A stretch of 64,000 bases of DNA, taken from positions 868,001-932,000 of the forward strand of contig NZ_JACCCV010000001.1 of the NCBI RefSeq assembly GCF_013410115.1, given 5' to 3'. This stretch comes from Tunturiibacter gelidiferens (GTDB lineage Bacteria; Acidobacteriota; Terriglobia; Terriglobales; Acidobacteriaceae). Of the stretch, positions 1-64,000 are shown piece after piece; positions within the stretch are counted from its first letter, which is position 1; each line of letters starts with the position of its first letter. The notes beneath the pieces are model-generated. The model had not been told where the DNA came from and ran no database searches. It saw only the letters and a list, made by a program, of their open reading frames with translations. The position numbers and the translations under genes are program-made.

Positions 1-74
1 ATAGAGGCTGCGGCGAGACCCTTGCCGAGCGAAGACACGACTCCGCCAGTTACGAAGATGTACTTTGCAGACAT
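1..74 (-). CDS. pyrG: CTP synthase, N-terminal fragment (runs off window)
   Basis: Only the first 24 codons are in the window, read leftward from an ATG at 74. The peptide begins MSAKYIFVTGGVVSSLGKG, the nearly invariant start of CTP synthases, whose amidoligase domain converts UTP to CTP with ATP and glutamine-derived ammonia in the cytoplasm. The GGVVSSLGKG stretch is the nucleotide-binding loop. A purine-rich AAAGAGG lies about seven bases before the ATG. The identification rests on this one motif, but it is very specific to the family. Confidence 0.93.
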   Translation of the reverse strand, partial: MSAKYIFVTGGVVSSLGKGLAAAS

Positions 75-224
75 GTCCGCGACCTCTTTGTATGTATTTG
101 AAGTTTGTGCAGGATGGGCACGGTTAAGTATCGCAGGGTCCGCGCTTGGAAGCAATGGGTTGACTTTTTGAGGGGAAGTCAGGTTGAGTCATTCGGTAGT
201 TAGCGAGGCGGGGCGCTCTGGTTT

Positions 225-1379
225 TCAGGGGATGGGATTTTTCGGAACTCCGCGCGAAATTTTTTTGATCAGGAACTCCTGAATGAGGGAGGAGGCTGCG
301 CCGGAGGCCGTGTCGATGAGTGCGTTTGAGATTGTGAGCCCTGCCCCGTTGCGGTCGCCGGCGGGGTAGTAGAGGTTGGAGAGGCCGGCTGAGGCGAAGT
401 TTCCCAGGATGAAGGAGTAGTTCGGCTGCCAGTGGCCGTTGTCGCCTTTGCAGATGAAGGCGGTGGACATGGCGTAGAGCGCGCGGGAGCGAATGGTTCC
501 GGTGCCTTTGTAGAAGTAGCGCGGGTCCTGGTGGAAGACCGACGGAAGGATTGCGTTGCCGATCATGTTGCCGATGAAGCCGTCGCCGTAGGAGGCCCCG
601 AAGCGTTTGAAGTAGCCTGCTGCGCCCTGGCCGTAGCCGCTGAAGGTGTTCTGAGACTGCTCAACGCCAGCGATGATTGCAGGGATTGCGATGGATACGG
701 GATCGTAGGCGGTCCTCAAGGCCAGGCGGAACTTCTGGCCAGAGCTGAGAGGGACAGCATCCCAGTTGTAGGAGACGTAGAAGTTGGGGAAGACGCCGAG
801 GACGCGCTGTTTTTCTTCGAGCGATACCTGCTCCTCGGCGATGTCGTGTCGTGTGAAGTTGACGTCGACGTTTGTCGTGGCGGAGGAGAGTTGCAGCATG
901 ATCGTCGGCAGTTCGTAGAGCTGGCCTTTTTGGAGGACAAGGGCGGAGGAGACCCAATTCGCAAAGCCGGTTGAGACGACCGCTATCTTGAAGGTGCCGG
1001 GGTTGACGTCGGTGAAGTTGAAGGAGCCGGTTGAGTCTGTCGCGATCGCGCGCTGGGGTCTCGAGTCGATGAACTGGATCGAGACGAGAGCGCCTTCAAC
1101 CTGGGCTCCGCTGGGGTCTACTACGGTTCCTGTGATGCTGCCGGCGGATTGCTGGTCGGATAGGATGAAGTTTGCAGATTGCTGTTCGGGTGCGTCTGGT
1201 AGTTCGTCGTGAGCGGGGCTGAGTGTGGCGACCTGGCGGGTTGTGCCTGGTGGGGTCGAGTTGATCGGATACGAGAATGGCGCGAGGTCGGATTGGAGGG
1301 GAAGCGTCTGCGCACGGGCATACGTACTGAACATCGCGCACAGCAGGGTGGTCAGGAGAAAGGGGCCCGTATTACGCAT
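225..1379 (-). CDS. Secreted protein with carboxypeptidase-regulatory-like domain
   Basis: A 384-residue protein from the ATG at 1379, chosen because it begins with a good signal peptide (MRNTGPFLLTTLLCAMF, then ARAQ); the frame stays open to 1520 but that extension has no export signal. After a proline-rich linker, about residues 78-158 form a carboxypeptidase-regulatory-like (transthyretin-fold) domain (GTVVDPSGAQVEGALV, then FNFTDVNPGTFKI). The remaining ~220 residues contain Gly/Tyr/Phe-rich stretches suggestive of an outer-membrane or surface protein. Such proteins are expanded in Acidobacteriota. The regulatory-like domain usually acts in folding or carbohydrate contact rather than catalysis. 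The exact function is unknown. Confidence 0.8.
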   Translation of the reverse strand: MRNTGPFLLTTLLCAMFSTYARAQTLPLQSDLAPFSYPINSTPPGTTRQVATLSPAHDELPDAPEQQSANFILSDQQSAGSITGTVVDPSGAQVEGALVSIQFIDSRPQRAIATDSTGSFNFTDVNPGTFKIAVVSTGFANWVSSALVLQKGQLYELPTIMLQLSSATTNVDVNFTRHDIAEEQVSLEEKQRVLGVFPNFYVSYNWDAVPLSSGQKFRLALRTAYDPVSIAIPAIIAGVEQSQNTFSGYGQGAAGYFKRFGASYGDGFIGNMIGNAILPSVFHQDPRYFYKGTGTIRSRALYAMSTAFICKGDNGHWQPNYSFILGNFASAGLSNLYYPAGDRNGAGLTISNALIDTASGAASSLIQEFLIKKISRGVPKNPIP

Positions 1380-1579
1380 AACGTGCATATCAGTTACGTT
1401 TCCAATTGTAGAGACCCACGCGGAATGTTTCATGGAAAGCATAGGGTGAGGAGCCGATTTCGCCGACCTGATTGATCTTGGTCGTTTGATGATCGATCCC
1501 ACAATCACCCATCGGTCCAATCACTCGGATCGTCTCGGGCAGAATTCGTTGCAGCATTCGATTCAATATCACTCTTAGA

Positions 1580-1606
1580 GTTTGCAACAGTCGCACGGTT
1601 GCAAAC
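1580..1606. promoter_or_regulatory. Perfect inverted repeat, possible operator
   Basis: GTTTGCAAC and GTTGCAAAC are perfect 9-bp arms separated by nine bases. The site lies about 200 bp upstream of the secreted-protein start at 1379 and about 20 bp beyond the stop of the SDR gene. No T-run follows on either strand, so a terminator is unlikely. Dyads with TTGCAA cores are common as TetR- or LacI-type operators, but no such regulator is in view. Confidence 0.35.
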
Positions 1607-1628
1607 CGGTTGATTTCGAATGACTTGC

Positions 1629-2300
1629 TCAGAGGGTGGTTCCGAGGGTGTTAATGTCTTTGGATTCAAGGACGGATCGAGGGAAGCCTTGTTTGGCCAC
1701 CAGAAGCATGGCGCGGCCGACCTGCTCCGTGGTGCCGATCTGTTTGGGAAATATGCTTTTCATGATGGGGAGGATCGGTTTCAGGACGGAGTAAAAGACG
1801 CGGTACAACTTCGTCTTGGAGACGATGCCATGAAGTGGTTGAACGAATCCGATGCGGAACATGAATGCGGCTTTGAAGGGGAGCTTGAGGAGGTCGTTTT
1901 CGGTTCTGCCTTTGACGCGGGCCCACATGCTCGAACCGCGTTCGGTGCCGTCGGTTCCCGATCCTGAGACGTAGATGAAGGTCATGGAGGGGTTGAGCTT
2001 TGCAAGAGTTGTTGCAGCGGCGAGGGTGAGGTCGTGCGTGACGCGGGTGTATTGGGCTTCGGACATGCCCGAGGATGTGACGCCCAGGCAGAAGAAACAG
2101 GCGTCGAAGCCGGTGAGGCCGGCTTCGATGGTGGAGTATTCGAAGAGATTGCTGTGAACGAGTTCCCGGAGCTTAGGGTCATGCTGGCCGGTGGGCGTGC
2201 GTCCGATGGTGAGGACCTGCTTTACGTCGGGGTCGAGGAGACACTCGCGGAGAGCGCCCTGACCGACCATGCCCGTTGCGCCGAAGATAATTACGTTCAT
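1629..2300 (-). CDS. Atypical short-chain dehydrogenase/epimerase-like NAD(P)-binding protein
   Basis: A 223-residue Rossmann-fold protein. The dinucleotide-binding motif FGATGMVGQGALRE lies at residues 6-19, with GRTP after the second beta strand as a probable NADP-preferring loop. FCLGVTS and IYVSGSGTD follow. The classical YxxxK pair is not obvious, which fits the atypical, NmrA-like or extended-epimerase SDR group. It is about the usual length for small oxidoreductases annotated as NAD(P)H-binding or epimerase. Substrate is unknown. It stands alone, with no operon partner within 200 bp. Confidence 0.8.
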   Translation of the reverse strand: MNVIIFGATGMVGQGALRECLLDPDVKQVLTIGRTPTGQHDPKLRELVHSNLFEYSTIEAGLTGFDACFFCLGVTSSGMSEAQYTRVTHDLTLAAATTLAKLNPSMTFIYVSGSGTDGTERGSSMWARVKGRTENDLLKLPFKAAFMFRIGFVQPLHGIVSKTKLYRVFYSVLKPILPIMKSIFPKQIGTTEQVGRAMLLVAKQGFPRSVLESKDINTLGTTL

Positions 2301-2822
2301 CCGTTTGCCTCAGTTCGAACATTGCATAGTTTTGGATCCGGCGCGATCGATCGACGGTATGTTGTGAAGAGTGTCGATGGTTCCATGCTACAGGCATGAT
2401 TGGAGGGACGCGGATTCGCTACTTAGGTGACTGCAGGACAGGGGAAGGGGGATTGAGGATGTTCGGCTTTGTGGCGCCAAGCCATCAGGAGATTGGTTTT
2501 GGCTGACAGGGCTGGGCTGATTTGAGCGGTCGCCCGATTTCCAGCCGTGGCCCATCGAGAAACAAGAGACTCCGAGGAGGAAGAGCGGCCTAGGTGACCG
2601 TTGGTCTTTATGGGGCCCGCACGTTGGTGCGGAAGGCTATTTATGTGGTACGAGCGCAAGGATGGGACGCTGACCGAATTGGAACCACATATGCTTCAGC
2701 ATGACTAATTTCAAGCTCTAATTGCGAGAAGAGCTGTTTTTCGCTGTCGGTCCATCTGACGGTTAACGTATAACTGAGAGAGATGGCCGGTCGCGTCCTG
2801 CGGAATTTAAATGGAGTTTTTG
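2301..2822. other. Intergenic region with a duplicated gene tail
   Basis: I see no intact gene from 2301 to about 2632. From about 2633 the sequence becomes a diverged copy of the 3' end and downstream flank of the membrane-protein gene at 4879-5373. That tail is described as a separate pseudogene entry. Short open frames here lack recognisable domains. Confidence 0.6.
2633..2706 (+). pseudogene. 3' remnant of the 4879-5373 membrane-protein gene
   Basis: Reading from 2643 the DNA encodes MWYERKDGTLTELEPHMLQH followed by Asp and a stop. The intact gene at 4879-5373 ends MWYERKDGTLTEPAPHILQY plus Asp at 5308-5373. The similarity continues past the stop codons for about 80 bp, to AACGTATAACTgAGAGAG in both copies. 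Upstream of about 2633 the match ends, so roughly the first 140 codons are missing. This is a dead fragment left by a segmental duplication. Confidence 0.85.
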
Positions 2823-3578
2823 ATGGGCGTTTCTATATTTAGTCGTGCTGCAAATAAGGCTCGAATAGTGCTTCAAGGTCGCGTTTCCTGTTTCAAATTG
2901 GCCGTTTTGCTCGTTAAAGGAAAGAAAGGTCTAGAGATCGGAGGCCCGAGTGCAGTATTTCGTGACAAGTACAGTCCGCTGCCAATTTATGGGGAGTTGG
3001 ATTCTCTGGATAATTGCGACATTGCGCGCTCAACAACTTGGGGGACTCATTCCGATAGCTACATATTTGCCCCGCACAAACATGCAGGCAAGAACATATT
3101 CTGCGATGGCTCGGATCTGTCCGTTGTGTCTAATGAGAGTTATGATTTTGTCTTGTCCTCTCACAATCTTGAGCATTTCGCAAATCCGGTTAAGGCCTTG
3201 AAAGAGTGGCAACGGGTCACTCGACCGGGTGGCTCACTGATTTTAGTTCTTCCAAATTACACCTTGACCTTTGACCATCGGCGACAGCCAACACCGGTAA
3301 GTCACATGATTGAAGATTTCGATCGCAACACTCAAGAGGACGACCTCACCCACTTACCCGAGATTTTACGGGCACACGATCTAGGTATGGACTTGCCCGC
3401 TGGTACGCCAGAGGAATTTCGGGCGCGTTCGCTGAACAACTTTAGCAACCGCTGTCTCCATCATCACGTGTTCGACGAAGCCAACAGTCGAGAACTGCTC
3501 ACCCAGGTAGGAATGGAAGTGCTTGCAGTTGATCTCGCACTTCCCCACCACATCTTCTTGTTGGCACGGCGACCGTGA
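2823..3578 (+). CDS. Class I SAM-dependent methyltransferase
   Basis: A 251-residue methyltransferase-like protein. Motif I, LEIGGPS, lies near residue 36. An acidic strand end (CDGSDLS) follows, then the post-motif HNLEHFANP (Methyltransf_11 style) and TRPGGSLILVLPNY. The C-terminal part (LNNFSNRCLHHHVF onward) packs after the Rossmann core. The ATG at 2823 is preferred over 2811 because GGAG sits six bases before it. Similar proteins in polysaccharide loci methylate sugars or are fused to glycosyltransferases, so a role in decorating the nearby exopolysaccharide is possible but inferred. A broken second copy of its 3' half lies at 5461-5780. Confidence 0.8.
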   Translation: MGVSIFSRAANKARIVLQGRVSCFKLAVLLVKGKKGLEIGGPSAVFRDKYSPLPIYGELDSLDNCDIARSTTWGTHSDSYIFAPHKHAGKNIFCDGSDLSVVSNESYDFVLSSHNLEHFANPVKALKEWQRVTRPGGSLILVLPNYTLTFDHRRQPTPVSHMIEDFDRNTQEDDLTHLPEILRAHDLGMDLPAGTPEEFRARSLNNFSNRCLHHHVFDEANSRELLTQVGMEVLAVDLALPHHIFLLARRP

Positions 3579-3859
3579 CTTCAGAGTCACGGCATAGATC
3601 ATTTTTGATTCTGTGCACGTGACCGGTCGCCTATTTGCGATTGCTTGACCCTAGAATTGGTTGCATAAATGGGTACGACCTCAAGAGAAGAAAATAATGC
3701 TCTCGATGCGTTCCATGTGAATGTCACTTCTGGTTTTTGGGGCCCGAAAATGGGTGCGGGGAAGGGAACGCCATCCTTAGAGATGAGATTCCGTAGTCCA
3801 AGTATTCTCCTTGGAGGTGGTAGCTGAAATCATATATTAGGGAACGGACAACAACTACG

Positions 3860-4309
3860 ATGTGGATTGATATCCAGGCATGGGCGCTGCGAAGGATGGA
3901 CTCGCTGCCTGCGCGGCGGACGGGCCAAAGAGGTATTCCGGTGCATCTCGTCACCGGGGAGCAGGGAGAGAGGGAGGCCCTGTTTCATCTGCGGAAGTTG
4001 GGATATACGGTCGTAGCTCAGAGGTGGAAGAGCGCGAAGTTATGGGGGGACATCGACCTGGTGGGGTGGGACGGGCCGACGTTGTGCTTTGCCGAGGTGA
4101 AGACGCGAGGTGCAAGGGATGGGATGACGGCTGAGTCGGCCGTGGACCGGGACAAGCGAGATATGCTGCGGAGGATGGCGCGCGCTTACCTGAAGGGATT
4201 TCCAGAGAAGTTGAGGGGTGATGTTCCGGTGAGGTTCGATGTGGTGTCGGTATACTTGCTGCCAACTGGAACTGAGTTCAAACTGTATCGGGGAGCGTTT
4301 GGATGGTGA
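3860..4309 (+). CDS. YraN-family (UPF0102) endonuclease-like protein
   Basis: A 149-residue protein with the UPF0102 core: GEREALFHLRKLGY, then WGDIDLVGWD, then FAEVKTR, matching the E-x(n)-D-x(n)-ExK signature of the restriction-endonuclease-like fold. The family is widespread and poorly characterised, and is suspected to act on DNA or Holliday-type structures. The N-terminal ~35 residues extend beyond the conserved core. The stop overlaps the next gene's start (ATGGTGATG region), suggesting translational coupling with the DinB-family gene. Confidence 0.88.
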   Translation: MWIDIQAWALRRMDSLPARRTGQRGIPVHLVTGEQGEREALFHLRKLGYTVVAQRWKSAKLWGDIDLVGWDGPTLCFAEVKTRGARDGMTAESAVDRDKRDMLRRMARAYLKGFPEKLRGDVPVRFDVVSVYLLPTGTEFKLYRGAFGW

Positions 4310-4809
4310 TGTATGCACAGCAGTCAGATGTTGCGGTGCTGGATTCAGTCGAGTTGAGCGAGCGGCTCTCGGCGGTGCTGCGCGAGTCGATGTCGTGGCT
4401 GGTGACGGTCTCTGAGGCTGAGGCGAGCGTACCGGAGCGGCCGGGCAAGTGGAGCGCGAAGCAGGTGATCGGGCATCTTATCGATTCAGCGGTGAACAAC
4501 CTGGGTAGAGTCATCCGGTTACAGATTGGGCCGGGGCAGAGTATGCCAGGTTATGAGCAGGTGGCGTGGGTGAATCTGCAGCACTATTCCGAACGCGAAT
4601 GGGCGCAGGTACTGGCGCTCTGGGTTGCGTTGAATGAGCATATGGCGTGGACGGTTGGTCATATCGAAAAGGCTCATCTCGGAGATGTTGGATCGGTTGC
4701 AGAGGAGTCTTTGACCCTCGGGTTTCTGATCGAGGACTACATCGCACATATGCTGCATCACTTGCGACTCATGCGGGTATGGATGGGAATCGGCGATAAG
4801 GTGGAGTAG
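4303..4809 (+). CDS. DinB-family four-helix-bundle protein
   Basis: A 168-residue helical protein of the DinB/DUF1572 superfamily: RPGKWSAKQVIGHLIDSAVNN carries the first conserved His, and IEDYIAHMLHHLRLM the paired His residues of the predicted metal site. Some members are thiol-dependent transferases, others are of unknown function. Starts at 4303 (ATG) or 4309 (ATG) are both possible; 4309 would give a TGATG overlap with the yraN stop. The arrangement suggests a two-gene operon. Confidence 0.85.
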   Translation: MVMYAQQSDVAVLDSVELSERLSAVLRESMSWLVTVSEAEASVPERPGKWSAKQVIGHLIDSAVNNLGRVIRLQIGPGQSMPGYEQVAWVNLQHYSEREWAQVLALWVALNEHMAWTVGHIEKAHLGDVGSVAEESLTLGFLIEDYIAHMLHHLRLMRVWMGIGDKVE

Positions 4810-4878
4810 TCGTCCAAAAACGGATGGAGCCGGTGTCTAATACACTTGATCTGTTTTGATCTAGAAGGATGAGGGACT

Positions 4879-5373
4879 ATGACGCTGCTGAATGCACCGG
4901 ATTTCGATAGCCGTCGCGAGACACGAAACCGTAATCTGTTGATTGCTTTTGGGGTTCTTATTCTGCTGTTGGTCGTGTCGGGGGTGGGTGGTTTTCTGTT
5001 AGGACATGGGTGGTTCTTTTCTAACCTTCCGGCCGAGCATAAGGTGAGCAACTTTTTCAGCGCACTCGAGACGCAGGACTTTGGCAAGGCGTTTGCGATT
5101 TATACAAACGACCCGGACTGGCAACAACATCCCGAACGTCACGCGGACTATCCGCTGAAGAGATTTACCGAAGACTGGACAAGCGCGAGCCCCGTAGGTG
5201 AACCCATTCGTTCCCACCATGTTGATATCTCGAAGACAGATGGGACGGGGCCGTTTGGAAGCGGGATTATTGTCGCAGTGAGGGTGAATGGCGACCACAA
5301 GCTTTTCATGTGGTACGAGCGCAAGGATGGAACGCTAACCGAGCCGGCACCGCATATTCTTCAATATGACTAG
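4879..5373 (+). CDS. Membrane-anchored protein of unknown function
   Basis: A 164-residue protein with a charged N-terminus, one transmembrane segment at about residues 24-46 (LLIAFGVLILLLVVSGVGGF), and an extracytoplasmic domain containing FFSALETQDFGKAFAIYTND. That pattern resembles the DUF4878/SnoaL-like cystatin-type domains that follow an anchor, but I cannot assign a family. A ribosome-binding site (AGAAGGATGAGG) precedes the ATG. Its 3' end is duplicated at 2633-2706, and the DNA following it is a duplicate of the methyltransferase region, so it belongs to a duplicated gene pair. Confidence 0.7.
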   Translation: MTLLNAPDFDSRRETRNRNLLIAFGVLILLLVVSGVGGFLLGHGWFFSNLPAEHKVSNFFSALETQDFGKAFAIYTNDPDWQQHPERHADYPLKRFTEDWTSASPVGEPIRSHHVDISKTDGTGPFGSGIIVAVRVNGDHKLFMWYERKDGTLTEPAPHILQYD

Positions 5374-5820
5374 GTTCAACTCTAATTGGGAGGAGGCTGT
5401 TTTCTTAGTCGGTTCATTTGTCATTTGACGGCTAACGTATAACTAAGAGAGGGTTCTTCCGAGAGCCAACACCGGTCGACCACATGATTGACAATTTTAG
5501 GTCTCCACGCCAAAGAGGAACGACCTCTCCACTTACCCGAGGTTTTACGGCACACCACTTAAAGTATGGACTTGTTGGCGAGTACTCCAGAGGAATTTCG
5601 GCGGGTTCGCTGAACAACTTTAGCAATCGCTATCTCTATCGTCACGTGTTCGCCGAAGCCAACAGTCGAGAATTGCTCATCCAGGTAGGGATGGAGGTGC
5701 TTGCGGTTGATATTGCACTTCGCCGCATCTTCTTGCTGGCACGACGATCGCGACTTCACCGCTGCGGCATGTGTCATTTTCGATCCTGTGCGCCGACCGG
5801 TCGCCTGTTTGTGATTGCTT
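5308..5820 (+). repeat. Copy B of a segmental duplication (copy A at 2643-3646)
   Basis: This block matches 2643-3646 in order: gene tail, stop codon, about 80 bp of flank ending in AACGTATAACTaAGAGAG, then the 3' half of the methyltransferase and its downstream flank up to GATTGCTT. Relative to copy A, most of the 5' part of the methyltransferase (about 2790-3280) is missing here. Both ends of the homology are visible by eye, and the copies carry many substitutions, so the event is not recent. Confidence 0.85.
5461..5780 (+). pseudogene. Truncated methyltransferase pseudogene
   Basis: A second copy of the 3' half of the methyltransferase at 2823-3578. Shared peptide blocks are LNNFSNR, HVFxEANSRELL and QVGMEVLAVD. 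The SAM-binding motif I and the HNLEHF post-motif are absent, and the region around 5495-5575 has indels that shift the frame. It cannot make a working enzyme. An open frame from 5484 crosses it but overlaps the following Wzz-like gene's upstream region, so I do not call it as a gene. Confidence 0.85.
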
Positions 5821-5898
5821 CAAAGCAGGCGCTGGGGCAAGTCATCTAGTTTAAGAGCGTTTTTCCAAGTTCGTCGATGGGTTAGGATAGATCGGTAC

Positions 5899-7128
5899 AT
5901 GGATACTGTTGCGCAAGCGAACGATCAGATTCATCAAACGCCGCTCTCTAACGACGAGGAGGTCTTTGATCTTCTCGATATTCTGCTGGTGCTGACGCGC
6001 AACCGTCGAATGATTGGTCTCGCGACGCTCGTCTCGCTCATAGCAGGGATTGTACTCTCGCTTCTGTTAAAGCCTAGTTTTACCGCCACGGCAATCATAC
6101 TCCCCCCACAGCAGTCTTCTTCTTCTTCAGCATTGCTAGGACAATTGGGTTCGCTCGCTTCGCTCGGAGGAGGGTCCGCCGCCTCACTCGGACTCAAGAC
6201 TCCTGGCGATATGTATGTGGGCATCCTTCAAAGTCGTACGATCGCAGATGATGTTATTGCCAAGTTTAACCTCCGAGATATTTACAAAGAGAAAAAAGCT
6301 GAAGACACGCGTAAGGCGCTAAAGTCACACACGGAGATTGAAGTCGGCAAAGACGGTCTTATCAGGATTTCTGTGACTGACCACGACCCCAATCGGGCGA
6401 GTGACATCACCAATGGCTATGTAAGTGAACTATACAAAATGAACTCTCATCTTGCCATCACCGAAGCTGCGCAGCGCCGGGTGTTCTTTGATGAGCAGTT
6501 AGATAGCGAGAAGAAGGCCCTTGCGGCTGCCGAAGAGGATTTGCGTGTAACAGAGCAAAAGACCGGTTTGATTCAACTGAGTGGGCAAGCTCAAATGATT
6601 ATTCAGACAATTGCTCAACTTCGGGCGGAAATTGCGAGCCGCGAGGTGCAATTGCAGTCGATAAGAACGTTTGCCACGGATCAAAACCCTCAAGTAGCGG
6701 TCCTAACCGGCGAGATATCAACTATGCGCCAGCAATTCGCCAAGTTGGAGAATGACCAACAGCGACAGGTGCAACCCGGAAATACGCCCGCGGGGCGAAT
6801 TCCTGAAGATAGCCTAGAGTACGCACGTAAACTTCGAGAAGTGAAATATCACGAAACCCTTTTCGACCTACTTTCGCGCCAATATGAGGCGGCTCGTATC
6901 GACGAAGCAAAGTCTGCACCCGTTATTCAAGTTGTCGATTACGCGGTACCTCCCGACAAGCGGTCCGGTCCAAAACGAGCGTTAATTCTCGCAGTTTTTA
7001 TCGCAGTCGGTTTCGGTCTCGCTTCCGCGAAAGTTTTCGTCGAGGATGCTATCCGTCGGGTGCAGCAAATACCGACGCAAGCAGCCAAAATGCAGGATCT
7101 CTTCTCACAATTTCGCAGGAAATATTGA
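5899..7128 (+). CDS. Wzz-type polysaccharide chain-length determinant
   Basis: A 409-residue inner-membrane protein. A cytoplasmic N-terminus (EEVFDLLDILLVLTRNRR) leads into a first membrane segment at about residues 43-62. A Ser-rich stretch and a periplasmic domain with long coiled-coil regions (about 190-310) follow, then the Pro-rich YAVPPDKRSGPKRALIL and a second membrane segment near residues 365-385. This is the Wzz/GNVR arrangement that sets polymer length with Wzy. No Walker motifs or tyrosine-rich tail are present, so the partner BY-kinase seen in many capsule systems is not fused here. The ATG at 5899 was chosen over the earlier in-frame 5815, which lies in the pseudogene. Confidence 0.9.
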   Translation: MDTVAQANDQIHQTPLSNDEEVFDLLDILLVLTRNRRMIGLATLVSLIAGIVLSLLLKPSFTATAIILPPQQSSSSSALLGQLGSLASLGGGSAASLGLKTPGDMYVGILQSRTIADDVIAKFNLRDIYKEKKAEDTRKALKSHTEIEVGKDGLIRISVTDHDPNRASDITNGYVSELYKMNSHLAITEAAQRRVFFDEQLDSEKKALAAAEEDLRVTEQKTGLIQLSGQAQMIIQTIAQLRAEIASREVQLQSIRTFATDQNPQVAVLTGEISTMRQQFAKLENDQQRQVQPGNTPAGRIPEDSLEYARKLREVKYHETLFDLLSRQYEAARIDEAKSAPVIQVVDYAVPPDKRSGPKRALILAVFIAVGFGLASAKVFVEDAIRRVQQIPTQAAKMQDLFSQFRRKY

Positions 7129-7218
7129 GGTTATCTTTTTCGGTTTGTAACACCGATCAGATCGAATTGCAGAAATGGAAGTAATTTTTGAACGCAGAGC
7201 CCGATGCTTGCAGTGGAG

Positions 7219-8385
7219 TCAAATTTCGCAGGTGCTAGGGGTTCGATGAGAAAGAGTTTTGTTGGGACGACGGCCGAGAAGGTGGCAATAGAGCTCTGAA
7301 AGCTGTATGCCAACCTCGCTCCAATCTTTTCCCAACTTAACACTGTGTGCGCGCTCTGTTCTTCCCATAGCAGCGAGAATCCCGCGTTCAATATCTTGCG
7401 AGTCACCCGGATCAACGTATTGCGCGTTTTCTCCAAGAAGTTCGTGAGTGCCTCCGCATTGAGAGGACACAATAGCGCATCCTTCACCGTAAGCCTCGAG
7501 ATCCACAAGTGAAGACACCTCGAACCAACTCGCAGACACATGAACTCTAGAGCGCCGCATATACCTTAGTGTTTCGGTGTGAGAGAGTCCTGCTAGATAT
7601 TTAGAACTAGATCTCGCGATTCGAGATTTAAATTCGCGGCAGTATTGTCTGTGATTTAGATTTTCTTTTCCAATAAAAACACCTGACAGTCCTAATTGTT
7701 CTAAGGCTTCTAGGATTTTGATTTGATTCTTGCGTGCTTCGATTCTTCCAACGACGCAAACTTCTAAGTCACGATGTCCTTCGTTCTTGGCTGCCGTGCC
7801 AGGAGGACTCGATTCACATCCATTGCGGATACAAACGAAATGATTGCTTTCCAATTCGCCAAAATCCTTGGCGATATCGATTCGCTCTTTCTTGGACAAA
7901 ATTTGAATAAGGTTTGCGTTAGATAAAAGAGCGCGTTGAATTTCATAAACTCCACGGCGCATCACGGTCCACGTAGGCTTAATAAGCTGAGGACTTTCGG
8001 CGCAGCGAATCATGCTTCGCAGCAATTCCAGTTGTGGGAAGCGGAGATTACCTGATACTAAACCGACAACTCCGCCTCTTCCTTCTCTCTCATATCGATT
8101 CACTTCCTGATAAGAGTGGTGAATGGTGGACAAAACGATCGGTTTACCAGCTCTTTTCGCGGAGAGGTAGTATGCGAATGCATCGACCGGGCGGTCGATA
8201 TTTGTTAAGTGCACAATATCGTATTCGGTAAAGTCTTCCTTGAAATCGACTATGACCTTACCTGCAAATGGGACTGCAGTGGATCTCTCGATTCGCTGCC
8301 CCGCATCGATGTAGGCCTGAATCTGATAGAGATCTCCTCCAGGTTGTTTGAAGGCATCAATTCGCATTGGGTAGGCGATTTTCAT
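7219..8385 (-). CDS. Glycosyltransferase, GT4/GT1-like (GT-B fold)
   Basis: A 388-residue predicted GT-B enzyme. The N-terminal half contains YDIVHLTNIDRP and LSTIHHSY; the C-terminal half contains VVGRIEARKNQIKILEAL, a typical donor-binding strand-turn, then VSASWFEVSSLVDLEAYGEGCAIVSSQCGGTHELLGENA. The last stretch corresponds to the E-x7-E region of family GT4. The start is the ATG at 8385; a TTG at 8427 is in frame but only adds residues ahead of MKIAYP. It lies 46 bp downstream of the Wzy-like gene on the same strand. The DNA is visibly more AT-rich than most of the window. Donor and acceptor sugars are unknown. Confidence 0.87.
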   Translation of the reverse strand: MKIAYPMRIDAFKQPGGDLYQIQAYIDAGQRIERSTAVPFAGKVIVDFKEDFTEYDIVHLTNIDRPVDAFAYYLSAKRAGKPIVLSTIHHSYQEVNRYEREGRGGVVGLVSGNLRFPQLELLRSMIRCAESPQLIKPTWTVMRRGVYEIQRALLSNANLIQILSKKERIDIAKDFGELESNHFVCIRNGCESSPPGTAAKNEGHRDLEVCVVGRIEARKNQIKILEALEQLGLSGVFIGKENLNHRQYCREFKSRIARSSSKYLAGLSHTETLRYMRRSRVHVSASWFEVSSLVDLEAYGEGCAIVSSQCGGTHELLGENAQYVDPGDSQDIERGILAAMGRTERAHSVKLGKDWSEVGIQLSELYCHLLGRRPNKTLSHRTPSTCEI

Positions 8386-8431
8386 AACGCTTAGGGGATA
8401 CAAAGCTGTTCCTCGTTTAGGGTCCAATCAA

Positions 8432-9775
8432 TTAGCCCATTAATTGATTTATTTTTCGTCCGTCAGGTATCTGGGCAATAGACCTAGAGATAACTGAATT
8501 TGCTGCGCCGATGCGAGCCATGAGCGCGAGTAGCACCCACATCGGAGGAAAAGTAATATCTGGTCCACTTAAAACTAAGTCGATGAACAATGCTAGGCTA
8601 GCCCATCCTACCCAGTAGGTAGTGCGCGCCGCATTTCGTGTAAGTTGGAACGCCAATATTGCGAAAAGACAAATTCCTATCACGCCGGTATTGCTTGTTA
8701 TAGCGGCGAACAGACTAGATGGTCGATTGCTTCCTAGACCTACACCGAGACCATAGGTTTGAATGGTCAATAGTAGGGAGTATAGGTCGGCTGTAGTTCG
8801 AAAGACGAATGATAAGCTGTCCGATTTATCGACGGTTTGCACGAGCAAGGACTGCCGCAGTGGAGAGACGATTATTGCGGCAAGTGAACCTAAACCAACG
8901 AGTGCCAAAATCGATATCTGTTTGAATGTTGCTTTTTTGATATACCATGGGAATTCATAGAGCTTACTGTTAAGCATCAAGAGAAACGCCACGATTATTA
9001 CTGCTGCAACCGCCGAACTAGATCGCACCATGGCGAGAGCCAGGAAAACAAAAAGCAAAGATGCAAACTTTCGCTCTCGATTGAGCACGCGAGCAAGTAG
9101 GCCTCCAGTAAACATCGCCAGCACGGCGCCAGCAAGGGATGGTTCACTAAACGTGCCCATGACTCGCGAGTCCCAATTTTGTAAATCGATATTCGTGATG
9201 TAGTAACTAGGGTTATTTGCGAAAAAGGAGGACGGAAATGCAACCCCCACCCTCTGGCAGATAAACTGGATGAGTATTATCGTCAACAAGAAATAGAAGG
9301 AAGCCCAGTAAGACGGTAAAAATTTTGCGGGGTCCGCCTTTAGTTTACTGGCAGATAGAACAACGCAACCCTGCACTCCTAGGTATGCAGCCTGTGCTAC
9401 GTTGCCCAGGCCAAACTGAAGCGGTGATTGGCGAAAAAAATCAACTCCGACCTTGGGGTCGTAGACCGGTACGCCACGAAAAATCAACGGAAGGGTGAAA
9501 GCCGATCCCACACCAATTACACAGAAAAGCAAAAGCGGGAGTTTGCCTCGGAATACGGTTGGGGAAACACCACCGAAGGAACGGTCCAAGAAAGTACGCA
9601 GGATGAAACAACATGCGACGAAATAGTACGGCTGTATTCCAAGAGTTCCGATGTTGATGATAGATCCAGCTTGAAATAGCGACGAGAAAATAAGCAACGA
9701 AAAAAGCTTGTCGGACGATCTTACGCCACAATATATGGTGGCAATAAGGAACATGGTACCTAAAGGAGTAAGCAT
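8432..9775 (-). CDS. O-antigen/exopolysaccharide polymerase, Wzy-like
   Basis: A 447-residue integral membrane protein with about 11-12 hydrophobic segments and a large periplasmic loop in the second half (LRQSLLVQTVDKSDSLSFVFRTTADLY). The preceding loop has the long hydrophilic stretch with Trp and Arg (DLQNWDSRVMGTFSEPS) often seen in O-antigen ligase/polymerase families. Wzy proteins join lipid-linked repeat units on the periplasmic face. Sequence conservation is low in this group, so polymerase is preferred over ligase only because Wzx and Wzz are in the same locus. Confidence 0.8.
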   Translation of the reverse strand: MLTPLGTMFLIATIYCGVRSSDKLFSLLIFSSLFQAGSIINIGTLGIQPYYFVACCFILRTFLDRSFGGVSPTVFRGKLPLLLFCVIGVGSAFTLPLIFRGVPVYDPKVGVDFFRQSPLQFGLGNVAQAAYLGVQGCVVLSASKLKADPAKFLPSYWASFYFLLTIILIQFICQRVGVAFPSSFFANNPSYYITNIDLQNWDSRVMGTFSEPSLAGAVLAMFTGGLLARVLNRERKFASLLFVFLALAMVRSSSAVAAVIIVAFLLMLNSKLYEFPWYIKKATFKQISILALVGLGSLAAIIVSPLRQSLLVQTVDKSDSLSFVFRTTADLYSLLLTIQTYGLGVGLGSNRPSSLFAAITSNTGVIGICLFAILAFQLTRNAARTTYWVGWASLALFIDLVLSGPDITFPPMWVLLALMARIGAANSVISRSIAQIPDGRKINQLMG

Positions 9776-9866
9776 TAGACGAGCCAGTCTTTTCGCAGGT
9801 AAAGCAACTCCCGCGCGTCAGATCCAATAGTTTTAACGCCAGTACGTTTCCGAGTCGAGGTTCCGT

Positions 9867-10856
9867 TCATAGTCGAAGGAGGAACTGCAGGTGGTTTAGT
9901 TTGCCAGTTCGTCTGATCCCATGACGGAGCAAGTTGATATTTCGTCGCTGCCACGACTCCTTCGGTAATGTTGTCATCGACACCAATGCTCTTCTGTCTG
10001 CCTCGTCAAGTCTAGTCCCAAATATCTTCAGGAAGGCCTCCGCCTGGAGCGCAGCAGCCGTAAGCCACATTTCCAATTCTGGATCGCTTCGAAGTCTCCG
10101 TAGCCGCTGAATCCAAGACAATCCACCGCCGGCGCCAACCACGTTATGTCTATGCTGGCGATATGTAACAGTTTGGTCGCGTAGGGGTTGCAGCACACCG
10201 AAAGCGGCGGCAATCAGCGCCGACCAATAATCATGCATCATGACGTCGTCGACCGGAACCGGAATCGCTAAGTCGATAAGTGCACGATTGGCTATCATGG
10301 TACATCCGGTGACCAAATTTTGCGCCAGTAAGTTTCTGAAACTGGCTTTTTCGGGCCGGACTCCTGCTCTTCTCCAATGTGATTGGGATAGAATGGTGCC
10401 GTCGCTGGAAGCGATCTTCATGTCGGTATAGATGAGAATGGGAGTGTCTGACCCGCATTGCATTTCCACTTGCATCAACCGCTCCATGCAACGGGCTAGC
10501 TTATCTGATCTCCAGACATCATCCTGGTCGCAGAACGCGATGTAGTCAGCGGTGGAGCGCCGCATGAGGGCGGCAAAGTTGTTGCAGGGGCCCATTCTTT
10601 TGGGATTCCGCTCCCAAAGTAACTTCCCTGGATATTCAGTTGCGTAGCGATCGAGGATATTGAGCGTGTCGTCGATGGAGCCGTCGTCATTTACGAGGAC
10701 TCGAAAATTTGTCCATGTTTGTACGAACAAGGAGTCAAGCTGCTCGGCAAGAAACGTCTCTCCATTATAGGTAGCCAATAAGACGTCGATCCGGGGAGAA
10801 TTCTGGGGACCACGTTTCAAACTTATTGGATCTACTTGACTGCTTTTAGCGCTCAC
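9867..10856 (-). CDS. Glycosyltransferase family 2, rhamnosyltransferase-like
   Basis: A 329-residue GT-A enzyme. The GT2 opening VLLATYNGETFLAEQLDSL is at about residue 25, NDDGSIDDT follows, and AFCDQDDVW supplies the metal/donor-binding acidic residues. The D-Q-D-D-V-W form is typical of the RfbF/RfbG-like rhamnosyl- and galactosyltransferases. The C-terminal third contains MMHDYWSALIAAAFG and a lower-conservation helical tail. It sits first in the leftward glycosyltransferase-polymerase run, divergent from the next glycosyltransferase with about 150 bp between them. Confidence 0.9.
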   Translation of the reverse strand: MSAKSSQVDPISLKRGPQNSPRIDVLLATYNGETFLAEQLDSLFVQTWTNFRVLVNDDGSIDDTLNILDRYATEYPGKLLWERNPKRMGPCNNFAALMRRSTADYIAFCDQDDVWRSDKLARCMERLMQVEMQCGSDTPILIYTDMKIASSDGTILSQSHWRRAGVRPEKASFRNLLAQNLVTGCTMIANRALIDLAIPVPVDDVMMHDYWSALIAAAFGVLQPLRDQTVTYRQHRHNVVGAGGGLSWIQRLRRLRSDPELEMWLTAAALQAEAFLKIFGTRLDEADRRALVSMTTLPKESWQRRNINLLRHGIRRTGKLNHLQFLLRL

Positions 10857-11009
10857 CTTCTTAATCCTCGTCCAGTGTTGCTGCCAAAGTGTTTCTTGTC
10901 TGCCATGTGGTTTAAGTCTAATTTACGAAATAGGCCGTGGGCCGACGACCGTCCTAAGAGATCCGCGAATGCAATATTTGTGTGACTTCTGTCGGCTCTT
11001 CAAAAGACC

Positions 11010-11978
11010 ATGGAATGCATTATAGTGCACACTCGCGGCCAGCTAGAATCAGCACCCGTAGTTGCAGACTCTTGCAAGTTGTTGAAAACCTTCGCCATTT
11101 TGATTGGGATATATAATAGCCATGTGCTTCCGATTCAAGTTCAATGTGTGATTGTCTTATATAAAAACACACCGGCAGAATCGAAAACGATCCAATCCAT
11201 TGTGAATTGTTGCAAGCGGCGGAGCGATCTTGCCGAACAACTTTCGATCTTAATTTACGACAATTCTCCTTACCCACAACAAACGTCTCCAACGAACTTG
11301 CCTTTCTTGGCTACAGAATATCGCCACGACGGTCAGAACGGAGGCCTTGTGGCCGCCTACAATTACGCGTTGCGTAGAGCTCAACAACGCAAAATCAGTT
11401 GGTTGATTGTTTTGGACCAAGACACCGTGGTAGAGGATTGTTTTTTCCCGGCTCTGCTAAAGGAACTTGTCGCATTGTCAACACCCAATGTTTGCGCCGT
11501 GGTGCCGAAGTTAACGCGCGATGGCGTGATGTTATCTCCTCAAGTGGTCGGAAAATTCTGGAACAAATCAATTCCATTTGAATTCTCAGGGATATCTGAT
11601 AAGCATTTGACGGCACTTAACTCCGCTGCCTGTCTGCGAATCGACGCTCTAGTTAAGATCGGAGGTTTTCCTCTAGAATATCGGTTGGACTATTTGGACC
11701 ACGTCATATTTCATCGCTTGCAGTCAGCCGGTGGCCGAATAGTTGTGTTGGACGTCACCATCCAACACTGTCTCTCGTCTATGAATTTAGAGGCAGAGAT
11801 GAGCATCGAGCGTTACGTGAGTATGCTTTCTGCGGAGTGGAGTTTTGTCAAGGAAACTGAGTGGGGAGGCGGCACACTCGTTCACCGACTTAGGCTGTGG
11901 AAGCGGGCAGTCGTCCTCTTCGTAAAAGTTCGCAATCGGCGCTATGCGCTTCAAACACTGAAATACAGCCTCAGATAA
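11010..11978 (+). CDS. Glycosyltransferase family 2
   Basis: Up to 322 residues. The GT-A fold begins at CVIVLYKNTP, about 48 codons after the first ATG. NDS-like YDNSPY, GGLVAAYNYALRRA and IVLDQDTVVED (acidic donor-binding motif) follow, then SAACLRIDALVKIGGF. This order matches the rhamnosyltransferase/WbbL-like GT2 group. The true start is uncertain: an in-frame GTG at 11124 would begin just before the fold, and the first 38 codons look unlike the rest. It is transcribed away from the 9867-10856 gene. Confidence 0.88.
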   Translation: MECIIVHTRGQLESAPVVADSCKLLKTFAILIGIYNSHVLPIQVQCVIVLYKNTPAESKTIQSIVNCCKRRSDLAEQLSILIYDNSPYPQQTSPTNLPFLATEYRHDGQNGGLVAAYNYALRRAQQRKISWLIVLDQDTVVEDCFFPALLKELVALSTPNVCAVVPKLTRDGVMLSPQVVGKFWNKSIPFEFSGISDKHLTALNSAACLRIDALVKIGGFPLEYRLDYLDHVIFHRLQSAGGRIVVLDVTIQHCLSSMNLEAEMSIERYVSMLSAEWSFVKETEWGGGTLVHRLRLWKRAVVLFVKVRNRRYALQTLKYSLR

Positions 11979-12167
11979 GCTCATGTTCTTGTGAGATCTG
12001 CGGAGTACTTGTGACCATTAATTTCGTTACGCACGTGAGGTTCGTTCGTGAACGATTGATAGCTCAGCACAAAACAAGACGCTTTACCAGAGGAGCGACT
12101 GCCGAGCCGTCTCATACTATGCAAGCGCCTAGTTTTTCGTGGCTCCAAAAACGTATGGAGTTCAGCG

Positions 12168-12173
12168 TATAAT
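12168..12173 (+). promoter_or_regulatory. Possible -10 element for glycosyltransferase gene
   Basis: A perfect TATAAT lies about 55 bp before the TTG start at 12229, in an otherwise geneless 250-bp gap. The -35 position has no good TTGACA match, so this is a weak prediction based on the -10 hexamer and its position alone. Confidence 0.3.
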
Positions 12174-12228
12174 TGAGGCAATTCTATGGAGAGCAAATCC
12201 TCCTATTAAGAGAGCCTAGGATTCACGC

Positions 12229-13191
12229 TTGGAACCCTTTGCTAAAGCACATGATTACCCAATTGGCGTAGTCATTCCTACGTATAACCGTATCGATACA
12301 CTTCTGATTTGCCTCAAGCATCTTGAGGTGCAAACGTGGAAAGACTTCGAAGTCATCGTCGTTGATGATGGCTCGATGGATTCGACCGCCCAAGTGATGA
12401 AGGAGTATCAAGCTCATGCGCCGTTTCCGTTTCGTTTTCTAACCCAACCCAACGGTGGTCCGGCCCGTGCCCGCAACCGAGCGATACGAGAACTTAATGC
12501 GACGGCCTGCCTTCTTCTTGGAGACGACATTTTTGCGTCGCCCGATCTTGTGCGTCTGCATTGTGAGCACCACCGTTCCCATCCGGAGACAAATGCTGCC
12601 GCTGTCGGCTTAACGCGCTGGAGCGCAGAGGGCCAGACTGTTACTCCGTTCATGCGATGGCTTGACCGCGATGGTGCGCAGTTCGCATACGGAGATCTGT
12701 TGCGTGGAGTGTCCCCTTCGTGGGAACATTTTTATACAAGCAATTTGTCGTTGAAGGCTGATCAACTGCGGCGCCATCCGTTTGACGAGCGGTTTCGATG
12801 GGCAGCCATGGAGGATATCGAGTTGGGATATCGCCTCGCGATAGAGAAAGAGCTTGTAATGTCGTTTCTGCCCGATGCTGTTGCCGAACACCTTCATCCG
12901 ACCAGCTTTCGTCAAGCATGTCGCCGCATGGTTGGGCTAGGGGCAAGTGCCCATTTATTGGGTGAGATATGGCCAGAACATCGAATAAAGTCAGTCAGTC
13001 CTATTAAACTGAAGCTTCGATCCCTGTTGCAGCAAGCATGGGTGCTAGCACGACTTACCGACGCAGCAGATTTATTGACTCATATCTGTGTTCCCAATCC
13101 ATTGATGGAAAGGGTTCTCTCGTTGCATAGCACTCTGGGCTATCAGCAGGCTGCGCAACGTGCCAACTCTTCTTCACTGCCAACTCCTTAG
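12229..13191 (+). CDS. Glycosyltransferase family 2
   Basis: A 320-residue enzyme starting at TTG 12229; no in-frame ATG lies before the fold, and the GT2 N-terminus GVVIPTYNRIDTLLICLKHL begins at residue 13. VVDDGSMDST and LLLGDDIFASPDLV supply the donor- and metal-binding residues, and MEDIELGYRLA is the ED/xxxED region near the acceptor site. The C-terminus has a helical tail of the kind that follows GT2 cores in exopolysaccharide loci. Its last codons overlap the end of the convergent flippase gene by four bases. Confidence 0.9.
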   Translation: MEPFAKAHDYPIGVVIPTYNRIDTLLICLKHLEVQTWKDFEVIVVDDGSMDSTAQVMKEYQAHAPFPFRFLTQPNGGPARARNRAIRELNATACLLLGDDIFASPDLVRLHCEHHRSHPETNAAAVGLTRWSAEGQTVTPFMRWLDRDGAQFAYGDLLRGVSPSWEHFYTSNLSLKADQLRRHPFDERFRWAAMEDIELGYRLAIEKELVMSFLPDAVAEHLHPTSFRQACRRMVGLGASAHLLGEIWPEHRIKSVSPIKLKLRSLLQQAWVLARLTDAADLLTHICVPNPLMERVLSLHSTLGYQQAAQRANSSSLPTP

Positions 13192-14477
13192 ACGCTCGAC
13201 ACAGCCTGACGAGGTTGCGCTCCAGAGAATCCATAGGCCATGACATAGATGTGCGTAAGCAAAGGACCAAATGCAGAGAGCAGCGAGAAGAAGACCGCAT
13301 CGTGTGTTGTCCGTACTCCATGTATCACGATGAAGAGAATCTGGCCCGAGAGCGTCAAGGTTATTTCAAGGATGGTTCCGCTCCAGAACACCCACTTTCT
13401 GGCGCGATTCATGATCCAGATCAAGATTGAAAGGTAATTTATTGATCCAGTGAGCATCGCCCATCCCACAACATCGCGCAGGCCTTCATACTTCGAACCG
13501 AGCAGCCATAACACGGGACCAGGCGCTGCGAAGGCCAGCACCACAATCGGCGTACATGCAAGCAGTGCAATTAGGATCAGAGTGATGTAGCGGGAGAGTA
13601 CCTTATCAGCCGGTAGCCTCGCCATCGCGGGTTCTACCACGACCGTGTTGAAGATTGTAAGAATGCTGAATATTTGACTGAGCCGACCCAACGCTGATAT
13701 TTGGGCGATGCTGACGCTTTGGCCGAAAATCCCGATCAGAAATACCGAACTCTGTAACTGGAAAGCTGCGAAGACGAGAGCCGGGATCGCTGGCAGAACG
13801 TATCGCATTACTTCACGATCGATCTTTGGGTCATCTTTCTCTGGCCACTCGACATGCGCGTGCGATACCCTCTGCAGTATCTCGCCATTGAGCGTAATGT
13901 TGAAGGCGGTTGCGATAGCAGCTGTCCACCCATTTAGTGCTCCAGCGATACGCATTATCCAAAATACGGCGAGACGCCCTATAGCAGAAAGTGTCTGCGG
14001 GACATAAAAGTCTTTGAGGCGTCCGTACAGGAAGAGTGGCGCCGAGTAATAGGACACCTTGCCGCCCGAATATACGGACAACAATACTGAACCCATCAAT
14101 AGAACTTCCGAGACCCACGGCCATCTATGCCTGCGCATGATGGCAAAGAAGGCAATCATGGCGATGGGCGAAAGTATCCAGAAGGTGCGGTCACGCAGGT
14201 GCTTTGCCGCGCGAACATATTTGCCGACCAATACCTTGTCACCGCTTCGAGCACCCACTAGGGGAATGATCGTGCTGGTAAAGCCGAGATCCATCAGCAG
14301 GCCAACCGTCTGTTGAAATCCGGCGGCAAGACCGAACTGGGCATAAGCTTCGGTGCTCATAGTGCGAACGAGGTAAAGCCCCGCCAAAATGTTCACTCCT
14401 TGTAGAAGTCCTTGCCCCAAGAAGAAGGTAGTCAAGAGTTTTGAAATTCGATGTCCGCTCTTCCATACGCTGTTCAT
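13188..14477 (-). CDS. Polysaccharide flippase, Wzx-like
   Basis: A 429-residue membrane protein with about 12 predicted transmembrane segments, in the MATE/PST (Polysacc_synt) style: LLTTFFLGQGLLQGVNILAGLYLVRTM at the N-terminus, then a TSTIIPLVGAR turn. Wzx proteins move undecaprenyl-linked repeat units across the inner membrane. Two observations support the assignment: its topology, and its place in a cluster with Wzy-like, Wzz-like and several GT2 genes. The ATG at 14477 overlaps the stop of a doubtful upstream frame (ATGA), which may mean lost translational coupling. Confidence 0.85.
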   Translation of the reverse strand: MNSVWKSGHRISKLLTTFFLGQGLLQGVNILAGLYLVRTMSTEAYAQFGLAAGFQQTVGLLMDLGFTSTIIPLVGARSGDKVLVGKYVRAAKHLRDRTFWILSPIAMIAFFAIMRRHRWPWVSEVLLMGSVLLSVYSGGKVSYYSAPLFLYGRLKDFYVPQTLSAIGRLAVFWIMRIAGALNGWTAAIATAFNITLNGEILQRVSHAHVEWPEKDDPKIDREVMRYVLPAIPALVFAAFQLQSSVFLIGIFGQSVSIAQISALGRLSQIFSILTIFNTVVVEPAMARLPADKVLSRYITLILIALLACTPIVVLAFAAPGPVLWLLGSKYEGLRDVVGWAMLTGSINYLSILIWIMNRARKWVFWSGTILEITLTLSGQILFIVIHGVRTTHDAVFFSLLSAFGPLLTHIYVMAYGFSGAQPRQAVSSV

Positions 14478-15406
14478 AGGATCGGATTGTTCGGACGAGG
14501 ATTGGAACTTCCCTGTTTTCTAGGACAGATAACGGCTGACAAGACGCAATCTCGTCCGGCCAATAGCAATTGGTCGCGGCTCGTGGTCTGTCGGCAAGCT
14601 GACGGGATGGCCTTGGCGGGTGATGTGCAAGCCGGAGTCGATGGCTGTCGCTTGCAACCCTGCATAATTTTCAACGCGTGGAATTGGTACTTATCGAGGC
14701 TGTCGTCAGTGAAGATGGAACCATCGAAATTGTGAAGGATGGCGGCTTTGTCGATCACATAATTAGAGGTTCTACGATTGGCACCGATTGGCTGGGGATG
14801 GGGGAGATTCAATAAGTTGTACACGGAGCTAAAAAAAACGGGTTTCGGGCGATCTGGAGCGAAGTGCCGGTGACTGATAAAGGTGAAGTTCGGCAAGAAC
14901 GGTAGTCCTATTCGACGGGGTGAGGTCGGATTCATCGCGCCAATTACGTAGAGTCTATCTCAGACACCCTTCTGATTACCAAGCCCGATACCAAATCGCT
15001 CTTCTGTATGGTGGAAAGGAAGATGCCTTGTCTCCATTCGCTGGAGAGATATATCAAAGGATTGAAATCGTATCAGCCGCTTGTCTATCTCCCTGACGCA
15101 GGGGTAGATAGTTGAATCGAAGATTGCCCGGTTTCTCTTGCGCTAGACGATTCTGGTTTTCAAGAGGCACTCGCTGAATAGGCGTTATTTTCGAGCAATT
15201 TGAGCACCACAGCTTGCTGGAGAGCTGAACCAGTTTGAAAATTGGATCAGAGCGTTTGGCATTGAAAGTCGTCGACGCAAAGCTTCCGGCCCTTCCGAAT
15301 AACGAACTTCAATCTCTAGAGATCGGTCTTGACGGAGTAGCGAAACGCACCTCCAGTAATGCGACCAGAGCGAGCAATGTGCCTTTGGCGTACGTCTCAG
15401 GACATT
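14478..15406. other. Gene-poor, apparently degenerate region
   Basis: Nearly 930 bp lies between the flippase start and the tRNA. One leftward frame (14474-14935, 153 codons) ends in an ATGA overlap with the flippase start, and its middle (VIDKAAILHNFDGSIFTDD) is protein-like. A second frame in the same strand becomes protein-like after about 14670, which suggests a frameshifted relic. I recognise no family. From 14940 to 15406 I see nothing interpretable. The region abuts the 3' side of the tRNA. Confidence 0.4.
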
Positions 15407-15483
15407 TGGTGGGCCCACCAGGACTTGAACCTGGAACCAACGAATTATGAGTTCGCTGCTCTAACCAATTGAGCTATAGGCCC
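15407..15483 (-). tRNA. tRNA with anticodon CAU (Ile2 or elongator Met)
   Basis: A full cloverleaf reads leftward from 15483. The acceptor stem GGGCCTA pairs with TGGGCCC (one G-U). The D arm is AGCTCAATTGGTTAGAGC, the anticodon loop CTCATAA lies in a GCGAA/TTCGT stem, and the T arm contains GGTTCAAGTCC. CCA is encoded at the 3' end (15409-15407). CAU could be elongator methionine or isoleucine-2, whose C34 is modified to lysidine. The GGRCCTW-type acceptor and the stem resemble Ile2, but I cannot settle it by eye. Confidence 0.92.
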
Positions 15484-15897
15484 TTATGCAACCGGCGCAT
15501 TGAATTGACTTTCCTATTTCTTCGATTCTACCGCAGGCTACGCAACGACTTGATGAGTTGAGCGAATTCCCGGCTTGCATGAGATCTACAGCGGAATTGA
15601 AAGACAGCCCCGCCAGTCTGGAACCGTTACCTCCACTAGATATCTTCTTGCGTTTAGTACTCTCCGATGCTGTGAAGGTACGAAATACTTCCGTTTGCCG
15701 TGCAATGTTCTGCGCATTGAAAGGCTGAAGGCACGTCATTGGCCTGTTTTTTTGGGTTTTTATTTGGCATGGCAAGTGCTTACTGAGGAGATAACTACTA
15801 GTCACAAGAGTTTTGGTACCCCTGGTTGCGGCGCAATTTCCCCGATCCGACTGCGATTGCAGAATCGCCAAGTGAATTCTCTGGAGGAATACAGCAA
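15484..15897. other. Intergenic region carrying the PEP-CTERM gene promoter
   Basis: About 410 bp between the tRNA 5' end and the PEP-CTERM gene. It has no convincing gene. The right part holds a T-rich stretch at about 15747-15762, immediately followed by the sigma-54-like element at 15765-15780, and then a leader of roughly 105 bases with GGAGGA before the ATG. Confidence 0.6.
15765..15780 (+). promoter_or_regulatory. Sigma-54 (RpoN)-like -24/-12 promoter
   Basis: TGGCATGGCAAGTGCT places GG at 15766-15767 and GC at 15778-15779 with exactly ten bases between, the spacing RpoN promoters require. The match to TGGCAC-N5-TTGC is good, with a T for C in the -24 box and G for T in the -12 box. 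Transcription would begin near 15791, about 107 bp before the PEP-CTERM gene. PEP-CTERM genes in other bacteria are known to depend on RpoN with the PrsK/PrsR two-component system, which makes the match more credible. No RpoN activator is in the window. Confidence 0.5.
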
Positions 15898-16530
15898 ATG
15901 AAACATCTTCTTCGCATCTTTTTTGTCCTGGCTCTGCTTTGCGGCGGCTCCAGTTCCAGCATCGCTCGTGCGAGCGGTATCGACTTTCGTATGACGGTTC
16001 TCGACCCGCCCAACAGTTGTACGCCGGACGACACCGCATGCTTCATCTTCAATGCGGGAGTTCCCTTCAACGTTTCATTGTCACAGTCCGTCTGCGATCA
16101 ATTCGGGTTGGGAAATGGCGTTACGCCTGGGACCTACGGTTGCTTCCTGGCCAATAACGCAACACCGGGTACGATCGACAGTCTCGAGCTCAGCTTCCTA
16201 GGCGCACCACTTGGCAATCAACCGGCCAGTTGCGACTCAGGCGGCCAAAACGGTACGCCCAGCGCTCTCAATGTTGTAAGTTGTACTGAGACCAACGGAC
16301 TGTACGATCTGTCCTTCGCCGGTGGAACAGGGATAGCTCCCGGAAGCGATCTTATTGTTTTTGAAGAAGGCGCCGATCCTACCCTATTCCAGGGAGGGAG
16401 TGGAGTGGTTGGTATTACGCCTGAGCCGGACTCGTTGATGCTGTTCTCGACGGGCGTTATGATGGCTGGCTTGTATATGTCTCGTCGGATCTGGACGACT
16501 GTCAAAGGGTCAGCTGCCGGTAATCGCTAA
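15898..16530 (+). CDS. PEP-CTERM sorting-domain secreted protein
   Basis: A 210-residue exported protein. A signal peptide (KHLLRIFFVLALLCGG, then ARAS) opens it. The body is rich in Asn, Gly, Thr and Cys (about six Cys, possibly disulfides). The C-terminus reads TPEPDSLMLFSTGVMMAGLY followed by MSRRIW: Pro-Glu-Pro, a membrane segment and a basic tail, the PEP-CTERM signal cleaved by exosortase. Such proteins usually go with exopolysaccharide loci and floc formation, and this one lies between the two halves of such a locus. No exosortase is in the window. GGAGGA at 15883-15888 sets the ATG at 15898; the frame is open earlier but has no SD site. Confidence 0.88.
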   Translation: MKHLLRIFFVLALLCGGSSSSIARASGIDFRMTVLDPPNSCTPDDTACFIFNAGVPFNVSLSQSVCDQFGLGNGVTPGTYGCFLANNATPGTIDSLELSFLGAPLGNQPASCDSGGQNGTPSALNVVSCTETNGLYDLSFAGGTGIAPGSDLIVFEEGADPTLFQGGSGVVGITPEPDSLMLFSTGVMMAGLYMSRRIWTTVKGSAAGNR

Positions 16531-16589
16531 AGGCTGTTTCTCTGTGGGAGTGTGGTTTCCGCCCCGCTGTTCAGAAGGTGCGAAGTAGC

Positions 16590-16623
16590 AATTTAGCCCA
16601 GGCTGTTTGGCCTGGGCTAAATT
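16590..16623 (+). terminator. Strong rho-independent-type hairpin
   Basis: AATTTAGCCCAGGC and GCCTGGGCTAAATT form a perfect 14-bp stem around the six-base loop TGTTTG, about 60 bp after the PEP-CTERM stop. The A/T base of the stem gives a short U-run on either strand, so it could work in both directions. Confidence 0.75.
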
Positions 16624-17092
16624 TGCTAACGGGACCGTCAGGGATTCTGGTTGACGTACTTTGAAACCAACAGCCTCCGCGGACAAGACTTTTTGTGCTC
16701 TCGACCGGTCCGAGCAAATCTGGGTGGTCTGCAACTGATGGAGCCGGAAGGAACCGTCAATCTTGTGGAAAAGGTTAACCGGGGATGGGAGTTCCGTAAG
16801 GTCGGCGAAGTCCCATGATGTCAGAAACATGACGTTGACAGGCAAGTGTTGGTTTGCGTAACCTGCGAATCAAGCCGCCAGCTGTCTTGATACATCCTTT
16901 CTTCTGCTCTGCTTGGCGTTGGGATGAAAGAAGTCCTTTTGTTGTCGACGCGAATCCATTAAGTCTCTGGCGTTTTGGCGTGGGCTATTTCGGTTGACTA
17001 TAGGTTGTTGGGCATCGAGCGGTGATTGGTGCCCAGACTGATGAGGCAAATGGGAAGACGAAGCTTATGGCTTCAAGTACTTTCCAGTTCAC

Positions 17093-17104
17093 TTGTTGCA
17101 ACAA
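17093..17104. promoter_or_regulatory. Perfect 12-bp palindrome upstream of the phosphatase gene
   Basis: TTGTTGCAACAA is a perfect palindrome about 54 bp before the ATG at 17158. It could be an operator for a dimeric regulator. Twelve-base palindromes also arise by chance in 64 kb, so the evidence is position plus symmetry only. Confidence 0.3.
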
Positions 17105-17157
17105 ATGACAGATCACCGGCTGGGGAAGTTGATCAATAGATTTTGAGAGTTGCATCT

Positions 17158-19227
17158 ATGCGATACGCTGGAACTTCGGTTGTGTTGTTGCTGCTCTTCG
17201 GCCTTGCGGCTGGGCTGCCTGGGCAGAAGGCCCCGACACCTGCGGCGCCGAGAACACAGCTCGAAGCCACGCTCGGGGACGGTACCCTTGAACTCTCCGG
17301 CCTCTGGAAGTTTCATATCGGTGACGATATGGCTTGGGCGCGCCCGGATTTCGACGACTCGAGTTGGGGGACGATCGATCTGACTCCTCCCGCAGGGTCC
17401 GCGAATCCGGAGCTAGGCAGCAGCGGTTACATTCCTGGCTGGACAGCCAACGGTTATCCGAAACATACGGGATTCGCGTGGTATCGGCTGCGAGTGAATG
17501 TGCAGAGTTCCCACGGCAGGCTTGCGATCAAGATGCCGAATGAAGTCGACGATGCGTATCAGCTCTACGTCAATGGTCAGCTTCTTGGGGAACTCGGCAA
17601 GTTTGGTGAGCGCAAGGCAACTGCCTATAGCACGCTACCCCGAGCTTTCCGACTACCGAGGGAACTCCGCAATGGCCCAATAACCATCGCGGTGCGGATA
17701 TTTATGGACAGCGCGTCTCTTTTCCTTACTCCAGACGCCGGCGGCATGCATGAACCTCCGGTTCTTGGGCATGCCGGAGTAATTGGAACTTTGATTCAGA
17801 TGGATTGGGACGATACTGCGCATGTTGTCGGTAGCGGCTTCCTGGAGATGTTGATTCTGCTCCTTGCGTGGATGGTGGCAGTGAGTCTTCTTTCGATGGA
17901 TCGTACGGAACCTTCGTACCTTTGGCTGAGCCTAGTTTGTGCCGTCACGATCCTGAGTAATGGCGTCGTCCTCATCGTCAGTTTCGTGCCGTGGATTGCC
18001 CTGACCCCCGGGATAGTTTTGCAGGATGTCATCATTGGTCCGATCCGGATCGGACTGTGGGTTATCTTTTGGGGCTATTGGTTCCGAATCAGCCGAATGC
18101 GTTGGGTTCATCGCTTTGTTTGGGGGTTGGTCGCTCTGACGATGGTCGGAACGGCGATGATGCGTGCGCCTATCTACGGACAGCACGTTCCAGTACATGC
18201 GTCCGTCTACCTGACACCCATTTTGCTTGGACTAAGGCTCAGTTTTGCAGCGCTTCTTTGCGCAATTACTTTCCGAGGCATTCGCAAGCAGAAGACCGAG
18301 GGGTGGCTGGCCTTCTCGGCAGTGGTTCTGGTAGCCGTCGCTCTTTTTCAAGTGCAACTCCGCCTTCTTCTTCATGTACCGATTGCGTTTAACATTCTCG
18401 GATTTGACGTTCAGTTAGGAACAATCTCGACGATCTTCTCGCTCTTTCTCATTACCGTCATGTTGGTTCGTCGATTCCTGCATACCCAGCGAATACGCGA
18501 GCAGTGGAAGGCGGAGATCGAACAGGCCCGGCAAATTCAGCATGTGCTGATTCCAGAGCAGCTTCCCCGGACACCAGGTCTTGCTATCGAAAGTGAGTAT
18601 CGTCCGGCGCGCGAAGTTGGCGGGGACTTCTTCCAGATCCTCCCCGTCCAGGATGATGGCAGCGTACTGATCGTGGTTGGTGACGTTACAGGAAAGGGCC
18701 TGCAGGCTGGCATGCTCGTCGCGCTGATCGTTGGTGCGATACGGACGGCGGTTCAATACGACTCCGATCCTTTGATCCTGATGAACAGCCTCAATGATCG
18801 ACTGTGGGGTCGCGGCCGGGCCAGTGCGACTTGCCTCATCCTCCAAATTCGCACCGACGGACGGGTGACATTGGCAAACGCGGGACACCTGCCGCCGTAT
18901 CTGAATGGAATAGAGATTGAGATGGATGGGTCACTCCCCATCGGTGTGGTGCCAGGTGCGGAGTTCTTCGTCTCGCATTTCACGCTCGAGCCGGGGGACA
19001 CGTTGATGCTGATGTCCGACGGAGTCGCTGAAGCACAGGATCAACAGAAGCAGCTGTTTGGGTTTGAACGCATCGAGAAGATGTTGCAACAGCCGATCTC
19101 CGCAGCGGAATTGGCCTCGGCTGCTCAGGACTTTGGGCAGGAGGATGACATTCTCGTGCTGCGGATTCAGCGGAGGCCCCAGCCAGAAAACGTTCCAGAT
19201 GAGAGGGGCATTCTGACGGCGACGTAG
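17158..19227 (+). CDS. Membrane-bound SpoIIE/PP2C-type serine phosphatase (RsbU-like)
   Basis: A 689-residue predicted receptor phosphatase. A signal peptide comes first. Residues ~30-195 form a jelly-roll, galactose-binding-like extracytoplasmic domain (LSGLWKFHIGDD, DDSSWGTIDL, YQLYVNGQLLGELGKFGE). Seven or so membrane segments follow (~215-435), as in 7TMR-DISM receptors, then a short coiled linker (EIEQARQIQHVLIPEQLP) and a SpoIIE domain (~465-670). Metal-binding residues appear in EVGGDFFQ, GDVTGKGLQAGM, MSDGVAEA and EDDILVL. RsbU-type enzymes dephosphorylate a STAS antagonist in response to a signal. The likely substrate is encoded next door at 19275-19640. ATG 17158 is preferred over TTG 17143. 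Confidence 0.9.
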   Translation: MRYAGTSVVLLLLFGLAAGLPGQKAPTPAAPRTQLEATLGDGTLELSGLWKFHIGDDMAWARPDFDDSSWGTIDLTPPAGSANPELGSSGYIPGWTANGYPKHTGFAWYRLRVNVQSSHGRLAIKMPNEVDDAYQLYVNGQLLGELGKFGERKATAYSTLPRAFRLPRELRNGPITIAVRIFMDSASLFLTPDAGGMHEPPVLGHAGVIGTLIQMDWDDTAHVVGSGFLEMLILLLAWMVAVSLLSMDRTEPSYLWLSLVCAVTILSNGVVLIVSFVPWIALTPGIVLQDVIIGPIRIGLWVIFWGYWFRISRMRWVHRFVWGLVALTMVGTAMMRAPIYGQHVPVHASVYLTPILLGLRLSFAALLCAITFRGIRKQKTEGWLAFSAVVLVAVALFQVQLRLLLHVPIAFNILGFDVQLGTISTIFSLFLITVMLVRRFLHTQRIREQWKAEIEQARQIQHVLIPEQLPRTPGLAIESEYRPAREVGGDFFQILPVQDDGSVLIVVGDVTGKGLQAGMLVALIVGAIRTAVQYDSDPLILMNSLNDRLWGRGRASATCLILQIRTDGRVTLANAGHLPPYLNGIEIEMDGSLPIGVVPGAEFFVSHFTLEPGDTLMLMSDGVAEAQDQQKQLFGFERIEKMLQQPISAAELASAAQDFGQEDDILVLRIQRRPQPENVPDERGILTAT

Positions 19228-19274
19228 ACAGCGGATTTCAGCGGAGGCGACTCGGCGGCTTAGTAAGCTCAGGT

Positions 19275-19640
19275 TTATTCGAAGCCTGCACAGGCAGCGG
19301 CTTCATCCGGGTAGAGTTTGGTGTACTTCGTAATGCCCACCATTGTGAAGACTTTTTGGAAGTGCGGGGTCAGACCAAACGTCTGGACGGTTTGTCCTTT
19401 CTGGCTGGCGGCGTAGAGCAGTTGAATGATCAGTGCGATACCGCTGGAGTTGAGATACTCCACCTTGGAAAAATCGAGCAGGATGCGCTTGGATGTCTCG
19501 GGTGACAGCCCTCCATAGGTGCCCAGTACCGCGGGCTCGGAGGAACTCGTAATATCGCCGGCGAAACGCAGCACCGTGATTGGATCGCCCGAAGCGCACT
19601 TAACCTGCTCCATTTTGACCTTCGTACTAAACTCCGCCAT
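19275..19640 (-). CDS. STAS-domain anti-sigma-factor antagonist (RsbV/SpoIIAA-like)
   Basis: A 121-residue single STAS domain. LDFSKVEYLNSSGIALIIQLL contains the conserved DxS-S-G loop whose serine is phosphorylated by an RsbW-type kinase and dephosphorylated by PP2C phosphatases. KVFTMVGITKYTKLYPDEA is the typical C-terminal helix-strand. GAAGGAGA precedes the ATG. It is transcribed just after the RsbW-like kinase gene, with a 13-bp gap. Together with the flanking phosphatases it makes a partner-switching set. No sigma factor is visible here, so the kinase's final target is unknown. Confidence 0.92.
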   Translation of the reverse strand: MAEFSTKVKMEQVKCASGDPITVLRFAGDITSSSEPAVLGTYGGLSPETSKRILLDFSKVEYLNSSGIALIIQLLYAASQKGQTVQTFGLTPHFQKVFTMVGITKYTKLYPDEAAACAGFE

Positions 19641-19653
19641 GGTGATGTCTCCT

Positions 19654-20097
19654 TCAATCCTCTGTTTTCCTTAAGCGTATGACGAGTCGCGCGTAGCTTC
19701 CAGTGAGAGGCGCACTGACCCATTCTGCCTCATCCACCAGAGACTGAATGAGAAACATTCCCATACCGCGACTGGCCTCTTCTCCGTGCATCTTCTTATC
19801 CATATCCGGGGTATGAACGCCACCCGGCGGCCCAGTCCCGGTGTCGAGGACCTTTACTTCGAGCGAAGTCTCATTCATGGAGAGAATGACGCCTACGATC
19901 AGAGACTCGTCGAGTTTATTTCCATGCTCCATCGCATTGATGCAGGCTTCGGCAACAGCGGTCTTGAGATCTTCGACACGATCTGGAGCGAAGCCCATCA
20001 GCTTCGCGACGCTGGAGGCGGTACTCATTGCAATCTTTTCAAAGCCGAGACGCGAAGGAAGACGCAGTTCGATGCTGTTCACGTTCTTACCGTCCAC
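19654..20097 (-). CDS. RsbW-like serine kinase / anti-sigma factor (HATPase_c_2)
   Basis: A 147-residue GHKL ATPase. The N box is EACINAMEHGNK, the G1 box VLDTGTGPPGG, and GMGMFLIQSLVDEAEW ends the lid region. These match the RsbW/SpoIIAB family, which binds a sigma factor or phosphorylates the STAS partner. The open frame extends to 20187, but this overlaps the upstream phosphatase gene. GTG at 20097 is preferred, since AGGAGG lies just before it (four-base spacing) and it starts right after the phosphatase stop. Order phosphatase-kinase-STAS on one strand implies co-transcription. Confidence 0.9.
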   Translation of the reverse strand: MDGKNVNSIELRLPSRLGFEKIAMSTASSVAKLMGFAPDRVEDLKTAVAEACINAMEHGNKLDESLIVGVILSMNETSLEVKVLDTGTGPPGGVHTPDMDKKMHGEEASRGMGMFLIQSLVDEAEWVSAPLTGSYARLVIRLRKTED

Positions 20098-20105
20098 TTC
20101 CCCTC

Positions 20106-21254
20106 CTACGGCTTCCGTCCAATTACGAGTGCGGTCATATCGTCTGATTGGTTTTCCTGATTGGAGAAAGCATCCAGAGTCTGCCAAATCGAGTTCAGTG
20201 TTCCAGTTGCGTCCGAGAGGCGGCAGGCGCGGAATGCCTCCATAAGGCGCTCCTGACCGAATTCTTCGTCACCCTTAAACACCTCAGTCATTCCGTCGGT
20301 GTAGATTAGCAGCTTCGCCTTCTCAGACAGCACATATTTTTCTGCGGAGTAACCAGAGAAGGGAAGCATACCTACCGGGGTTCCGCTGGCTTCAATCAAC
20401 TCAGGCATATCTCTGCCGTTGAGGAGAAAAGCCGGATTGTGCCCGGCGTTTACCACTTCGACAGTATGTGTCTTCGGATCGAGTCTAAGAAACATGGCCG
20501 TGACGTAACGGCGGCGCGACTCTTCACCCTCTTTGTAATGAAGGTAGTTCAGGTGGGTTGCCATGTCGGCGAGCGGCATCTCTGAGTTTGCAATGGCTCG
20601 CAATGCTGCCCGAAACGAGCTGCCAACCAAAGCCGAGGCGAGGCCTTTGCCCGCGACATCGGCTACGACTATCATCAGTTCTCCAGACGACAGTGGGATG
20701 AGATCGAGGTAGTCACCCCCGACTTCGTAGCAGGTCTGCGAGCGGCCCGCGATACTGTAACCGGAGATATCCGGAAAGGTCTGGGGAAGGAGACTTCTCT
20801 GGATGTCCCGAGCACAGGAGAGATCTTGCTTCACCCGCTCCATGTCCAGCGTTTGTTCGTGATAGCGGGCGTTTTCAACGGCGACGGCGGCCTGGACTGC
20901 GAGATGTTCCAGGAAGTCCTGCTCGAAGAGGGAGAGCGGCGCGCCTTCACGCGTGATAACGACCATTTCGGTGAGGACAGCACCGTGGCGGTCCAGTAGC
21001 GGGAAGCGGTAACAACCACGCTTCGGATCGGAAGACGGAGGATGTAAAAGGAATCGCGGGGGAATCTCTCCGTAGGAAAAGGGAAAGGCCGTGAAAAATG
21101 CACCCGCCATCTCAAGTTCGCGCACGGTGATCTGCAGGACGCTACGCAGTACACTGTCCAACTCGATGGTGCTATGGATTCTATGGGTCGTATCGAGGAG
21201 CGCCTGTAGCCGCGCGATTTGCTGTTGCAGATGAAGACTGCTTTCGATTTCCAT
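20106..21254 (-). CDS. GAF-SpoIIE (PP2C) phosphatase, RsbU/RsbP-like
   Basis: A 382-residue soluble phosphatase. Residues ~1-140 are a GAF-type sensory domain with a leading helix (LQALLDTTHRIHSTIELDSV, and AVQAAVAVENARYHEQTLD at the exit). The SpoIIE domain follows: CYEVGGDYLDLIPLSSGELM, VADVAGKGLASALV, NAGHNPAFLLNG, IYTDGMTEVF, and SDDMTALV, giving the usual acidic metal ligands. AGGAG precedes the ATG. It heads the three-gene leftward operon with the kinase and STAS genes. With the membrane phosphatase at 17158-19227 there are two possible inputs, one cytoplasmic and one extracytoplasmic, onto one STAS protein. Confidence 0.93.
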   Translation of the reverse strand: MEIESSLHLQQQIARLQALLDTTHRIHSTIELDSVLRSVLQITVRELEMAGAFFTAFPFSYGEIPPRFLLHPPSSDPKRGCYRFPLLDRHGAVLTEMVVITREGAPLSLFEQDFLEHLAVQAAVAVENARYHEQTLDMERVKQDLSCARDIQRSLLPQTFPDISGYSIAGRSQTCYEVGGDYLDLIPLSSGELMIVVADVAGKGLASALVGSSFRAALRAIANSEMPLADMATHLNYLHYKEGEESRRRYVTAMFLRLDPKTHTVEVVNAGHNPAFLLNGRDMPELIEASGTPVGMLPFSGYSAEKYVLSEKAKLLIYTDGMTEVFKGDEEFGQERLMEAFRACRLSDATGTLNSIWQTLDAFSNQENQSDDMTALVIGRKP

Positions 21255-21487
21255 GGACCTGCTCCTTCACGTGACCGTTCAGACGACAATAGAGCTCTCA
21301 AAGCTTTGCCGTAGGCCAACGAAGAGTTCGCTGCTTTCGTTATCCACCGTCTGTTGTGGGCTCTTCTGCTGAATCGCAACGTAACAGTGGCGGAAGTTCG
21401 ACTGGAGCTTTGACGGCTACGAGATATCGACGTCTTGTTGGCCCTTTCAGGAGATATCACGGATGGTAGACAATGAACAGAACAATC

Positions 21488-21712
21488 TTATTTCTTGCCT
21501 GCAGTGCCTGGGGTAGTGTTTGCATCTTCCGGCGCAGATGGATTGATGTGGCCCTGATTGTTTTCCGGTGTGTTGGAGTTGACCTCCGTGGGGCCCGGGC
21601 CTGCGGTTGAGGGGTTATCACCTTTGGGCCCTGAAGGTTCGACGGCATGTTCTGAGTTGGTAGGGGGAGGCTGATAGCGGCTTTGATTCGACTGTTGATC
21701 ATTCGTGGACAT
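21488..21712 (-). CDS. Small disordered hydrophilic protein
   Basis: A 74-residue protein made almost entirely of Asn, Pro, Gln, Ser, Thr, Gly and Glu with no hydrophobic core, ending in Gly-Lys-Lys; it looks intrinsically disordered. I recognise no family. The evidence that it is real is an AAAGGTGA ribosome-binding site five bases before the ATG and the absence of competing genes. Similar low-complexity small proteins are common as hypotheticals in Acidobacteriota. Function unknown. Confidence 0.55.
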   Translation of the reverse strand: MSTNDQQSNQSRYQPPPTNSEHAVEPSGPKGDNPSTAGPGPTEVNSNTPENNQGHINPSAPEDANTTPGTAGKK

Positions 21713-21859
21713 AAGGTCACCTTTCGAGTCTCAACCCATTGGAGAGAATGGCGGAGTTTGTAGTTGCCTGGGTCGTCGCTAAGGCGAGATCGCGCCGCCC
21801 GAGATTGTGTAGCCTATATTTAAAGCTTAGGAAGTCGTAAGCGGAGGCAGTAGCAGCAA

Positions 21860-23023
21860 ATGAGATTAGCAGTGAAGACAGAAGAGATCGCATGCAGCGA
21901 TTCCATTCTGGTGACCGGCGGAGCCGGCTTTATAGGGAGCAACTTCGTGCTGGACTGGTTGGGTGCCGGCCATGGACCAATCGTCAATCTGGATAAGTTG
22001 ACCTACGCCGGCAATCCGGAGAATCTGGCGTCTGTTGAGCACAGCACGGCCTACAACTTTGTGCAGCGTGATATCTGTGATGCGGAGTTGGTGGCCAGCT
22101 TGCTGCAAAAATACCGCCCGCGAGCGGTGATTCATTTTGCCGCGGAGAGCCATGTTGACCGTTCGATAGTGGCGCCCGACGCGTTTCTGCGAACCAACAT
22201 CGATGGCACCTTTACCTTGCTGCAAGCGGCCCGCGCATACTTCGAGGCGTTGGCAACTGCAGATCGGGAGAGGTTTCGCTTTCTGCACGTTTCGACCGAT
22301 GAGGTGTATGGCACGCTGACACCGGAAGCGCCGGCCTTCCATGAGGAGACGCCTTATGCTCCCAACAGTCCATATGCAGCGTCGAAGGCAGCGTCAGACC
22401 ATCTGGTGAGGGCGTGGGTGCATACGTACGGCTTGCCCGCCATTATCACGAACTGCTCCAATAACTATGGGCCGTATCAGTTTCCGGAGAAACTGATTCC
22501 GCTGATGATTTCGAATGCTCTGCAGGGCAAGTCGCTGCCTGTATATGGAGATGGGCAGCAGGTAAGAGACTGGCTGTATGTTGGAGATCACGCGAGTGCG
22601 TTGCGCACTGTCTTAGAGCGGGGCCGAGTTGGCGAGACCTACAACATCGGCGGCGGCAATCAGCGGAGCAATCTCGAAGTGGTAACGACTGTGTGCGCGC
22701 TGCTGGATGAACTGGTACCGCAATCAAAGTTCACGCCGCATTTGCAACTGCTGAAATATGTAACCGATCGACCTGGGCATGATCGGCGGTATGCCATCGA
22801 TGCGCGCAAGCTGGAGGGTGAGCTCGGCTGGCGAGCACAGGAGAGCTTTGAGACGGGGCTAAGGAAGACAGTGGAGTGGTATCTGGGAAACAAATCGTGG
22901 GTGGAGCATGTGACCAGTGGGGCGTATCAACAGTGGATGAAGCAGAACTACTCTGGGCGGGGAGAAAAAGTTGCTCTTGGTGAAGGTCGCTCAATGACCC
23001 AGGCTGGCGAGGGAACTCGATGA
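21860..23023 (+). CDS. rfbB: dTDP-glucose 4,6-dehydratase
   Basis: A 387-residue extended SDR catalysing dTDP-glucose to dTDP-4-keto-6-deoxyglucose, the second step of dTDP-L-rhamnose synthesis. The NAD motif [12 protein letters not shown] lies near residue 20, [11 protein letters not shown] follows, STDEVYG carries the active-site Thr-Asp-Glu, and [11 protein letters not shown] the YxxxK pair. The C-terminus has ~40 extra residues past the usual end (after [10 protein letters not shown]). The stop overlaps the rfbA start (ATGA). First gene of the rfbB-A-D-gmhB operon. Confidence 0.96.
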
Positions 23024-23895
23024 AGGGGATTATTCTCGCGGGCGGCTCAGGAACAAGACTGCATCCCGTGACGCAGACCGTTTCAAAGCAGTTGCTGCCA
23101 GTCTACGACAAACCGATGATCTACTACCCACTGTCGGCCTTGCTGCTGTCGGGTATTCGCGAGATTCTTGTGATATCAACGCCCGAGGACACGCCGCGGT
23201 TCGAGCAACTGCTGGGAAGCGGAGAGCAGTGGGGCATTACGCTGCATTATGCCGTACAACCTTCACCGGATGGCCTGGCACAGGCGTTTTTGATCGGAAA
23301 AGAGTTTCTCGCCGGAGAAGGTTGTTGCCTGGTGCTGGGGGACAATATCTTCTACGGACATGACTTCGCGAAGACATTGCGAGAGGCTGCTGCGGGCGGC
23401 CCAGGCGCGACAGTGTTCGCTTATCCGGTCCTTGACCCGGAGCGGTATGGAGTGGTGGAGTTTGACGAGCATCGACGAGCGATCTCGATTGAAGAGAAGC
23501 CGCTAAAGCCGAAATCACGCTACGCCGTGACGGGTATCTACTTTTATGACGCGCAGGTCGTCGGAGTTGCTGAGGGGCTCAAACCGTCACCCCGCGGTGA
23601 ACTGGAGATTACCGATGTAAATCGTTGGTATCTCGAGCACGGGCAGTTGCGGACGCAGGTGCTTGGACGCGGAATCGCTTGGCTCGATACCGGGACACAC
23701 GATTCTCTCCTGGAAGCGGCTACGTTCATCCATACGATTGAGAAACGGCAGGGCCTGAAGGTGGCCTGCCCTGAAGAGATTGTGTACCGGCTCGGTTACA
23801 TAAACGCCGAGCAGTTGCGAACACTAGCATCGAAGATCGCGAAGAGCACATATGGGCAATATCTGCTACGAGTTCTGGAAGAAAGGGTTTACTGA
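23020..23895 (+). CDS. rfbA: Glucose-1-phosphate thymidylyltransferase
   Basis: A 291-residue nucleotidyltransferase making dTDP-glucose from glucose-1-phosphate and dTTP. The N-terminal [11 protein letters not shown] loop and [11 protein letters not shown] are diagnostic; GDNIFYG and IEEKP complete the site, and [13 protein letters not shown] is also conserved. Length matches the ~290-residue family norm. Four-base overlap with rfbB upstream and a one-base TGATG overlap with rfbD downstream indicate tight translational coupling. Confidence 0.97.
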
Positions 23896-24821
23896 TGGCG
23901 CTTGGGAAGTTGCCATTGGGGGAGCGGATCCTTTTGACGGGAGTGACGGGCCAAGTCGGTGGTGAGCTATGGAAAACCCTGAAGTCATTGGGAGACGTGG
24001 TCGCCCCGGAACGCGCAACGATGGATCTTGCGAATGCGGGATCGGTCCGCGAGACGATTCGGTCAGTACGGCCAAGGTGGATCGTGAATCCCGGAGCCTA
24101 CACGGCGGTGGATAAAGCGGAGAGCGAGCCGGAGTTGGCGTATGCAATCAATGCCGAGGCCGTCAGAGTAATAGGAGAAGAGGCGCGAGCGCTTGGTGCC
24201 GGTGTCATTCACTTCTCTACGGACTATGTTTTCGATGGCTTAGGGAATAAGCCATACGCTGAAACTGATGCGACCGGCCCGGTGAGTGTCTATGGCGCGA
24301 GCAAACTTGCCGGAGAGAAGGCGCTTCGTGATAGCGGCGCTGCGCACATGATCTTCCGCACAAGCTGGGTCTACGGAACCCGCGGGAGAAATTTTTTGCT
24401 AACGATTCTCAAGTTGGCACGCGAGCGCGAGACGTTACGAATAGTTGCCGATCAGTATGGTGCGCCGACCTGGAGCCGTGATCTGGCAAGGATGACTGCG
24501 CATGTGATCGGGCGATCCGAAGCCGACGCGCAGACAACGGGATTCGAGACTGCAACTCAGGACGCGAGTGGGGTGTACCACGCAGCTGGAGGCGGTGAAA
24601 CTACCTGGTTCGGATTTGCAGCGGAGGCGCTTCAACTGCAGTATGAGATGGAGCCCGGAGTGCGGCTTGCGGCGGTCGAGGCTATACCAACCGATCAATA
24701 CCCGACTCCTGCGAAACGGCCATTGAACTCGCGGTTGAACTGTAGCAAGCTGACGCAGCGATTCGGATGGACCATGATGGACTGGCGGAACTCGTTGCGA
24801 GAGGTACTGGCAGAAATATGA
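23895..24821 (+). CDS. rfbD: dTDP-4-dehydrorhamnose reductase
   Basis: A 308-residue SDR that makes the last reduction to dTDP-L-rhamnose. TGVTGQVGGELW is the NAD(P)H-binding loop, HFSTDYVFDG and YGASKLAGEKAL carry the catalytic Thr/Tyr/Lys, and FRTSWVYG the conserved core. The C-terminal region RPLNSRLNCSKL is typical. The gene overlaps rfbA by one base and the gmhB-like gene by four (ATGA at 24818). The 3,5-epimerase needed before it is encoded convergently at 25499-26086. Confidence 0.96.
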   Translation: MALGKLPLGERILLTGVTGQVGGELWKTLKSLGDVVAPERATMDLANAGSVRETIRSVRPRWIVNPGAYTAVDKAESEPELAYAINAEAVRVIGEEARALGAGVIHFSTDYVFDGLGNKPYAETDATGPVSVYGASKLAGEKALRDSGAAHMIFRTSWVYGTRGRNFLLTILKLARERETLRIVADQYGAPTWSRDLARMTAHVIGRSEADAQTTGFETATQDASGVYHAAGGGETTWFGFAAEALQLQYEMEPGVRLAAVEAIPTDQYPTPAKRPLNSRLNCSKLTQRFGWTMMDWRNSLREVLAEI

Positions 24822-25366
24822 AGCAGCGGGCGCTATTTCTCGATCGAGATGGTGTTGTCAATGAAGAGGTGGGATATCTCTATCTAGCTGAAGAGGTAAG
24901 GTTTGTCGATGGAATCTTTTCGCTCTGCAGGACCGCCGTAGGGCTTGGATATCGACTGATCGTTGTGACGAATCAGGCGGGCATCGCGCGAGGCTATTAT
25001 TCGGAGGCCGATTTTCAAGCGCTGATGGTGTTCATGCGCGGAAAGCTTCGTGAGGAAGGTATTGAACTCGATGCTGTTTATTTTTGCCCGTTCCATCCTG
25101 AACACGGAGTGGGGGAGTATAAACGCGAGCACGAGGACCGGAAACCGGGCACGGGTATGCTGCGGCGAGGAGCAGCTCAGTTTAGAGTGGAGTTAAGCGA
25201 GAGTGTAATGGTGGGGGATCGATGCTCGGATGTGGCGGCTGCTAATGCAGCTGGATTGCGCCAGGCTTTTTTAGTCAGTGGGACTGAGGTTGACGGATGC
25301 GCTGGGGAACATCTGAAGGTCGAGTCATTAACAGAGGTGGAACGTTGGCTGGTGGCGCACGGGTAA
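24818..25366 (+). CDS. GmhB-like HAD-IIIA phosphatase
   Basis: A 182-residue HAD phosphatase resembling D-glycero-D-manno-heptose-1,7-bisphosphate 7-phosphatase. FLDRDGVVNEEVGYL has the nucleophile Asp pair, VVTNQAGIARG follows, and MVGDRCSDVAAANAAGL ends the core. In canonical GmhB a CxH...CxC zinc site sits at the insertion; here CPFHPEHG is kept but the CxC pair reads HED, so the metal site is altered. The ATG at 24818 overlaps the rfbD stop. No other heptose gene is in the window. A related sugar-phosphate substrate is possible. Confidence 0.85.
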   Translation: MKQRALFLDRDGVVNEEVGYLYLAEEVRFVDGIFSLCRTAVGLGYRLIVVTNQAGIARGYYSEADFQALMVFMRGKLREEGIELDAVYFCPFHPEHGVGEYKREHEDRKPGTGMLRRGAAQFRVELSESVMVGDRCSDVAAANAAGLRQAFLVSGTEVDGCAGEHLKVESLTEVERWLVAHG

Positions 25367-25498
25367 GTGGGCCACCGGGCGACATGCACGATGAACTACC
25401 GTCAAAGCTCCGCAGCGACCCGGAGTCTGCCAGGAAGCAAAGCGTCCATGATCTTTCAGCGTGGATCTCTCAGCGTGGAGCTGACACTGCTCGACCTC

Positions 25499-26086
25499 TC
25501 AGACAAGGTGGGTCACTTCAACCGGCGGAAGCTCTGCATCCAGAAAGTGTTTGCCAAGGGCATCCTTGGGACTGACCGAGAGAGGAATGCCATCGAGAGC
25601 CTCGATAGGCCAATTAATCGCGAGAACAGGGTCGCTCCAGAGGATGGAGCGGTCTCCCGCCGGATGGTAGAGGTTTGTGGTTTTGTAGAACACTTCTGCG
25701 GTGTCTGAGAGGACAAGAAAGCCGTGGGCGAAACCTTCTGGAATCCAGAGGAGCTGCAGTTGGTCAGCGGAGGATTGGGCTTTCAGGTGAAATCCGGCCC
25801 ATTTCCCAAAGTCGGGAGACTCCCGCCGGAGGTCGACCGCGACGTCCCAGATATGGCCCGAGAGAACGCGGATGAGCTTGCCCTGTGGCTTGCCGAGTTG
25901 ATAGTGGAGACCGCGAAGTACCCCTTTGACTGAGAAGGACTGATTGTCCTGCACGAAATGCGCCCCTAACCCTGCAGCCGCAAAAGTTGATTGATTGAAT
26001 ACCTCTGAAAACCAACCGCGACTATCTCCGAAGCGTTGGGGTTGAACTAGTTTAACGTCACGTAGAGGCGTTTCGAGAACTCGCAT
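25499..26086 (-). CDS. rfbC: dTDP-4-dehydrorhamnose 3,5-epimerase
   Basis: A 195-residue cupin-fold epimerase for the third step of dTDP-rhamnose synthesis. RGLHYQLGKPQGKLIRV carries the catalytic His, VAVDLRRESPDFGKW the Asp and Lys region, and EGFAHGFLVLSDTAEVFYKTT the conserved Tyr region; residues match the ~185-residue family. It faces the end of the rfbBAD operon, with about 130 bp between stops. This separates it from the other rhamnose genes, unlike the usual single rfbBDAC operon. Confidence 0.95.
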   Translation of the reverse strand: MRVLETPLRDVKLVQPQRFGDSRGWFSEVFNQSTFAAAGLGAHFVQDNQSFSVKGVLRGLHYQLGKPQGKLIRVLSGHIWDVAVDLRRESPDFGKWAGFHLKAQSSADQLQLLWIPEGFAHGFLVLSDTAEVFYKTTNLYHPAGDRSILWSDPVLAINWPIEALDGIPLSVSPKDALGKHFLDAELPPVEVTHLV

Positions 26087-26427
26087 TTGTTTAGTTTAGT
26101 GGCCGCGCCGCTACATGAAAACAGCCACGCTTGATCGTTCCAAAGTGGAACGAATAAAAAGCGAATCTTACAGAGGTAGGCTCCGTTTTCAGAATTCCGT
26201 CGGTTAGAATGATGAAGTTGTATCAATGCGCTGTGTTTCCCAGTCGTCGACTTGGTCCAACCCGGTTCTTCAGAGAGACCATCGTAAGGTCCGTGAGCGG
26301 GTAGATATGAGCAAGCAGGTGAAGTGAATTGGAAGCGCGGCCGTTTCCCGGATTCAATCAGGCTCCAGGAGCGGATTAGAGAACGCACCGCGACACATGG
26401 CGTGTAACAAGAACCGGTCCGGCTGAT
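26087..26427. other. Intergenic region between rfbC and the sugar transferase
   Basis: About 340 bp between divergent starts. I see no gene and no clear hairpin. It must contain promoters for both rfbC and the WbaP-like gene, but I could not pick out a convincing -35/-10 pair. Confidence 0.5.
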
Positions 26428-27216
26428 GTGACGTACAACATGCGCACATACGAGCCGAACAGATACAGGATTCGAATGCAGGCTGAATATCAATCTCCCG
26501 AGTCGCGGACAGCGGCTATCGAAGGTTCTTATTCGTACCCGGAGTCAGTTGGCCGTTCGCTGGAGATATCGCATCGAGCAGACGAAACTCCGTCCGAGTT
26601 TTTCCGATACCGGGTGATCAAACGCTGCTTTGATGTCGCGTTGGTTCTGATCTCAATGCCCATTGTGCTGTTATTGCTGGGTTTTGTGGCCGCAACTGTG
26701 AAACTGAGCTCGCCAGGGCCCGTCTTTTATTCGCATCGGCGGATACGCAAGAGTGGGGCTTTTTTTTCTATGTGGAAGTTCCGTACGATGTGTATCAACT
26801 CGGCTGAAGTCCTGGAGGCTCATCTGGCGCGAAATCCAAAGGCGCGCGCGGAATGGAACAGAACCCACAAACTTCGTAAAGATCCGAGAATTACACCGCT
26901 TGGGCTTTTTCTTCGGCGATATAGCTTGGACGAGTTACCCCAGCTCTGGAATGTGCTCGTTGGACAAATGAGCCTGGTGGGCCCACGGCCGATTGTAGCT
27001 GCTGAAGTAGAGAAGTACGGTGATTGCTTCGATTGCTATTGCAGGGTGAAGCCTGGATTGACGGGGCTCTGGCAGGTATCGGGACGCAGTGCATTGAGTT
27101 ACGAGAGACGTGTCGCACTTGACTGTGAATACGTTGAACGATGGTCGCTCATGAAAGACCTTTGGATCCTGATGAAGACGTTTGCATCAGTAGTTAACCA
27201 GGACGGCGCGTATTAA
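26428..27216 (+). CDS. Undecaprenyl-phosphate sugar phosphotransferase, WbaP C-domain-like
   Basis: A 262-residue initiating sugar transferase (bacterial sugar transferase family). After about 60 polar residues comes one membrane-embedded hairpin/segment ([20 protein letters not shown], ~71-93). The catalytic domain has [28 protein letters not shown] with the Asp-Glu pair, LVGPRP, and [15 protein letters not shown]. It joins a sugar phosphate to undecaprenyl phosphate, starting repeat-unit assembly. It lacks the N-terminal multi-pass domain of full WbaP. The first start is GTG 26428; ATG 26440 is equally good. Confidence 0.93.
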
Positions 27217-27401
27217 TCTCACTCTCATGAAATGAAGAGCGGTGTGGGCCGAAATTTTCTGCGCGTCATCTACGAGCGCCGGATCGATTTCTTGGTTTCG
27301 AGGGCTCGCATTTTGACTTTGCTCGTGCTGCTGATCCCTCAGACGAAAAATCTCTGCACCGGTTTGCGGCGCTTCAAAACGACCGTCATAGGAGTTGGAA
27401 T

Positions 27402-27479
27402 ATGGCGAGTTCTAGCGGGAAACTCCTTAGAACTCGCCCCGTGGTTCTCGACAGAGACGGCGTGATCGGAGTTTGCTGA
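27402..27479 (+). CDS. 25-codon small ORF with HAD-like N-terminal motif
   Basis: The frame runs ATG 27402 to TGA 27477-27479 and encodes a 25-residue peptide with RPVVLDRDGVIGVC at its end. LDRDGV is the nucleophile motif of HAD phosphatases (compare FLDRDGVVNEE in the GmhB-like gene here), but nothing follows it. AGGAG is seven bases before the ATG and the stop overlaps the DUF721 start (TGATG). It may be a HAD-gene stump now serving as a coupling leader, or chance. The frame is open upstream to about 27230 with no start codon. Confidence 0.45.
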   Translation: MASSSGKLLRTRPVVLDRDGVIGVC

Positions 27480-27772
27480 TGTCTTTAGAAGGTATGCGCG
27501 ACATGTTGAGAGGCTCTTTGGGTAAGAGCCTGCATGGACTCCAGGAGGAGGATAGACTGGCGGCTGCGTGGCCAGTTGCGTGCGGAAAGGCGATGGCGGA
27601 GCGGGGGCAGATCGTAGGATTTGAGAACGGCATAGTTCGAATAGATGTGGACGATGGCGCGTGGTTGCGGCAGTTGATAAGTATGCGTCGTCAGCTTGCC
27701 GGAGAGTTGTCACGTATTTCAGGTGTAACCGTAAGCGAGATACACTTCGAGAAGAGGAATTTCAAGCGATGA
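27479..27772 (+). CDS. DUF721 (DciA-like) protein
   Basis: A 97-residue protein. DRLAAAWPVACGKAMAER fits the conserved W-x(n)-G region of DUF721, and GIVRIDVDDGAWLRQLISMRRQLAGEL the second half. Family members include DciA, the ancestral bacterial replicative-helicase loader in species without DnaC; this short, single-domain form is typical in Acidobacteriota, but DciA function here is inferred. ATG 27479 is chosen with CGGAG eight bases upstream. It overlaps gatC by four bases and the small ORF by one. Confidence 0.8.
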   Translation: MSLEGMRDMLRGSLGKSLHGLQEEDRLAAAWPVACGKAMAERGQIVGFENGIVRIDVDDGAWLRQLISMRRQLAGELSRISGVTVSEIHFEKRNFKR

Positions 27773-28095
27773 AGGAACAGGCCGGCGTAACCTTGGACGA
27801 TGTGAGGCGGGTTGCAGAGTTGGCGAATCTGGAGCTAACGGCGGAGGAAGAACCAAGGATGCAAAGAGACTTGAACGCCATTCTTGGCCATATCGATCAA
27901 TTGAACGAGCTGGATACTTCTGGGGTCCCCGCGATGGCACAGGTAAGTGAGATGTTGGGTGACACTTTGCTCGATCGTGGAGAGGCGTTGCGGATGGATG
28001 AAGTACGGCCGTCGCTGGATCGAGCTGAAGTAATATCTGCGGCTCCGGAGACCGATGGACGATTTTTCAAGGTGCCGAAGGTGATTGAAAGGTGA
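27769..28095 (+). CDS. gatC: Asp/Glu-tRNA(Asn/Gln) amidotransferase subunit C
   Basis: A 108-residue GatC. DVRRVAELANLELTAEEEPRMQRDLNAILGHIDQL and MDEVRPSLDRAE.. FFKVPKVIE are hallmark motifs; the protein acts as a clamp between GatA and GatB. ATG 27769 overlaps the DUF721 stop (ATGA), and its stop overlaps gatA (GTGA). GatCAB makes Gln- or Asn-tRNA by transamidation. gatB is not in the window. Confidence 0.95.
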   Translation: MKEQAGVTLDDVRRVAELANLELTAEEEPRMQRDLNAILGHIDQLNELDTSGVPAMAQVSEMLGDTLLDRGEALRMDEVRPSLDRAEVISAAPETDGRFFKVPKVIER

Positions 28096-29564
28096 ACGTA
28101 AAAGTACTGAATATGGAGAACCTGACAATCGATGCCGCGCATAAGGCGTTAGCTTCAGGTGAAACGACGGCAACTGCGCTTGCGGCGCTGCACTATGATC
28201 GCATCGCCTCTGAGGATAGGGAGATCAATAGCTTTCTGGCGCTAAGTCGGGAGCGGGCGATGGCCCAAGCGCAGAAGATCGACGAGATGGCAGCTAAGGG
28301 TGCCCCATTACCTTCACTGGCGGGGGTTCCAGTGGGGATAAAAGATGTTCTGGCGATGAAGGGAGCACCGGCGACTGCTGGTTCACTCATTTTGAAAGGG
28401 TACCGACCTCCGTATGACGCTACTGCAGTCGCGAAGCTGGAAGCAGCTGGGGCGGTGCTGCTGGGCAAGTTGAATTGCGACGAGTTTGCAATGGGTTCGT
28501 CGAACGAAAACTCTGCGTACGGACCGGTGTTGAATCCAAAGGCGTTAGATAGGGTTCCGGGCGGCTCGAGCGGCGGCTCGGCGGCTGCGGTGGCGGTGAA
28601 TTTTGCAGTAGCGACCCTTGGAACTGATACTGGCGGGTCGATTCGGCAGCCAGCGGCCTTTTGCGGCGTGGTCGGTGTCTTGCCGACGTACGGGAGGGTT
28701 AGTCGCTACGGGTTGATTGCATTCGCGTCCTCGCTGGACCGTGTTGGGCCGCTTACAAAAACAGTAAGAGACGCTGCAACTATCTTGCAAGTTATTGCAG
28801 GAAAAGATGTTATGGATGCAACCTCATCGACCAAACCGGTGGCTGACTATGTCGGCGGACTGGCGCAACCTGTTGACGGGTTACGGGTCGGCGTGCCGAC
28901 GGAGTACTTCGGAGATGGCTTGGACCCGGAGATTCGTAGCGCAATTGATGGTGTACTTGCTGGTTTGAAGCTGGTGGGATGCGTGGTAAAGCCGGTCAGT
29001 TTACCCCACACCAAATATGCGATTCCGACCTACTACGTCATCGCTACGGCGGAGGCATCGTCGAATCTCTCGAGGTTCGATGGAGTCAGATTCGGGCTGA
29101 GGGCGGAAGAGGCGAACACGTTGTCGGCGATGTTTCGGAAGACTCGAGATGCGGGCTTCGGCGCCGAAGTTAAGCGGCGGATTCTGCTGGGTACCTATGC
29201 ACTGAGCGCGGGTTACTATGACGCCTATTACCGCAAGGCGCAGCAGGTTCGAACTCTTCTGACACGAGACTTTCTGACGGCGTTTGCCGATGTCGATGTG
29301 CTCGTGGCTCCGGTAACTCCAACCCCGGCGTTTAAGCTGGGCGAAAAGACGGACGACCCTGTCCAGATGTATCTGGAAGACATTTACTCAGTTGCGGCGA
29401 GTCTGGCGGGCATTTGCGGCGTGTCCGTGCCCTGTGGGCAGACGAAGGCAGGATTGCCGATCGGAGTCCAGATTATGAGCAAGCACTTCGATGAATCGAC
29501 CATGCTTCGAGTAGCGCAGGCCGTAGAGACGCAGCAATATGCGCAACGGGAATCTGCCATCTGA
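28092..29564 (+). CDS. gatA: Asp/Glu-tRNA(Asn/Gln) amidotransferase subunit A
   Basis: A 490-residue amidase-family enzyme that releases ammonia from glutamine or asparagine for tRNA transamidation. The catalytic triad is visible: the Lys in GVPVGIKDVL, the cis-Ser in GGSSGGSAAAVA, and the nucleophile Ser in GTDTGGSIRQPA. Length matches the family. GTG 28092 gives coupling with gatC; ATG 28113 is a shorter alternative. It ends the DUF721-gatC-gatA run. Confidence 0.96.
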   Translation: MNVKVLNMENLTIDAAHKALASGETTATALAALHYDRIASEDREINSFLALSRERAMAQAQKIDEMAAKGAPLPSLAGVPVGIKDVLAMKGAPATAGSLILKGYRPPYDATAVAKLEAAGAVLLGKLNCDEFAMGSSNENSAYGPVLNPKALDRVPGGSSGGSAAAVAVNFAVATLGTDTGGSIRQPAAFCGVVGVLPTYGRVSRYGLIAFASSLDRVGPLTKTVRDAATILQVIAGKDVMDATSSTKPVADYVGGLAQPVDGLRVGVPTEYFGDGLDPEIRSAIDGVLAGLKLVGCVVKPVSLPHTKYAIPTYYVIATAEASSNLSRFDGVRFGLRAEEANTLSAMFRKTRDAGFGAEVKRRILLGTYALSAGYYDAYYRKAQQVRTLLTRDFLTAFADVDVLVAPVTPTPAFKLGEKTDDPVQMYLEDIYSVAASLAGICGVSVPCGQTKAGLPIGVQIMSKHFDESTMLRVAQAVETQQYAQRESAI

Positions 29565-29766
29565 GGCCGTGTCTTTTGTCCTGGCGAGGGCGCACTCCAT
29601 CATTGGATGGGGATCGAGTCGGATGGATTGGTAGGCTGGGCATCGAGATCCTGATTTGAATGCCAGGTGATCGTCAATGCGCAATAGCTCATTTCAGCGG
29701 GTTTACTGACTGCTGATTGTATGATGATCGATATCAGGCAAAAGAAGGTTGCGAGGATTAGAGCAG

Positions 29767-32589
29767 ATGCAGTTTGGTAGTTCCCCTAGATTATGCAGGT
29801 TTGGATATGTGCTTCTGATCACCGTGTTCGGGACGCTTACGTCACCGGCTCAGTTCGACCAATTTGGTCAGGCTCTAACTGGACAGACGGGCCAACAGCA
29901 ATCTTGTGACCCGAATGATCCAACGTGCCAGTCTTCAGCAGATCAGAGCAACCTTCAGGTACGCAATCCCTCAGTCAATCAGCAGCAGACTCTAACTCCA
30001 CAGATCATCGTGCCTGGACAACAAGACAATACTCAGACCAATACGCAAAACAGCACTCGGACCCAGCAGCAAAGCCAAAATCTTGATACTCGACTTCCCC
30101 TGGATTCGCCAACTGAGTTTCAGCTTCTGGTTGCCAATTCGATTGGCAAGATGCTGCCGATCTACGGAGTGAACCTGTTTCGCAACCTGCCATCCACCTT
30201 TGCTCCCCTGAATATGGTTCCGGTAACACCAGATTATGTGGTTGGGCCAGGAGACGAGTTGCTGATCCAGATGTGGGGGCAGGTCACGCTGAACGGCCGC
30301 TTTCTGGTAGACCGATCGGGAAGTATCTTCGTGCCGCAGGTGGGCTCGGTTCACGTGGCTGGGGTGAAGTTTGAGCAGATGCACGACTTTCTAAAGAGCC
30401 AAGTTGCGAGGGTCTTCAGGAACTTCGATCTCAATGTGAATTTGGGTCAGCTTCGGTCGATCCAGGTATTTGTCGTTGGGCAGGCGCGCAGGCCTGGCAG
30501 TTACACGATCAGCTCGCTGAGCACATTGACGAACGCACTTTTCGCCACCGGCGGCCCGACCCCGCAGGGTAGCCTGCGGCATATTCAGTTGAAACGTGGG
30601 GGCAAAGTCGTAGTTGAGTTCGATTTGTACGATCTATTGCAGCGCGGCGATAAATCGAAGGACGAGCAGCTGTTACCCGGCGATGTGATTTACATTCCGC
30701 CCGTTGGTCCGCAGATAGCTGTCGCGGGCAGCGTCCGCGCGCCGGCGATCTACGAGCTTAAATCCCCGGACAGTACGACCGTTGGTGATGTTCTAGAGTT
30801 GGCCGCGGGTCTAACGAACGTTGCTTCAGGGCAGAGGGTTCGGTTAGAGAGAGTGGACGAACGCCGTAGGCGCAGCATGATTGAGATAGCTCTTGACGCG
30901 CAGGGAAGGGCGACCGTGATGCAGGACGGCGACCTGTTGGAGCTGAACGCAGTAGTTAGCCAATACAAGGATGCAGTGACGCTTCGCGGAAATGTGGCCA
31001 ATCCTGGACGCTACACCTGGAAGCCGGGAATGCGCGTCCGCGATCTACTGCCGGACAAGGATGCGCTGATCACCCGCGACTACTGGTTGAAGCGAAGCCA
31101 ACTTGGTCAGCCCACTTTGACCTATATTCCCACATGCCTTCCCTTGACCCCCTACGGTGTTCCAAATCTGCGTTACGGAATTCCGGTTGGAGAAGAAGGA
31201 TCGAACCCGAACTGGAGATACTCCTCTACCCGGAATCCCAATTTGATTGGGCTGGCTTTCGGAGGCGAAGAGGGAAGTAGCTACCGAACGGCAGATGGAG
31301 AAACGGATAGCGAAACAGATGCTTCGACCGATGGCGCACTCGATTGCATGAAAATTCCAGCATCGCAGACCGCGTTGAGTGGAATCAACGATCGGTATAC
31401 CCCGTCTACAGCAACCAATGCAGCCAATGCAGCCAATGGAACGAATTCCACAAACAATCAAAACAACTCCAACGGTGGCAACTCCAACACGTCTGGGCTT
31501 CTGCAAAATGGTTCCCAATCGAACTCAGCACCTTCGAATCGCACGAGTGCAGCCAGCGCCAGTTTGGGTTCAACCGTCGCAAATGCATCTTCTGGAGAAT
31601 TTCGGCCGCGGAACAATGTTAAGCTGAGTGAGCCCGATATCGACTGGAGCTATGCTGTTATCGAGCGTCAGAGCAAGGTGAACCTGACAACATCTCTTCT
31701 TCCCTTCAACCTTGGTAAGGCCATCCTGGAAGAAGATAATACTCAGAATCTTGAGCTGCTTCCCGGCGACGTAGTTGCGATCTTCTCAAAGGCGGATATT
31801 CGTGTGCCCCAGGAGCAGCAGACGCGATTCGTACGCCTGGAGGGAGAGTTTGCGTCCTCTGGTGTCTATAGCGTTCTGCCAGGTGAGACCTTGCGGCATC
31901 TGGTAGAACGTGCCGGCGGATTTACTTCAGAAGCATATCTCTATGGCTCAGAATTCACACGGGAATCTACACGTCGCGTTCAGCAACAGCGCCTGAATCA
32001 ATACGTCGATGAGATAGCTCTACAGGTAAGCACAAACGCAACTAACAACGCGGGTCGAGCTATAAGCGCTTCTGACACTGCAGCCGCAGCTGCGGCTCAG
32101 GCGCAGAACCAATCGATTATAAGCAGTTTGCGACAAGCAAGGGCTACTGGTCGCATTGTGCTCGATTTGAAACCTGATAGTCACGATCTCGCTCAGATAC
32201 CCGACCTCCCGCTTGAGGATGGAGATCGTTTTATTGTGCCGCGTGTTCCTTCTACCGTTAGCGTGGATGGGGCCGTGTATAACCAGAATTCATTTGCGTT
32301 CGAATCGCAGCGGAGGCTTGGCGGTTATATAAGACTAGCCGGCGGGACAAATAGAGATGCAGATAAGAGCCGGGCTTATGTTATCCGAGCAAGCGGATCT
32401 GTAATCAGCAAACAATATAGCTCTTCCCTACGAGGAAACAACTTTGACTCGCTCCGTTTGTTCCCAGGCGACACGGTTGTCGTTCCTCTGAATCTGACGA
32501 AAGGCAATACCATACGATTGATCGTCGATATTGCACAGATCGTCGGTCAGTTTGGATTAGCGATAGCTGCGGCTAATGTCGTGTTCTAA
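29767..32589 (+). CDS. SLBB-domain polysaccharide export protein (Wza-type, long form)
   Basis: A 940-residue exported protein. The start at ATG 29767 (over TTG 29749) gives a signal peptide. A Gln/Thr/Asn-rich leader is followed by the polysaccharide-export (PES) domain at ~165-215 (DYVVGPGDELLIQMWGQV) and repeated SLBB units (VFVVGQARRPGSY; IAVAGSVRAPAIYEL; VTLRGNVANPGRY; VRLEGEFASSGVYS; SVDGAVYNQNSF). A low-complexity Asn/Ser/Thr linker lies near residues 545-615. The C-terminus ends in a hydrophobic stretch (LIVDIAQIVGQFGLAIAAANV). Wza has about 380 residues; this long form is likely the outer-membrane/periplasmic export channel of this locus. Confidence 0.92.
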   Translation: MQFGSSPRLCRFGYVLLITVFGTLTSPAQFDQFGQALTGQTGQQQSCDPNDPTCQSSADQSNLQVRNPSVNQQQTLTPQIIVPGQQDNTQTNTQNSTRTQQQSQNLDTRLPLDSPTEFQLLVANSIGKMLPIYGVNLFRNLPSTFAPLNMVPVTPDYVVGPGDELLIQMWGQVTLNGRFLVDRSGSIFVPQVGSVHVAGVKFEQMHDFLKSQVARVFRNFDLNVNLGQLRSIQVFVVGQARRPGSYTISSLSTLTNALFATGGPTPQGSLRHIQLKRGGKVVVEFDLYDLLQRGDKSKDEQLLPGDVIYIPPVGPQIAVAGSVRAPAIYELKSPDSTTVGDVLELAAGLTNVASGQRVRLERVDERRRRSMIEIALDAQGRATVMQDGDLLELNAVVSQYKDAVTLRGNVANPGRYTWKPGMRVRDLLPDKDALITRDYWLKRSQLGQPTLTYIPTCLPLTPYGVPNLRYGIPVGEEGSNPNWRYSSTRNPNLIGLAFGGEEGSSYRTADGETDSETDASTDGALDCMKIPASQTALSGINDRYTPSTATNAANAANGTNSTNNQNNSNGGNSNTSGLLQNGSQSNSAPSNRTSAASASLGSTVANASSGEFRPRNNVKLSEPDIDWSYAVIERQSKVNLTTSLLPFNLGKAILEEDNTQNLELLPGDVVAIFSKADIRVPQEQQTRFVRLEGEFASSGVYSVLPGETLRHLVERAGGFTSEAYLYGSEFTRESTRRVQQQRLNQYVDEIALQVSTNATNNAGRAISASDTAAAAAAQAQNQSIISSLRQARATGRIVLDLKPDSHDLAQIPDLPLEDGDRFIVPRVPSTVSVDGAVYNQNSFAFESQRRLGGYIRLAGGTNRDADKSRAYVIRASGSVISKQYSSSLRGNNFDSLRLFPGDTVVVPLNLTKGNTIRLIVDIAQIVGQFGLAIAAANVVF

Positions 32590-32748
32590 GAAAAAACACT
32601 TTTTGTTACAAGGGAGGAATGGTCGGTTCCGTCACCACGATTCTGAAGCGACAGTGTGACGAACGAGTGACGGGGACGCTGCCGACTCGAACACGACGAG
32701 TTAGCACTCTCCATAAGCGGGCGTTCTAACGGTGGTAATCTCTAACAG

Positions 32749-33654
32749 GTGAATTTTTTCGTAGTTGTACCGACTTTAAATGCCGCCGAGGGATGGTCGC
32801 GGCTTACGTCGCTGCTTTTGGGATCCATCGCAGCGGACCGGGTGCTGATTCTCGACTCTTCTTCTACTGATGAAACAACGAGTTTGGCGGCGGTTGCGGG
32901 TTTTCGGGTGCATGCGATTGCAAGATCTGAGTTCAATCATGGCGGAACAAGGCAGCTGGCGGCTGAACTATTGCCTGACGCAGAGATCCTCGTTTTCCTG
33001 ACGCAGGATATTGAACTGGCGCAACCGGACGCTATTCATTGTTTACTAGAAGCCTTCTCCGAACCAAGCGTTGCGGCGGCCTACGGGCGTCAGCTACCAC
33101 GTCGCGGTGCAACCCCGGTTGAAGCTCATGCGCGTTTCTACAACTATCCTGCACAGTCCGGCGTGCGTACGTTGTCCAGCCGGGAGCAGCTTGGTTTCAA
33201 GGCCATCTTTATCTCAAACTCGTTTGCCGCTTACCGGCGCGAAGCGTTAATGGCCGTAGGCGGATTCCCACGCGACGTCGTCTTTGGGGAAGATACAATC
33301 ACTGCCGCCAGACTATTGCTCGCAGGATGGAAGATCGCCTACGTGGCCGAGGCGAAGGTGTATCACTCCCACAGCTACACCTGGAAGCAGGAGTTCCGAC
33401 GATACTTTGATATTGGCGTGCTGCACCATCGTGAGAGTTGGATGCTCAATGAATTTGGTGGCGCTGGAGGGGAGGGTAGCCGCTTTGTTCGGTCGGAATT
33501 GCGGTATCTCTGGCCCCGGTATTGGTGGCTTATTCCTTCTGCTTTGATCCATACCGCGGCTAAACTGTTAGGTTACCGATTCGGCAGAGGTGAGAATCTG
33601 TTCAGCATTAGTATGAAGCGCCGATTGAGTATGAATCGTCTTTTCTGGAACTAG
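32749..33654 (+). CDS. Glycosyltransferase family 2, rhamnosyltransferase-like
   Basis: A 301-residue GT-A enzyme starting with GTG. VVVPTLNA opens the fold, ILDSSSTDET follows, and EFNHGGTRQLAAE is characteristic of RfbN/WsaF-like rhamnosyltransferases; FLTQDIELA replaces the DXD and GEDTITAARLLLAGW is the acceptor-side ED motif. It follows the SLBB gene by about 160 bp on the same strand and precedes the convergent PAP2-Wzi gene. Together with rfbABCD it points to rhamnose in the polymer. Confidence 0.92.
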   Translation: MNFFVVVPTLNAAEGWSRLTSLLLGSIAADRVLILDSSSTDETTSLAAVAGFRVHAIARSEFNHGGTRQLAAELLPDAEILVFLTQDIELAQPDAIHCLLEAFSEPSVAAAYGRQLPRRGATPVEAHARFYNYPAQSGVRTLSSREQLGFKAIFISNSFAAYRREALMAVGGFPRDVVFGEDTITAARLLLAGWKIAYVAEAKVYHSHSYTWKQEFRRYFDIGVLHHRESWMLNEFGGAGGEGSRFVRSELRYLWPRYWWLIPSALIHTAAKLLGYRFGRGENLFSISMKRRLSMNRLFWN

Positions 33655-33730
33655 TCACACTGTGTAACGAGATCACCCTATCTCCCGCGATTGCCTTTGG
33701 GAGCGGTCTGCGCGCAAAGCGGAATCACTC

Positions 33731-36370
33731 TTAGCGGTGCAGATGCAACTCCGGTGTCCAGGCAATCTGGAACCATCCGCTGGTGTTGTGTTGTGAACCG
33801 CTCATGTAGGAGGGAATGAGAAACCGTTCGTATTGGGTGAATATCTGCGCCTGCCAGTGACGGTTGATGGCATAGGATCCGTTCACGAATCCATCGGTGA
33901 TCCTGCCTCCATTAGGAAGGAACAAGTTTCCGCCCCAGCTTTGGCGATAGCCGGCTTCAACTCGTGTGCGGGCAGAGAACCAGTAACCTGAGCGGGCTTC
34001 GATCGCGCGGGCATCGCGGCCGACTGCGTTCCCAAGTAAAAAACCTTTGTTGGTATTTCCATCAAGGTACTGATTGTTGATAAAGAAGTGAGTTCCACCG
34101 TAGTCATGTGCAAGCCCCTCCGAACTGACGGCTTCGACGCGCAAATCCATGTGCGGCAAAAAGGGTAGCCTTGCGAAATAGATGCCCGGATTCCAAACTG
34201 CCCGGCGAGGTGCGGCGATGGGGCTTGGGTCATCATCGGAGTACGCGTCTGCGTAGAGCGTAACCAGCCGTCTCAAAAAAGGCAGCCGATAGGTAAAGTC
34301 GAAGTTACTCTTTCGATCGCCTGGATCCTCCCGATCTCCATAGCCGCCGCTTCCCCCGTTTCCTGTAGTGATATTCCCGGTCGAGTTGAAACTAAAGATG
34401 TTGGCTTTGAAGCTGTGGGGCGTAATCGGATGTCCTACACCCCAAAAGATGGACCAGCGGGTAAAACTGATCTCCAGGTTATCCCCGAAGTTGAAATCCA
34501 CCTTTTGCCCGTTGTACCAAGGGCGTGCCGGGTAGCTATGTCCTGAGAGCTTTCCGAGTACGACATCGAAGCGGTAGGTGCCGAGGGATGGCACGAGCGG
34601 AAAAGGGTGCGGCCGTGTCGAGACCAAGCGCAGGCTATAGGTCGGTTCGGCATTACTGGAGAAGGCGAGCGGGCCCGTGGTAGTGGGTCCCCAGTAGAGC
34701 TCCTGTTTGCCGAAAGAGAGCTCGTTCCCCGCGAATGCGACGCCACCGTAGAGTTCAATGGGACGCTGGCGGTTGTATGCAGCGCGCTCGGCGATTGGCT
34801 GTATAACCGGGTCGGAGTCTGGCGATATCCGATCCAGTACATTGATCAGTTGGTTGATGGCAGGCGATTCGGCCGGGTTGCCGGGGCTGTGCTGGAGCTC
34901 CTGACGATCGTAGAAGAAAAGTCGTCCGTGATGAGCGCGCACCGAATACCCGAAGATCGCGCTACTGCCTCTGCCAAGCGGGCGGCCGAAGTCGTTCCAC
35001 CATGTCTGGCCGAAGTGAAAGCTGTCGGCCAATGCGGGGCCTGCGATTGTGCCATACCGCCCGTAGACGGATTCGAGGCTTAACGACTCGTAGTAGTTAG
35101 GTTCGGTTTCAAATTCAGCATGGAGATCCGCTACAAGGCGACGAGCCTCCGAAACTAGCCCCGGGCTGTTGTATTGATCTATATCGACCTGATCCTCCGC
35201 CAGTTTAAGCTGACGGAGGCACTCCTGCCGGGTCCACGGGCGGATCGAAGAGCTCTGGCCCGGAATGAAACCCATCGCAGCCAATCTTTCAAGTGCTGGA
35301 TAGACCCAGCTGTCCATCGGGACATTCGTCGATCCGATCGTGTCGGGGTCGTCATCTTCCGTAAAGAGGCGGGGCGGGTGATGGGCGACGGGTACTGGCT
35401 GAGTTGCTCCGCTAACCGGCTGAGCTGCTCCGTTTGTCTGTTGTGTTTTCTGCGTCCGCGGTTTCCCGAAGTCGTCCGGCAACGGTTTGGAGTTGAAGGG
35501 GTTTAGGCTAAAGTTGTGATGCGCGCGATAGACGTAATGACCGATCAGCCATCCGGTCGCGCTTCCGATCAGTACGTCCGATGGGAAGTGTTGTTCCGCA
35601 AGCACGCGGCTGACGCTTACCCCGGCGGCCAGTCCATAGACCGCTGTGCGAGTGATCCAGCCCGGATATTCATCGCCAACAACCGAAGCCAGGGCCCATG
35701 CAGCCGTAGCGTGATTCGAGGGGAAGCCCGCCGCTGAGGGGCTGGAACTGAAAAAGTCTCCCTTGGCGTTGTTTACGAGCGGGCGGTCACGCAGGAATAC
35801 GAATTTTCCCACCTCGCTCACCGCCAGGCTGTCTGCCAGTGCTTCTCCGGCCAGCAGGCCGGTCTCGTGGGCCTGGGGCGCATCGTTGAATAAGCTCCAT
35901 AGGTACATGCTCGCCGGCAATGCCCCGAGCGCAGCGACACCAGCGTTCGAAAAGGTATTGAACTTGCTACGGTCGTTCGCGTTGATGTTGATCAACGATG
36001 TCATGGTGTGTTGGTCGCTGCCGATCAACACACCTGTCGTGGCGGCCAAAGGTGCCAGCCAAATTGCGTCGCTTGGCCGTAGATGCAGCGGGCTGGTCCA
36101 GATCGCTTTCTGATCGGCCAGCAGGCGCCGCGGGGTACCAGCGAAAGTAATGTCTTCGCTGGCGGCCTTCGCTCCTGTTGGCTTCGACCCAGGGTTGCCG
36201 GCGACTTGTGGCTCAGGTGCATCCGGCAGAGAGCTGGAGGAGTCCGCTGGAACATTCGCAGCTGGTGGCTCTGAGGTCGCATCTTGGGCGAAGCACGATC
36301 GCCCGATCGATAGCAAAAGGAGTGCTGCGAGGCGGAAGTATCGACCAGGTTTTGGGTGAGCTACAAGCAT
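33731..36370 (-). CDS. Fusion: PAP2 lipid phosphatase + Wzi capsule-assembly protein
   Basis: An 879-residue exported protein. ATG 36370 gives a signal peptide (FRLAALLLLSIGRSCFAQ); longer readings lack one. Residues ~85-290 are a PAP2-type phosphatase: KFVFLRDRP (K-x6-RP, residue 189), PSNHATA (217) and SRVLAEQHFPSDV (254) form the three catalytic motifs. A Pro/Gln linker (~300-345) leads to a Wzi-family outer-membrane barrel from ~350 (DSWVYPALERLAAMGFIPG), rich in alternating aromatic strands and ending in Arg after HLH. PAP2 enzymes recycle undecaprenyl pyrophosphate or cleave lipid phosphates; Wzi binds group-1 capsule at the surface. Confidence 0.88.
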   Translation of the reverse strand: MLVAHPKPGRYFRLAALLLLSIGRSCFAQDATSEPPAANVPADSSSSLPDAPEPQVAGNPGSKPTGAKAASEDITFAGTPRRLLADQKAIWTSPLHLRPSDAIWLAPLAATTGVLIGSDQHTMTSLININANDRSKFNTFSNAGVAALGALPASMYLWSLFNDAPQAHETGLLAGEALADSLAVSEVGKFVFLRDRPLVNNAKGDFFSSSPSAAGFPSNHATAAWALASVVGDEYPGWITRTAVYGLAAGVSVSRVLAEQHFPSDVLIGSATGWLIGHYVYRAHHNFSLNPFNSKPLPDDFGKPRTQKTQQTNGAAQPVSGATQPVPVAHHPPRLFTEDDDPDTIGSTNVPMDSWVYPALERLAAMGFIPGQSSSIRPWTRQECLRQLKLAEDQVDIDQYNSPGLVSEARRLVADLHAEFETEPNYYESLSLESVYGRYGTIAGPALADSFHFGQTWWNDFGRPLGRGSSAIFGYSVRAHHGRLFFYDRQELQHSPGNPAESPAINQLINVLDRISPDSDPVIQPIAERAAYNRQRPIELYGGVAFAGNELSFGKQELYWGPTTTGPLAFSSNAEPTYSLRLVSTRPHPFPLVPSLGTYRFDVVLGKLSGHSYPARPWYNGQKVDFNFGDNLEISFTRWSIFWGVGHPITPHSFKANIFSFNSTGNITTGNGGSGGYGDREDPGDRKSNFDFTYRLPFLRRLVTLYADAYSDDDPSPIAAPRRAVWNPGIYFARLPFLPHMDLRVEAVSSEGLAHDYGGTHFFINNQYLDGNTNKGFLLGNAVGRDARAIEARSGYWFSARTRVEAGYRQSWGGNLFLPNGGRITDGFVNGSYAINRHWQAQIFTQYERFLIPSYMSGSQHNTSGWFQIAWTPELHLHR

Positions 36371-36539
36371 CGGTAACGGTTCGGGGCGGGCGTACTCGGA
36401 TAATGCAACCCCTTGCTGGAGGCTACCATAGCCGGACGCCGACGGACCGTACGTTGACCAAAGCGTGACAACTTTCTCATTGGGACTTCCGCTTCCCTCA
36501 AAGTCAAAGGCGAAGCGGGAGCATCCACAAGATGGTGGT

Positions 36540-37700
36540 TTAGAGATGGAAAAAGTGGTTGGCTCCCAGTACCAGCAGCAGGGTGATGGCAGCGATAGCG
36601 ACCTCGCCGACGGCTCCCACGATGAATGGTCGCGCACCCTGTTTGAAAAGATCCTTCAGGTTCGTGCGCAGGCCTACGCCGGCAAAGGTGAGCAGGAAGG
36701 CCCAGCGGCTCAGGTTCCCTAATGCTGTGAGCTGAGGCTTCGAGAAGCCCAGCGCGGATACATGGGGGTTGGCCGAGGAGCCCAGGGTCGCCAGCAGCGA
36801 GATGAAGAGGAAGCCGAGGACAAACTTAGGGAACTTCTTCCAAAGGAATGCAGCTTTGTTCTCGAGTTGTTCCGTCGCGGCGCGACTGGCGAGACCCTTG
36901 CGAGCCCATTGAATCGCATACGCCAGCACAACAAAGCCAATGAGAGCGTTGCGGCAGGTCTTGGCGAGTACGGCGAACTTGCCCGCGGCATCGGAGTAGA
37001 GGGCTCCTGCGGCGGTGGCTTCGGCGGTATTGTCGACCGCGAGACCCGCCCAAAGACCGTAGGCGCGATCGCTCATGTGCAGCGCATGGCCGATGAGCGG
37101 AAAGGTGAATAGAGAGATCGCTCCAAGGGCCAGAATTGCAGCGATGGCGGTCGAGGAGTCCTCTTCGTCGGCGTCGATCGCGCCTTGAGTCGCGATGATG
37201 GCAGAGACGCCGCAGACACTGGACCCAACGGCCAGCAGCGTAGTGAGTTGAGGACCTAGTTTGAAGGTGCGGCCCAGCCACGTCATGAAGGTCAGCGAGA
37301 ACGCGAAAGCGACGAAGACCAGGGCCAGTGAGATGCCACCTAGTTTGAGGATGTCGCCGAGAATAAAGCGTGCGCCGAGCAGGATGATGCCTGCCTTTAA
37401 CCAGAACTCGTAGGTGGCGACTCCCGCGCGAAAGATCCTGGGTAGCCCGACGGTGTTTGCGATGAGGATCCCAAAGAGAATGGCCCAGAGCACATATTCG
37501 ATGTTGGGCAGGACGTAGTGGTGAGTCTTCCCGTAGGTGTTGATGAAGTGCTCGACGAACTTGCCCGCGTAGCCGACGCCGGCCAGAAGTGCAATGCCCG
37601 GAAGAAGGCCGAGGAGGGAGGAGCGCTCCGCCGGAACGCGGCCGGGAGCGTGGGGTGGGTACTCAGTGCGAAGATCGGGTAGATCGATTGAGGCGGCCAT
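36540..37700 (-). CDS. YeiH-family (UPF0324) putative sulfate exporter
   Basis: A 386-residue integral membrane protein with ten or so transmembrane segments. Signature parts are FWLKAGIILLGARF, VGSSVCGVSAIIATQGAI and DNTAEATAAGALYS, as in UPF0324/YeiH, proposed sulfate exporters linked to sulfonate or cysteine metabolism. AAGGAGA precedes ATG 37700. A 37-residue ORF lies 45 bp upstream on the same strand. The SulP transporter gene 4 kb away may handle the same anion, but there is no direct link. Confidence 0.88.
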   Translation of the reverse strand: MAASIDLPDLRTEYPPHAPGRVPAERSSLLGLLPGIALLAGVGYAGKFVEHFINTYGKTHHYVLPNIEYVLWAILFGILIANTVGLPRIFRAGVATYEFWLKAGIILLGARFILGDILKLGGISLALVFVAFAFSLTFMTWLGRTFKLGPQLTTLLAVGSSVCGVSAIIATQGAIDADEEDSSTAIAAILALGAISLFTFPLIGHALHMSDRAYGLWAGLAVDNTAEATAAGALYSDAAGKFAVLAKTCRNALIGFVVLAYAIQWARKGLASRAATEQLENKAAFLWKKFPKFVLGFLFISLLATLGSSANPHVSALGFSKPQLTALGNLSRWAFLLTFAGVGLRTNLKDLFKQGARPFIVGAVGEVAIAAITLLLVLGANHFFHL

Positions 37701-37745
37701 AGACTCTCCTTCGTACAAATTCGTTGGGGGCGCAGACGTCGATGC

Positions 37746-37859
37746 TTACCAGGCGACGGTTTTGAGCAGGCCGGCGCGGACGATGGCGGCGAGAGCAAGA
37801 GACAACACAATTGCCCAGGTGTCGGTTGAAAAAGAGAGACGGGTACGAGGGATGGACAT
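37746..37859 (-). CDS. 37-residue small membrane-type protein upstream of yeiH
   Basis: A 38-codon frame, ATG at 37859 and TAA at 37746-37748. The peptide is polar for 13 residues (MSIPRTRLSFSTD), then one hydrophobic helix (TWAIVLSLALAAIVRAGLL) and a short KTVAW tail, so it looks like a single-pass membrane peptide. AAGGAGA is 6-7 bases before the ATG. The next gene, the YeiH exporter, starts 45 bp downstream. I have no family for it; an accessory subunit of the exporter is the natural guess. Confidence 0.65.
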   Translation of the reverse strand: MSIPRTRLSFSTDTWAIVLSLALAAIVRAGLLKTVAW

Positions 37860-38058
37860 GGAGAAGTCTCCTTGGAGGAAGCGTGGTGCACACGAAGCGA
37901 CGTGTGGGCTACAACACTGAATTTTTAGAAAGGGGATACACGCAGGGAGGACTAGCTACAACAACAACGAGTAGGCATGAGGTGCAGCGGCGCGGGTTGG
38001 CGGAAGACCGTCATGTCAGGCTTCAGTGTACACCAGCAGGGTGGGAGCGGTCGGCTGC

Positions 38059-38838
38059 TCAGGCTTTCAAGAGGTGCGCTGCCTTCGACTCAGCCTGCCG
38101 CCGCAGCACTCCGGCCTTGGCGTAAAGCTTTTCAGTGATAGCACTTGCCGGTGGCAGCCTCGCGTTGGCATGATTCAACAAAAGAAGATAATCGTGCCAC
38201 GCGCCGGTCGTCTGTTGCACGTCTTCCATACGTTTTGCAAACTTCGCCGCGGCCTTCGACGCGTCGCCGCCGATCTCGGCCATATATCGAGCCGTCTTGC
38301 AGACCTTGCGTATCGAATGAAGATCCTCATCTTGACTGGGATCGAGACCGCGCACCTCGGGAGCCATCCAGCTTCGCGCTACATTGATAAGCTTTGCTCC
38401 ACTCAGGTTGAGATCGGCCTGTCCGGCAATATCCATCTCAACTCTATCGAGGGCTCCATGGATCTCGTCTCGACTGCTGCGGATTTGCCGTTGCAGCTTT
38501 TTCACCTTCTTCTTTCTCGAAGCCTGCAGTTCCTTCTCCAGCTTTACCATCCCATCGATTGCTCCGAGATGTTTTAGAAGCTCAACATGAACGTCCAGAT
38601 CGCGAACAGCCCCGGCGCTCCGCCGGATGTCACCGAGCGACCGCCTGAACTGCTTCGACCTCTTTGCCAGATTGGGCAAATCCGCAGCGTTGGCCAATAC
38701 TTCAAGCACCGCCTCCAGCCGACGTGTGCTCGAGCGGAGCCGGTGTACAGCCTTGGGCTCTGGATCGTCAACGCAATCGGCTAGTGCGGCTTTCAAGTCG
38801 AATGAATGACGGAGAAATGTGATGACCGGTTGCGGCAT
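38059..38838 (-). CDS. CHAD-domain protein
   Basis: A 259-residue helical protein. The N-terminal half-domain contains PKAVHRLRSSTRRLEAVLEVL and the second DLHSIRKVCKTARYMAEIGG, so the conserved basic and His residues of both CHAD halves are present. CHAD domains bind polyphosphate and are often near phosphate or polyP enzymes. None is seen beside it here. ATG 38838 is preferred because AAGGCAGGG precedes it; the frame is open to 38919 without a better signal. Confidence 0.9.
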   Translation of the reverse strand: MPQPVITFLRHSFDLKAALADCVDDPEPKAVHRLRSSTRRLEAVLEVLANAADLPNLAKRSKQFRRSLGDIRRSAGAVRDLDVHVELLKHLGAIDGMVKLEKELQASRKKKVKKLQRQIRSSRDEIHGALDRVEMDIAGQADLNLSGAKLINVARSWMAPEVRGLDPSQDEDLHSIRKVCKTARYMAEIGGDASKAAAKFAKRMEDVQQTTGAWHDYLLLLNHANARLPPASAITEKLYAKAGVLRRQAESKAAHLLKA

Positions 38839-38908
38839 GGGACACCCTGCCTTCTTACAGATGCATCTTTTGCGGATTGAGGCTTCGCGACCCCGGATCG
38901 CCGCGATA

Positions 38909-38920
38909 GTTGCGCGCAAC
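38909..38920. promoter_or_regulatory. Perfect 12-bp palindrome between divergent genes
   Basis: GTTGCGCGCAAC sits between the CHAD gene start (38838, leftward) and the secreted-protein start (38967, rightward). It could be a shared operator. The evidence is symmetry and position only. Confidence 0.3.
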
Positions 38921-38966
38921 CGGTTTGAGTAAGGTGGGTTTCATTGGGTGTAGGCAGGAGGTTGTT

Positions 38967-39284
38967 ATGAAGATCACAAACGTAAAAGCGATGGTTGCAA
39001 AGGGCGTAACGGTTGGCTTACTGGCAGGTGCGTTTGTGTTGGCGGCGCCGGCGAAGGCTGACGCACAGCAGTTCGCTGTGGGGGTACGGGTTGGCTATCC
39101 GGCTTACTATGGCTATCCCGCTCGCGGCTACTACTACGGGCCCGACTACTATGCTCGTCTGCGCTTTGAACAGGAACGTCGACATGCCGAGTGGGTGCGA
39201 GCGCATGAGTTTGAGCGCTATCACTATGATCACCGTGATGACCCTCGTGACTACCGCCATGACGACCACCGTGATCGTTGGTAG
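38967..39284 (+). CDS. Small secreted Tyr/His/Arg/Asp-rich protein
   Basis: A 105-residue protein with a signal peptide (VTVGLLAGAFVLAAPAKADAQ). The mature part has YPAYYGYPARGYYYGPDYYAR repeats and a tail of HYDHRDDPRDYRHDDHRDRW, i.e. alternating His, Asp and Arg. Such tails may bind metal or stick to polyanions. No family is recognised. AGGAGG lies seven bases before the ATG. Confidence 0.75.
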   Translation: MKITNVKAMVAKGVTVGLLAGAFVLAAPAKADAQQFAVGVRVGYPAYYGYPARGYYYGPDYYARLRFEQERRHAEWVRAHEFERYHYDHRDDPRDYRHDDHRDRW

Positions 39285-39314
39285 TCGATACCCTACGCTG
39301 CAGTCTTGCTGCGC

Positions 39315-40004
39315 CTAACAATGTTCGCAGGCCGGTTGCGGAGAGGTCCCCGCGCCGGCCTCGCCGTTGTTGGCGAACTCCGGCTCCATAAGCGGTCGAT
39401 AGTAGCGGGCTTCGGGGAATGCACAGCCCTGGCAAAGAGTTCTTCCGTCGCGGAGGTGCTCGCGATCATAGTTGATTCCTTCGCCGCACTGCGCACAGGT
39501 GATGCGCGCCGACTTGTAGCCGGGCATCTCACGTGGGTGGATCGGGACCGCAACCCAATCTTCCTGGAAGAGGTCTTGGTTAGGCAACTCGCGATAGGCG
39601 AGCATCTGCTGTTCGTTCTTGTTCTCAAGGTGCGGAAAGAGCTCACGAGCACGCTGCTTGGAAGACTCCAGCGCGGCGATCCGCAGAGCTTTGAAAACAG
39701 GAGTATCGCCCTGGGGCGTCAGGGGTGACGTGAGGTCGACGAAGGTGGCGGCCATCTTTCCCCAATCGCGAAATTTGATGGCGCGTTTGCCCAGGCGACA
39801 ACCAGTGACCACGGCAATAGCGTCGGTCGCGCATCGGTCGATCTCGATGAACGTGACCAGGCGCTTGCGGTCGGCACCCTTGGGATCTTCGACGCCAAGG
39901 CGTTCACAACCCAGCATGGCCATCCGGACACCGAGAATCTGACCAGCACAAAGGTGACCGTGGGCGATCTCGGCTTCGCGGAGAAGTGCGTCAAAAGACT
40001 GCAT
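39315..40004 (-). CDS. FmdE-family protein with C-terminal zinc ribbon
   Basis: A 229-residue protein of the FmdE/FwdE-like family (named after formylmethanofuran dehydrogenase subunit E). [19 protein letters not shown] is the signature with its His and Cys. Near the C-terminus [25 protein letters not shown] is a four-Cys zinc ribbon like those of TraR/DksA proteins. No methanofuran genes are here; in bacteria without methanogenesis these proteins are thought to bind metal and have unknown roles. ATG 40004 is the likely start. Confidence 0.82.
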
Positions 40005-40097
40005 AGTCTGATGATACTGCTGGAGACGCAAGCGCGTTTTTTAAGTATTTGCGCGAGGTTGCGCAGCGGAGGTACTATTCGAGGCCCGAGGTGCCCC

Positions 40098-40550
40098 ATG
40101 AGTGAATTTGCGATGACGATCGGTATGGTGCTAAAGCAAAAGTCCGGGCCTATTGCGTCTATCGCGCCAGACGCCTCCGTCTATCAGGCCATTGAGATGA
40201 TGGCAGAGCGGCAGGTAGGCGCGCTGCTGGTGATGACGCAGCAGTCGCTTATGGGAATCATCTCCGAACGTGACTACGCGCGGAAGGTCATTCTGCAGGG
40301 GCGATCGTCGAAGGAAACCCAGGTCGCGGAGATCATGAGCAGCCCGGTGATCTCCGTGTCGCCAAAGCACACCGTCGGCGAATGCATGCGCATCATTACC
40401 AAGAATCGCATCCGGCACCTGCCGGTGGTCGAGGGCAGTGCGGTCGTCGGCGTAGTTTCGATCGGCGACCTCGTGAACACGGTCATCAGCGAGCAGGAGA
40501 TGACAATCCGGCATCTCGAAGCCTATATCTCAGGCGCAGCTACGACGTAG
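40098..40550 (+). CDS. Two-CBS-domain protein
   Basis: A 150-residue protein of two CBS domains. The first runs [27 protein letters not shown] to [14 protein letters not shown], and the second [35 protein letters not shown] to [12 protein letters not shown] pairs bind adenosine nucleotides and regulate partner proteins. It stands alone. Its end overlaps the convergent SulP gene's end by 11 bases. Confidence 0.92.
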
Positions 40551-42237
40551 CGGACGGTTGCGCCGTCGCAATGGACGAGGTCGGTTTCGCTGCCCCGAAG
40601 GCCTCGAGTGCGTCGTGAAGCCGGGTGAAGATCCATGAGGTGCCAATTGCCTCGGTCAGGTGATGGCGGTTGAAGTCTTCCCTTGTGTTCCACGGTACTC
40701 GAGCGAATCCCAACTGGACGCCAGCATCTGCCAGATTTTTCTTCAACTCCTCAACCACTCGCGCGGCGCTGTAGTCCAGGTTGGTAATCGCCTCGGCATC
40801 TACGATGACCCACCGCACGCTGGTCGGTGATGGGCCAACCAGTGCGAGAATCTCGTCCGAGAAGCGGCTCGCATTGGCATAGAACAGTGCGGCCCCGAAG
40901 CGGTACATCACCAGCCCCGGCTCAGTCACTGCGCCTGGAGTCGGAGGAATCAGCTTCCACACATTGGCCTCATCCGGAATCATCACTCCCGTGCGGGGAT
41001 GGTAGCTATGGTGCACGATGCGCAGCAGCGAAAGGACCATCGCCAGAACAATACCCACTTCGACGCCTGCAGTAATCACGACGATGGTAGTTGTCACGGC
41101 AAGCGCGAATTCGGCAGGGCTTTCGCGGAGAATCCCCTGCAGGCTGCGCAATTTAATCAGCCGGATCGCCACCAGGAAAACCAGGGTGCCCAGTACGCAT
41201 TGCGGCAGATATTGAAGTGGCTTGGTCAGAAACAACAGTACCAGCGCGACGACTATCGCCGTGGTAACCTGTGCGATCTGGCTCCGACTGCCCACGCCTT
41301 CCACCATGGCGGTTTGCGTAGGGCTGCCGTTGACGACGAACGTCCCGCTGAAGGCAGCAGCCGCGTTGGCCGCGGAGAGGCCGATCAGATCCTGATTCTC
41401 GTCAAGCCTTTGATGATAACGAGCTGCATAGACTCGCGAGGTTGCTGCGCTCTGGGTCAGTATCATGACAGCGCATGACCCGGCGACCGAGAGCAGTGGT
41501 TTGATGTCACTCCAACGAACGTCTGGCATTGCAAGGTGCGGCAGACCCCCCGCCACCGCGCCAATGACTGCGATGCCATGCCCGGCAAAGTTCCACACTG
41601 CACTGGCCGCTGTGGCCAGAACGACTGCAAACATCGGCCCGGGTGCTTTAGGCGCAGACCAGCGGAGAGCAAAGACGAACGCAAGCACCGCGAGGGTCAC
41701 CGCCAACGTCGGTAGATGTATCCTCGGGAGTTCGCGGACGATCTCCACGAGTTGAAGAATCGATCTACGCGAGGAGACCTGAACGCCTAGCATCTGGCCC
41801 AGAACCGCGATGCCGACCTGAAATCCTATGCCCGTCAGGAAACCGACGAGCACTGTCTGTGAGAGGAAGTCGGCGACGAAACCCAACCTGCACAACCGCC
41901 CCACCAGCAGGAAAGCGGCTGTGAGAAGCGCTACCAGGCCTGCCAGCGCGACATATCGAGTGCTCGCTGTTGGAGCCATGCCAGCCAGGCCGCTATGAAG
42001 GATAGCCGCAGTTGCCGAGTCAGCGGCGACCACCAGAAACCGCGACGAACCGAAGGTCGCAAATGCAAGTAGCGGCAGCAGAAGGGAATACAGACCGGTA
42101 ACAACAGGCATTCCTGCGATCCGGGTATACCCGAGCGCCTGCGGAATATTCATCGCGGCGAACGCAACACCGGCAACGGCGTCTCGTATAACGCCGGTTC
42201 GCTTCAACGGCCTGATGCCTTGGAACAGATTCAACAA
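40540..42237 (-). CDS. SulP-family anion transporter with STAS domain
   Basis: A 565-residue transporter. The N-terminal ~400 residues have the SulP membrane fold ([36 protein letters not shown] is the SulP signature region), and the C-terminal ~120 a STAS domain ([22 protein letters not shown]). SulP proteins move sulfate, bicarbonate or other anions. The start is TTG at 42237 with AGGAG about nine bases before it. Specificity cannot be told from the sequence. Confidence 0.92.
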
Positions 42238-42386
42238 ATTCGAAACTCCTGCCTCAGAGACAGCGCAAAGTTCCCAGCCCTCGCAGCGGTGGTCCCGGAA
42301 CTAGACGTTGATCCTAAACCAAATACCGCCGCTTCGACGACGTCGTGTCACGAATCCTCAACCCCGGCGACCCAGCCAGCGCTCTA

Positions 42387-43118
42387 CTATTCGTCCGAGT
42401 TATCGCCCTCTTCCATCAGCGAGACGGTGCCGACCACGTCGTAGGTGGTCGCCTCGCCGCCAGTCGGCTTTAGCGTGACCCGCAAGGGCAACCGCTGCCA
42501 CTGAGCAGGCTGGCACACCGGAATGAAGTGGTCAGCCTCTGGCCACTTCCCGATCTGCTTCTGGACTACCGGCCGCCGCGCTCCCAGCTCGGCCACGATT
42601 GCATAAAGGCCTCCCTTGGCCGTCGTTGCGATCCCACAGTACGCCGCATAGTCGCGGAACCAGACCACATCGGAGACAGCGAAGTCGAAGTCGGGCAGGC
42701 GGAGCACCGTAATGTGGCCAGTGACGCGATCAACGGAGAGCCAAGGCCCTGGCTGCCAGATCCAATGCGGTGCAGCATCATTCGGCAGCGCGTCATTGAG
42801 CCGAAGCGCACGGCGGACAGTAAAGGTGCGGTCCGTCACATCGTGGCTCTCGCCAGTCGTCCACTCCTTCTGGCGATCGTCCACGAACAGCGGACGCACC
42901 CTAAGGCTGCTGGTCTCATCCACTTTGCTGTCGGGAGTGGCATCTGGCTGCGTGTAGGGAACCTTGCGGTACGCCCCCAGCGTGACCGTATGAATCTTCG
43001 GACCGGCCGCCAGCAGCGGACGTCCCGGATAAATTGACGGCAAAGCCAAAAAAAATACTGCCACCAGAAGATGAGAAAACTGCGGCCTGGCGCGGGTCGT
43101 GCGGGGAGTCGAACTCAA
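42387..43118 (-). CDS. Hypothetical exported protein
   Basis: About 243 residues if started at TTG 43118, which gives a signal peptide (RARPQFSHLLVAVFFLALPSI). The frame is open to 43334 but without a plausible export signal. The mature part has strand-rich segments (RPLFVDDRQKEWTTGESHDV, VFRDYAAYCGIATTAKGG) and no recognised domain. The start is uncertain. It is probably a periplasmic or surface protein. Confidence 0.6.
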   Translation of the reverse strand: MSSTPRTTRARPQFSHLLVAVFFLALPSIYPGRPLLAAGPKIHTVTLGAYRKVPYTQPDATPDSKVDETSSLRVRPLFVDDRQKEWTTGESHDVTDRTFTVRRALRLNDALPNDAAPHWIWQPGPWLSVDRVTGHITVLRLPDFDFAVSDVVWFRDYAAYCGIATTAKGGLYAIVAELGARRPVVQKQIGKWPEADHFIPVCQPAQWQRLPLRVTLKPTGGEATTYDVVGTVSLMEEGDNSDE

Positions 43119-43443
43119 GGGATTAGGGCTCTCACAGGGGAAATTCAGTTGTTGCCATGCTACCTGACGAACAGTCTTTTCTATGCGGTAGGGGTTTCGG
43201 GACGCATAACACTTTTGGGGTGGAATAAAAGGGCTAAATAGCAGAAGAAACTTCAGTGAAGTCGGAAAGAACTCCATAGGTAACGGAAAAGGTTCAGAGG
43301 TTGTGGAATAGATTGTGAATACGGGGCAATCCACGGGCCTTTGCAGAGTAGTATCGTGGAAAGTATGCGTGCTGCCGTCGTGGTAGCGCGTGCGACAGAC
43401 CGCGGCGGATCATTTGAAGCAGTACGAAAGGATACAAACGAAC

Positions 43444-43974
43444 ATGTGGAAACCGAATCAGACTGGAAGCAACACTCCCTCGACTCCTGAACCGGTGCGT
43501 CCGTCGACTCCAGCGACGAACTTCGAGGCGAGCCCCACCCGTCCCGCGACCGTTGGCGCTGGCAACGCATCAGCCGCCGTACCAACCGGCGAGCAGGCCA
43601 CCATCGGCAAGTCCCTGATCGTCAAGGGTGAGCTGACAGGTTCTGAGTCACTGTACATCGATGGCAAAGTCGAAGGCGCAATCAACCTCCCCGGCAACCG
43701 CGTCACAGTAGGCCGCAACGGACAGGTCGCAGCGAACATCGTGGCACGCGAGATCGTTGTGCTCGGTAAGGTCCGAGGCAACTGCCAGGCTAGCGACCGC
43801 GTTGATATTCGCAGCGAAGGCTCGCTCACCGGTGATGTAATCGCAGCGCGTATCTCGATTGAAGATGGCGCGTTCTTCAAGGGCGGCATCGACATTCGCA
43901 AGCCCGGCGGAACCGACCTGAAGGGTGGCACCGCTACCCCAGCTTCCACCGAGCCTGTCGCCGTCGAGGCATAA
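43444..43974 (+). CDS. Bactofilin-family polymer-forming protein
   Basis: A 176-residue protein. A flexible, Pro/Thr-rich N-terminus (~50 residues) is followed by the bactofilin beta-helix: IGKSLIVKGELTGSESLYIDGKVEGAINLP, VTVGRNGQVAANIVAREIVVLGKVRGNCQASDRVDIRSEGSLTGDV. Repeating V/I-x-G-x turns fit the core. Bactofilins polymerise without nucleotides and shape cells or anchor other proteins. ATG 43444 follows AAAGGA. A terminator hairpin follows the gene. Confidence 0.93.
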   Translation: MWKPNQTGSNTPSTPEPVRPSTPATNFEASPTRPATVGAGNASAAVPTGEQATIGKSLIVKGELTGSESLYIDGKVEGAINLPGNRVTVGRNGQVAANIVAREIVVLGKVRGNCQASDRVDIRSEGSLTGDVIAARISIEDGAFFKGGIDIRKPGGTDLKGGTATPASTEPVAVEA

Positions 43975-44007
43975 CGCTTCGTAACGTCGTTTCTAATCGA
44001 GTCGAGC

Positions 44008-44043
44008 GGTCCCTGCTAATCCCAGGGATCGTTTTGCTTTTTA
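44008..44043 (+). terminator. Rho-independent terminator after bactofilin gene
   Basis: GGTCCCTG pairs with CAGGGATC around a seven-base loop (one G-U pair), followed by GTTTTGCTTTTT. It lies about 35 bp after the bactofilin stop and just before the convergent DUF2752 gene's end. Confidence 0.8.
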
Positions 44044-44454
44044 TTGGAACAGCCGAAGCGGAAGATTGCGAAGAACTGTAAATATCGAAGCCACAGCGAG
44101 CACGACATAGACGGGCGCACCGGGCATTCGCGGCCAGCCATCATCTTCGCGTCGAACAAATCGCCAGTACCAGCCAAAACCATAAGCTGCCGCGAGAGGA
44201 AGCAAGAGCGTAATCAGTGCGTTCAAGTGTATCGCCTCGTTAAGCCGCCCTTGGAGCAGCGCGGCAACCGCGCGTGTAGCTCCGCACCCAGGACACTGCA
44301 GATGAAAAGCTTCATAGATGGGGCACCGTGGATAGAAGCTGTACTGTGCAGGGGGAAAGCGCCGCAGAACTCCAGCCACCACCCCGACGATCGCCAACGG
44401 TACAACCGTTCGTACGATTGCTGCGACACGACTACCTCGAGTCAGCACGATCAC
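44041..44454 (-). CDS. DUF2752 membrane protein
   Basis: A 137-residue protein with about three membrane segments. CPGCGATRA after FHLQ is the signature of DUF2752, a family of unknown function with a conserved CPxCGxTRA. Its start overlaps the GYF-domain gene's stop by four bases, indicating co-translation with that membrane protein. Confidence 0.9.
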   Translation of the reverse strand: MIVLTRGSRVAAIVRTVVPLAIVGVVAGVLRRFPPAQYSFYPRCPIYEAFHLQCPGCGATRAVAALLQGRLNEAIHLNALITLLLPLAAAYGFGWYWRFVRREDDGWPRMPGAPVYVVLAVASIFTVLRNLPLRLFQ

Positions 44455-45125
44455 CGCGCCACGTTCTGGTAGCGAAGGGTCTGTTTCAGCTGGTTGATCT
44501 CGTTGAGCTTGTATTGAAAATAAATGCCGCCGAAGAAGAAAGTCATGACGGCGCTCAGACGCAGGCCTAGGGGCTCGGCGCTGTTGAAGTGTTGCTCAAG
44601 CGTATCTCGCAGCGTAAAGCGGGCGATGAGGCGAGCGACCCAGGCGGCAATGCCGATGAATCCTCCCACGAAGTTTTGATGGGGCTGTTGGTGATGGCTC
44701 ATCGCGATGACGAGTCCCCAGGACCCACCGAAGTGCAGCACAACCAGCACGGTGGCAATAATGTAAAACATCAGGGCTTTGCTCGCCGGTTGCACTCGGT
44801 TTGCCCACGCGGCTATAACCAGGTTCCAGACCACCACGAAGAGCCCACAAGTAAGAAAACCGAGCAGCAGTTCAAGCACCCAGTTCAAGTTAGGCGGGTC
44901 AGGATAGGTGCTGCCTGACTGCGAATACACAGCAGGAGCAGCGTAGACCGGTGTCGCCGGGACGCCCGCTGAGCCGATAATTTGGGCGACCGGAACCCAA
45001 TCGGGCATCGTGTCGCTCTTGGCCATGTCCGTCAGCAGAACGTTTCCCGAGCCGACATAGCGCTGAAGGTCTTCGAGGGTATACGGTCCATACATCTGCC
45101 CGTTGCGCGAAACCTGATAGGTCAT
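44451..45125 (-). CDS. GYF_2-domain membrane protein
   Basis: A 224-residue protein. Residues 1-55 are a GYF_2 (DUF4339) domain: YQVSRNGQMYGPYTLEDLQRYV, LTDMAKSDTMPDWVPV. A Pro/Ala-rich linker leads to three or four membrane segments (LELLLGFLTCGLFVVVWNLV onward) and a cytoplasmic tail. GYF_2 domains are thought to mediate protein contacts. First gene of a two-gene operon with the DUF2752 gene. Confidence 0.85.
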   Translation of the reverse strand: MTYQVSRNGQMYGPYTLEDLQRYVGSGNVLLTDMAKSDTMPDWVPVAQIIGSAGVPATPVYAAPAVYSQSGSTYPDPPNLNWVLELLLGFLTCGLFVVVWNLVIAAWANRVQPASKALMFYIIATVLVVLHFGGSWGLVIAMSHHQQPHQNFVGGFIGIAAWVARLIARFTLRDTLEQHFNSAEPLGLRLSAVMTFFFGGIYFQYKLNEINQLKQTLRYQNVAR

Positions 45126-45271
45126 GCAAATCTCCTAAGTAGTCGAGGACTGCAACGCATCTGCAGAATCGATGAAATCATGGAGAAGCGGTTCCACACA
45201 ATCAGATTCGGAGACCTACCCCGATAACGCCGATTCTGTTCCTTCGGATTAGGATGTGAGAGTCTTGCACT

Positions 45272-46240
45272 GTGCATCGAGCAACTTTAGTCATCAACGC
45301 ATCGGCCGGGCGAAGCAAAGACTTGCGAACTCTGGTCCATGCTATGGTCCAGACTCTTGAACAAGCTGGCATCCAGGCGAATGCGATCCTGACTACATCA
45401 GCCGGCGAGGCGCATTCAATTGCCGCTGATGCTGCGGCCATGGGATGCGATGCGGTCTTCGCCTGTGGTGGCGACGGCACGGTGCATGAGGTTCTGCAGG
45501 GCCTTGTGGGCACAAAAGCCGCGCTTGGGGTCGTACCGCTCGGGACGGCAAACGCCTTTGCGCGCAATCTCGGGTTGTCGCTCGATCCCGTGAAAGCTCT
45601 TCAACAGCAGCTAAGCTTTGAGTCGCGCGCGATCTCGGTCGGCGAGGCACGCTACGCTGCCGAAGGATCCGAAGTGACCAGACATTTCATCGTCATGGCC
45701 GGAGCTGGTCCGGATGGTGCGCTCGTGTATCGGCTCCTCGCAGGGAAGAGATCGAAGCTCGGTCGAAGCGTCTACTACGCCCATTCGCTGAGACTCTTCC
45801 TGACGCGAAGCTTTCCCGCGTTTCGAGTGGACTATCGAAGGAGCGACTCCGGCGAGTGGGTGGAGCGACGCGGCGTCGGGATTATCTGCTCTCGCGTTGC
45901 AAATCTTGGCGGCATATTCAGTCGTCTCGCAACAGGTAGTTCCGCGAACGAGAGCGATCTTCTACTCTCCATCGTGAAACCACCGGCGACGATCGGTCTA
46001 CCGGCGTGGTTCGCGTTTAGTCACGTTAGACTCAGCACCCAGAATCCGTGGCTGGAACAGGCTCGAGTCTCCGAGTTCCGCTGCACGCCGCTTGAGCCGA
46101 ATCATCGCATTCATGCAGAACTCGACGGGGAGTGGATCGGTCACCTCCCGATCTCCGTTCGCCTCTTACCGCAAGCGATTTCTCTGTTGATGCCGAAGAA
46201 CAATGCAGCAAAGGTCAGGAACAAGCGTTTTGCCAACTAA
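45272..46240 (+). CDS. Diacylglycerol-kinase / YegS-like lipid kinase
   Basis: A 322-residue lipid-kinase family protein. The DAGK catalytic domain begins LVINASAGRSKDLRTLVHAM; GGDGTVHEVLQG is the nucleotide-binding motif, and LGVVPLGTANAFARNLGLS follows. Members phosphorylate diacylglycerol, phosphatidylglycerol or related lipids. It starts at GTG 45272 and ends 12 bp from the convergent kdpE stop. Confidence 0.9.
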   Translation: MHRATLVINASAGRSKDLRTLVHAMVQTLEQAGIQANAILTTSAGEAHSIAADAAAMGCDAVFACGGDGTVHEVLQGLVGTKAALGVVPLGTANAFARNLGLSLDPVKALQQQLSFESRAISVGEARYAAEGSEVTRHFIVMAGAGPDGALVYRLLAGKRSKLGRSVYYAHSLRLFLTRSFPAFRVDYRRSDSGEWVERRGVGIICSRVANLGGIFSRLATGSSANESDLLLSIVKPPATIGLPAWFAFSHVRLSTQNPWLEQARVSEFRCTPLEPNHRIHAELDGEWIGHLPISVRLLPQAISLLMPKNNAAKVRNKRFAN

Positions 46241-46252
46241 GAGGGACCAAGA

Positions 46253-46972
46253 TCAGAACTCATCGTCGCCGGTAGGGCGAAAACGATAGCCGATCCAAGG
46301 CTCGGTGACGATATACGCGGGCTCTTCTGTGAGCTCGATCTTCTTTCGCAACTGGCCAATGTTGACGCGCAGATACTCCGGCTGATCGGCGTTCGTTCCC
46401 CAAACCGCGTGAAGCAACGCTCGATGCGTCAGGACCTGTCCGGGGTGCTGCGCCAGGCACACGAGAAGGTCGAACTGCTTCGGTGTCAGGTGCGTGTCTT
46501 GCCCGCGAACTGCTACTCGGTGCTGCGGAATATCGATATAAAAATCGCCTGCTGAGATGACCTGCGGGGCGTCGGACTCGGTAGCCGAACTGCGGCGGAG
46601 TTGCGCGCGGACGCGAGCCTGCAGCTCCTGAATGCTGAATGGTTTCGTCACGTAGTCGTCCGCGCCGGCGTCCAGCGCTTCGATCTTCATGGCCTCTTGA
46701 TTGCGGACCGAAAGAACAATGATCGGAACCTTGGATACAGCTCGAATCTCGCGGCAAAGCTCAATCCCGTTCATCTCAGGCATGGAGACGTCTGTAACGA
46801 CGAGATCTGGCTTCCACGTATGCACAGCCTCCATTCCCTCAACGCCGTTCGCAGCGATGCGCAACGAATAGCCTTGCGTCGAAAGCGCCGTGCGAAGTAC
46901 GCGAGTGATCTGCGCCTCGTCATCCACGATAAGAATCTTTGCATGTTGCTGGCCTTCCAGGTTTTGTTTCAT
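46253..46972 (-). CDS. kdpE: Response regulator, KdpE-type (OmpR family)
   Basis: A 239-residue regulator. The receiver holds LIVDDEAQ, phospho-acceptor Asp61 in VVTDVSMPEMNG, and ADDYVTKPF. The winged-helix domain ends with LRKKIELTEEPAYIVTEPWIGYRF, closely like KdpE. Its ATG overlaps the stop of the KdpD N-terminal gene by four bases. It should control kdpFABC, but no such operon is in the window. Confidence 0.92.
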   Translation of the reverse strand: MKQNLEGQQHAKILIVDDEAQITRVLRTALSTQGYSLRIAANGVEGMEAVHTWKPDLVVTDVSMPEMNGIELCREIRAVSKVPIIVLSVRNQEAMKIEALDAGADDYVTKPFSIQELQARVRAQLRRSSATESDAPQVISAGDFYIDIPQHRVAVRGQDTHLTPKQFDLLVCLAQHPGQVLTHRALLHAVWGTNADQPEYLRVNIGQLRKKIELTEEPAYIVTEPWIGYRFRPTGDDEF

Positions 46973-48123
46973 TCGCGCTCCGGATGTTGCGTGACGATGT
47001 GGACATCCACATTCGGCGACTCTTTGAGAAAGTGCTGAATCGCCCAGTAGTAAAGGTATTTGCGAAGGCCGTGGACGGCAGTACGGCCGAAGACGATATG
47101 AGTGATGCGCTTTTCGCGAACAAAACTGGCCGCAGCGTGGGCGATGCTCTTTCCCTTAACGGAGAACACCTGCGCATCCATATTGCGTGCGAACTGGATG
47201 TTAGCCGCTAGCGTAGCTTTTTCTTCTTCCAGCAGGTCTTCATCATCGTCGACATGCAGAACAAACAGTTCGCCTCCTACGCCTTCCGCAACGCGTGCGC
47301 CGCGTGCGATCAACATCTGCGAGGAACTGTTGGAACTGATGCAGACAGCCACGCGTTCGCGCACCGCCCAATGCGCCTCGATGCGTTTCGCGTCCATATA
47401 GGCCGTCAATGTGCGATCGACCGCCTTCGTGACATGTTGCAGCGCCAGTTCACGGAGCGCGATCAGGTTTCCGCGACGGAAGAAGTTTGCCAGGGCTTTT
47501 TCAGCACGAGCCGTTCCATAGACATCTCCGCGACGCATCCGTGTCTGCAGAGCTTCGGGCGTCAGATCGGCCATCACGATCTCGTCCGCGCGTTGCACTA
47601 GCCAATCCGGGACGGTCTCGCGGATGATCACGCCGGTCACACTCTGGACGGTTGGCGCGACACTCTCGATGTGCTGCACGTTCATCGTGGCCAGGACGTC
47701 GATGTTGGCGGCCAGAACGTCGAGCACATCTTCATATCGCTTGCGATGTTTGGTGCCCTCGATATTGCTGTGCGCCAGTTCGTCGATCAGAACGATCTGG
47801 GGCCGACGCGTAAGGATGCCATCGAGGTCCATCTCCTCGAAGACCACGCCTTTATACTCAATCCTTCTACGCGGAACCTGCTCCAGTTGCTCGGCCAACT
47901 CGGCAGTACGGGGTCTGCCGTGCGTCTCGACCACCCCGATGACAATATCCTCCCCACGCTGATGCCGGCGGATCGCCTCGCTCAACATGTTGTATGTCTT
48001 GCCGACGCCGGGCGCATAGCCGAGGAAGAGTTTGAAGGTCCCGCGCATCTTCTCCGGTGCGACCTTCTCCAGCCATTCCTCCGGGCTCTTCAACGCCGGA
48101 TTCGAGTTATCGCGAGTGCCCAT
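46969..48123 (-). CDS. KdpD N-terminal sensory protein (no kinase domain)
   Basis: A 384-residue protein equivalent to the N-terminal half of KdpD. Walker A is YAPGVGKTYNML and Walker B IVLIDELAHSN, followed by a USP-like domain (~250-375) with VAVCISSNSSSQ and ITHIVFGRTA. Full KdpD is about 890 residues and adds a membrane/DUF4118, GAF and kinase part. Here that part is a separate gene on the opposite strand, starting 17 bp away. It forms an operon with kdpE. Confidence 0.93.
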   Translation of the reverse strand: MGTRDNSNPALKSPEEWLEKVAPEKMRGTFKLFLGYAPGVGKTYNMLSEAIRRHQRGEDIVIGVVETHGRPRTAELAEQLEQVPRRRIEYKGVVFEEMDLDGILTRRPQIVLIDELAHSNIEGTKHRKRYEDVLDVLAANIDVLATMNVQHIESVAPTVQSVTGVIIRETVPDWLVQRADEIVMADLTPEALQTRMRRGDVYGTARAEKALANFFRRGNLIALRELALQHVTKAVDRTLTAYMDAKRIEAHWAVRERVAVCISSNSSSQMLIARGARVAEGVGGELFVLHVDDDEDLLEEEKATLAANIQFARNMDAQVFSVKGKSIAHAAASFVREKRITHIVFGRTAVHGLRKYLYYWAIQHFLKESPNVDVHIVTQHPERE

Positions 48124-48140
48124 AAGGATAAGATAATGGA

Positions 48141-49592
48141 GTGCAGCGAAAGCTTATACGCAGTATCGTCCGCTACAGTATCTCCACAGCGAGCGCAGCT
48201 GTCATTGTAGCCGTCTACTTTCTTCGGCTGCATGTCAACGAAACCACAGTAGCCCTGACATTCCTGATAGGCATCCTTCTCGTAGCCGCGAACTGGGGTC
48301 TACGCCACTCGATCTACCTGTCTATTCTCTCAGCGGCTGCATTCAACTTCTTCTTCCTTCCGCCGGTCCTCACCTTCACCGTTGGGGACGGTCGCAACTG
48401 GGTCGCCCTGTTCGCATTTCTAGTGACCGGCATCGTCGCCAGCCAGCTTGCGGAACGGGCGCGACGCGAAGCAAAGATATCGCGCCGCCGCCAGCGCGAG
48501 GCGGAACGGTTATACGAGTTCAGCCAGCAAATGCTGGTGACCGGCAACGTGATCGATCTCCTCAATGTCCTGCCGCAGATGATCGCCGTGACCTTCAACC
48601 TTACGGGAGCCGCCGTTTACCTCCGCGAAAAAGATCGCATCTACCGCTCCAGTCCTGATTACATGGACGTAACCGCCTCCGAACTGCGTGATGCAGCGTT
48701 CACCCGCGACCATCGTTATGACGAAGCGCGCGCCGTCACCCTCGTTCCAATCCTCCTCGGAACGCGTCCCATCGGCGCAGTTGGAATCACGGGCAATAGG
48801 ACCTCGCCCGAGGCGCTCGACGCAGTCTGTGGCCTGGCAGCTATCGCCATCGAACGCGCCGGTGCCGTCGAGACCCTCACGCGCGTCCAGGCCTCACGCG
48901 AAAGCGAGCGCCTGCGCAACGCGTTATTGGATTCTGTCGCGCACGAACTCCGAACGCCCCTGACCTCGATCACAGCCGCCGTCACCACCTTGCGCAGCGA
49001 GCCCTCCCTCGATGCAGAGCAAAGCGGAGAGATGTTGCAGGTTATAGAGGAGGAGGCCGCCCGTTTGGACCGACTCGTCGGTCAGGCGATGGAGATGGCG
49101 GAGCTGGATGCAAACGACATCAAGCTCGACCTGCGCATGCACTCCATGCGAGAGGCGGTTGATCTTGCGCTCGAGGCCGTACAGGGACCGCTCAAAAACC
49201 ATCCCCTCGAGCTCCGCCTCCCCGACACCCTTCCTCCCGTGCAGATGGACCTCGAGCGCATCGCCAAAGTACTGCAGCATCTGTTGGAGAACGCCGCTAA
49301 ATACTCCGCAGAGGGAAGCCCCATCTTCGTCAGCGCCGAAGTCTCCCGAGGCCAGCTCGTCACCAGCGTCGCCGATCGTGGCGCAGGAGTTGACGATCTC
49401 GAGAAGATGATGATCTTCGACAAATTTTACCGCGGCCAGGGCCAAAGATATCGCGTGCAGGGAACAGGCATGGGACTCGCCATCGCGAAGGCGATCGTCG
49501 AAGCCCACGGCGGCTCCATCGACGTCACCAGCCAGCCGTCACAGGGTTCCGTCTTCTCCTTCTACCTGCCCCTGAATCTCTCCGGCCGCTAA
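48141..49592 (+). CDS. Sensor histidine kinase, KdpD C-terminal half (DUF4118-GAF-kinase)
   Basis: A 483-residue kinase. Four membrane segments of the DUF4118 type occupy ~12-102 (FFLPPVLTFTVGD is a KdpD-like loop). A GAF-like region follows (~130-245), then HisKA with His268 in LLDSVAHELRTPLTSI, and HATPase_c with LLENAAKYSA, VADRGAGVDD and GTGMGLAIAKAIVEAHGGS. It starts at GTG 48141, divergent from the KdpD N-terminal gene. Together the two equal one KdpD. Signals and partner KdpE are inferred from family knowledge. Confidence 0.92.
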   Translation: MQRKLIRSIVRYSISTASAAVIVAVYFLRLHVNETTVALTFLIGILLVAANWGLRHSIYLSILSAAAFNFFFLPPVLTFTVGDGRNWVALFAFLVTGIVASQLAERARREAKISRRRQREAERLYEFSQQMLVTGNVIDLLNVLPQMIAVTFNLTGAAVYLREKDRIYRSSPDYMDVTASELRDAAFTRDHRYDEARAVTLVPILLGTRPIGAVGITGNRTSPEALDAVCGLAAIAIERAGAVETLTRVQASRESERLRNALLDSVAHELRTPLTSITAAVTTLRSEPSLDAEQSGEMLQVIEEEAARLDRLVGQAMEMAELDANDIKLDLRMHSMREAVDLALEAVQGPLKNHPLELRLPDTLPPVQMDLERIAKVLQHLLENAAKYSAEGSPIFVSAEVSRGQLVTSVADRGAGVDDLEKMMIFDKFYRGQGQRYRVQGTGMGLAIAKAIVEAHGGSIDVTSQPSQGSVFSFYLPLNLSGR

Positions 49593-49612
49593 AACTTCCT
49601 GTAGTCGTGAAA

Positions 49613-51067
49613 CTAGAGCTTCGGCAACTGAGTCACGTTCCAACCACCACCCAGCGCCTTGATCAAAAGCACGCTCGCATCCATCTGTCTGCGCATAATG
49701 TCGATGTCGTTCCGCTCGTTATTCAACTCGGTCGTCTGAGCGGTCACAACCTGAAGATAGGTATCGAGCCCGCCCACATATCGATTGTTGAATATCTGCG
49801 CAGCAGACTGTGCCGCCATCGTAGCCTGACGCTGATGCCCCGCCTCCTGATCGAGAACCCGCAGAGCAACCAGATTGTCTTCGACCTGTTGAAACGCCGT
49901 CAAAGTAGTCTGTCGGTAGTTCGCAACGGTCTCATCGTAGCTGGCATTGGCCTGTTCGGACACAGAGGCTCGACGTCCCGCGTCGAATACCGTCTGCGAG
50001 AGTGTAGGTCCCAGCGACCACAATAGACTCGCCGGATCGAAGAGGTTCGCAAACGAGGTTCCCTCCACACCAACCGTTCCGCTCAACGAAATTGTCGGAT
50101 AGAACGCAGCCCGCGCAATGCCGATGCGATCGTTCGCCTCAGCGACGCGGCGTTCCGCCGAAGCAATATCCGGGCGTCGCTCCAGCAGCTCCGAAGGTAG
50201 TCCAGTCGGGATCATCGGAGGTCGCGCATCTAGAGGAGCGCTCGGCAACGCGAACGAAGCCGGGGGCTCCCCAAGAAGAATCGCAATCGCATGCTCGAAC
50301 TGGGCTCGTTGCAGAGTAATGTCACGAGCCAGTACCTTCGCTGCCTCCAGCTGAGTCTGCGCCTGATCGACGTCCGACTTCGGAGCGACGCCTCCTTCAA
50401 AGCGGTTCTTCGTGATCCGGTAGGCCTCTTCGAAGTCCTTCACGGTATCGTTCAACAGCTTCTCCTGGGCATCGGCGCTACGAGCTTCGAAGTAGTCGAT
50501 GGCAAGCTCGGCCTGCAGGCTCAATAGCACCGTCTGTCTATCTCCCGCGCTCGCCTGCGCCTCCTCCCGCGCAGCACTTACTGTGCGACGAACGCGCCCC
50601 CACACATCAATCTCATAGCTTAAGTCCACCGGTAGTTGAATCACGCCGACGCCGTTTCCTTGCGCGTTGTTCACATTGAAGTACGGCTGGTTTGACGACT
50701 CACGTGAGCCTCCGGCGGACGGTGCTACCCCAACGGTCGGATACAGAGATGCGTGGTTGAAGCGGATCAAGGCCCGTGCTTCGCGGAAACGAGCATCCGC
50801 CGCCTTGAGATTCTGGTTATTCTCCGCCACCTGCGGCTCCAGAACATTTAACTGCGTATCGCCAAAGATCGTCCACCACTCTCCGCGCAGCGCCGCATCG
50901 GCCGGCTGCGCAACCTGCCAGTTCGAGTTTTCTTTGTAAGCGTCCGGTCCTGCTTCCTTATACCCGGGTGTCATGGGAACCGATGGCTTCACGTACTTCG
51001 GCCCGACCATGCATCCGCTTAGCAGAAACACCGCGGCGCTGGCCAGAGCGCTGGGTCGTAGCGTCAC
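49613..51067 (-). CDS. RND efflux outer-membrane lipoprotein (NodT/OprM family)
   Basis: A 484-residue TolC-like outer-membrane factor. The N-terminal lipobox LLSGC at about residue 19 marks lipidation. Two TolC-type repeats follow (ALRGEWWTIFGDTQLNVLEPQV; RRPDIASAERRVAEANDRIG), and long helices carry the usual Ala/Gln pattern. It is the last gene of the adaptor-permease-channel set and overlaps the adaptor by four bases. Confidence 0.92.
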   Translation of the reverse strand: MTLRPSALASAAVFLLSGCMVGPKYVKPSVPMTPGYKEAGPDAYKENSNWQVAQPADAALRGEWWTIFGDTQLNVLEPQVAENNQNLKAADARFREARALIRFNHASLYPTVGVAPSAGGSRESSNQPYFNVNNAQGNGVGVIQLPVDLSYEIDVWGRVRRTVSAAREEAQASAGDRQTVLLSLQAELAIDYFEARSADAQEKLLNDTVKDFEEAYRITKNRFEGGVAPKSDVDQAQTQLEAAKVLARDITLQRAQFEHAIAILLGEPPASFALPSAPLDARPPMIPTGLPSELLERRPDIASAERRVAEANDRIGIARAAFYPTISLSGTVGVEGTSFANLFDPASLLWSLGPTLSQTVFDAGRRASVSEQANASYDETVANYRQTTLTAFQQVEDNLVALRVLDQEAGHQRQATMAAQSAAQIFNNRYVGGLDTYLQVVTAQTTELNNERNDIDIMRRQMDASVLLIKALGGGWNVTQLPKL

Positions 51068-52329
51068 TGCGCCCCCTCTTTCTTCTGCATCTGTGTTGCG
51101 TTCTCATTCATCTGGCTCTTCACCTGCACCTCCTGGCCGCTCGCCAGCGAGTCGGAAGGATCGAGAATCACGGCATCGTTCGGCGTCAACCCTGAGGCGA
51201 TCTCAACATTCGCGCCCAGGTCTTTGCTGATGGTCACAGGCACCAGCTGCACGCGTCCATCACGAACTACCCCCACCTGCAGGCCCTGCGCCCGGAAGAG
51301 CAGTGTGTTCGACGGAATCATCAAATTCGAACTCCGCTGCGGCACCTTAAAGTGGACAAAAACATAAGCCCCCGGCAGCAGCTCGCCCTTGGGATTGTCG
51401 ACGTCAACCTCGACATTCAGCGTGCGTGTTGCTGAGTCGATCGCGTTCGAGTTGCGCGCAATGGTGCCCTCGAACTCCCGTCCCGGATACTCGTCCAGAG
51501 TCAAAGTCGCCTTACCCCCGGCCTTGATCGAGGTTGAATACGCCTCCGGAACCGAGACGAACACGCGGATCTTTTGAATCGCCGCAAGATGAAACAGCTC
51601 CTTGGGAGTCGTATTCTCGCCGGCCTGAATCAACCCGCCGATATCGATATTGCGCGCTGTCACGATTCCATCGAACGGTGCGTAAATCTTCTCGAACGAT
51701 TGCAACTGTTGCAGTCTGCGCACCGCTGCCGTCGAGGCATCCACCGCCGCTTTCTTTGCCGCGGCATCACTCACCGCGACATCGGTCTCCTGCTTCGAGA
51801 CAGAGTTGGTCGTCAAAAGATTTTGATAGCGTGCCGAGGTCGTATTTGCAAGGTTCAGATTCGCCTCTGCGCTCTTCAGATCGGCCTGCGCCACCTGAAG
51901 CTGCTCATCCAGTTCAGGCGTCTCGATAACCGCCATCAGCTGTCCCTTGCGAACATGCGCGCCAATGTCGAAGTACCAGTTCTTCAGGTAGCCGCTCGTA
52001 CGGGCATAGATCGGAGTGTCAACATACGCCTGCGTGTTTCCCGGCAGCGCCAACCCGGAAGATAGTAGCGAACTGGCAGGATGAATCACTTTGACTGACG
52101 GGATCGATGCAGCTTTTGTATCCGTCTCGAGCGTGCTCTCCGACCGGTGGCGCGCAGCAATTCCGAAGATTACAACCAAAGCCACAATTACCGCGATGAC
52201 CGTAACTCCAATCCACGTCCCTCTCGTCAATCCGGGTTCCGGTGCGTCCGCTGCCGCTGCCGGGCCTTCACCGGAGAGTGTGGTCTCATCCTCATTCATC
52301 CTGGGCTCCGCCTTCGTTCCGCTGGTCAT
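51064..52329 (-). CDS. RND efflux periplasmic adaptor (membrane-fusion protein)
   Basis: A 421-residue adaptor. One N-terminal membrane anchor (IGVTVIAVIVALVVIFGIA, ~39-58), a barrel-sandwich hybrid with YARTSGYLKNWYFDIGAHVRKGQLMAVIETPE, a coiled hairpin (~130-200), and a beta-barrel/MPD C-terminus (NLMIPSNTLLFRAQG). It links the permease to the outer-membrane factor. GAAGGAGA precedes the ATG; it is in the same operon as both partners. Confidence 0.92.
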   Translation of the reverse strand: MTSGTKAEPRMNEDETTLSGEGPAAAADAPEPGLTRGTWIGVTVIAVIVALVVIFGIAARHRSESTLETDTKAASIPSVKVIHPASSLLSSGLALPGNTQAYVDTPIYARTSGYLKNWYFDIGAHVRKGQLMAVIETPELDEQLQVAQADLKSAEANLNLANTTSARYQNLLTTNSVSKQETDVAVSDAAAKKAAVDASTAAVRRLQQLQSFEKIYAPFDGIVTARNIDIGGLIQAGENTTPKELFHLAAIQKIRVFVSVPEAYSTSIKAGGKATLTLDEYPGREFEGTIARNSNAIDSATRTLNVEVDVDNPKGELLPGAYVFVHFKVPQRSSNLMIPSNTLLFRAQGLQVGVVRDGRVQLVPVTISKDLGANVEIASGLTPNDAVILDPSDSLASGQEVQVKSQMNENATQMQKKEGAQ

Positions 52330-52357
52330 GCTTTCTCCTTCGTGCCTGTCAATTCTT

Positions 52358-55300
52358 TTAGTCGCCGGCCGTCAACTGGTGTTCGCGGCTCTCGTTGGGG
52401 ACATTGGATCTCTTATCAGAGCTATGCAGTAAAGCAAAAACAGCGGGAACGAAGATGAGGGTCGCAACCGTAGCGCAACAGAGACCGCCTATCACCGCTC
52501 GACCCAACGGCGCATTCTGTTCTCCGCCTTCGCCCGCGCCCAGAGCCATCGGAATCATGCCGATGATCATCGCGAGTGCCGTCATCATCACAGGGCGGAA
52601 CCGTGTCGCTCCCGCTTCAATCGCCGCTTCGATCGCATTCCCATGATGCAACAGGCGTTCTTTCGCAAACGATACCACCAGAATGCTGTTCGCCGTCGCA
52701 ACGCCCATACACATAATCGCGCCCATCAGTGCCGGAACGCTCAGCGTCGTTCTCGTCGTGAACAGAAAGAGCACAATACCCGCCAGAGCTGCGGGCAGCG
52801 CCGTAATGATGATGAACGGATCGAGCCAGGATTGGAAGTTCACCACGATCAACAGATAGACCAGGACAATAGCAAACGCCAGCCCTGCAATTAGTCCGAA
52901 GTAAGAGCTGTTCATCGTCTCAATCTGACCGCGCACTCTCACAAAGCTGCCGCGTACCAGGGACTTCTCATTTCTCGCAACAATTCTGTTGATCTCTCTG
53001 CCAACCGAGCCGAGGTCACGCCCCTGAACATTTCCATAAATATCGAGCGTGCGCCGAACGTTGTAGTGCGTCACCACCTCCATCTCGCTGCTGCGCGTGA
53101 TGGTCGCAACATCGGTCAGAATCTCCGGCTGCTTTGCTGTCGGAGACGAGATAGGAATGTTCTCGAGCGAGTTCAACGAGCTGATCTGGTATTGCGGGGT
53201 CTGCTCCACGATGTTGTAGGTATTGCCATTGTTCCAGTTCAGATAAAACATCGGATTCAGCTGCGTACTGCCGCCGAGTATGTTCAGCAAACTACTGCCC
53301 ACATCACGTTCCGAATAGCCGCCCTGCGCCGCTTTCGTACGGTCTACATCGACGTTCAACACAGGATAGTCATCAGGTTGCTGAATACGAAGATCGACAA
53401 GACCCGGAACCTGGTGCAACTCGCTCAATACCTGGTTCGCAACCTTTCGGTTAGCCGCGATATCCGATCCCTCAAACTGAATGTCGATCGGCGCAGGCAG
53501 ACCGAAGTTCAGAATCTGCGTAACAATATCCGACGGTAGAAAGTAAAACGTGACTCCGGGAAAGGCACGTGGGAGATCTCTGCGCAATGCCTCGACATAA
53601 TTGGCGGTCGGGTGGTGATCTTCCTTCAACGAGACCAGAATGTCCGCATCTCCCGCGCCGATTAGCCCCGAAGTCGCATGCTGAGTATTCAGTGTGCTGT
53701 ACGGCAGGCCAATGTTATCGAGGATATTATCCATCTCAGCCGCAGGCACTGTCTTCCGAATATCCTGTTCAATCAGATCGCACAGCTTCGCAGTCTCTTC
53801 AATACGGATTCCGCTCTTGCCTCGAACGTGAAGGATGAACGATCCATTGTCTGTGCTTGGAAAGAAGTTCTGTCCAAGAAACGGCACGAGCGCAAAGACA
53901 CACAAGCAGAGCAGCAGAAAGATGGGAACAAAGAAAATTCGCGCCGCCACCAGCCGGCCAAGCAGATCTTGATAACTTCTGCGCAGCCGCTCGAAGATTC
54001 GCTCGAAGCCACGTTGAAACCGCGCAAGAATGTTATTCGAAGGAACAGCGTGGTGATCATGTGCCTTCAGCAGATACATCGCAAGCGTTGGAACCAATGT
54101 ACGAGACAGAACATACGAAGCCAGCATGGCGAAGACCACAGCCTCCGCCAAGGGCACAAACAGATAACGCGCAACCCCGCCCAAAAAGAACATCGGTAGA
54201 AACACAATGCAGATGCAAAGGGTTGAGACCAGTGCTGGAACCGAGATCTGAGCGGCACCTTCGAGGATCGCATCATGCAACTCTCTGCCTTCCTCAAGGT
54301 AGCGTTCGATGTTTTCGATCGTTACCGTCGCATCATCCACCAGGATGCCGACGGCCAGCGCTAGCCCGCCCAGCGTCATGATGTTGATCGTCTCGCCCAA
54401 AAGACCCAGCACAGTAATTGAAGTTAGGATCGACAACGGGATCGAAACGGCGATGATGATTGTGCTGCGCCAGCTTCCCAGGAACAAAAGAATCATCAAT
54501 CCCGTCAGCACCGCCGCGATCACAGCCTCGCGGATGACCCCCTGCACCGATCCGCGAACGAAGACGGACTGGTCGCCGATCGGAGTCATCTTCAGCTCTG
54601 GCGGCACAGTCAGCTTTACCCTGGGCAACAAATTCCTGACACCGCTCACCACGGACAGCGTCGAAGCAGTTCCGGACTTCAGAATCACCATCAGCGCCCC
54701 GCGGCGCCCATCCTGCCGCACGATATTCGTCTGCGGAATGCTTCCGTCCGCCACAGTCGCAACGTCGCGCAGATAGATCGTTGTTCCGTTGACCTGTTTG
54801 ATCGGAAGGTTGCTGATACCTTCCAGAGTCACCGGCGAAGAGTTGATGTGGATGTCATACTCGGCCTCACCGATCTTCGCCGTTCCGCCCGGTTGCACCA
54901 CGTTCTGCTGTCCCACAGCATTGAGTACATCAACTGGTGACAATCCCTTGGCCTGCAGTTGCTTCGGATCGATATTCAACATAATCGACCGCTGTTTGCC
55001 GCCATAGATATTCGGAATAACCGCGCCCGGAACCGAGATCAGCTGTGGACGAACAAAATTCGCGCCAAGATCGTTCAGCTGTTGCTCGCTCAGTCCCGCT
55101 CCAGACAAACCCAGCTGCACGATCGGCACGCTCGATGCGCTGAAGTTAATAATCTGCGGCGGCAAAATACCCGGCGGCAGTTGCCTCAGTTGATACTCCG
55201 AAGCCGCAGATACCTGAGAGTTTGCCGTATCCAGACTCGCTCCCGGCTGCAGGTAGATCTTCACAATCACCTGGCCCGCAAACGTCGTCGACTCGATATG

Positions 55301-55537
55301 CTGGATGTTGTCTACCAGCACCGTCAGCGCCTTCTCGTAGGGTGTCGTCAGCCGCCCTTCAAGCTCCTCCGGATTCAATCCCGTATATTGCCACGCAACC
55401 GACACCACTGGAATATTGATGTTCGGAAAAATATCGGTCGGCGTGCTCGAGATGACCACAGGCGCAGCAATCAGGATAAGGATTGCCAGCACGATGAAGG
55501 TGTACGGTCGGCTCAGAGCTACTTTTACGATCCACAT
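52358..55537 (-). CDS. RND efflux permease (AcrB/HAE family)
   Basis: A 1059-residue inner-membrane pump. Typical start MWIVKVALSRPYTFIVLAIL; TPTDIFPNINIPVVSVAWQYTG; two large periplasmic loops, twelve membrane segments; GLALAVGILVDDATVTIENIERYLEEG carries the TM4 Asp-Asp proton-relay pair, and MGVATANSILVVSFAKERL the TM10 region (with the usual Lys there not obvious). Substrates cannot be read from the sequence. It is divergent from the LysR gene, which is its likely regulator. Confidence 0.94.
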   Translation of the reverse strand: MWIVKVALSRPYTFIVLAILILIAAPVVISSTPTDIFPNINIPVVSVAWQYTGLNPEELEGRLTTPYEKALTVLVDNIQHIESTTFAGQVIVKIYLQPGASLDTANSQVSAASEYQLRQLPPGILPPQIINFSASSVPIVQLGLSGAGLSEQQLNDLGANFVRPQLISVPGAVIPNIYGGKQRSIMLNIDPKQLQAKGLSPVDVLNAVGQQNVVQPGGTAKIGEAEYDIHINSSPVTLEGISNLPIKQVNGTTIYLRDVATVADGSIPQTNIVRQDGRRGALMVILKSGTASTLSVVSGVRNLLPRVKLTVPPELKMTPIGDQSVFVRGSVQGVIREAVIAAVLTGLMILLFLGSWRSTIIIAVSIPLSILTSITVLGLLGETINIMTLGGLALAVGILVDDATVTIENIERYLEEGRELHDAILEGAAQISVPALVSTLCICIVFLPMFFLGGVARYLFVPLAEAVVFAMLASYVLSRTLVPTLAMYLLKAHDHHAVPSNNILARFQRGFERIFERLRRSYQDLLGRLVAARIFFVPIFLLLCLCVFALVPFLGQNFFPSTDNGSFILHVRGKSGIRIEETAKLCDLIEQDIRKTVPAAEMDNILDNIGLPYSTLNTQHATSGLIGAGDADILVSLKEDHHPTANYVEALRRDLPRAFPGVTFYFLPSDIVTQILNFGLPAPIDIQFEGSDIAANRKVANQVLSELHQVPGLVDLRIQQPDDYPVLNVDVDRTKAAQGGYSERDVGSSLLNILGGSTQLNPMFYLNWNNGNTYNIVEQTPQYQISSLNSLENIPISSPTAKQPEILTDVATITRSSEMEVVTHYNVRRTLDIYGNVQGRDLGSVGREINRIVARNEKSLVRGSFVRVRGQIETMNSSYFGLIAGLAFAIVLVYLLIVVNFQSWLDPFIIITALPAALAGIVLFLFTTRTTLSVPALMGAIMCMGVATANSILVVSFAKERLLHHGNAIEAAIEAGATRFRPVMMTALAMIIGMIPMALGAGEGGEQNAPLGRAVIGGLCCATVATLIFVPAVFALLHSSDKRSNVPNESREHQLTAGD

Positions 55538-55646
55538 TTGACGAACCCTCTTCCGCTCGGGTAAATCTTTCCCTATATAGAGTAAGACATTCTCTCCCGC
55601 GTTTAGGTCTCACAGTTATTTCCGAGGGCCGCCATCGGAAAGACCG

Positions 55647-55669
55647 ATATCCTGACAACAGAGGGATAT
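55647..55669. promoter_or_regulatory. Inverted repeat, probable LysR-type operator
   Basis: ATATCC and GGATAT are separated by 11 bases, the T-N11-A layout of LysR-family sites. The dyad ends seven bases before the LysR ATG and lies in the gap to the divergent efflux operon, so it could govern both. Confidence 0.55.
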
Positions 55670-55675
55670 AGCTTC

Positions 55676-56584
55676 ATGGAACTGAGACACTTGCGTTATC
55701 TCTGCGCAGTTGCCGAGCACGGCACCTTCAGCGAGGCAGGCCGTCGCCTGCACGTATCCCAATCCGCCATCAGCGAGCAGATTGCCGATCTGGAGCGCGA
55801 AGTCGGCGGCCAGCTTCTCAACCGCAGCTCAGGCCGAACCCGCCTCACCCCCCAGGGCCAGATCTTTCTCGCCGAGGCCCGTAAAACTCTCGCTGCCGCC
55901 GACCGAGCCCTCGAAATCACCCAAAGCTCCCTCCTCGGACAAGTCGGATCCCTCAATATCGGATTCTTCCTCTGGGGCGCCGGCGGTTTCTTCGCCCGCA
56001 TCATCCGCGACTACCGCAAACTCCATCCGGACATCAAGCTCTCTCTCTATGAGATGCGCACCCCCGAGCAGATGGAAGCCCTGCTCACCGGTAAGATCGA
56101 CATCGCCTTCGCCCGCCCCCTCGAGCCGCCCTTCGACCAGACCCTCCGCGCCGAGCTGCTCTATCGCGACCCCGTTGTCGTCGTCCTTCCCCGCAAACAT
56201 CCCCTCGCCGGCAAACCCATCTCGATCGACTCCCTGGCCACCGAACGCTTCGTCCTCTGCGATCGCCAGATGACGCCCGCACTCTTCGACGCCATCGTGG
56301 CCCTATGCTCTGCTGCAGGCTTCTCCCCCAATATCGTCAACACCTCCTCGACCTGGTCCGGCGTCCTCACCTTGGTCGAATCCGGCGAAGGCGTCGCCCT
56401 CGTTCCCTCAGGTGTCCGTTACCTCCGCCCTCCCGGAGTCGTCATCTCCCCGCTTGTGCCGCAAAACCTCTATATGGGGCTCTCCGTCGCCTGGAACCCT
56501 CAAAACGAGGACCCAATCCAACAGAACTTCCTTCGCCTGGTTCGAGAGAACAAGGATCGCATCCAGCGCACCCACGGCCTCTAA
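55676..56584 (+). CDS. LysR-family transcriptional regulator
   Basis: A 302-residue LTTR. Winged-helix N-terminus: RHLRYLCAVAEHGTFSEAGRRLHVSQSAISEQIADLEREVG. The effector-binding part (~90-295) has LNIGFFLWGAG and the usual two-lobed PBP2 fold. Length is standard. Divergent from the RND efflux operon with 138 bp between starts, and a T-N11-A dyad lies just before its start, both consistent with regulating the pump and itself. Confidence 0.95.
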   Translation: MELRHLRYLCAVAEHGTFSEAGRRLHVSQSAISEQIADLEREVGGQLLNRSSGRTRLTPQGQIFLAEARKTLAAADRALEITQSSLLGQVGSLNIGFFLWGAGGFFARIIRDYRKLHPDIKLSLYEMRTPEQMEALLTGKIDIAFARPLEPPFDQTLRAELLYRDPVVVVLPRKHPLAGKPISIDSLATERFVLCDRQMTPALFDAIVALCSAAGFSPNIVNTSSTWSGVLTLVESGEGVALVPSGVRYLRPPGVVISPLVPQNLYMGLSVAWNPQNEDPIQQNFLRLVRENKDRIQRTHGL

Positions 56585-56636
56585 CTGAGTATCCAAGCCC
56601 CTTCTGAATCGTCTTCTGCGGTACTTTTAGTGTCTA

Positions 56637-57050
56637 ATGCTGTCCATGATCAGACCCTGCTTCCTCGTCATCGACCGGGAGTTTCCCGGCAGCATCTCGA
56701 CCCGCAAGCTGGTAATCGAAACTGCAAAGTTCAACGTCCTCACGGCCTACAGCGGTCAGGAGGCCCTCGAGATCTTCACCCGCTTTCCCGCTGTCAGCGG
56801 CGTCGTCCTCGACGGTGGTCTCGACGATCTCTCCTGCGAAGAAGTCGCCAGCAAGATCAAACTTCTTCAGCCGAAGGTGCCTATCATCGTAATCACCGCC
56901 CCCGACTCTAATAACTGTCCTTTAGCCGACTATCAGCTCGAATCCTTCGATCCGGCAAAGCTTCTCGAGATCCTTCGCAGTCTGAAACCTGAGGCCTCGG
57001 CCGCCATCGAAAAGCGCAACGAACAGCTCAGCCGCGAAACTCTCTCCTAA
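56637..57050 (+). CDS. Receiver-like protein with degenerate active site
   Basis: A 137-residue single receiver-like domain. FLVIDREF gives only one of the usual acidic residues, VVLDGGLDDLS has the phospho-Asp position, and IIVITAPDS the Thr, but the C-terminal Lys-Pro of receivers is replaced (QLESFDPAKLLEIL). It may therefore be a pseudo-receiver. No output domain is fused. The ATG is at 56637; a second at 56646 is possible. Confidence 0.7.
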   Translation: MLSMIRPCFLVIDREFPGSISTRKLVIETAKFNVLTAYSGQEALEIFTRFPAVSGVVLDGGLDDLSCEEVASKIKLLQPKVPIIVITAPDSNNCPLADYQLESFDPAKLLEILRSLKPEASAAIEKRNEQLSRETLS

Positions 57051-57061
57051 TCCGAACCAAA

Positions 57062-57103
57062 CAAAAAGCCCTTCCCTCCGCAATCTTCCGCGAAGAGAAG
57101 GGC
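57062..57103 (-). terminator. Terminator for the YceI gene
   Basis: On the minus strand GCCCTTC and GAAGGGC arms enclose a second short stem and are followed by TTTTTGT, a good intrinsic terminator 16 bp past the YceI stop (57119). It also separates it from the convergent receiver-like gene. Confidence 0.75.
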
Positions 57104-57118
57104 GGTCGTACCCATTGC

Positions 57119-57703
57119 TTATTTGTTCGCTTCGACGTCGATTGTGAACTGAACGTCGTCACCCAGAATGGGCGCGGCATACTTCGAGCCGAAGTTGAAG
57201 TCGCTGCGCTTCAGCGTCCCGGTACCCGACAGGCCGATGACAGTCTTGCCGCCCATTCCCTTCTGCGGAGCGGTTGGTCCATCAACAGTCAGCGTTACGC
57301 TCTTAGTCACACCCGCCAGCGTCAGATCGCCCACAACCTGCAGCTTCCCGTTCGCGCCTGACACCGAGGTCGACTTAAAGGTCAGCGTCGGAAACTTCTC
57401 GACGTTAAAGAAGTTGGGAGACTTCAGGTCCTTGTCGCGGTTATCGTTGTTCGTCGACACAGTGGTCGCGTCCATAGTTTCTTCCACGCTCGACTTGCTG
57501 GGGTTCTTGTCGTCCCACACTATCGTGCCGGTCACACCGCTGATCGAGCCGCGAACCGTGCTGACTCCCATATGTACGATTGCGAAATTCACCTGGGAAT
57601 GGTTCTTGTCGATCGTCCAGGTTGATGCGGAGCTTTGGGCGAACGCGCTGACTCCAGTAAGGAGCAGGGCAGAGAGGGCGGTGGTAAAGATGCGACGGTT
57701 CAT
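57119..57703 (-). CDS. YceI-family periplasmic lipid-binding protein
   Basis: A 194-residue exported lipocalin-like protein. Signal peptide RRIFTTALSALLLTGVSAFAQ; YceI features WTIDKNHSQVNFAIVHMGVSTVRGSISGVTG, TLTFKSTSVSG, VGDLTLAGVTKSVTLTV, and FNFGSKY. The fold binds isoprenoid-type lipids in the periplasm. YceI, pirin and MarR genes cluster here; the three are often found together in bacteria and may share a stress response. Confidence 0.93.
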   Translation of the reverse strand: MNRRIFTTALSALLLTGVSAFAQSSASTWTIDKNHSQVNFAIVHMGVSTVRGSISGVTGTIVWDDKNPSKSSVEETMDATTVSTNNDNRDKDLKSPNFFNVEKFPTLTFKSTSVSGANGKLQVVGDLTLAGVTKSVTLTVDGPTAPQKGMGGKTVIGLSGTGTLKRSDFNFGSKYAAPILGDDVQFTIDVEANK

Positions 57704-57836
57704 AGTCGTTCTCCTCGGAAATTGTTAGGTCTGCTGTGAGATGTCTTTGTTATGGTGGCCGACTCAAAAATATGTGCCGGTCACCGTTGCATTTGTGTAA
57801 AAACTCATTCACGCGCTGTCAGGTACGGGACAAGGG

Positions 57837-58541
57837 TTATGCGAGATCGAACAACAGTATCTCGCTGTTAGCCTTTCCTTGCGCGCTTACTTCGAGCGAC
57901 TCCTCGTGATCGACTGCAACAGCATCGCCCGTCTTCAGAGCCTTGCCGTTCACCGTCACCTCTCCGTGGATCACATGCAGCCACGCATGGCGCTTGCTCC
58001 CCAGCGGATACGTAATCTGTTTGCCCGGTGTCAGCTCCGCAACCGACACGCTCGTATCCTGGTTGATCGTTGCCGCTCCGGCAGCCGGCACCGGCGATGC
58101 CAGCAGCTTGAAGCGGTCCAGCTTCTCCTCCGCCTCAAACTTCAACTGCTCATAGCTCGGCTTCGTACCCCGGCTCTTCGGCTCAATCCAGATCTGCAGA
58201 AAGTGAACCGGCTCCGTCTCCGAACCGTTGAACTCGCTATGCACCACGCCGCTACCGGCCGACATCTTCTGAATTTCGTTCGGCCCCAGCACCTCCACGT
58301 GACCCATGCTGTCCTTATGGGCAAGCTTGCCCTTCAGCACGTAGCTCAAAATCTCCATATCGCGATGCGCATGCGCTCCAAACCCGCGCCCCTCGGCCAC
58401 GCGATCCTCATTGATCACTCGCAGCGAGCGATACCCCATATGCTCCGGGTCATGATAGTTGGCAAACGAAAAGGTGTGGTGTGAATCCAGCCATCCGTGG
58501 TCGGCGTGGCCTCTTTCGTTACTCTTGCGAACAGTCAACAT
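57837..58541 (-). CDS. Pirin-family protein (quercetinase-like)
   Basis: A 234-residue bicupin-fold protein. RKSNERGHADHGWLDSHHTFSFANY and GFGAHAHRDMEILSYVLKG contain the metal-binding His residues, and KMSAGSGVVHSEFNGS the Glu/His pair of pirins. E. coli YhhW has quercetin 2,3-dioxygenase activity in vitro. The physiological substrate is unknown. It lies between YceI and MarR genes on the same strand, but with gaps of over 130 bp on each side. Confidence 0.93.
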   Translation of the reverse strand: MLTVRKSNERGHADHGWLDSHHTFSFANYHDPEHMGYRSLRVINEDRVAEGRGFGAHAHRDMEILSYVLKGKLAHKDSMGHVEVLGPNEIQKMSAGSGVVHSEFNGSETEPVHFLQIWIEPKSRGTKPSYEQLKFEAEEKLDRFKLLASPVPAAGAATINQDTSVSVAELTPGKQITYPLGSKRHAWLHVIHGEVTVNGKALKTGDAVAVDHEESLEVSAQGKANSEILLFDLA

Positions 58542-58650
58542 AATGCTTCCTTTCTTACTTCTTCACCGGCTCATTGCTTAGGGCCGCGTGTCCTCCAAAT
58601 CGAAACTGCTCTTGCATTCTTTCCAGCAACGTCTGAACACTCTCAAAACT

Positions 58651-58701
58651 GTCGTCATCCTGACCCTGAGCGTAGTCGAAGGGGAAGGATCCCTGTATTT
58701 G
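58651..58701. repeat. ERSR-type short interspersed repeat
   Basis: Around GTCGTCATCCTGACCCTGAG CGTAGTCGAA and GGATCCCTGTATT. Translated, it gives the HPERSRR-like peptide DPERSRRGRIPVF that pollutes databases as hypothetical proteins. The block is a known widespread intergenic repeat type. Only one copy is in this window. Confidence 0.55.
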
Positions 58702-58745
58702 TTGTGCTCGTATGTCGGCACAGATGATCCCATTTCGAACCGATC

Positions 58746-59219
58746 CTAAACAGCCTCTTTACACTTCTGCGTCGGCACCGCGGACTTCGCCGCAAGCCCA
58801 ACCCTCTTCAACCCCTCGTACATCGTTCTGCGCTCGTCCTCGGAGAGGCCGGCCATCACAAACTCCAGATCCTTTTCGTGCCGCGCGTAGATCTCTTCGA
58901 TAAAGTTCTTACCCTCGGCCGTAAGCTCGACCAGACGAATCCGCCGGTCCGAGTTACAGCTTCTCCGCTGCACCAGCCCGCGCTTCTCCAGCCGATCGAT
59001 CGCCGACGTCATCGAAGCGCTCGCCAGCAGCACCTTCTCCCCGATCACGGAGATCGTCAACGGCCCTTTGTGCAGCAAGACCTCCATCACCATGAAGTCG
59101 CTGATCCCCAATCCCTGGGCAGTTATTGCGCCCTCGATGAAATCGACCATCGAATCATGGGCCCGAGCCAGAACTAACCAGAGTCGAGGGGCCGAAACTA
59201 TATTCTGCTCATCTGCCAT
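58746..59219 (-). CDS. MarR-family transcriptional regulator
   Basis: A 157-residue winged-helix protein. Helix-turn-helix region KGPLTISVIGEKVLLASASMTSAIDRLEKRGLVQRRSC, then RIRLVELTAEGK, matches MarR. A perfect TATCTCGA-CA-TCGAGATA palindrome lies about 30-48 bp before its ATG, a classic MarR operator, so autoregulation is likely. The pirin and YceI genes downstream on the same strand are plausible further targets. Confidence 0.92.
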   Translation of the reverse strand: MADEQNIVSAPRLWLVLARAHDSMVDFIEGAITAQGLGISDFMVMEVLLHKGPLTISVIGEKVLLASASMTSAIDRLEKRGLVQRRSCNSDRRIRLVELTAEGKNFIEEIYARHEKDLEFVMAGLSEDERRTMYEGLKRVGLAAKSAVPTQKCKEAV

Positions 59220-59249
59220 CTCAGCCTCCTCAACTCCTACGATATAAGA

Positions 59250-59267
59250 TATCTCGACATCGAGATA
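59250..59267. promoter_or_regulatory. Perfect palindrome, MarR-type operator
   Basis: TATCTCGA and TCGAGATA are perfect arms with two bases (CA) between. The site is centred about 39 bp upstream of the MarR ATG at 59219. I found no second copy near the pirin or YceI starts. Confidence 0.7.
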
Positions 59268-59463
59268 AGATTCAAAACCTCAACTCCCTTTCCTATCCTC
59301 CTTATTATCAGCAGAATCGGATTTCGGAGATTTGTCGGCCTTCGCTCAGAGGAGCGCAACTGGACGGACCAATGGACACTTTCTCGTCCTACCGAAGTGG
59401 CTATGCAAAGGTTCTTGTGAGTGGACCTTGGAATCCGGTCCGTCTGGCCCTAAGTTCAGATCA

Positions 59464-60198
59464 ATGAACTGTGGGCGGGCAGTCTCAGGCATCCTCCTGA
59501 ACACCGCCCGAGGAGGCTCTCCGGTGCTGACGCTTCTATCGCATCTGTCGTTGATCGCTTTGCCCGTACCCCTGCTGATTGTGTTGTCGGCGGTGCTCCT
59601 GCTATCGGTGCTATCCCCGCTACCCTGGTCGGCTCTCCTGCTGTCCTTCCACGGCGCAGCCGGGAACTCTTTCCTTCATCATCTCGCCTCCTTGCGTCCC
59701 GCTCACGCCTCCTTCTATCGCCTCTGTCTAGCCCTCGCAATCCTCGTGACGATTCCGATCCCCACGATCAAAAGGGAGCGCAATGGATTGTTGATCTCCT
59801 GTCTGCTGACGCTCGCTTTGCTCTTCCCTCTCTCCGTCATCCCGTCTTCCTTCACACGGGATCTCTCGCCGCGCATCCGGGGAACGGTAGACGACCGGGA
59901 AGGCTCAACCATCCAGGGCGCCAGAGTCGTCGTCGTCAATCAAGGGACCGAAGCTGTCTTCAGAACCCGAACCGGAAGCGATGGGACCTATGAGTTTCGT
60001 AAACTTCCCGACGGAATCTACTCTCTCAGTGTCCAGGTCCCCGGCTTCCAGACCTTCACGGTCTACGGAATCCACCTCGCTCAGGACTCCGACTACGCCC
60101 GGCAAATCGATATGCAGCACGCCTGCAGGACACAGGCGATCCGGGCTTCAGCAAGAGCTCCAGCAGAGAATGCACTGACCGGTGAATCGCTCCTCTAG
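59464..60198 (+). CDS. Membrane protein with carboxypeptidase-regulatory-like domain
   Basis: About 244 residues from ATG 59464 (a TTG at 59332 is in frame). Three or four membrane segments occupy the first ~130 residues (LTLLSHLSLIALPVPLLIVL; LCLALAILVTIPI; LLISCLLTLALLFPLSV). After that a CarboxypepD_reg-like domain (IRGTVDDREGSTIQGARVVV to YEFRKLPDGIYSLSVQVPGF, ~137-221) lies outside. The N-terminal topology resembles the gate part of BlaR/MecR-like antirepressors without the M56 site. Function unknown. It is followed by the convergent WrbA-like gene. Confidence 0.6.
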   Translation: MNCGRAVSGILLNTARGGSPVLTLLSHLSLIALPVPLLIVLSAVLLLSVLSPLPWSALLLSFHGAAGNSFLHHLASLRPAHASFYRLCLALAILVTIPIPTIKRERNGLLISCLLTLALLFPLSVIPSSFTRDLSPRIRGTVDDREGSTIQGARVVVVNQGTEAVFRTRTGSDGTYEFRKLPDGIYSLSVQVPGFQTFTVYGIHLAQDSDYARQIDMQHACRTQAIRASARAPAENALTGESLL

Positions 60199-60284
60199 TT
60201 GCCGCCGTGAGCTGGTTGACGTCTGGAACCGGTTGCAGCCGCGAGCTTGTGGCCGCCCGAGCTCATTGCAGCCTTGACGGCTCC

Positions 60285-60746
60285 TCAGACCGGCTGCCGT
60301 CCAAGCTGGCGGCCGATATCTTTCATTCGCTCCGTTGCGTCCACCACCTCCGTAGCCTCCGCGGGGAACGGCTTGAGCCCAGCCGCCAGCAAAGCCTCGT
60401 CCACAACCCTCTGCGCCTCTGTCTTTGACGGAGCAATACCGAAGGTCCAGGCGGTCTTTCCCACCATCTGCGCCGGATGCAGATCCGCCAGAGCCGCAAG
60501 CAATCCGTCTACCTCCTCCGTCTCCGATCTTTCATCCTCGAGCCCGACCACAATGGTATCGGCCCACAGCAGATCCGCCTCCCTCAGCGTTCCATAACCC
60601 TTATGCCCTATCTCCGCCGCGCCGGGCTTCCTCAGACGTCTTAGTCGAATGCCCGCCTCAGCCTCGACCGCACCCACACCGACCGCCAGCGCCAACTGCT
60701 CCGTATGTTCCGTATCGGCCTGAAAGATCACCAGCACATGACTCAT
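60285..60746 (-). CDS. WrbA-like flavodoxin-fold protein (divergent)
   Basis: A 153-residue protein. VLVIFQADTEHTEQLALAVGVGAVEAEAGIRLRRL resembles the FMN-loop strand of WrbA-type quinone oxidoreductases, and LREADLLWADTIVVGLE follows as in that family. Compared with WrbA (~198 residues) it is short and the central loop is missing, so FMN binding is uncertain. ATG 60746 has AAGGAGAT eight bases upstream. Confidence 0.7.
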   Translation of the reverse strand: MSHVLVIFQADTEHTEQLALAVGVGAVEAEAGIRLRRLRKPGAAEIGHKGYGTLREADLLWADTIVVGLEDERSETEEVDGLLAALADLHPAQMVGKTAWTFGIAPSKTEAQRVVDEALLAAGLKPFPAEATEVVDATERMKDIGRQLGRQPV

Positions 60747-60895
60747 CTCAGCAATCTCCTTGAATGATCCCTGGAACTGCCGCCAACCGTCCCGCCCCAG
60801 TGCGAACCCGAAAAAGACGCACTCGACGTCTACGTCCAAAAATAAAGTTCAAAAAGTTGGCGTATTTTTTCGCGCCCAATAAGTGACGGTCAAAA

Positions 60896-60996
60896 CACCA
60901 CGTTAGCCACACAAATCACCACAACTTCACCACGATTTACCATCCACAAACACCACCAAAATGCCAAAAACCCCTGCAAAAAGCTCCTTTCACCAC
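60896..60996. repeat. Helically phased CACCAC-type repeat
   Basis: CACCAC occurs at 60896, 60917, 60928, 60951 and 60991, with degenerate copies near 60906 and 60940, so that about six units follow an ~11-bp period over 60 bp, with A-rich spacers. The block lies between the OPT stop and the WrbA-like start. A frame through it (60890-61090) is a low-complexity artefact. Confidence 0.65.
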
Positions 60997-61028
60997 GTAC
61001 AGAAATTTTTCTCCGCCAAAAACCAAAA

Positions 61029-63401
61029 TCAACCCTCGCTCTGAAGCGGTTTCCGTGCGAAGTAATAAAGCGAAAACGCCAGCAACGCAAACATTACAAC
61101 GCTGACCGGATCATGGTGCAGAGGATTGTGTTCGCTAAAGCGCGGAATCGACCTGTCAGTAGCAGCTTCATAGAGTTTCACGCAAACCCCAAGCAATCCA
61201 ACGATTCCACCAGCGGCAATCAGCCCAGAAGCATAGAGCGATCCCGGAGAAACCTCCGATTCAATCGTCGCGTCTCGCGCGGTGATGGTGTTGAAGATAG
61301 GGAGACCGCTCGGATCCGCATGTGCAGGATTAGTAGGGTCAAAGTCGGGATGTTGAGCCAGCCAGGTTTCACGGTCCGAGTGCCAAAGAGCCAACGAGGC
61401 ATCGTGTTCGAGGCGAGCCTTCTCGGCCGCGTGGCGAAGCATAGCGCGGTCGACCATCCAGCGCATAACGCCTCCCACGAAGATCGCCAAGGTGGTAGCA
61501 ATGCTGAGATAAGCACCCACGGCAAAGGTGAGAGAACGAACGCCAAGAAGCTCAACAACAACCACGATGGCAACACCAAGCAAAACGAGAGCCCACGGTA
61601 GTTTGCGGCTAAGGATGCCATTGATTACAGTCGCCATGAGACGTCCCTGTGGAGCTGCGGCCTTTTCGCTGCCGATGCCCTGAATCCATTGAACTTCGAT
61701 CTGACCTGTCGTCGGATTGTAGAGATACTTGCCATCATCGAGCGTAGTAGAGCCAATTGCATTGAGAAGCACATATTGCTTAGCGTTCGAGAGTTCTTCT
61801 TTTGCCTGATTGTCGGCGTTGTGAGCGGTGAGAGTGATTTTGTCACTGCCGGTGAAGTGGCCGTTGTTCTGGACTCCGTCCGGCAGACGATCTAGCGAGA
61901 AGACAATAGGTTTGGGGAGACGCTGGAAGGTTTCGAGGCCCTTGTTCATTGCGTTGAGAGTTGCGCCGATCGAAAAAATGGAGACGACGACGCCTATCAT
62001 GATTGCAATCTGCTGCTTCCATGGCGTTGCGCCGATAAGGTAGCCGGTCTTGAGGTCTTGTGAAGTGTCGCCGGCGTTGGAAGCAGCGATGCAGACGACT
62101 CCACCAATAGTGATGGCAAGAGCGCCAAAGGCTGGTGCAGTCCAGCCTTTGACAAGGAAGATGGCGGCGGTAGCCATGAGAGTCGCAATGGTCATGCCCG
62201 AGACGGGAGACGCGGATGATCCAACGATCCCTACGATACGCGCACTGACGGTGACAAAGAGAAAGCCGAAGACCACGACGAGAAGAGCAGCCGCGATATT
62301 GGCGAGAGCGCCGACCTGCGCACCGGGGATGGGCTTGAACTGCAGGAAGAGAAACATCAGCAGGATGAGAAGTAAGGATCCGCCAAAGACGACGATAGGA
62401 GGAAGATCGTGTTCCGTGCGAGAGGGTTGCGAAACGACGGACTTACCTGTGCCGGTCTTCCTGAATCCTTGGGTGAGCGCTCCGACGATAGTGGGCAGGG
62501 TACGGAGGAGGGTGATGAGACCGGCGGCGGCGACTCCGCCGGCTCCCATGGGGCGGACGTAGGTTCGCCAGAGATCCGAGGGAGACATCTGCGTAATGAG
62601 GATGGTGCCGGGGTAGAGTGGGGTGGCGAGGTGCGAGCCGAAGAAGTAGATCGCAGGCATGAGGACCAGCCAGGAGAAGACTCCGCCGGCGAGCATGATG
62701 GCGGCGACGCGGATGCCAATGATGTAGCCGACGCCAAGATATTCGGGAGTGCAGTCAGCACGGATGGCTGAGCCTTTGAGGAGATGCTGCGCGCCGAGAT
62801 CAGGCTGATAGTCCGGCTGACTCGGCCACAGTGCGAAGAGGTTGTCATTCTGGAACAGGGTGTAGAGGCCGCCAAGACCGAGGCCGAGGAAGACGCGAGA
62901 GGCGAATGAGCCGCCGCGCTCACCAGCGATAAGGACGTCGGCGCAGGCCGTGCCTTCGGGGTAGATAAGGTTGTCGTGCTCTTCGACGATGAGCTGGCGG
63001 CGAAGGGGAATCATGAAGAGAACGCCGAGCCACCCGCCAAAGAGCGCAAGGGCAAAGATACGCGAGGCCTCCAGATCGAAGCCGAGGAAGATGAGAGCAG
63101 GAAGTGTGAAGATGACGCCGGAGGCGATCGACTGTCCAGCGTTGCCTGTACTTTGAACGATGTTGTTTTCGAGGATGCTTGCTTTGCCGAAGGCTCGCAG
63201 AATCGAGATAGACAGGACCGAGATGGGAATTGATGCGGCGACAGTGAGACCTGCGCGCAGGCCGACGTAGACAGTGACCGCTCCGAACAGCACGCCAAAG
63301 ACAGCGCCGAGAATCAGCGCGCGGGCAGAGAGCTCAGGGCGTGTTTCCGTCGCGGGGACGAAGGGCTTGAAGGTGGGCTTGGTCGGTGTGAATGTTGCCA
63401 T
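61029..63401 (-). CDS. OPT-family oligopeptide transporter
   Basis: A 790-residue transporter. After a Pro-rich N-terminus come about 15 membrane segments. VYVGLRAGLTVAASIPISVLSI and NNIVQSTGNAGQSIASGVIFTLPALIFLGF are the OPT (YSL-like) core motifs, and a large cytoplasmic loop lies in the second half (~520-580). OPT proteins import peptides, siderophore-metal complexes or glutathione. ATG 63401 follows GGGAGACG; the open frame reaches 63653 without a start signal. Confidence 0.92.
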   Translation of the reverse strand: MATFTPTKPTFKPFVPATETRPELSARALILGAVFGVLFGAVTVYVGLRAGLTVAASIPISVLSISILRAFGKASILENNIVQSTGNAGQSIASGVIFTLPALIFLGFDLEASRIFALALFGGWLGVLFMIPLRRQLIVEEHDNLIYPEGTACADVLIAGERGGSFASRVFLGLGLGGLYTLFQNDNLFALWPSQPDYQPDLGAQHLLKGSAIRADCTPEYLGVGYIIGIRVAAIMLAGGVFSWLVLMPAIYFFGSHLATPLYPGTILITQMSPSDLWRTYVRPMGAGGVAAAGLITLLRTLPTIVGALTQGFRKTGTGKSVVSQPSRTEHDLPPIVVFGGSLLLILLMFLFLQFKPIPGAQVGALANIAAALLVVVFGFLFVTVSARIVGIVGSSASPVSGMTIATLMATAAIFLVKGWTAPAFGALAITIGGVVCIAASNAGDTSQDLKTGYLIGATPWKQQIAIMIGVVVSIFSIGATLNAMNKGLETFQRLPKPIVFSLDRLPDGVQNNGHFTGSDKITLTAHNADNQAKEELSNAKQYVLLNAIGSTTLDDGKYLYNPTTGQIEVQWIQGIGSEKAAAPQGRLMATVINGILSRKLPWALVLLGVAIVVVVELLGVRSLTFAVGAYLSIATTLAIFVGGVMRWMVDRAMLRHAAEKARLEHDASLALWHSDRETWLAQHPDFDPTNPAHADPSGLPIFNTITARDATIESEVSPGSLYASGLIAAGGIVGLLGVCVKLYEAATDRSIPRFSEHNPLHHDPVSVVMFALLAFSLYYFARKPLQSEG

Positions 63402-63627
63402 GGTAATACGTCTCCCGCGAGCTCGAGCTTTGTTTCGGCTTCGATGGAGTGTATCAGCGGGTGTGTACGGTGAGTGAGGTCGGCTTGGTTGAATTTGAAG
63501 CGTGGGATTGTCGTTACTTTGATTCTCACTGCTGACTCTTTTGCGACTCGAGGTAGACGGAGCCGAACGGGACAGGGGTAATGCTCCGCAGAGCATGATG
63601 TTCCGGAGATGGAAGAGATTCTGAGTA

Positions 63628-64000
63628 TCAGGCAGGGTCGCCCGTCTCAGCATTCGTCTGAGGTTTGCGCGGCTTGGTGAGGCGATAACGAAGTAGGGCG
63701 GCGAGGGCGCAGGCTATGAGGAACAGCATCGGGCCGGTGAAGAAGAAACGGTCGGTAATCCACTTGTTGTCGAGCAGGCCGGTCGTCTGTCCATAGAGAG
63801 GGCCGAAGAAGCGTTCGACGCGACCGACTGATCGGTGCGGGTCAAATACGCTTGAGGCTTGAGATTTCCAAGTAGCGAAACGGATAAGGAAGGCAATCGT
63901 AACTGGTAACCACGCCCACAGGATGGGAGGTACAGCTTCGGACTCTGGAGCTAGGCTGGAAGATGGAGAAGTAGCAACGGACTGGAAGAGATCTCCTAGT
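63628..64000 (-). CDS. Membrane protein, C-terminal part (runs off window)
   Basis: Reading leftward from the window edge, 123 codons end at TGA 63628-63630. Two membrane segments are seen (PPILWAWLPVTIAFLIRFATW; FFTGPMLFLIACALAALLRY), separated by RVERFFGPLYGQTTGLLDNKWITD, and a polar tail. The start lies outside. No family recognised. It is on the same strand as the OPT gene, about 230 bp before it. Confidence 0.55.
   Translation of the reverse strand, partial: LGDLFQSVATSPSSSLAPESEAVPPILWAWLPVTIAFLIRFATWKSQASSVFDPHRSVGRVERFFGPLYGQTTGLLDNKWITDRFFFTGPMLFLIACALAALLRYRLTKPRKPQTNAETGDPA

Follow-up and report, generated by a model that had tools for sequence, protein, structure and literature searches.

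How can the two halves of one sensor be expressed when their genes run in opposite directions from start codons only 17 bp apart, and what does such a sensor regulate? These questions are raised by a locus of the soil bacterium Tunturiibacter gelidiferens in which the KdpD/Usp part of KdpD (hereafter KdpDN) and its histidine kinase part are divergent genes (Table 1), the arrangement that the first-pass annotation had described. The likeliest reading of the sequence is that a single shared promoter gives rise to two leaderless mRNAs.

Table 1. Features of the divided kdpD locus, in positions of the window (the whole 64-kb stretch of DNA that was analysed)
Feature	Position	Strand	Basis or remark
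kdpE, OmpR-type response regulator	46253-46972	-	ORF, Pfam, NCBIfam
KdpD/Usp gene (KdpDN)	46969-48123	-	ORF, ATG start, 384 aa
Weak -35-like TTATCG, kinase gene	48107-48112	+	By eye, inside KdpD/Usp gene
Spacer	48124-48140	.	Proposed shared bidirectional promoter core, N5-TANNATA-N5 in close relatives
TAAGAT, -10-like box of kinase gene	48129-48134	+	6 nt before GTG; same in L037
TATCTT, -10-like box of KdpD/Usp	48130-48135	-	6 nt before ATG; same in L037
Histidine kinase gene	48141-49592	+	ORF, GTG start, 483 aa

A KdpD sensor in two genes

KdpD is not a single polypeptide at this locus, which encodes it in two ORFs. In the full-length KdpD model (895 positions) the KdpDN protein covers positions 6-373 and the kinase positions 406-883, so that the cut comes after Usp and before the membrane part. 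As expected of two parts, the chains score 321.5 and 208.3 bits and do not reach the full-length cut-off (NF007793, 1123 bits). The KdpDN protein contains the Pfam KdpD domain (PF02702, 300.7 bits, 6e-90) with Walker A (GYAPGVGKT) and Walker B (IVLIDE) motifs and a marginal Usp domain (24.4 bits against a Pfam cut-off of 24), and its best NCBIfam model is KdpD_non_kinase, with a score of 363 bits, which is under the cut-off of 550. Tryptophan W39 of E. coli KdpD has been named for adenine binding (PMC11018627); its counterpart in the KdpDN protein appears by eye to be a tyrosine.

The kinase has DUF4118, HisKA and HATPase_c domains by Pfam, and the histidine of its HELRTP motif (H268) is invariant in 17 rows. 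A structure model of the kinase alone places the four DUF4118 helices at residues 2-30, 34-52, 54-71 and 84-133, and residues 137-217 display a GAF-like order of elements as judged by eye (pTM 0.42), the GAF_3 match (E 0.0021) being below its cut-off. Membership of a non-Kdp family had been named at first pass as a finding that would overturn the annotation. The best curated model is KdpD, however, and the sensor part matches a solved chain entitled 'Sensor protein kdpD' (2ksf, E 1.5e-4); these matches identify it as a Kdp-type kinase. The response regulator gene overlaps the KdpDN gene by 4 bp on the same strand, which bears out the proposed coupling of the N-terminal half to kdpE. Its product scores best with the NCBIfam KdpE model (NF007820, 204.8 bits, below the cut-off of 325), and we assign it as KdpE because of the model rank, the operon and the KdpE-like box discussed below. 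One genome holds a KdpD/Usp chain, a membrane kinase chain, KdpE and KdpFABC, and the KdpD sensor appears to occur here naturally as two separate activity modules.

Could the division be an artefact of sequencing or of a frameshift in a normal KdpD? The opposite strands and the identical layout across many genomes rule this out, since the 17-bp arrangement recurs in 17 of 22 close loci, with 15 distinct spacers. The five other close loci are L034 (12-bp spacer, with the kinase box present and the KdpDN box absent), L036 (spacer of 25 or 22 bp by two different counts), L180, L181 and L184. There is no further ATG, GTG or TTG in the kinase frame from its GTG to the FFFLPP motif, and the KdpDN frame has two extra candidate starts, 10 and 25 residues inside, with relatives keeping the first ATG.

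The first-pass annotation had called for a survey of gene order in relatives. A PF02702 match was found in 126 genomes, from which G129 (a contig-edge piece) and some second places elsewhere were left out, and the divergent layout proved to be the commonest in the family, being present in 84 of the 125 genomes laid out. L130, in which the mechanical ORFs overlap, was put in the divergent class by hand. Comparison by phmmer with the window kinase served to class the kinases lacking DUF4118; the domain was absent in all nine that were checked with Pfam among the 35 so classed. The divergent loci numbered 86, of which L064, L086, L099 and L101 (genus g58), having no kinase start 64-70 residues before the motif, were omitted; dropping near-copies brought the remaining 82 down to 74, in which L037 stands for the window. 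In a midpoint-rooted KdpDN tree of 81 rows, the 13 rows with spacers of 16-18 bp all fall in one 16-row group (support 92/90).

The spacer as a candidate two-way promoter

The pattern N5-TANNATA-N5, written after the spacers had been seen, fits all 15 distinct 17-bp spacers (17 rows, closest relatives). Only columns 6, 7, 10, 11 and 12 of the 17 are invariant, and among the codons on either side (15 from the kinase, nine from KdpDN) an invariant third position occurs only in each start codon. The two -10-like boxes within this core overlap in 5 of 6 bp, and since each stands 6 nt before the start codon on its own strand, the transcription starts would fall on the start codons. With the starts so placed, 18 bp separates them and the two strands have coinciding -11A and -7T positions. 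The same coincidence characterizes bidirectional promoters whose starts have this spacing (PMC10268837, PMC12825309), and 18 bp is the commonest start spacing published for bidirectional -10 promoters. On this reading, the two genes diverge from one nearly symmetrical -10 element within the spacer: RNA polymerase in one orientation would begin transcribing kdpDN-kdpE from the A of ATG, and in the other orientation it would begin transcribing the kinase gene from the G of GTG, both messages being leaderless.

The surroundings of the KdpDN start codon are consistent with this reading, and those of the kinase start codon are so in part. A TA box about 10-12 bp before the start is a published mark of leaderless bacterial genes (PMC3160421). 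KdpDN has a TANNNT box at this distance in 15 of 15 distinct 17-bp spacers and a Shine-Dalgarno-like 4-mer at 4-12 nt in none of them. The kinase likewise has the TANNNT box, and a Shine-Dalgarno-like 4-mer at 4-10 nt in one of the 15; when the range is widened to 4-12 nt, AGGA is found in seven of 15, six of them at 12 nt. The window itself has its AGGA 12 nt before the kinase GTG, within the wider range only.

This AGGA motif at 12 nt in six of 15 spacers is among the features that would fit a quite different arrangement, in which both promoters lie inside the opposite gene and both messages carry leaders, their 5' ends overlapping as antisense RNAs. The gap of 17 bp is too small for two separate promoters, and a weak -35-like hexamer of the kinase lies within the KdpDN gene, 16 bp from the kinase -10-like box and reading TTGTCG or TTGTCA in several relatives. 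We nevertheless consider this arrangement very unlikely, given that the invariant core is placed as the -10 boxes of leaderless genes and that KdpDN lacks a Shine-Dalgarno-like motif.

A mixed case, although also unlikely, has more features to its credit. Here the kinase would be leaderless from TAAGAT, with the kdpDN-kdpE promoter inside the kinase gene and the transcripts overlapping in antisense. Among the 74 non-redundant loci, 67 have TANNNT 5-8 nt ahead of the kinase start (shuffled sequences averaged 2.35 and never exceeded 8), as against only four with a KdpDN box at 5-8 nt when a T is required first. A consensus-rule promoter scan picked up neither the shared box, whose strands each match the consensus at 4 of 6 positions and whose -35 is poor, nor the TTATCG -35; it listed one minus-strand site, 48205-48177, inside the kinase gene (9/12 matches; shuffles, mean 0.1). 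Moreover, of the seven distinct spacers in a sister subclade with 16-17-bp spacing, six carry a Shine-Dalgarno-like motif 9-12 nt ahead of KdpDN and only two pass for the KdpDN box, so KdpDN may be transcribed there from inside the kinase gene. At the 17-bp loci, however, the scan site keeps its 9/12 matches in only six of 15 (the window and its nearest relatives) and has fewer in nine, whereas TANNATA is kept in 15 of 15, and the absence of Shine-Dalgarno-like motifs before KdpDN in all 15 also argues against an internal promoter. Column 12 is invariant though the plus-strand TANNAT box does not need it; in the minus-strand box this column is the -12 T. Where the spacer measures 47-60 bp, 41 of 46 relatives show a separate KdpDN box 5-9 nt ahead of the KdpDN start by a looser rule chosen after the data had been seen (shuffled sequences averaged 3.4 and never exceeded 10); TCGACA or TCGACT lies 17-18 bp upstream of that box in 32 of 46.

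The near-palindromic form of TANNATA and its closeness to both starts would also fit a binding site for a regulator rather than a -10 element. Spacers longer than 60 bp make this a very improbable explanation: in them the kinase box is found at 5-8 nt in 10 of 12 and that of KdpDN at 5-9 nt in 8 of 12, so that the two have moved apart, each keeping to its own start codon as promoters would. A genome-wide search for the core flanked by both start codons gave a single match, against two in a backward control, which is no enrichment.

From the sequence we infer the transcription starts, leaderless translation and competition between polymerases at a shared promoter. Promoters inside the other gene or a shared promoter had been the two choices offered by the first-pass annotation; the shared promoter is supported by TANNATA in 15 of 15 spacers, and the other choice has become the less favoured. 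If each binding of polymerase makes one half or the other, the ratio of the halves would be fixed by polymerase competition. That the 17-bp two-way promoter sets the ratio in this manner, with KdpDN taking its K+ signal from the kinase in trans, is a tentative proposal that may well prove incorrect.

A distant kdpFABC operon as the probable target

No kdpFABC had been visible at first pass, and indeed none is present in the window (C1:868001-932000); the sole KdpA match of the genome is at G000:C1:25589-27307. The kdpFABC operon, with kdpF seen by eye, lies on the same contig about 0.89 Mb from the split kdpD. A KdpE-like box of four half-sites has its sole genome match (up to 3 mismatches; control, none) in front of kdpFABC, at C1:27663-27699, and has no match in the 64-kb window. 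The suggestion that the sensor is wired to something else is not supported, because kdpFABC and the KdpE-like box are present on the contig.

Across the family the box is variable. It precedes kdpFABC with up to 4 mismatches in 11 of 15 close kdpFABC loci and in 8 of the 12 close loci in which kdpE and kdpFABC are linked, and L036, L178, L180 and L184 have none at up to 7 mismatches. Among 102 stretches upstream of kdpA, the best four-half-site match has up to 5 mismatches in 30 (0 of 306 shuffled stretches), 6-7 in 11 and at least 8 in 61, the last figure indicating that the box is not everywhere in the family in that form. A two-half-site pattern was too loose to use (20 forward and 20 reverse matches in the genome versus 14 and 14 in the control) and had no match in the window. 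L255 has two overlapping matches to it, with no obvious potassium gene adjoining by the ORF list.

It has to be considered that the kinase and KdpE left the Kdp regulon, for example to serve the neighbouring RND pump, and that a sigma-54-type regulator encoded near kdpFABC runs that operon. The distance of kdpFABC would accord with such a loss, as would the RND and outer-membrane genes adjoining the kinase here and in relatives and the sigma-54 activator and kinase genes upstream of kdpFABC here and in G133. We regard the loss as highly improbable, since the only four-half-site match precedes kdpFABC, as it does in most linked close loci. In L176, L179 and L183, three loci with a linked kdpFABC, the kinase is likewise flanked by RND and outer-membrane genes, and no sigma-54 activator was seen in the G149 stretch (L250).

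For the proteins, we infer that KdpE binds the box, that KdpDN acts as a serine kinase and that a K+ signal reaches KdpDN through the kinase in trans. The membrane DUF4118/GAF-like kinase would phosphorylate KdpE, which would act at a distance on kdpFABC via the putative four-half-site box. KdpB carries a TGES motif and KdpDN keeps its Walker motifs; KdpDN would most likely phosphorylate the conserved TGES serine of KdpB, and would receive the K+ signal by binding the kinase. Taken jointly, a split KdpD with a shared -10 element and two leaderless mRNAs, KdpE acting on the distant kdpFABC, and KdpDN acting on the KdpB serine make up an account that we consider fairly probable. c-di-AMP, which has been proposed as a signal for short KdpD (PMC11018627), is not favoured as the KdpDN signal here, the genome having no PF02457 (diadenylate cyclase) match; such a match is present in 76 of 150 genomes of the family.

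Comparison with known systems

The type of sensor is already in print, in keeping with the stand-alone KdpD N-terminal proteins of some phyla mentioned at first pass, and it is the spacer that looks new. KdpD is described as a tandem serine/histidine kinase with a split form, made of a KdpD/Usp serine kinase and a TM/GAF/DHpCA kinase (PMC11018627). The same two chains are found here, cut between Usp and the membrane part, with the Walker A/B motifs and the KdpB TGES target kept; section 8 of that paper, on split KdpD, does not discuss gene order or promoters. In Deinococcus radiodurans, the KdpD N-terminal and kinase halves are likewise separate genes with the kinase opposite, but the kinase goes with the response regulator and KdpD-N belongs to the kdpBAC operon (PMC5716572), whereas here KdpDN is grouped with kdpE and faces the kinase directly. 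The E. coli KdpE site, TTTATA-N5-TTTACA (PMC3264566), shares TTTA half-sites with an 11-bp period with the box here, which has four half-site-like elements instead of two. Overlapping divergent promoters are also reported for M. tuberculosis lysG/lysE, where a second lysE promoter is leaderless; in that account the spacer is 108 bp and the two genes are not both leaderless from one box (PMC5648196).

Searched titles and abstracts, mostly outside the subscription literature, held no description of a leaderless divergent kdp pair. If our reading is correct, a divergent promoter could hardly be more compact, and its two start codons would lie at exactly the start spacing favoured by the symmetry of the -10 element. 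It would provide a natural system in which to ask what purpose a bidirectional promoter serves, here the making of two parts of one signalling complex, and one in which either of the two kinase activities of KdpD could be removed singly, leaving the other chain untouched. The locus would also point to a KdpDE system that has kept the operator of its pump operon while the operon itself has come to lie elsewhere.

Bidirectional -10 promoters, for which Warman 2021 is reportedly the founding paper, are the closest parallel to the proposed element. Like it, they have a shared -10, an 18-bp start spacing and coinciding -11A/-7T positions (PMC10268837, PMC12825309); unlike in those promoters, the transcription starts here would be the very start codons of two genes that encode the halves of a single sensor, leaving no untranslated leader.

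The divided KdpD and its layouts in the family

The two divergent reading frames, strands, start codons and 17-bp spacer described in the first-pass annotation were all confirmed in the sequence. The left gene encodes the KdpD/Usp half of KdpD and the right gene the DUF4118-HisKA-HATPase half. Since these align with 6-373 and 406-883, respectively, of the 895 positions of the full-length KdpD model, KdpD is, judged from model coverage, divided at a single point, in the linker that precedes the membrane part. The KdpD/Usp gene and kdpE share 4 bases. The closest named loci are from Edaphobacter and Granulicella (KdpD/Usp identity up to 97%), which marks the organism as an Edaphobacter-like acidobacterium. 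A single KdpD domain and a single KdpA are encoded in the genome. There are two more DUF4118 matches in the genome, and 20 bp separate the ends of the kinase gene and of a convergent outer-membrane efflux gene. The kinase, modelled by itself with AlphaFold2 (17 rows; mean pLDDT 80.1, pTM 0.42), is predicted to have four N-terminal helices, then at 137-217 elements in an order that by eye is GAF-like, and last the histidine and ATPase parts; the Pfam GAF_3 match of the kinase was under the cut-off.

Features of the split kdpD locus and related loci (C1, contig of the window; L033, fetched stretch around the distant kdpFABC)
Feature	Position	Strand or context
kdpE	window 46253-46972	minus
KdpD/Usp gene	window 46969-48123	minus
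Spacer	window 48124-48140	
Kinase gene, GTG start	window 48141-49592	plus
Promoter-scan site	window 48205-48177	minus; within kinase gene
Kinase gene end and efflux gene end	window 49592-49613	convergent
kdpA, kdpB, kdpC	about C1:22.9-27.3 kb	
cNMP-binding/DUF1003 protein, histidine kinase, sigma-54-type response regulator	L033:7279-11150	same strand as, and upstream of, distant kdpFABC
DUF4118 match	C1:2404786-2405085	
DUF4118 match	C1:1047662-1047943	

The arrangement in the window is not odd for its family. Of 150 genomes of the family, 126 contain a KdpD domain and 120 contain KdpA, and layouts were classed for 125 of the 126, with one locus entered by hand. The divergent layout occurs in 84 of these 125 genomes, from 41 genera, while KdpD-Usp immediately follows another kinase in 35 and forms a tandem gene pair in 8; a few genomes were counted under two of these classes, and seven loci that sit at contig edges or are unclear for other reasons were assigned to none. 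At divergent loci, kdpE lies behind KdpD-Usp in the same orientation in 78/87, and KdpA lies inside the fetched stretch in 59/87.

The other kinases preceding KdpD-Usp (L039-L046 and others) have 429-637 residues, with one of 170, and the nine checked among the 35 are HAMP-PAS kinases without DUF4118. In the four genomes of this layout whose kdpA locus was fetched (L251-L254), an opposite-strand DUF4118-type kinase adjoins kdpE and kdpFABC. Of the tandem loci (L055, L060, L160-L164, L168), several lie downstream of kdpABC, and a DUF4118 kinase is not immediately adjacent to the tandem genes. Two actinobacterial loci (L225, L229) also pair KdpD-Usp with a divergent DUF4118-type kinase, but there kdpE adjoins the kinase side; they possibly represent an independent split.

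One box or two promoters

How might two genes be transcribed from a 17-bp spacer? The close loci compared number 22: the window, five others of its genus and 16 named ones. A 17-bp spacer is present in 17 of them, and all 15 distinct versions read N5-TANNATA-N5; apart from the five fixed columns of this pattern, no column of the 17 is invariant. This core reads TANNAT on the plus strand, 6 nt before GTG, and TATNNT on the minus strand, 6 nt before ATG, and in so short a spacer a single box could serve both genes. If the start codons are taken as transcription starts, these are 18 bp apart and the -11A of one strand pairs with the -7T of the other, and the core would then match the commonest bidirectional promoter as described in passages of PMC10268837 and PMC12825309. 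A Shine-Dalgarno-like 4-mer precedes KdpD-Usp in 0/15 distinct spacers; before the kinase it occurs in 1/15 at 4-10 nt and in 7/15 at 4-12 nt, the latter count arising because AGGA stands 12 nt off in six spacers. The core with both start codons has a single genome match, here, and the backward control has two, so the core is not enriched in the genome.

When homologous start codons were positioned by alignment, most spacer lengths across the family fell into two clusters, 16-17 bp and 47-60 bp, and in the KdpD-Usp tree all 13 rows with 16-18 bp fall within one group of 16 rows (support 92/90). In 67 of 74 non-redundant loci the kinase start is preceded by a TANNNT box that ends 5-8 nt upstream (maximum 8/74 in 300 shuffles); TA boxes at such a distance are given in part of PMC3160421 as a sign of leaderless genes, with Acidobacteria among the named phyla. 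With spacers of 47-60 bp, a separate KdpD-Usp box stands 5-9 nt ahead of the start of that gene in 41/46 (shuffles, maximum 10/46) under a rule that omits the first T and was picked after data inspection; with that T required, the count is 4/74 over all spacer classes. TCGACA or TCGACT stands 17-18 bp above this box in 32/46. Beyond 60 bp the boxes are separate and each stays with its own gene (kinase 10/12, KdpD-Usp 8/12). Diadenylate cyclase occurs in 0/14 family genomes with 12-18-bp spacers, 0/7 with 19-40 bp, 38/46 with 41-60 bp and 8/12 with longer ones, a pattern that probably reflects common ancestry.

Several observations weigh against a shared box. Five of the 22 close loci lack the 17-bp spacer, and the locus L034 has no minus-strand box. 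In the sister subclade, whose spacing is the same, transcription of KdpD-Usp probably begins within the kinase gene, because a Shine-Dalgarno-like motif precedes KdpD-Usp in 6/7 distinct spacers and only 2/7 pass the KdpD-Usp box test. A consensus-rule promoter scan did not report the shared box and returned one minus-strand site within the kinase gene (0.1 in shuffles), which keeps 9/12 matches in only 6 of the 15 distinct 17-bp loci.

A distant kdpFABC as probable target

The kdpABC genes lie ~0.89 Mb from the window genes and are preceded by a run of four TTTA-like half-sites that recur every 11 bp. The four-half-site pattern, composed after inspection of 19 upstream sequences, has one match in the genome at ≤3 mismatches (control, 0). 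The best site has ≤5 mismatches in 30/102 upstream stretches of relatives (shuffled, 0/306), and 11 of the 15 closest loci are within 4 mismatches, eight of these with kdpE and kdpFABC linked. At one relative's locus, L176, kdpFABC lies between kdpE and the GYF_2-type gene, and on the other side are RND and outer-membrane genes, the same as in the window; from this gene order, the pump operon appears to have been relocated together with its operator in the window's lineage.

The sigma-54 activator and kinase encoded upstream of the distant kdpFABC could additionally act on it. The set that they form with the cNMP-binding/DUF1003 protein also occurs in another genome (G133, L249), and none was seen in L250. 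A small ORF of 28-34 residues starting MWD (MWDLGCVGASVFFFVIAIGYTTGCERLGMKEKQG in L033) lies upstream of kdpF in 16/19 loci and possibly adds a further small membrane protein to the kdp operon.

Proposed working and known systems

We propose that the membrane kinase and KdpE would control kdpFABC transcription. Since the KdpD/Usp chain retains Walker A and B and KdpB retains TGES, post-translational inhibition by this chain is likely, by analogy with E. coli, for which portions of PMC11018627 describe it as demonstrated. Diadenylate cyclase was not found in the genome and, if truly lacking, Usp-bound c-di-AMP cannot be the signal; the preferred path is thus putative binding of KdpD/Usp in trans to the membrane kinase. 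In E. coli KdpD, according to sections of PMC2714519, the N-terminal and C-terminal parts interact, and the former is required for repression at high K+. E. coli KdpE binds TTTATA-N5-TTTACA (PMC3264566, in part), and its site shares the half-site period of the box before kdpFABC here. A split KdpD has already been published: passages of PMC11018627 place the two activities on separate chains in some species, the commonest pair being KdpD/Usp with TM/GAF/DHpCA. In D. radiodurans, as far as the relevant part of PMC5716572 describes it, the kinase half is on the opposite strand, as it is in the window.
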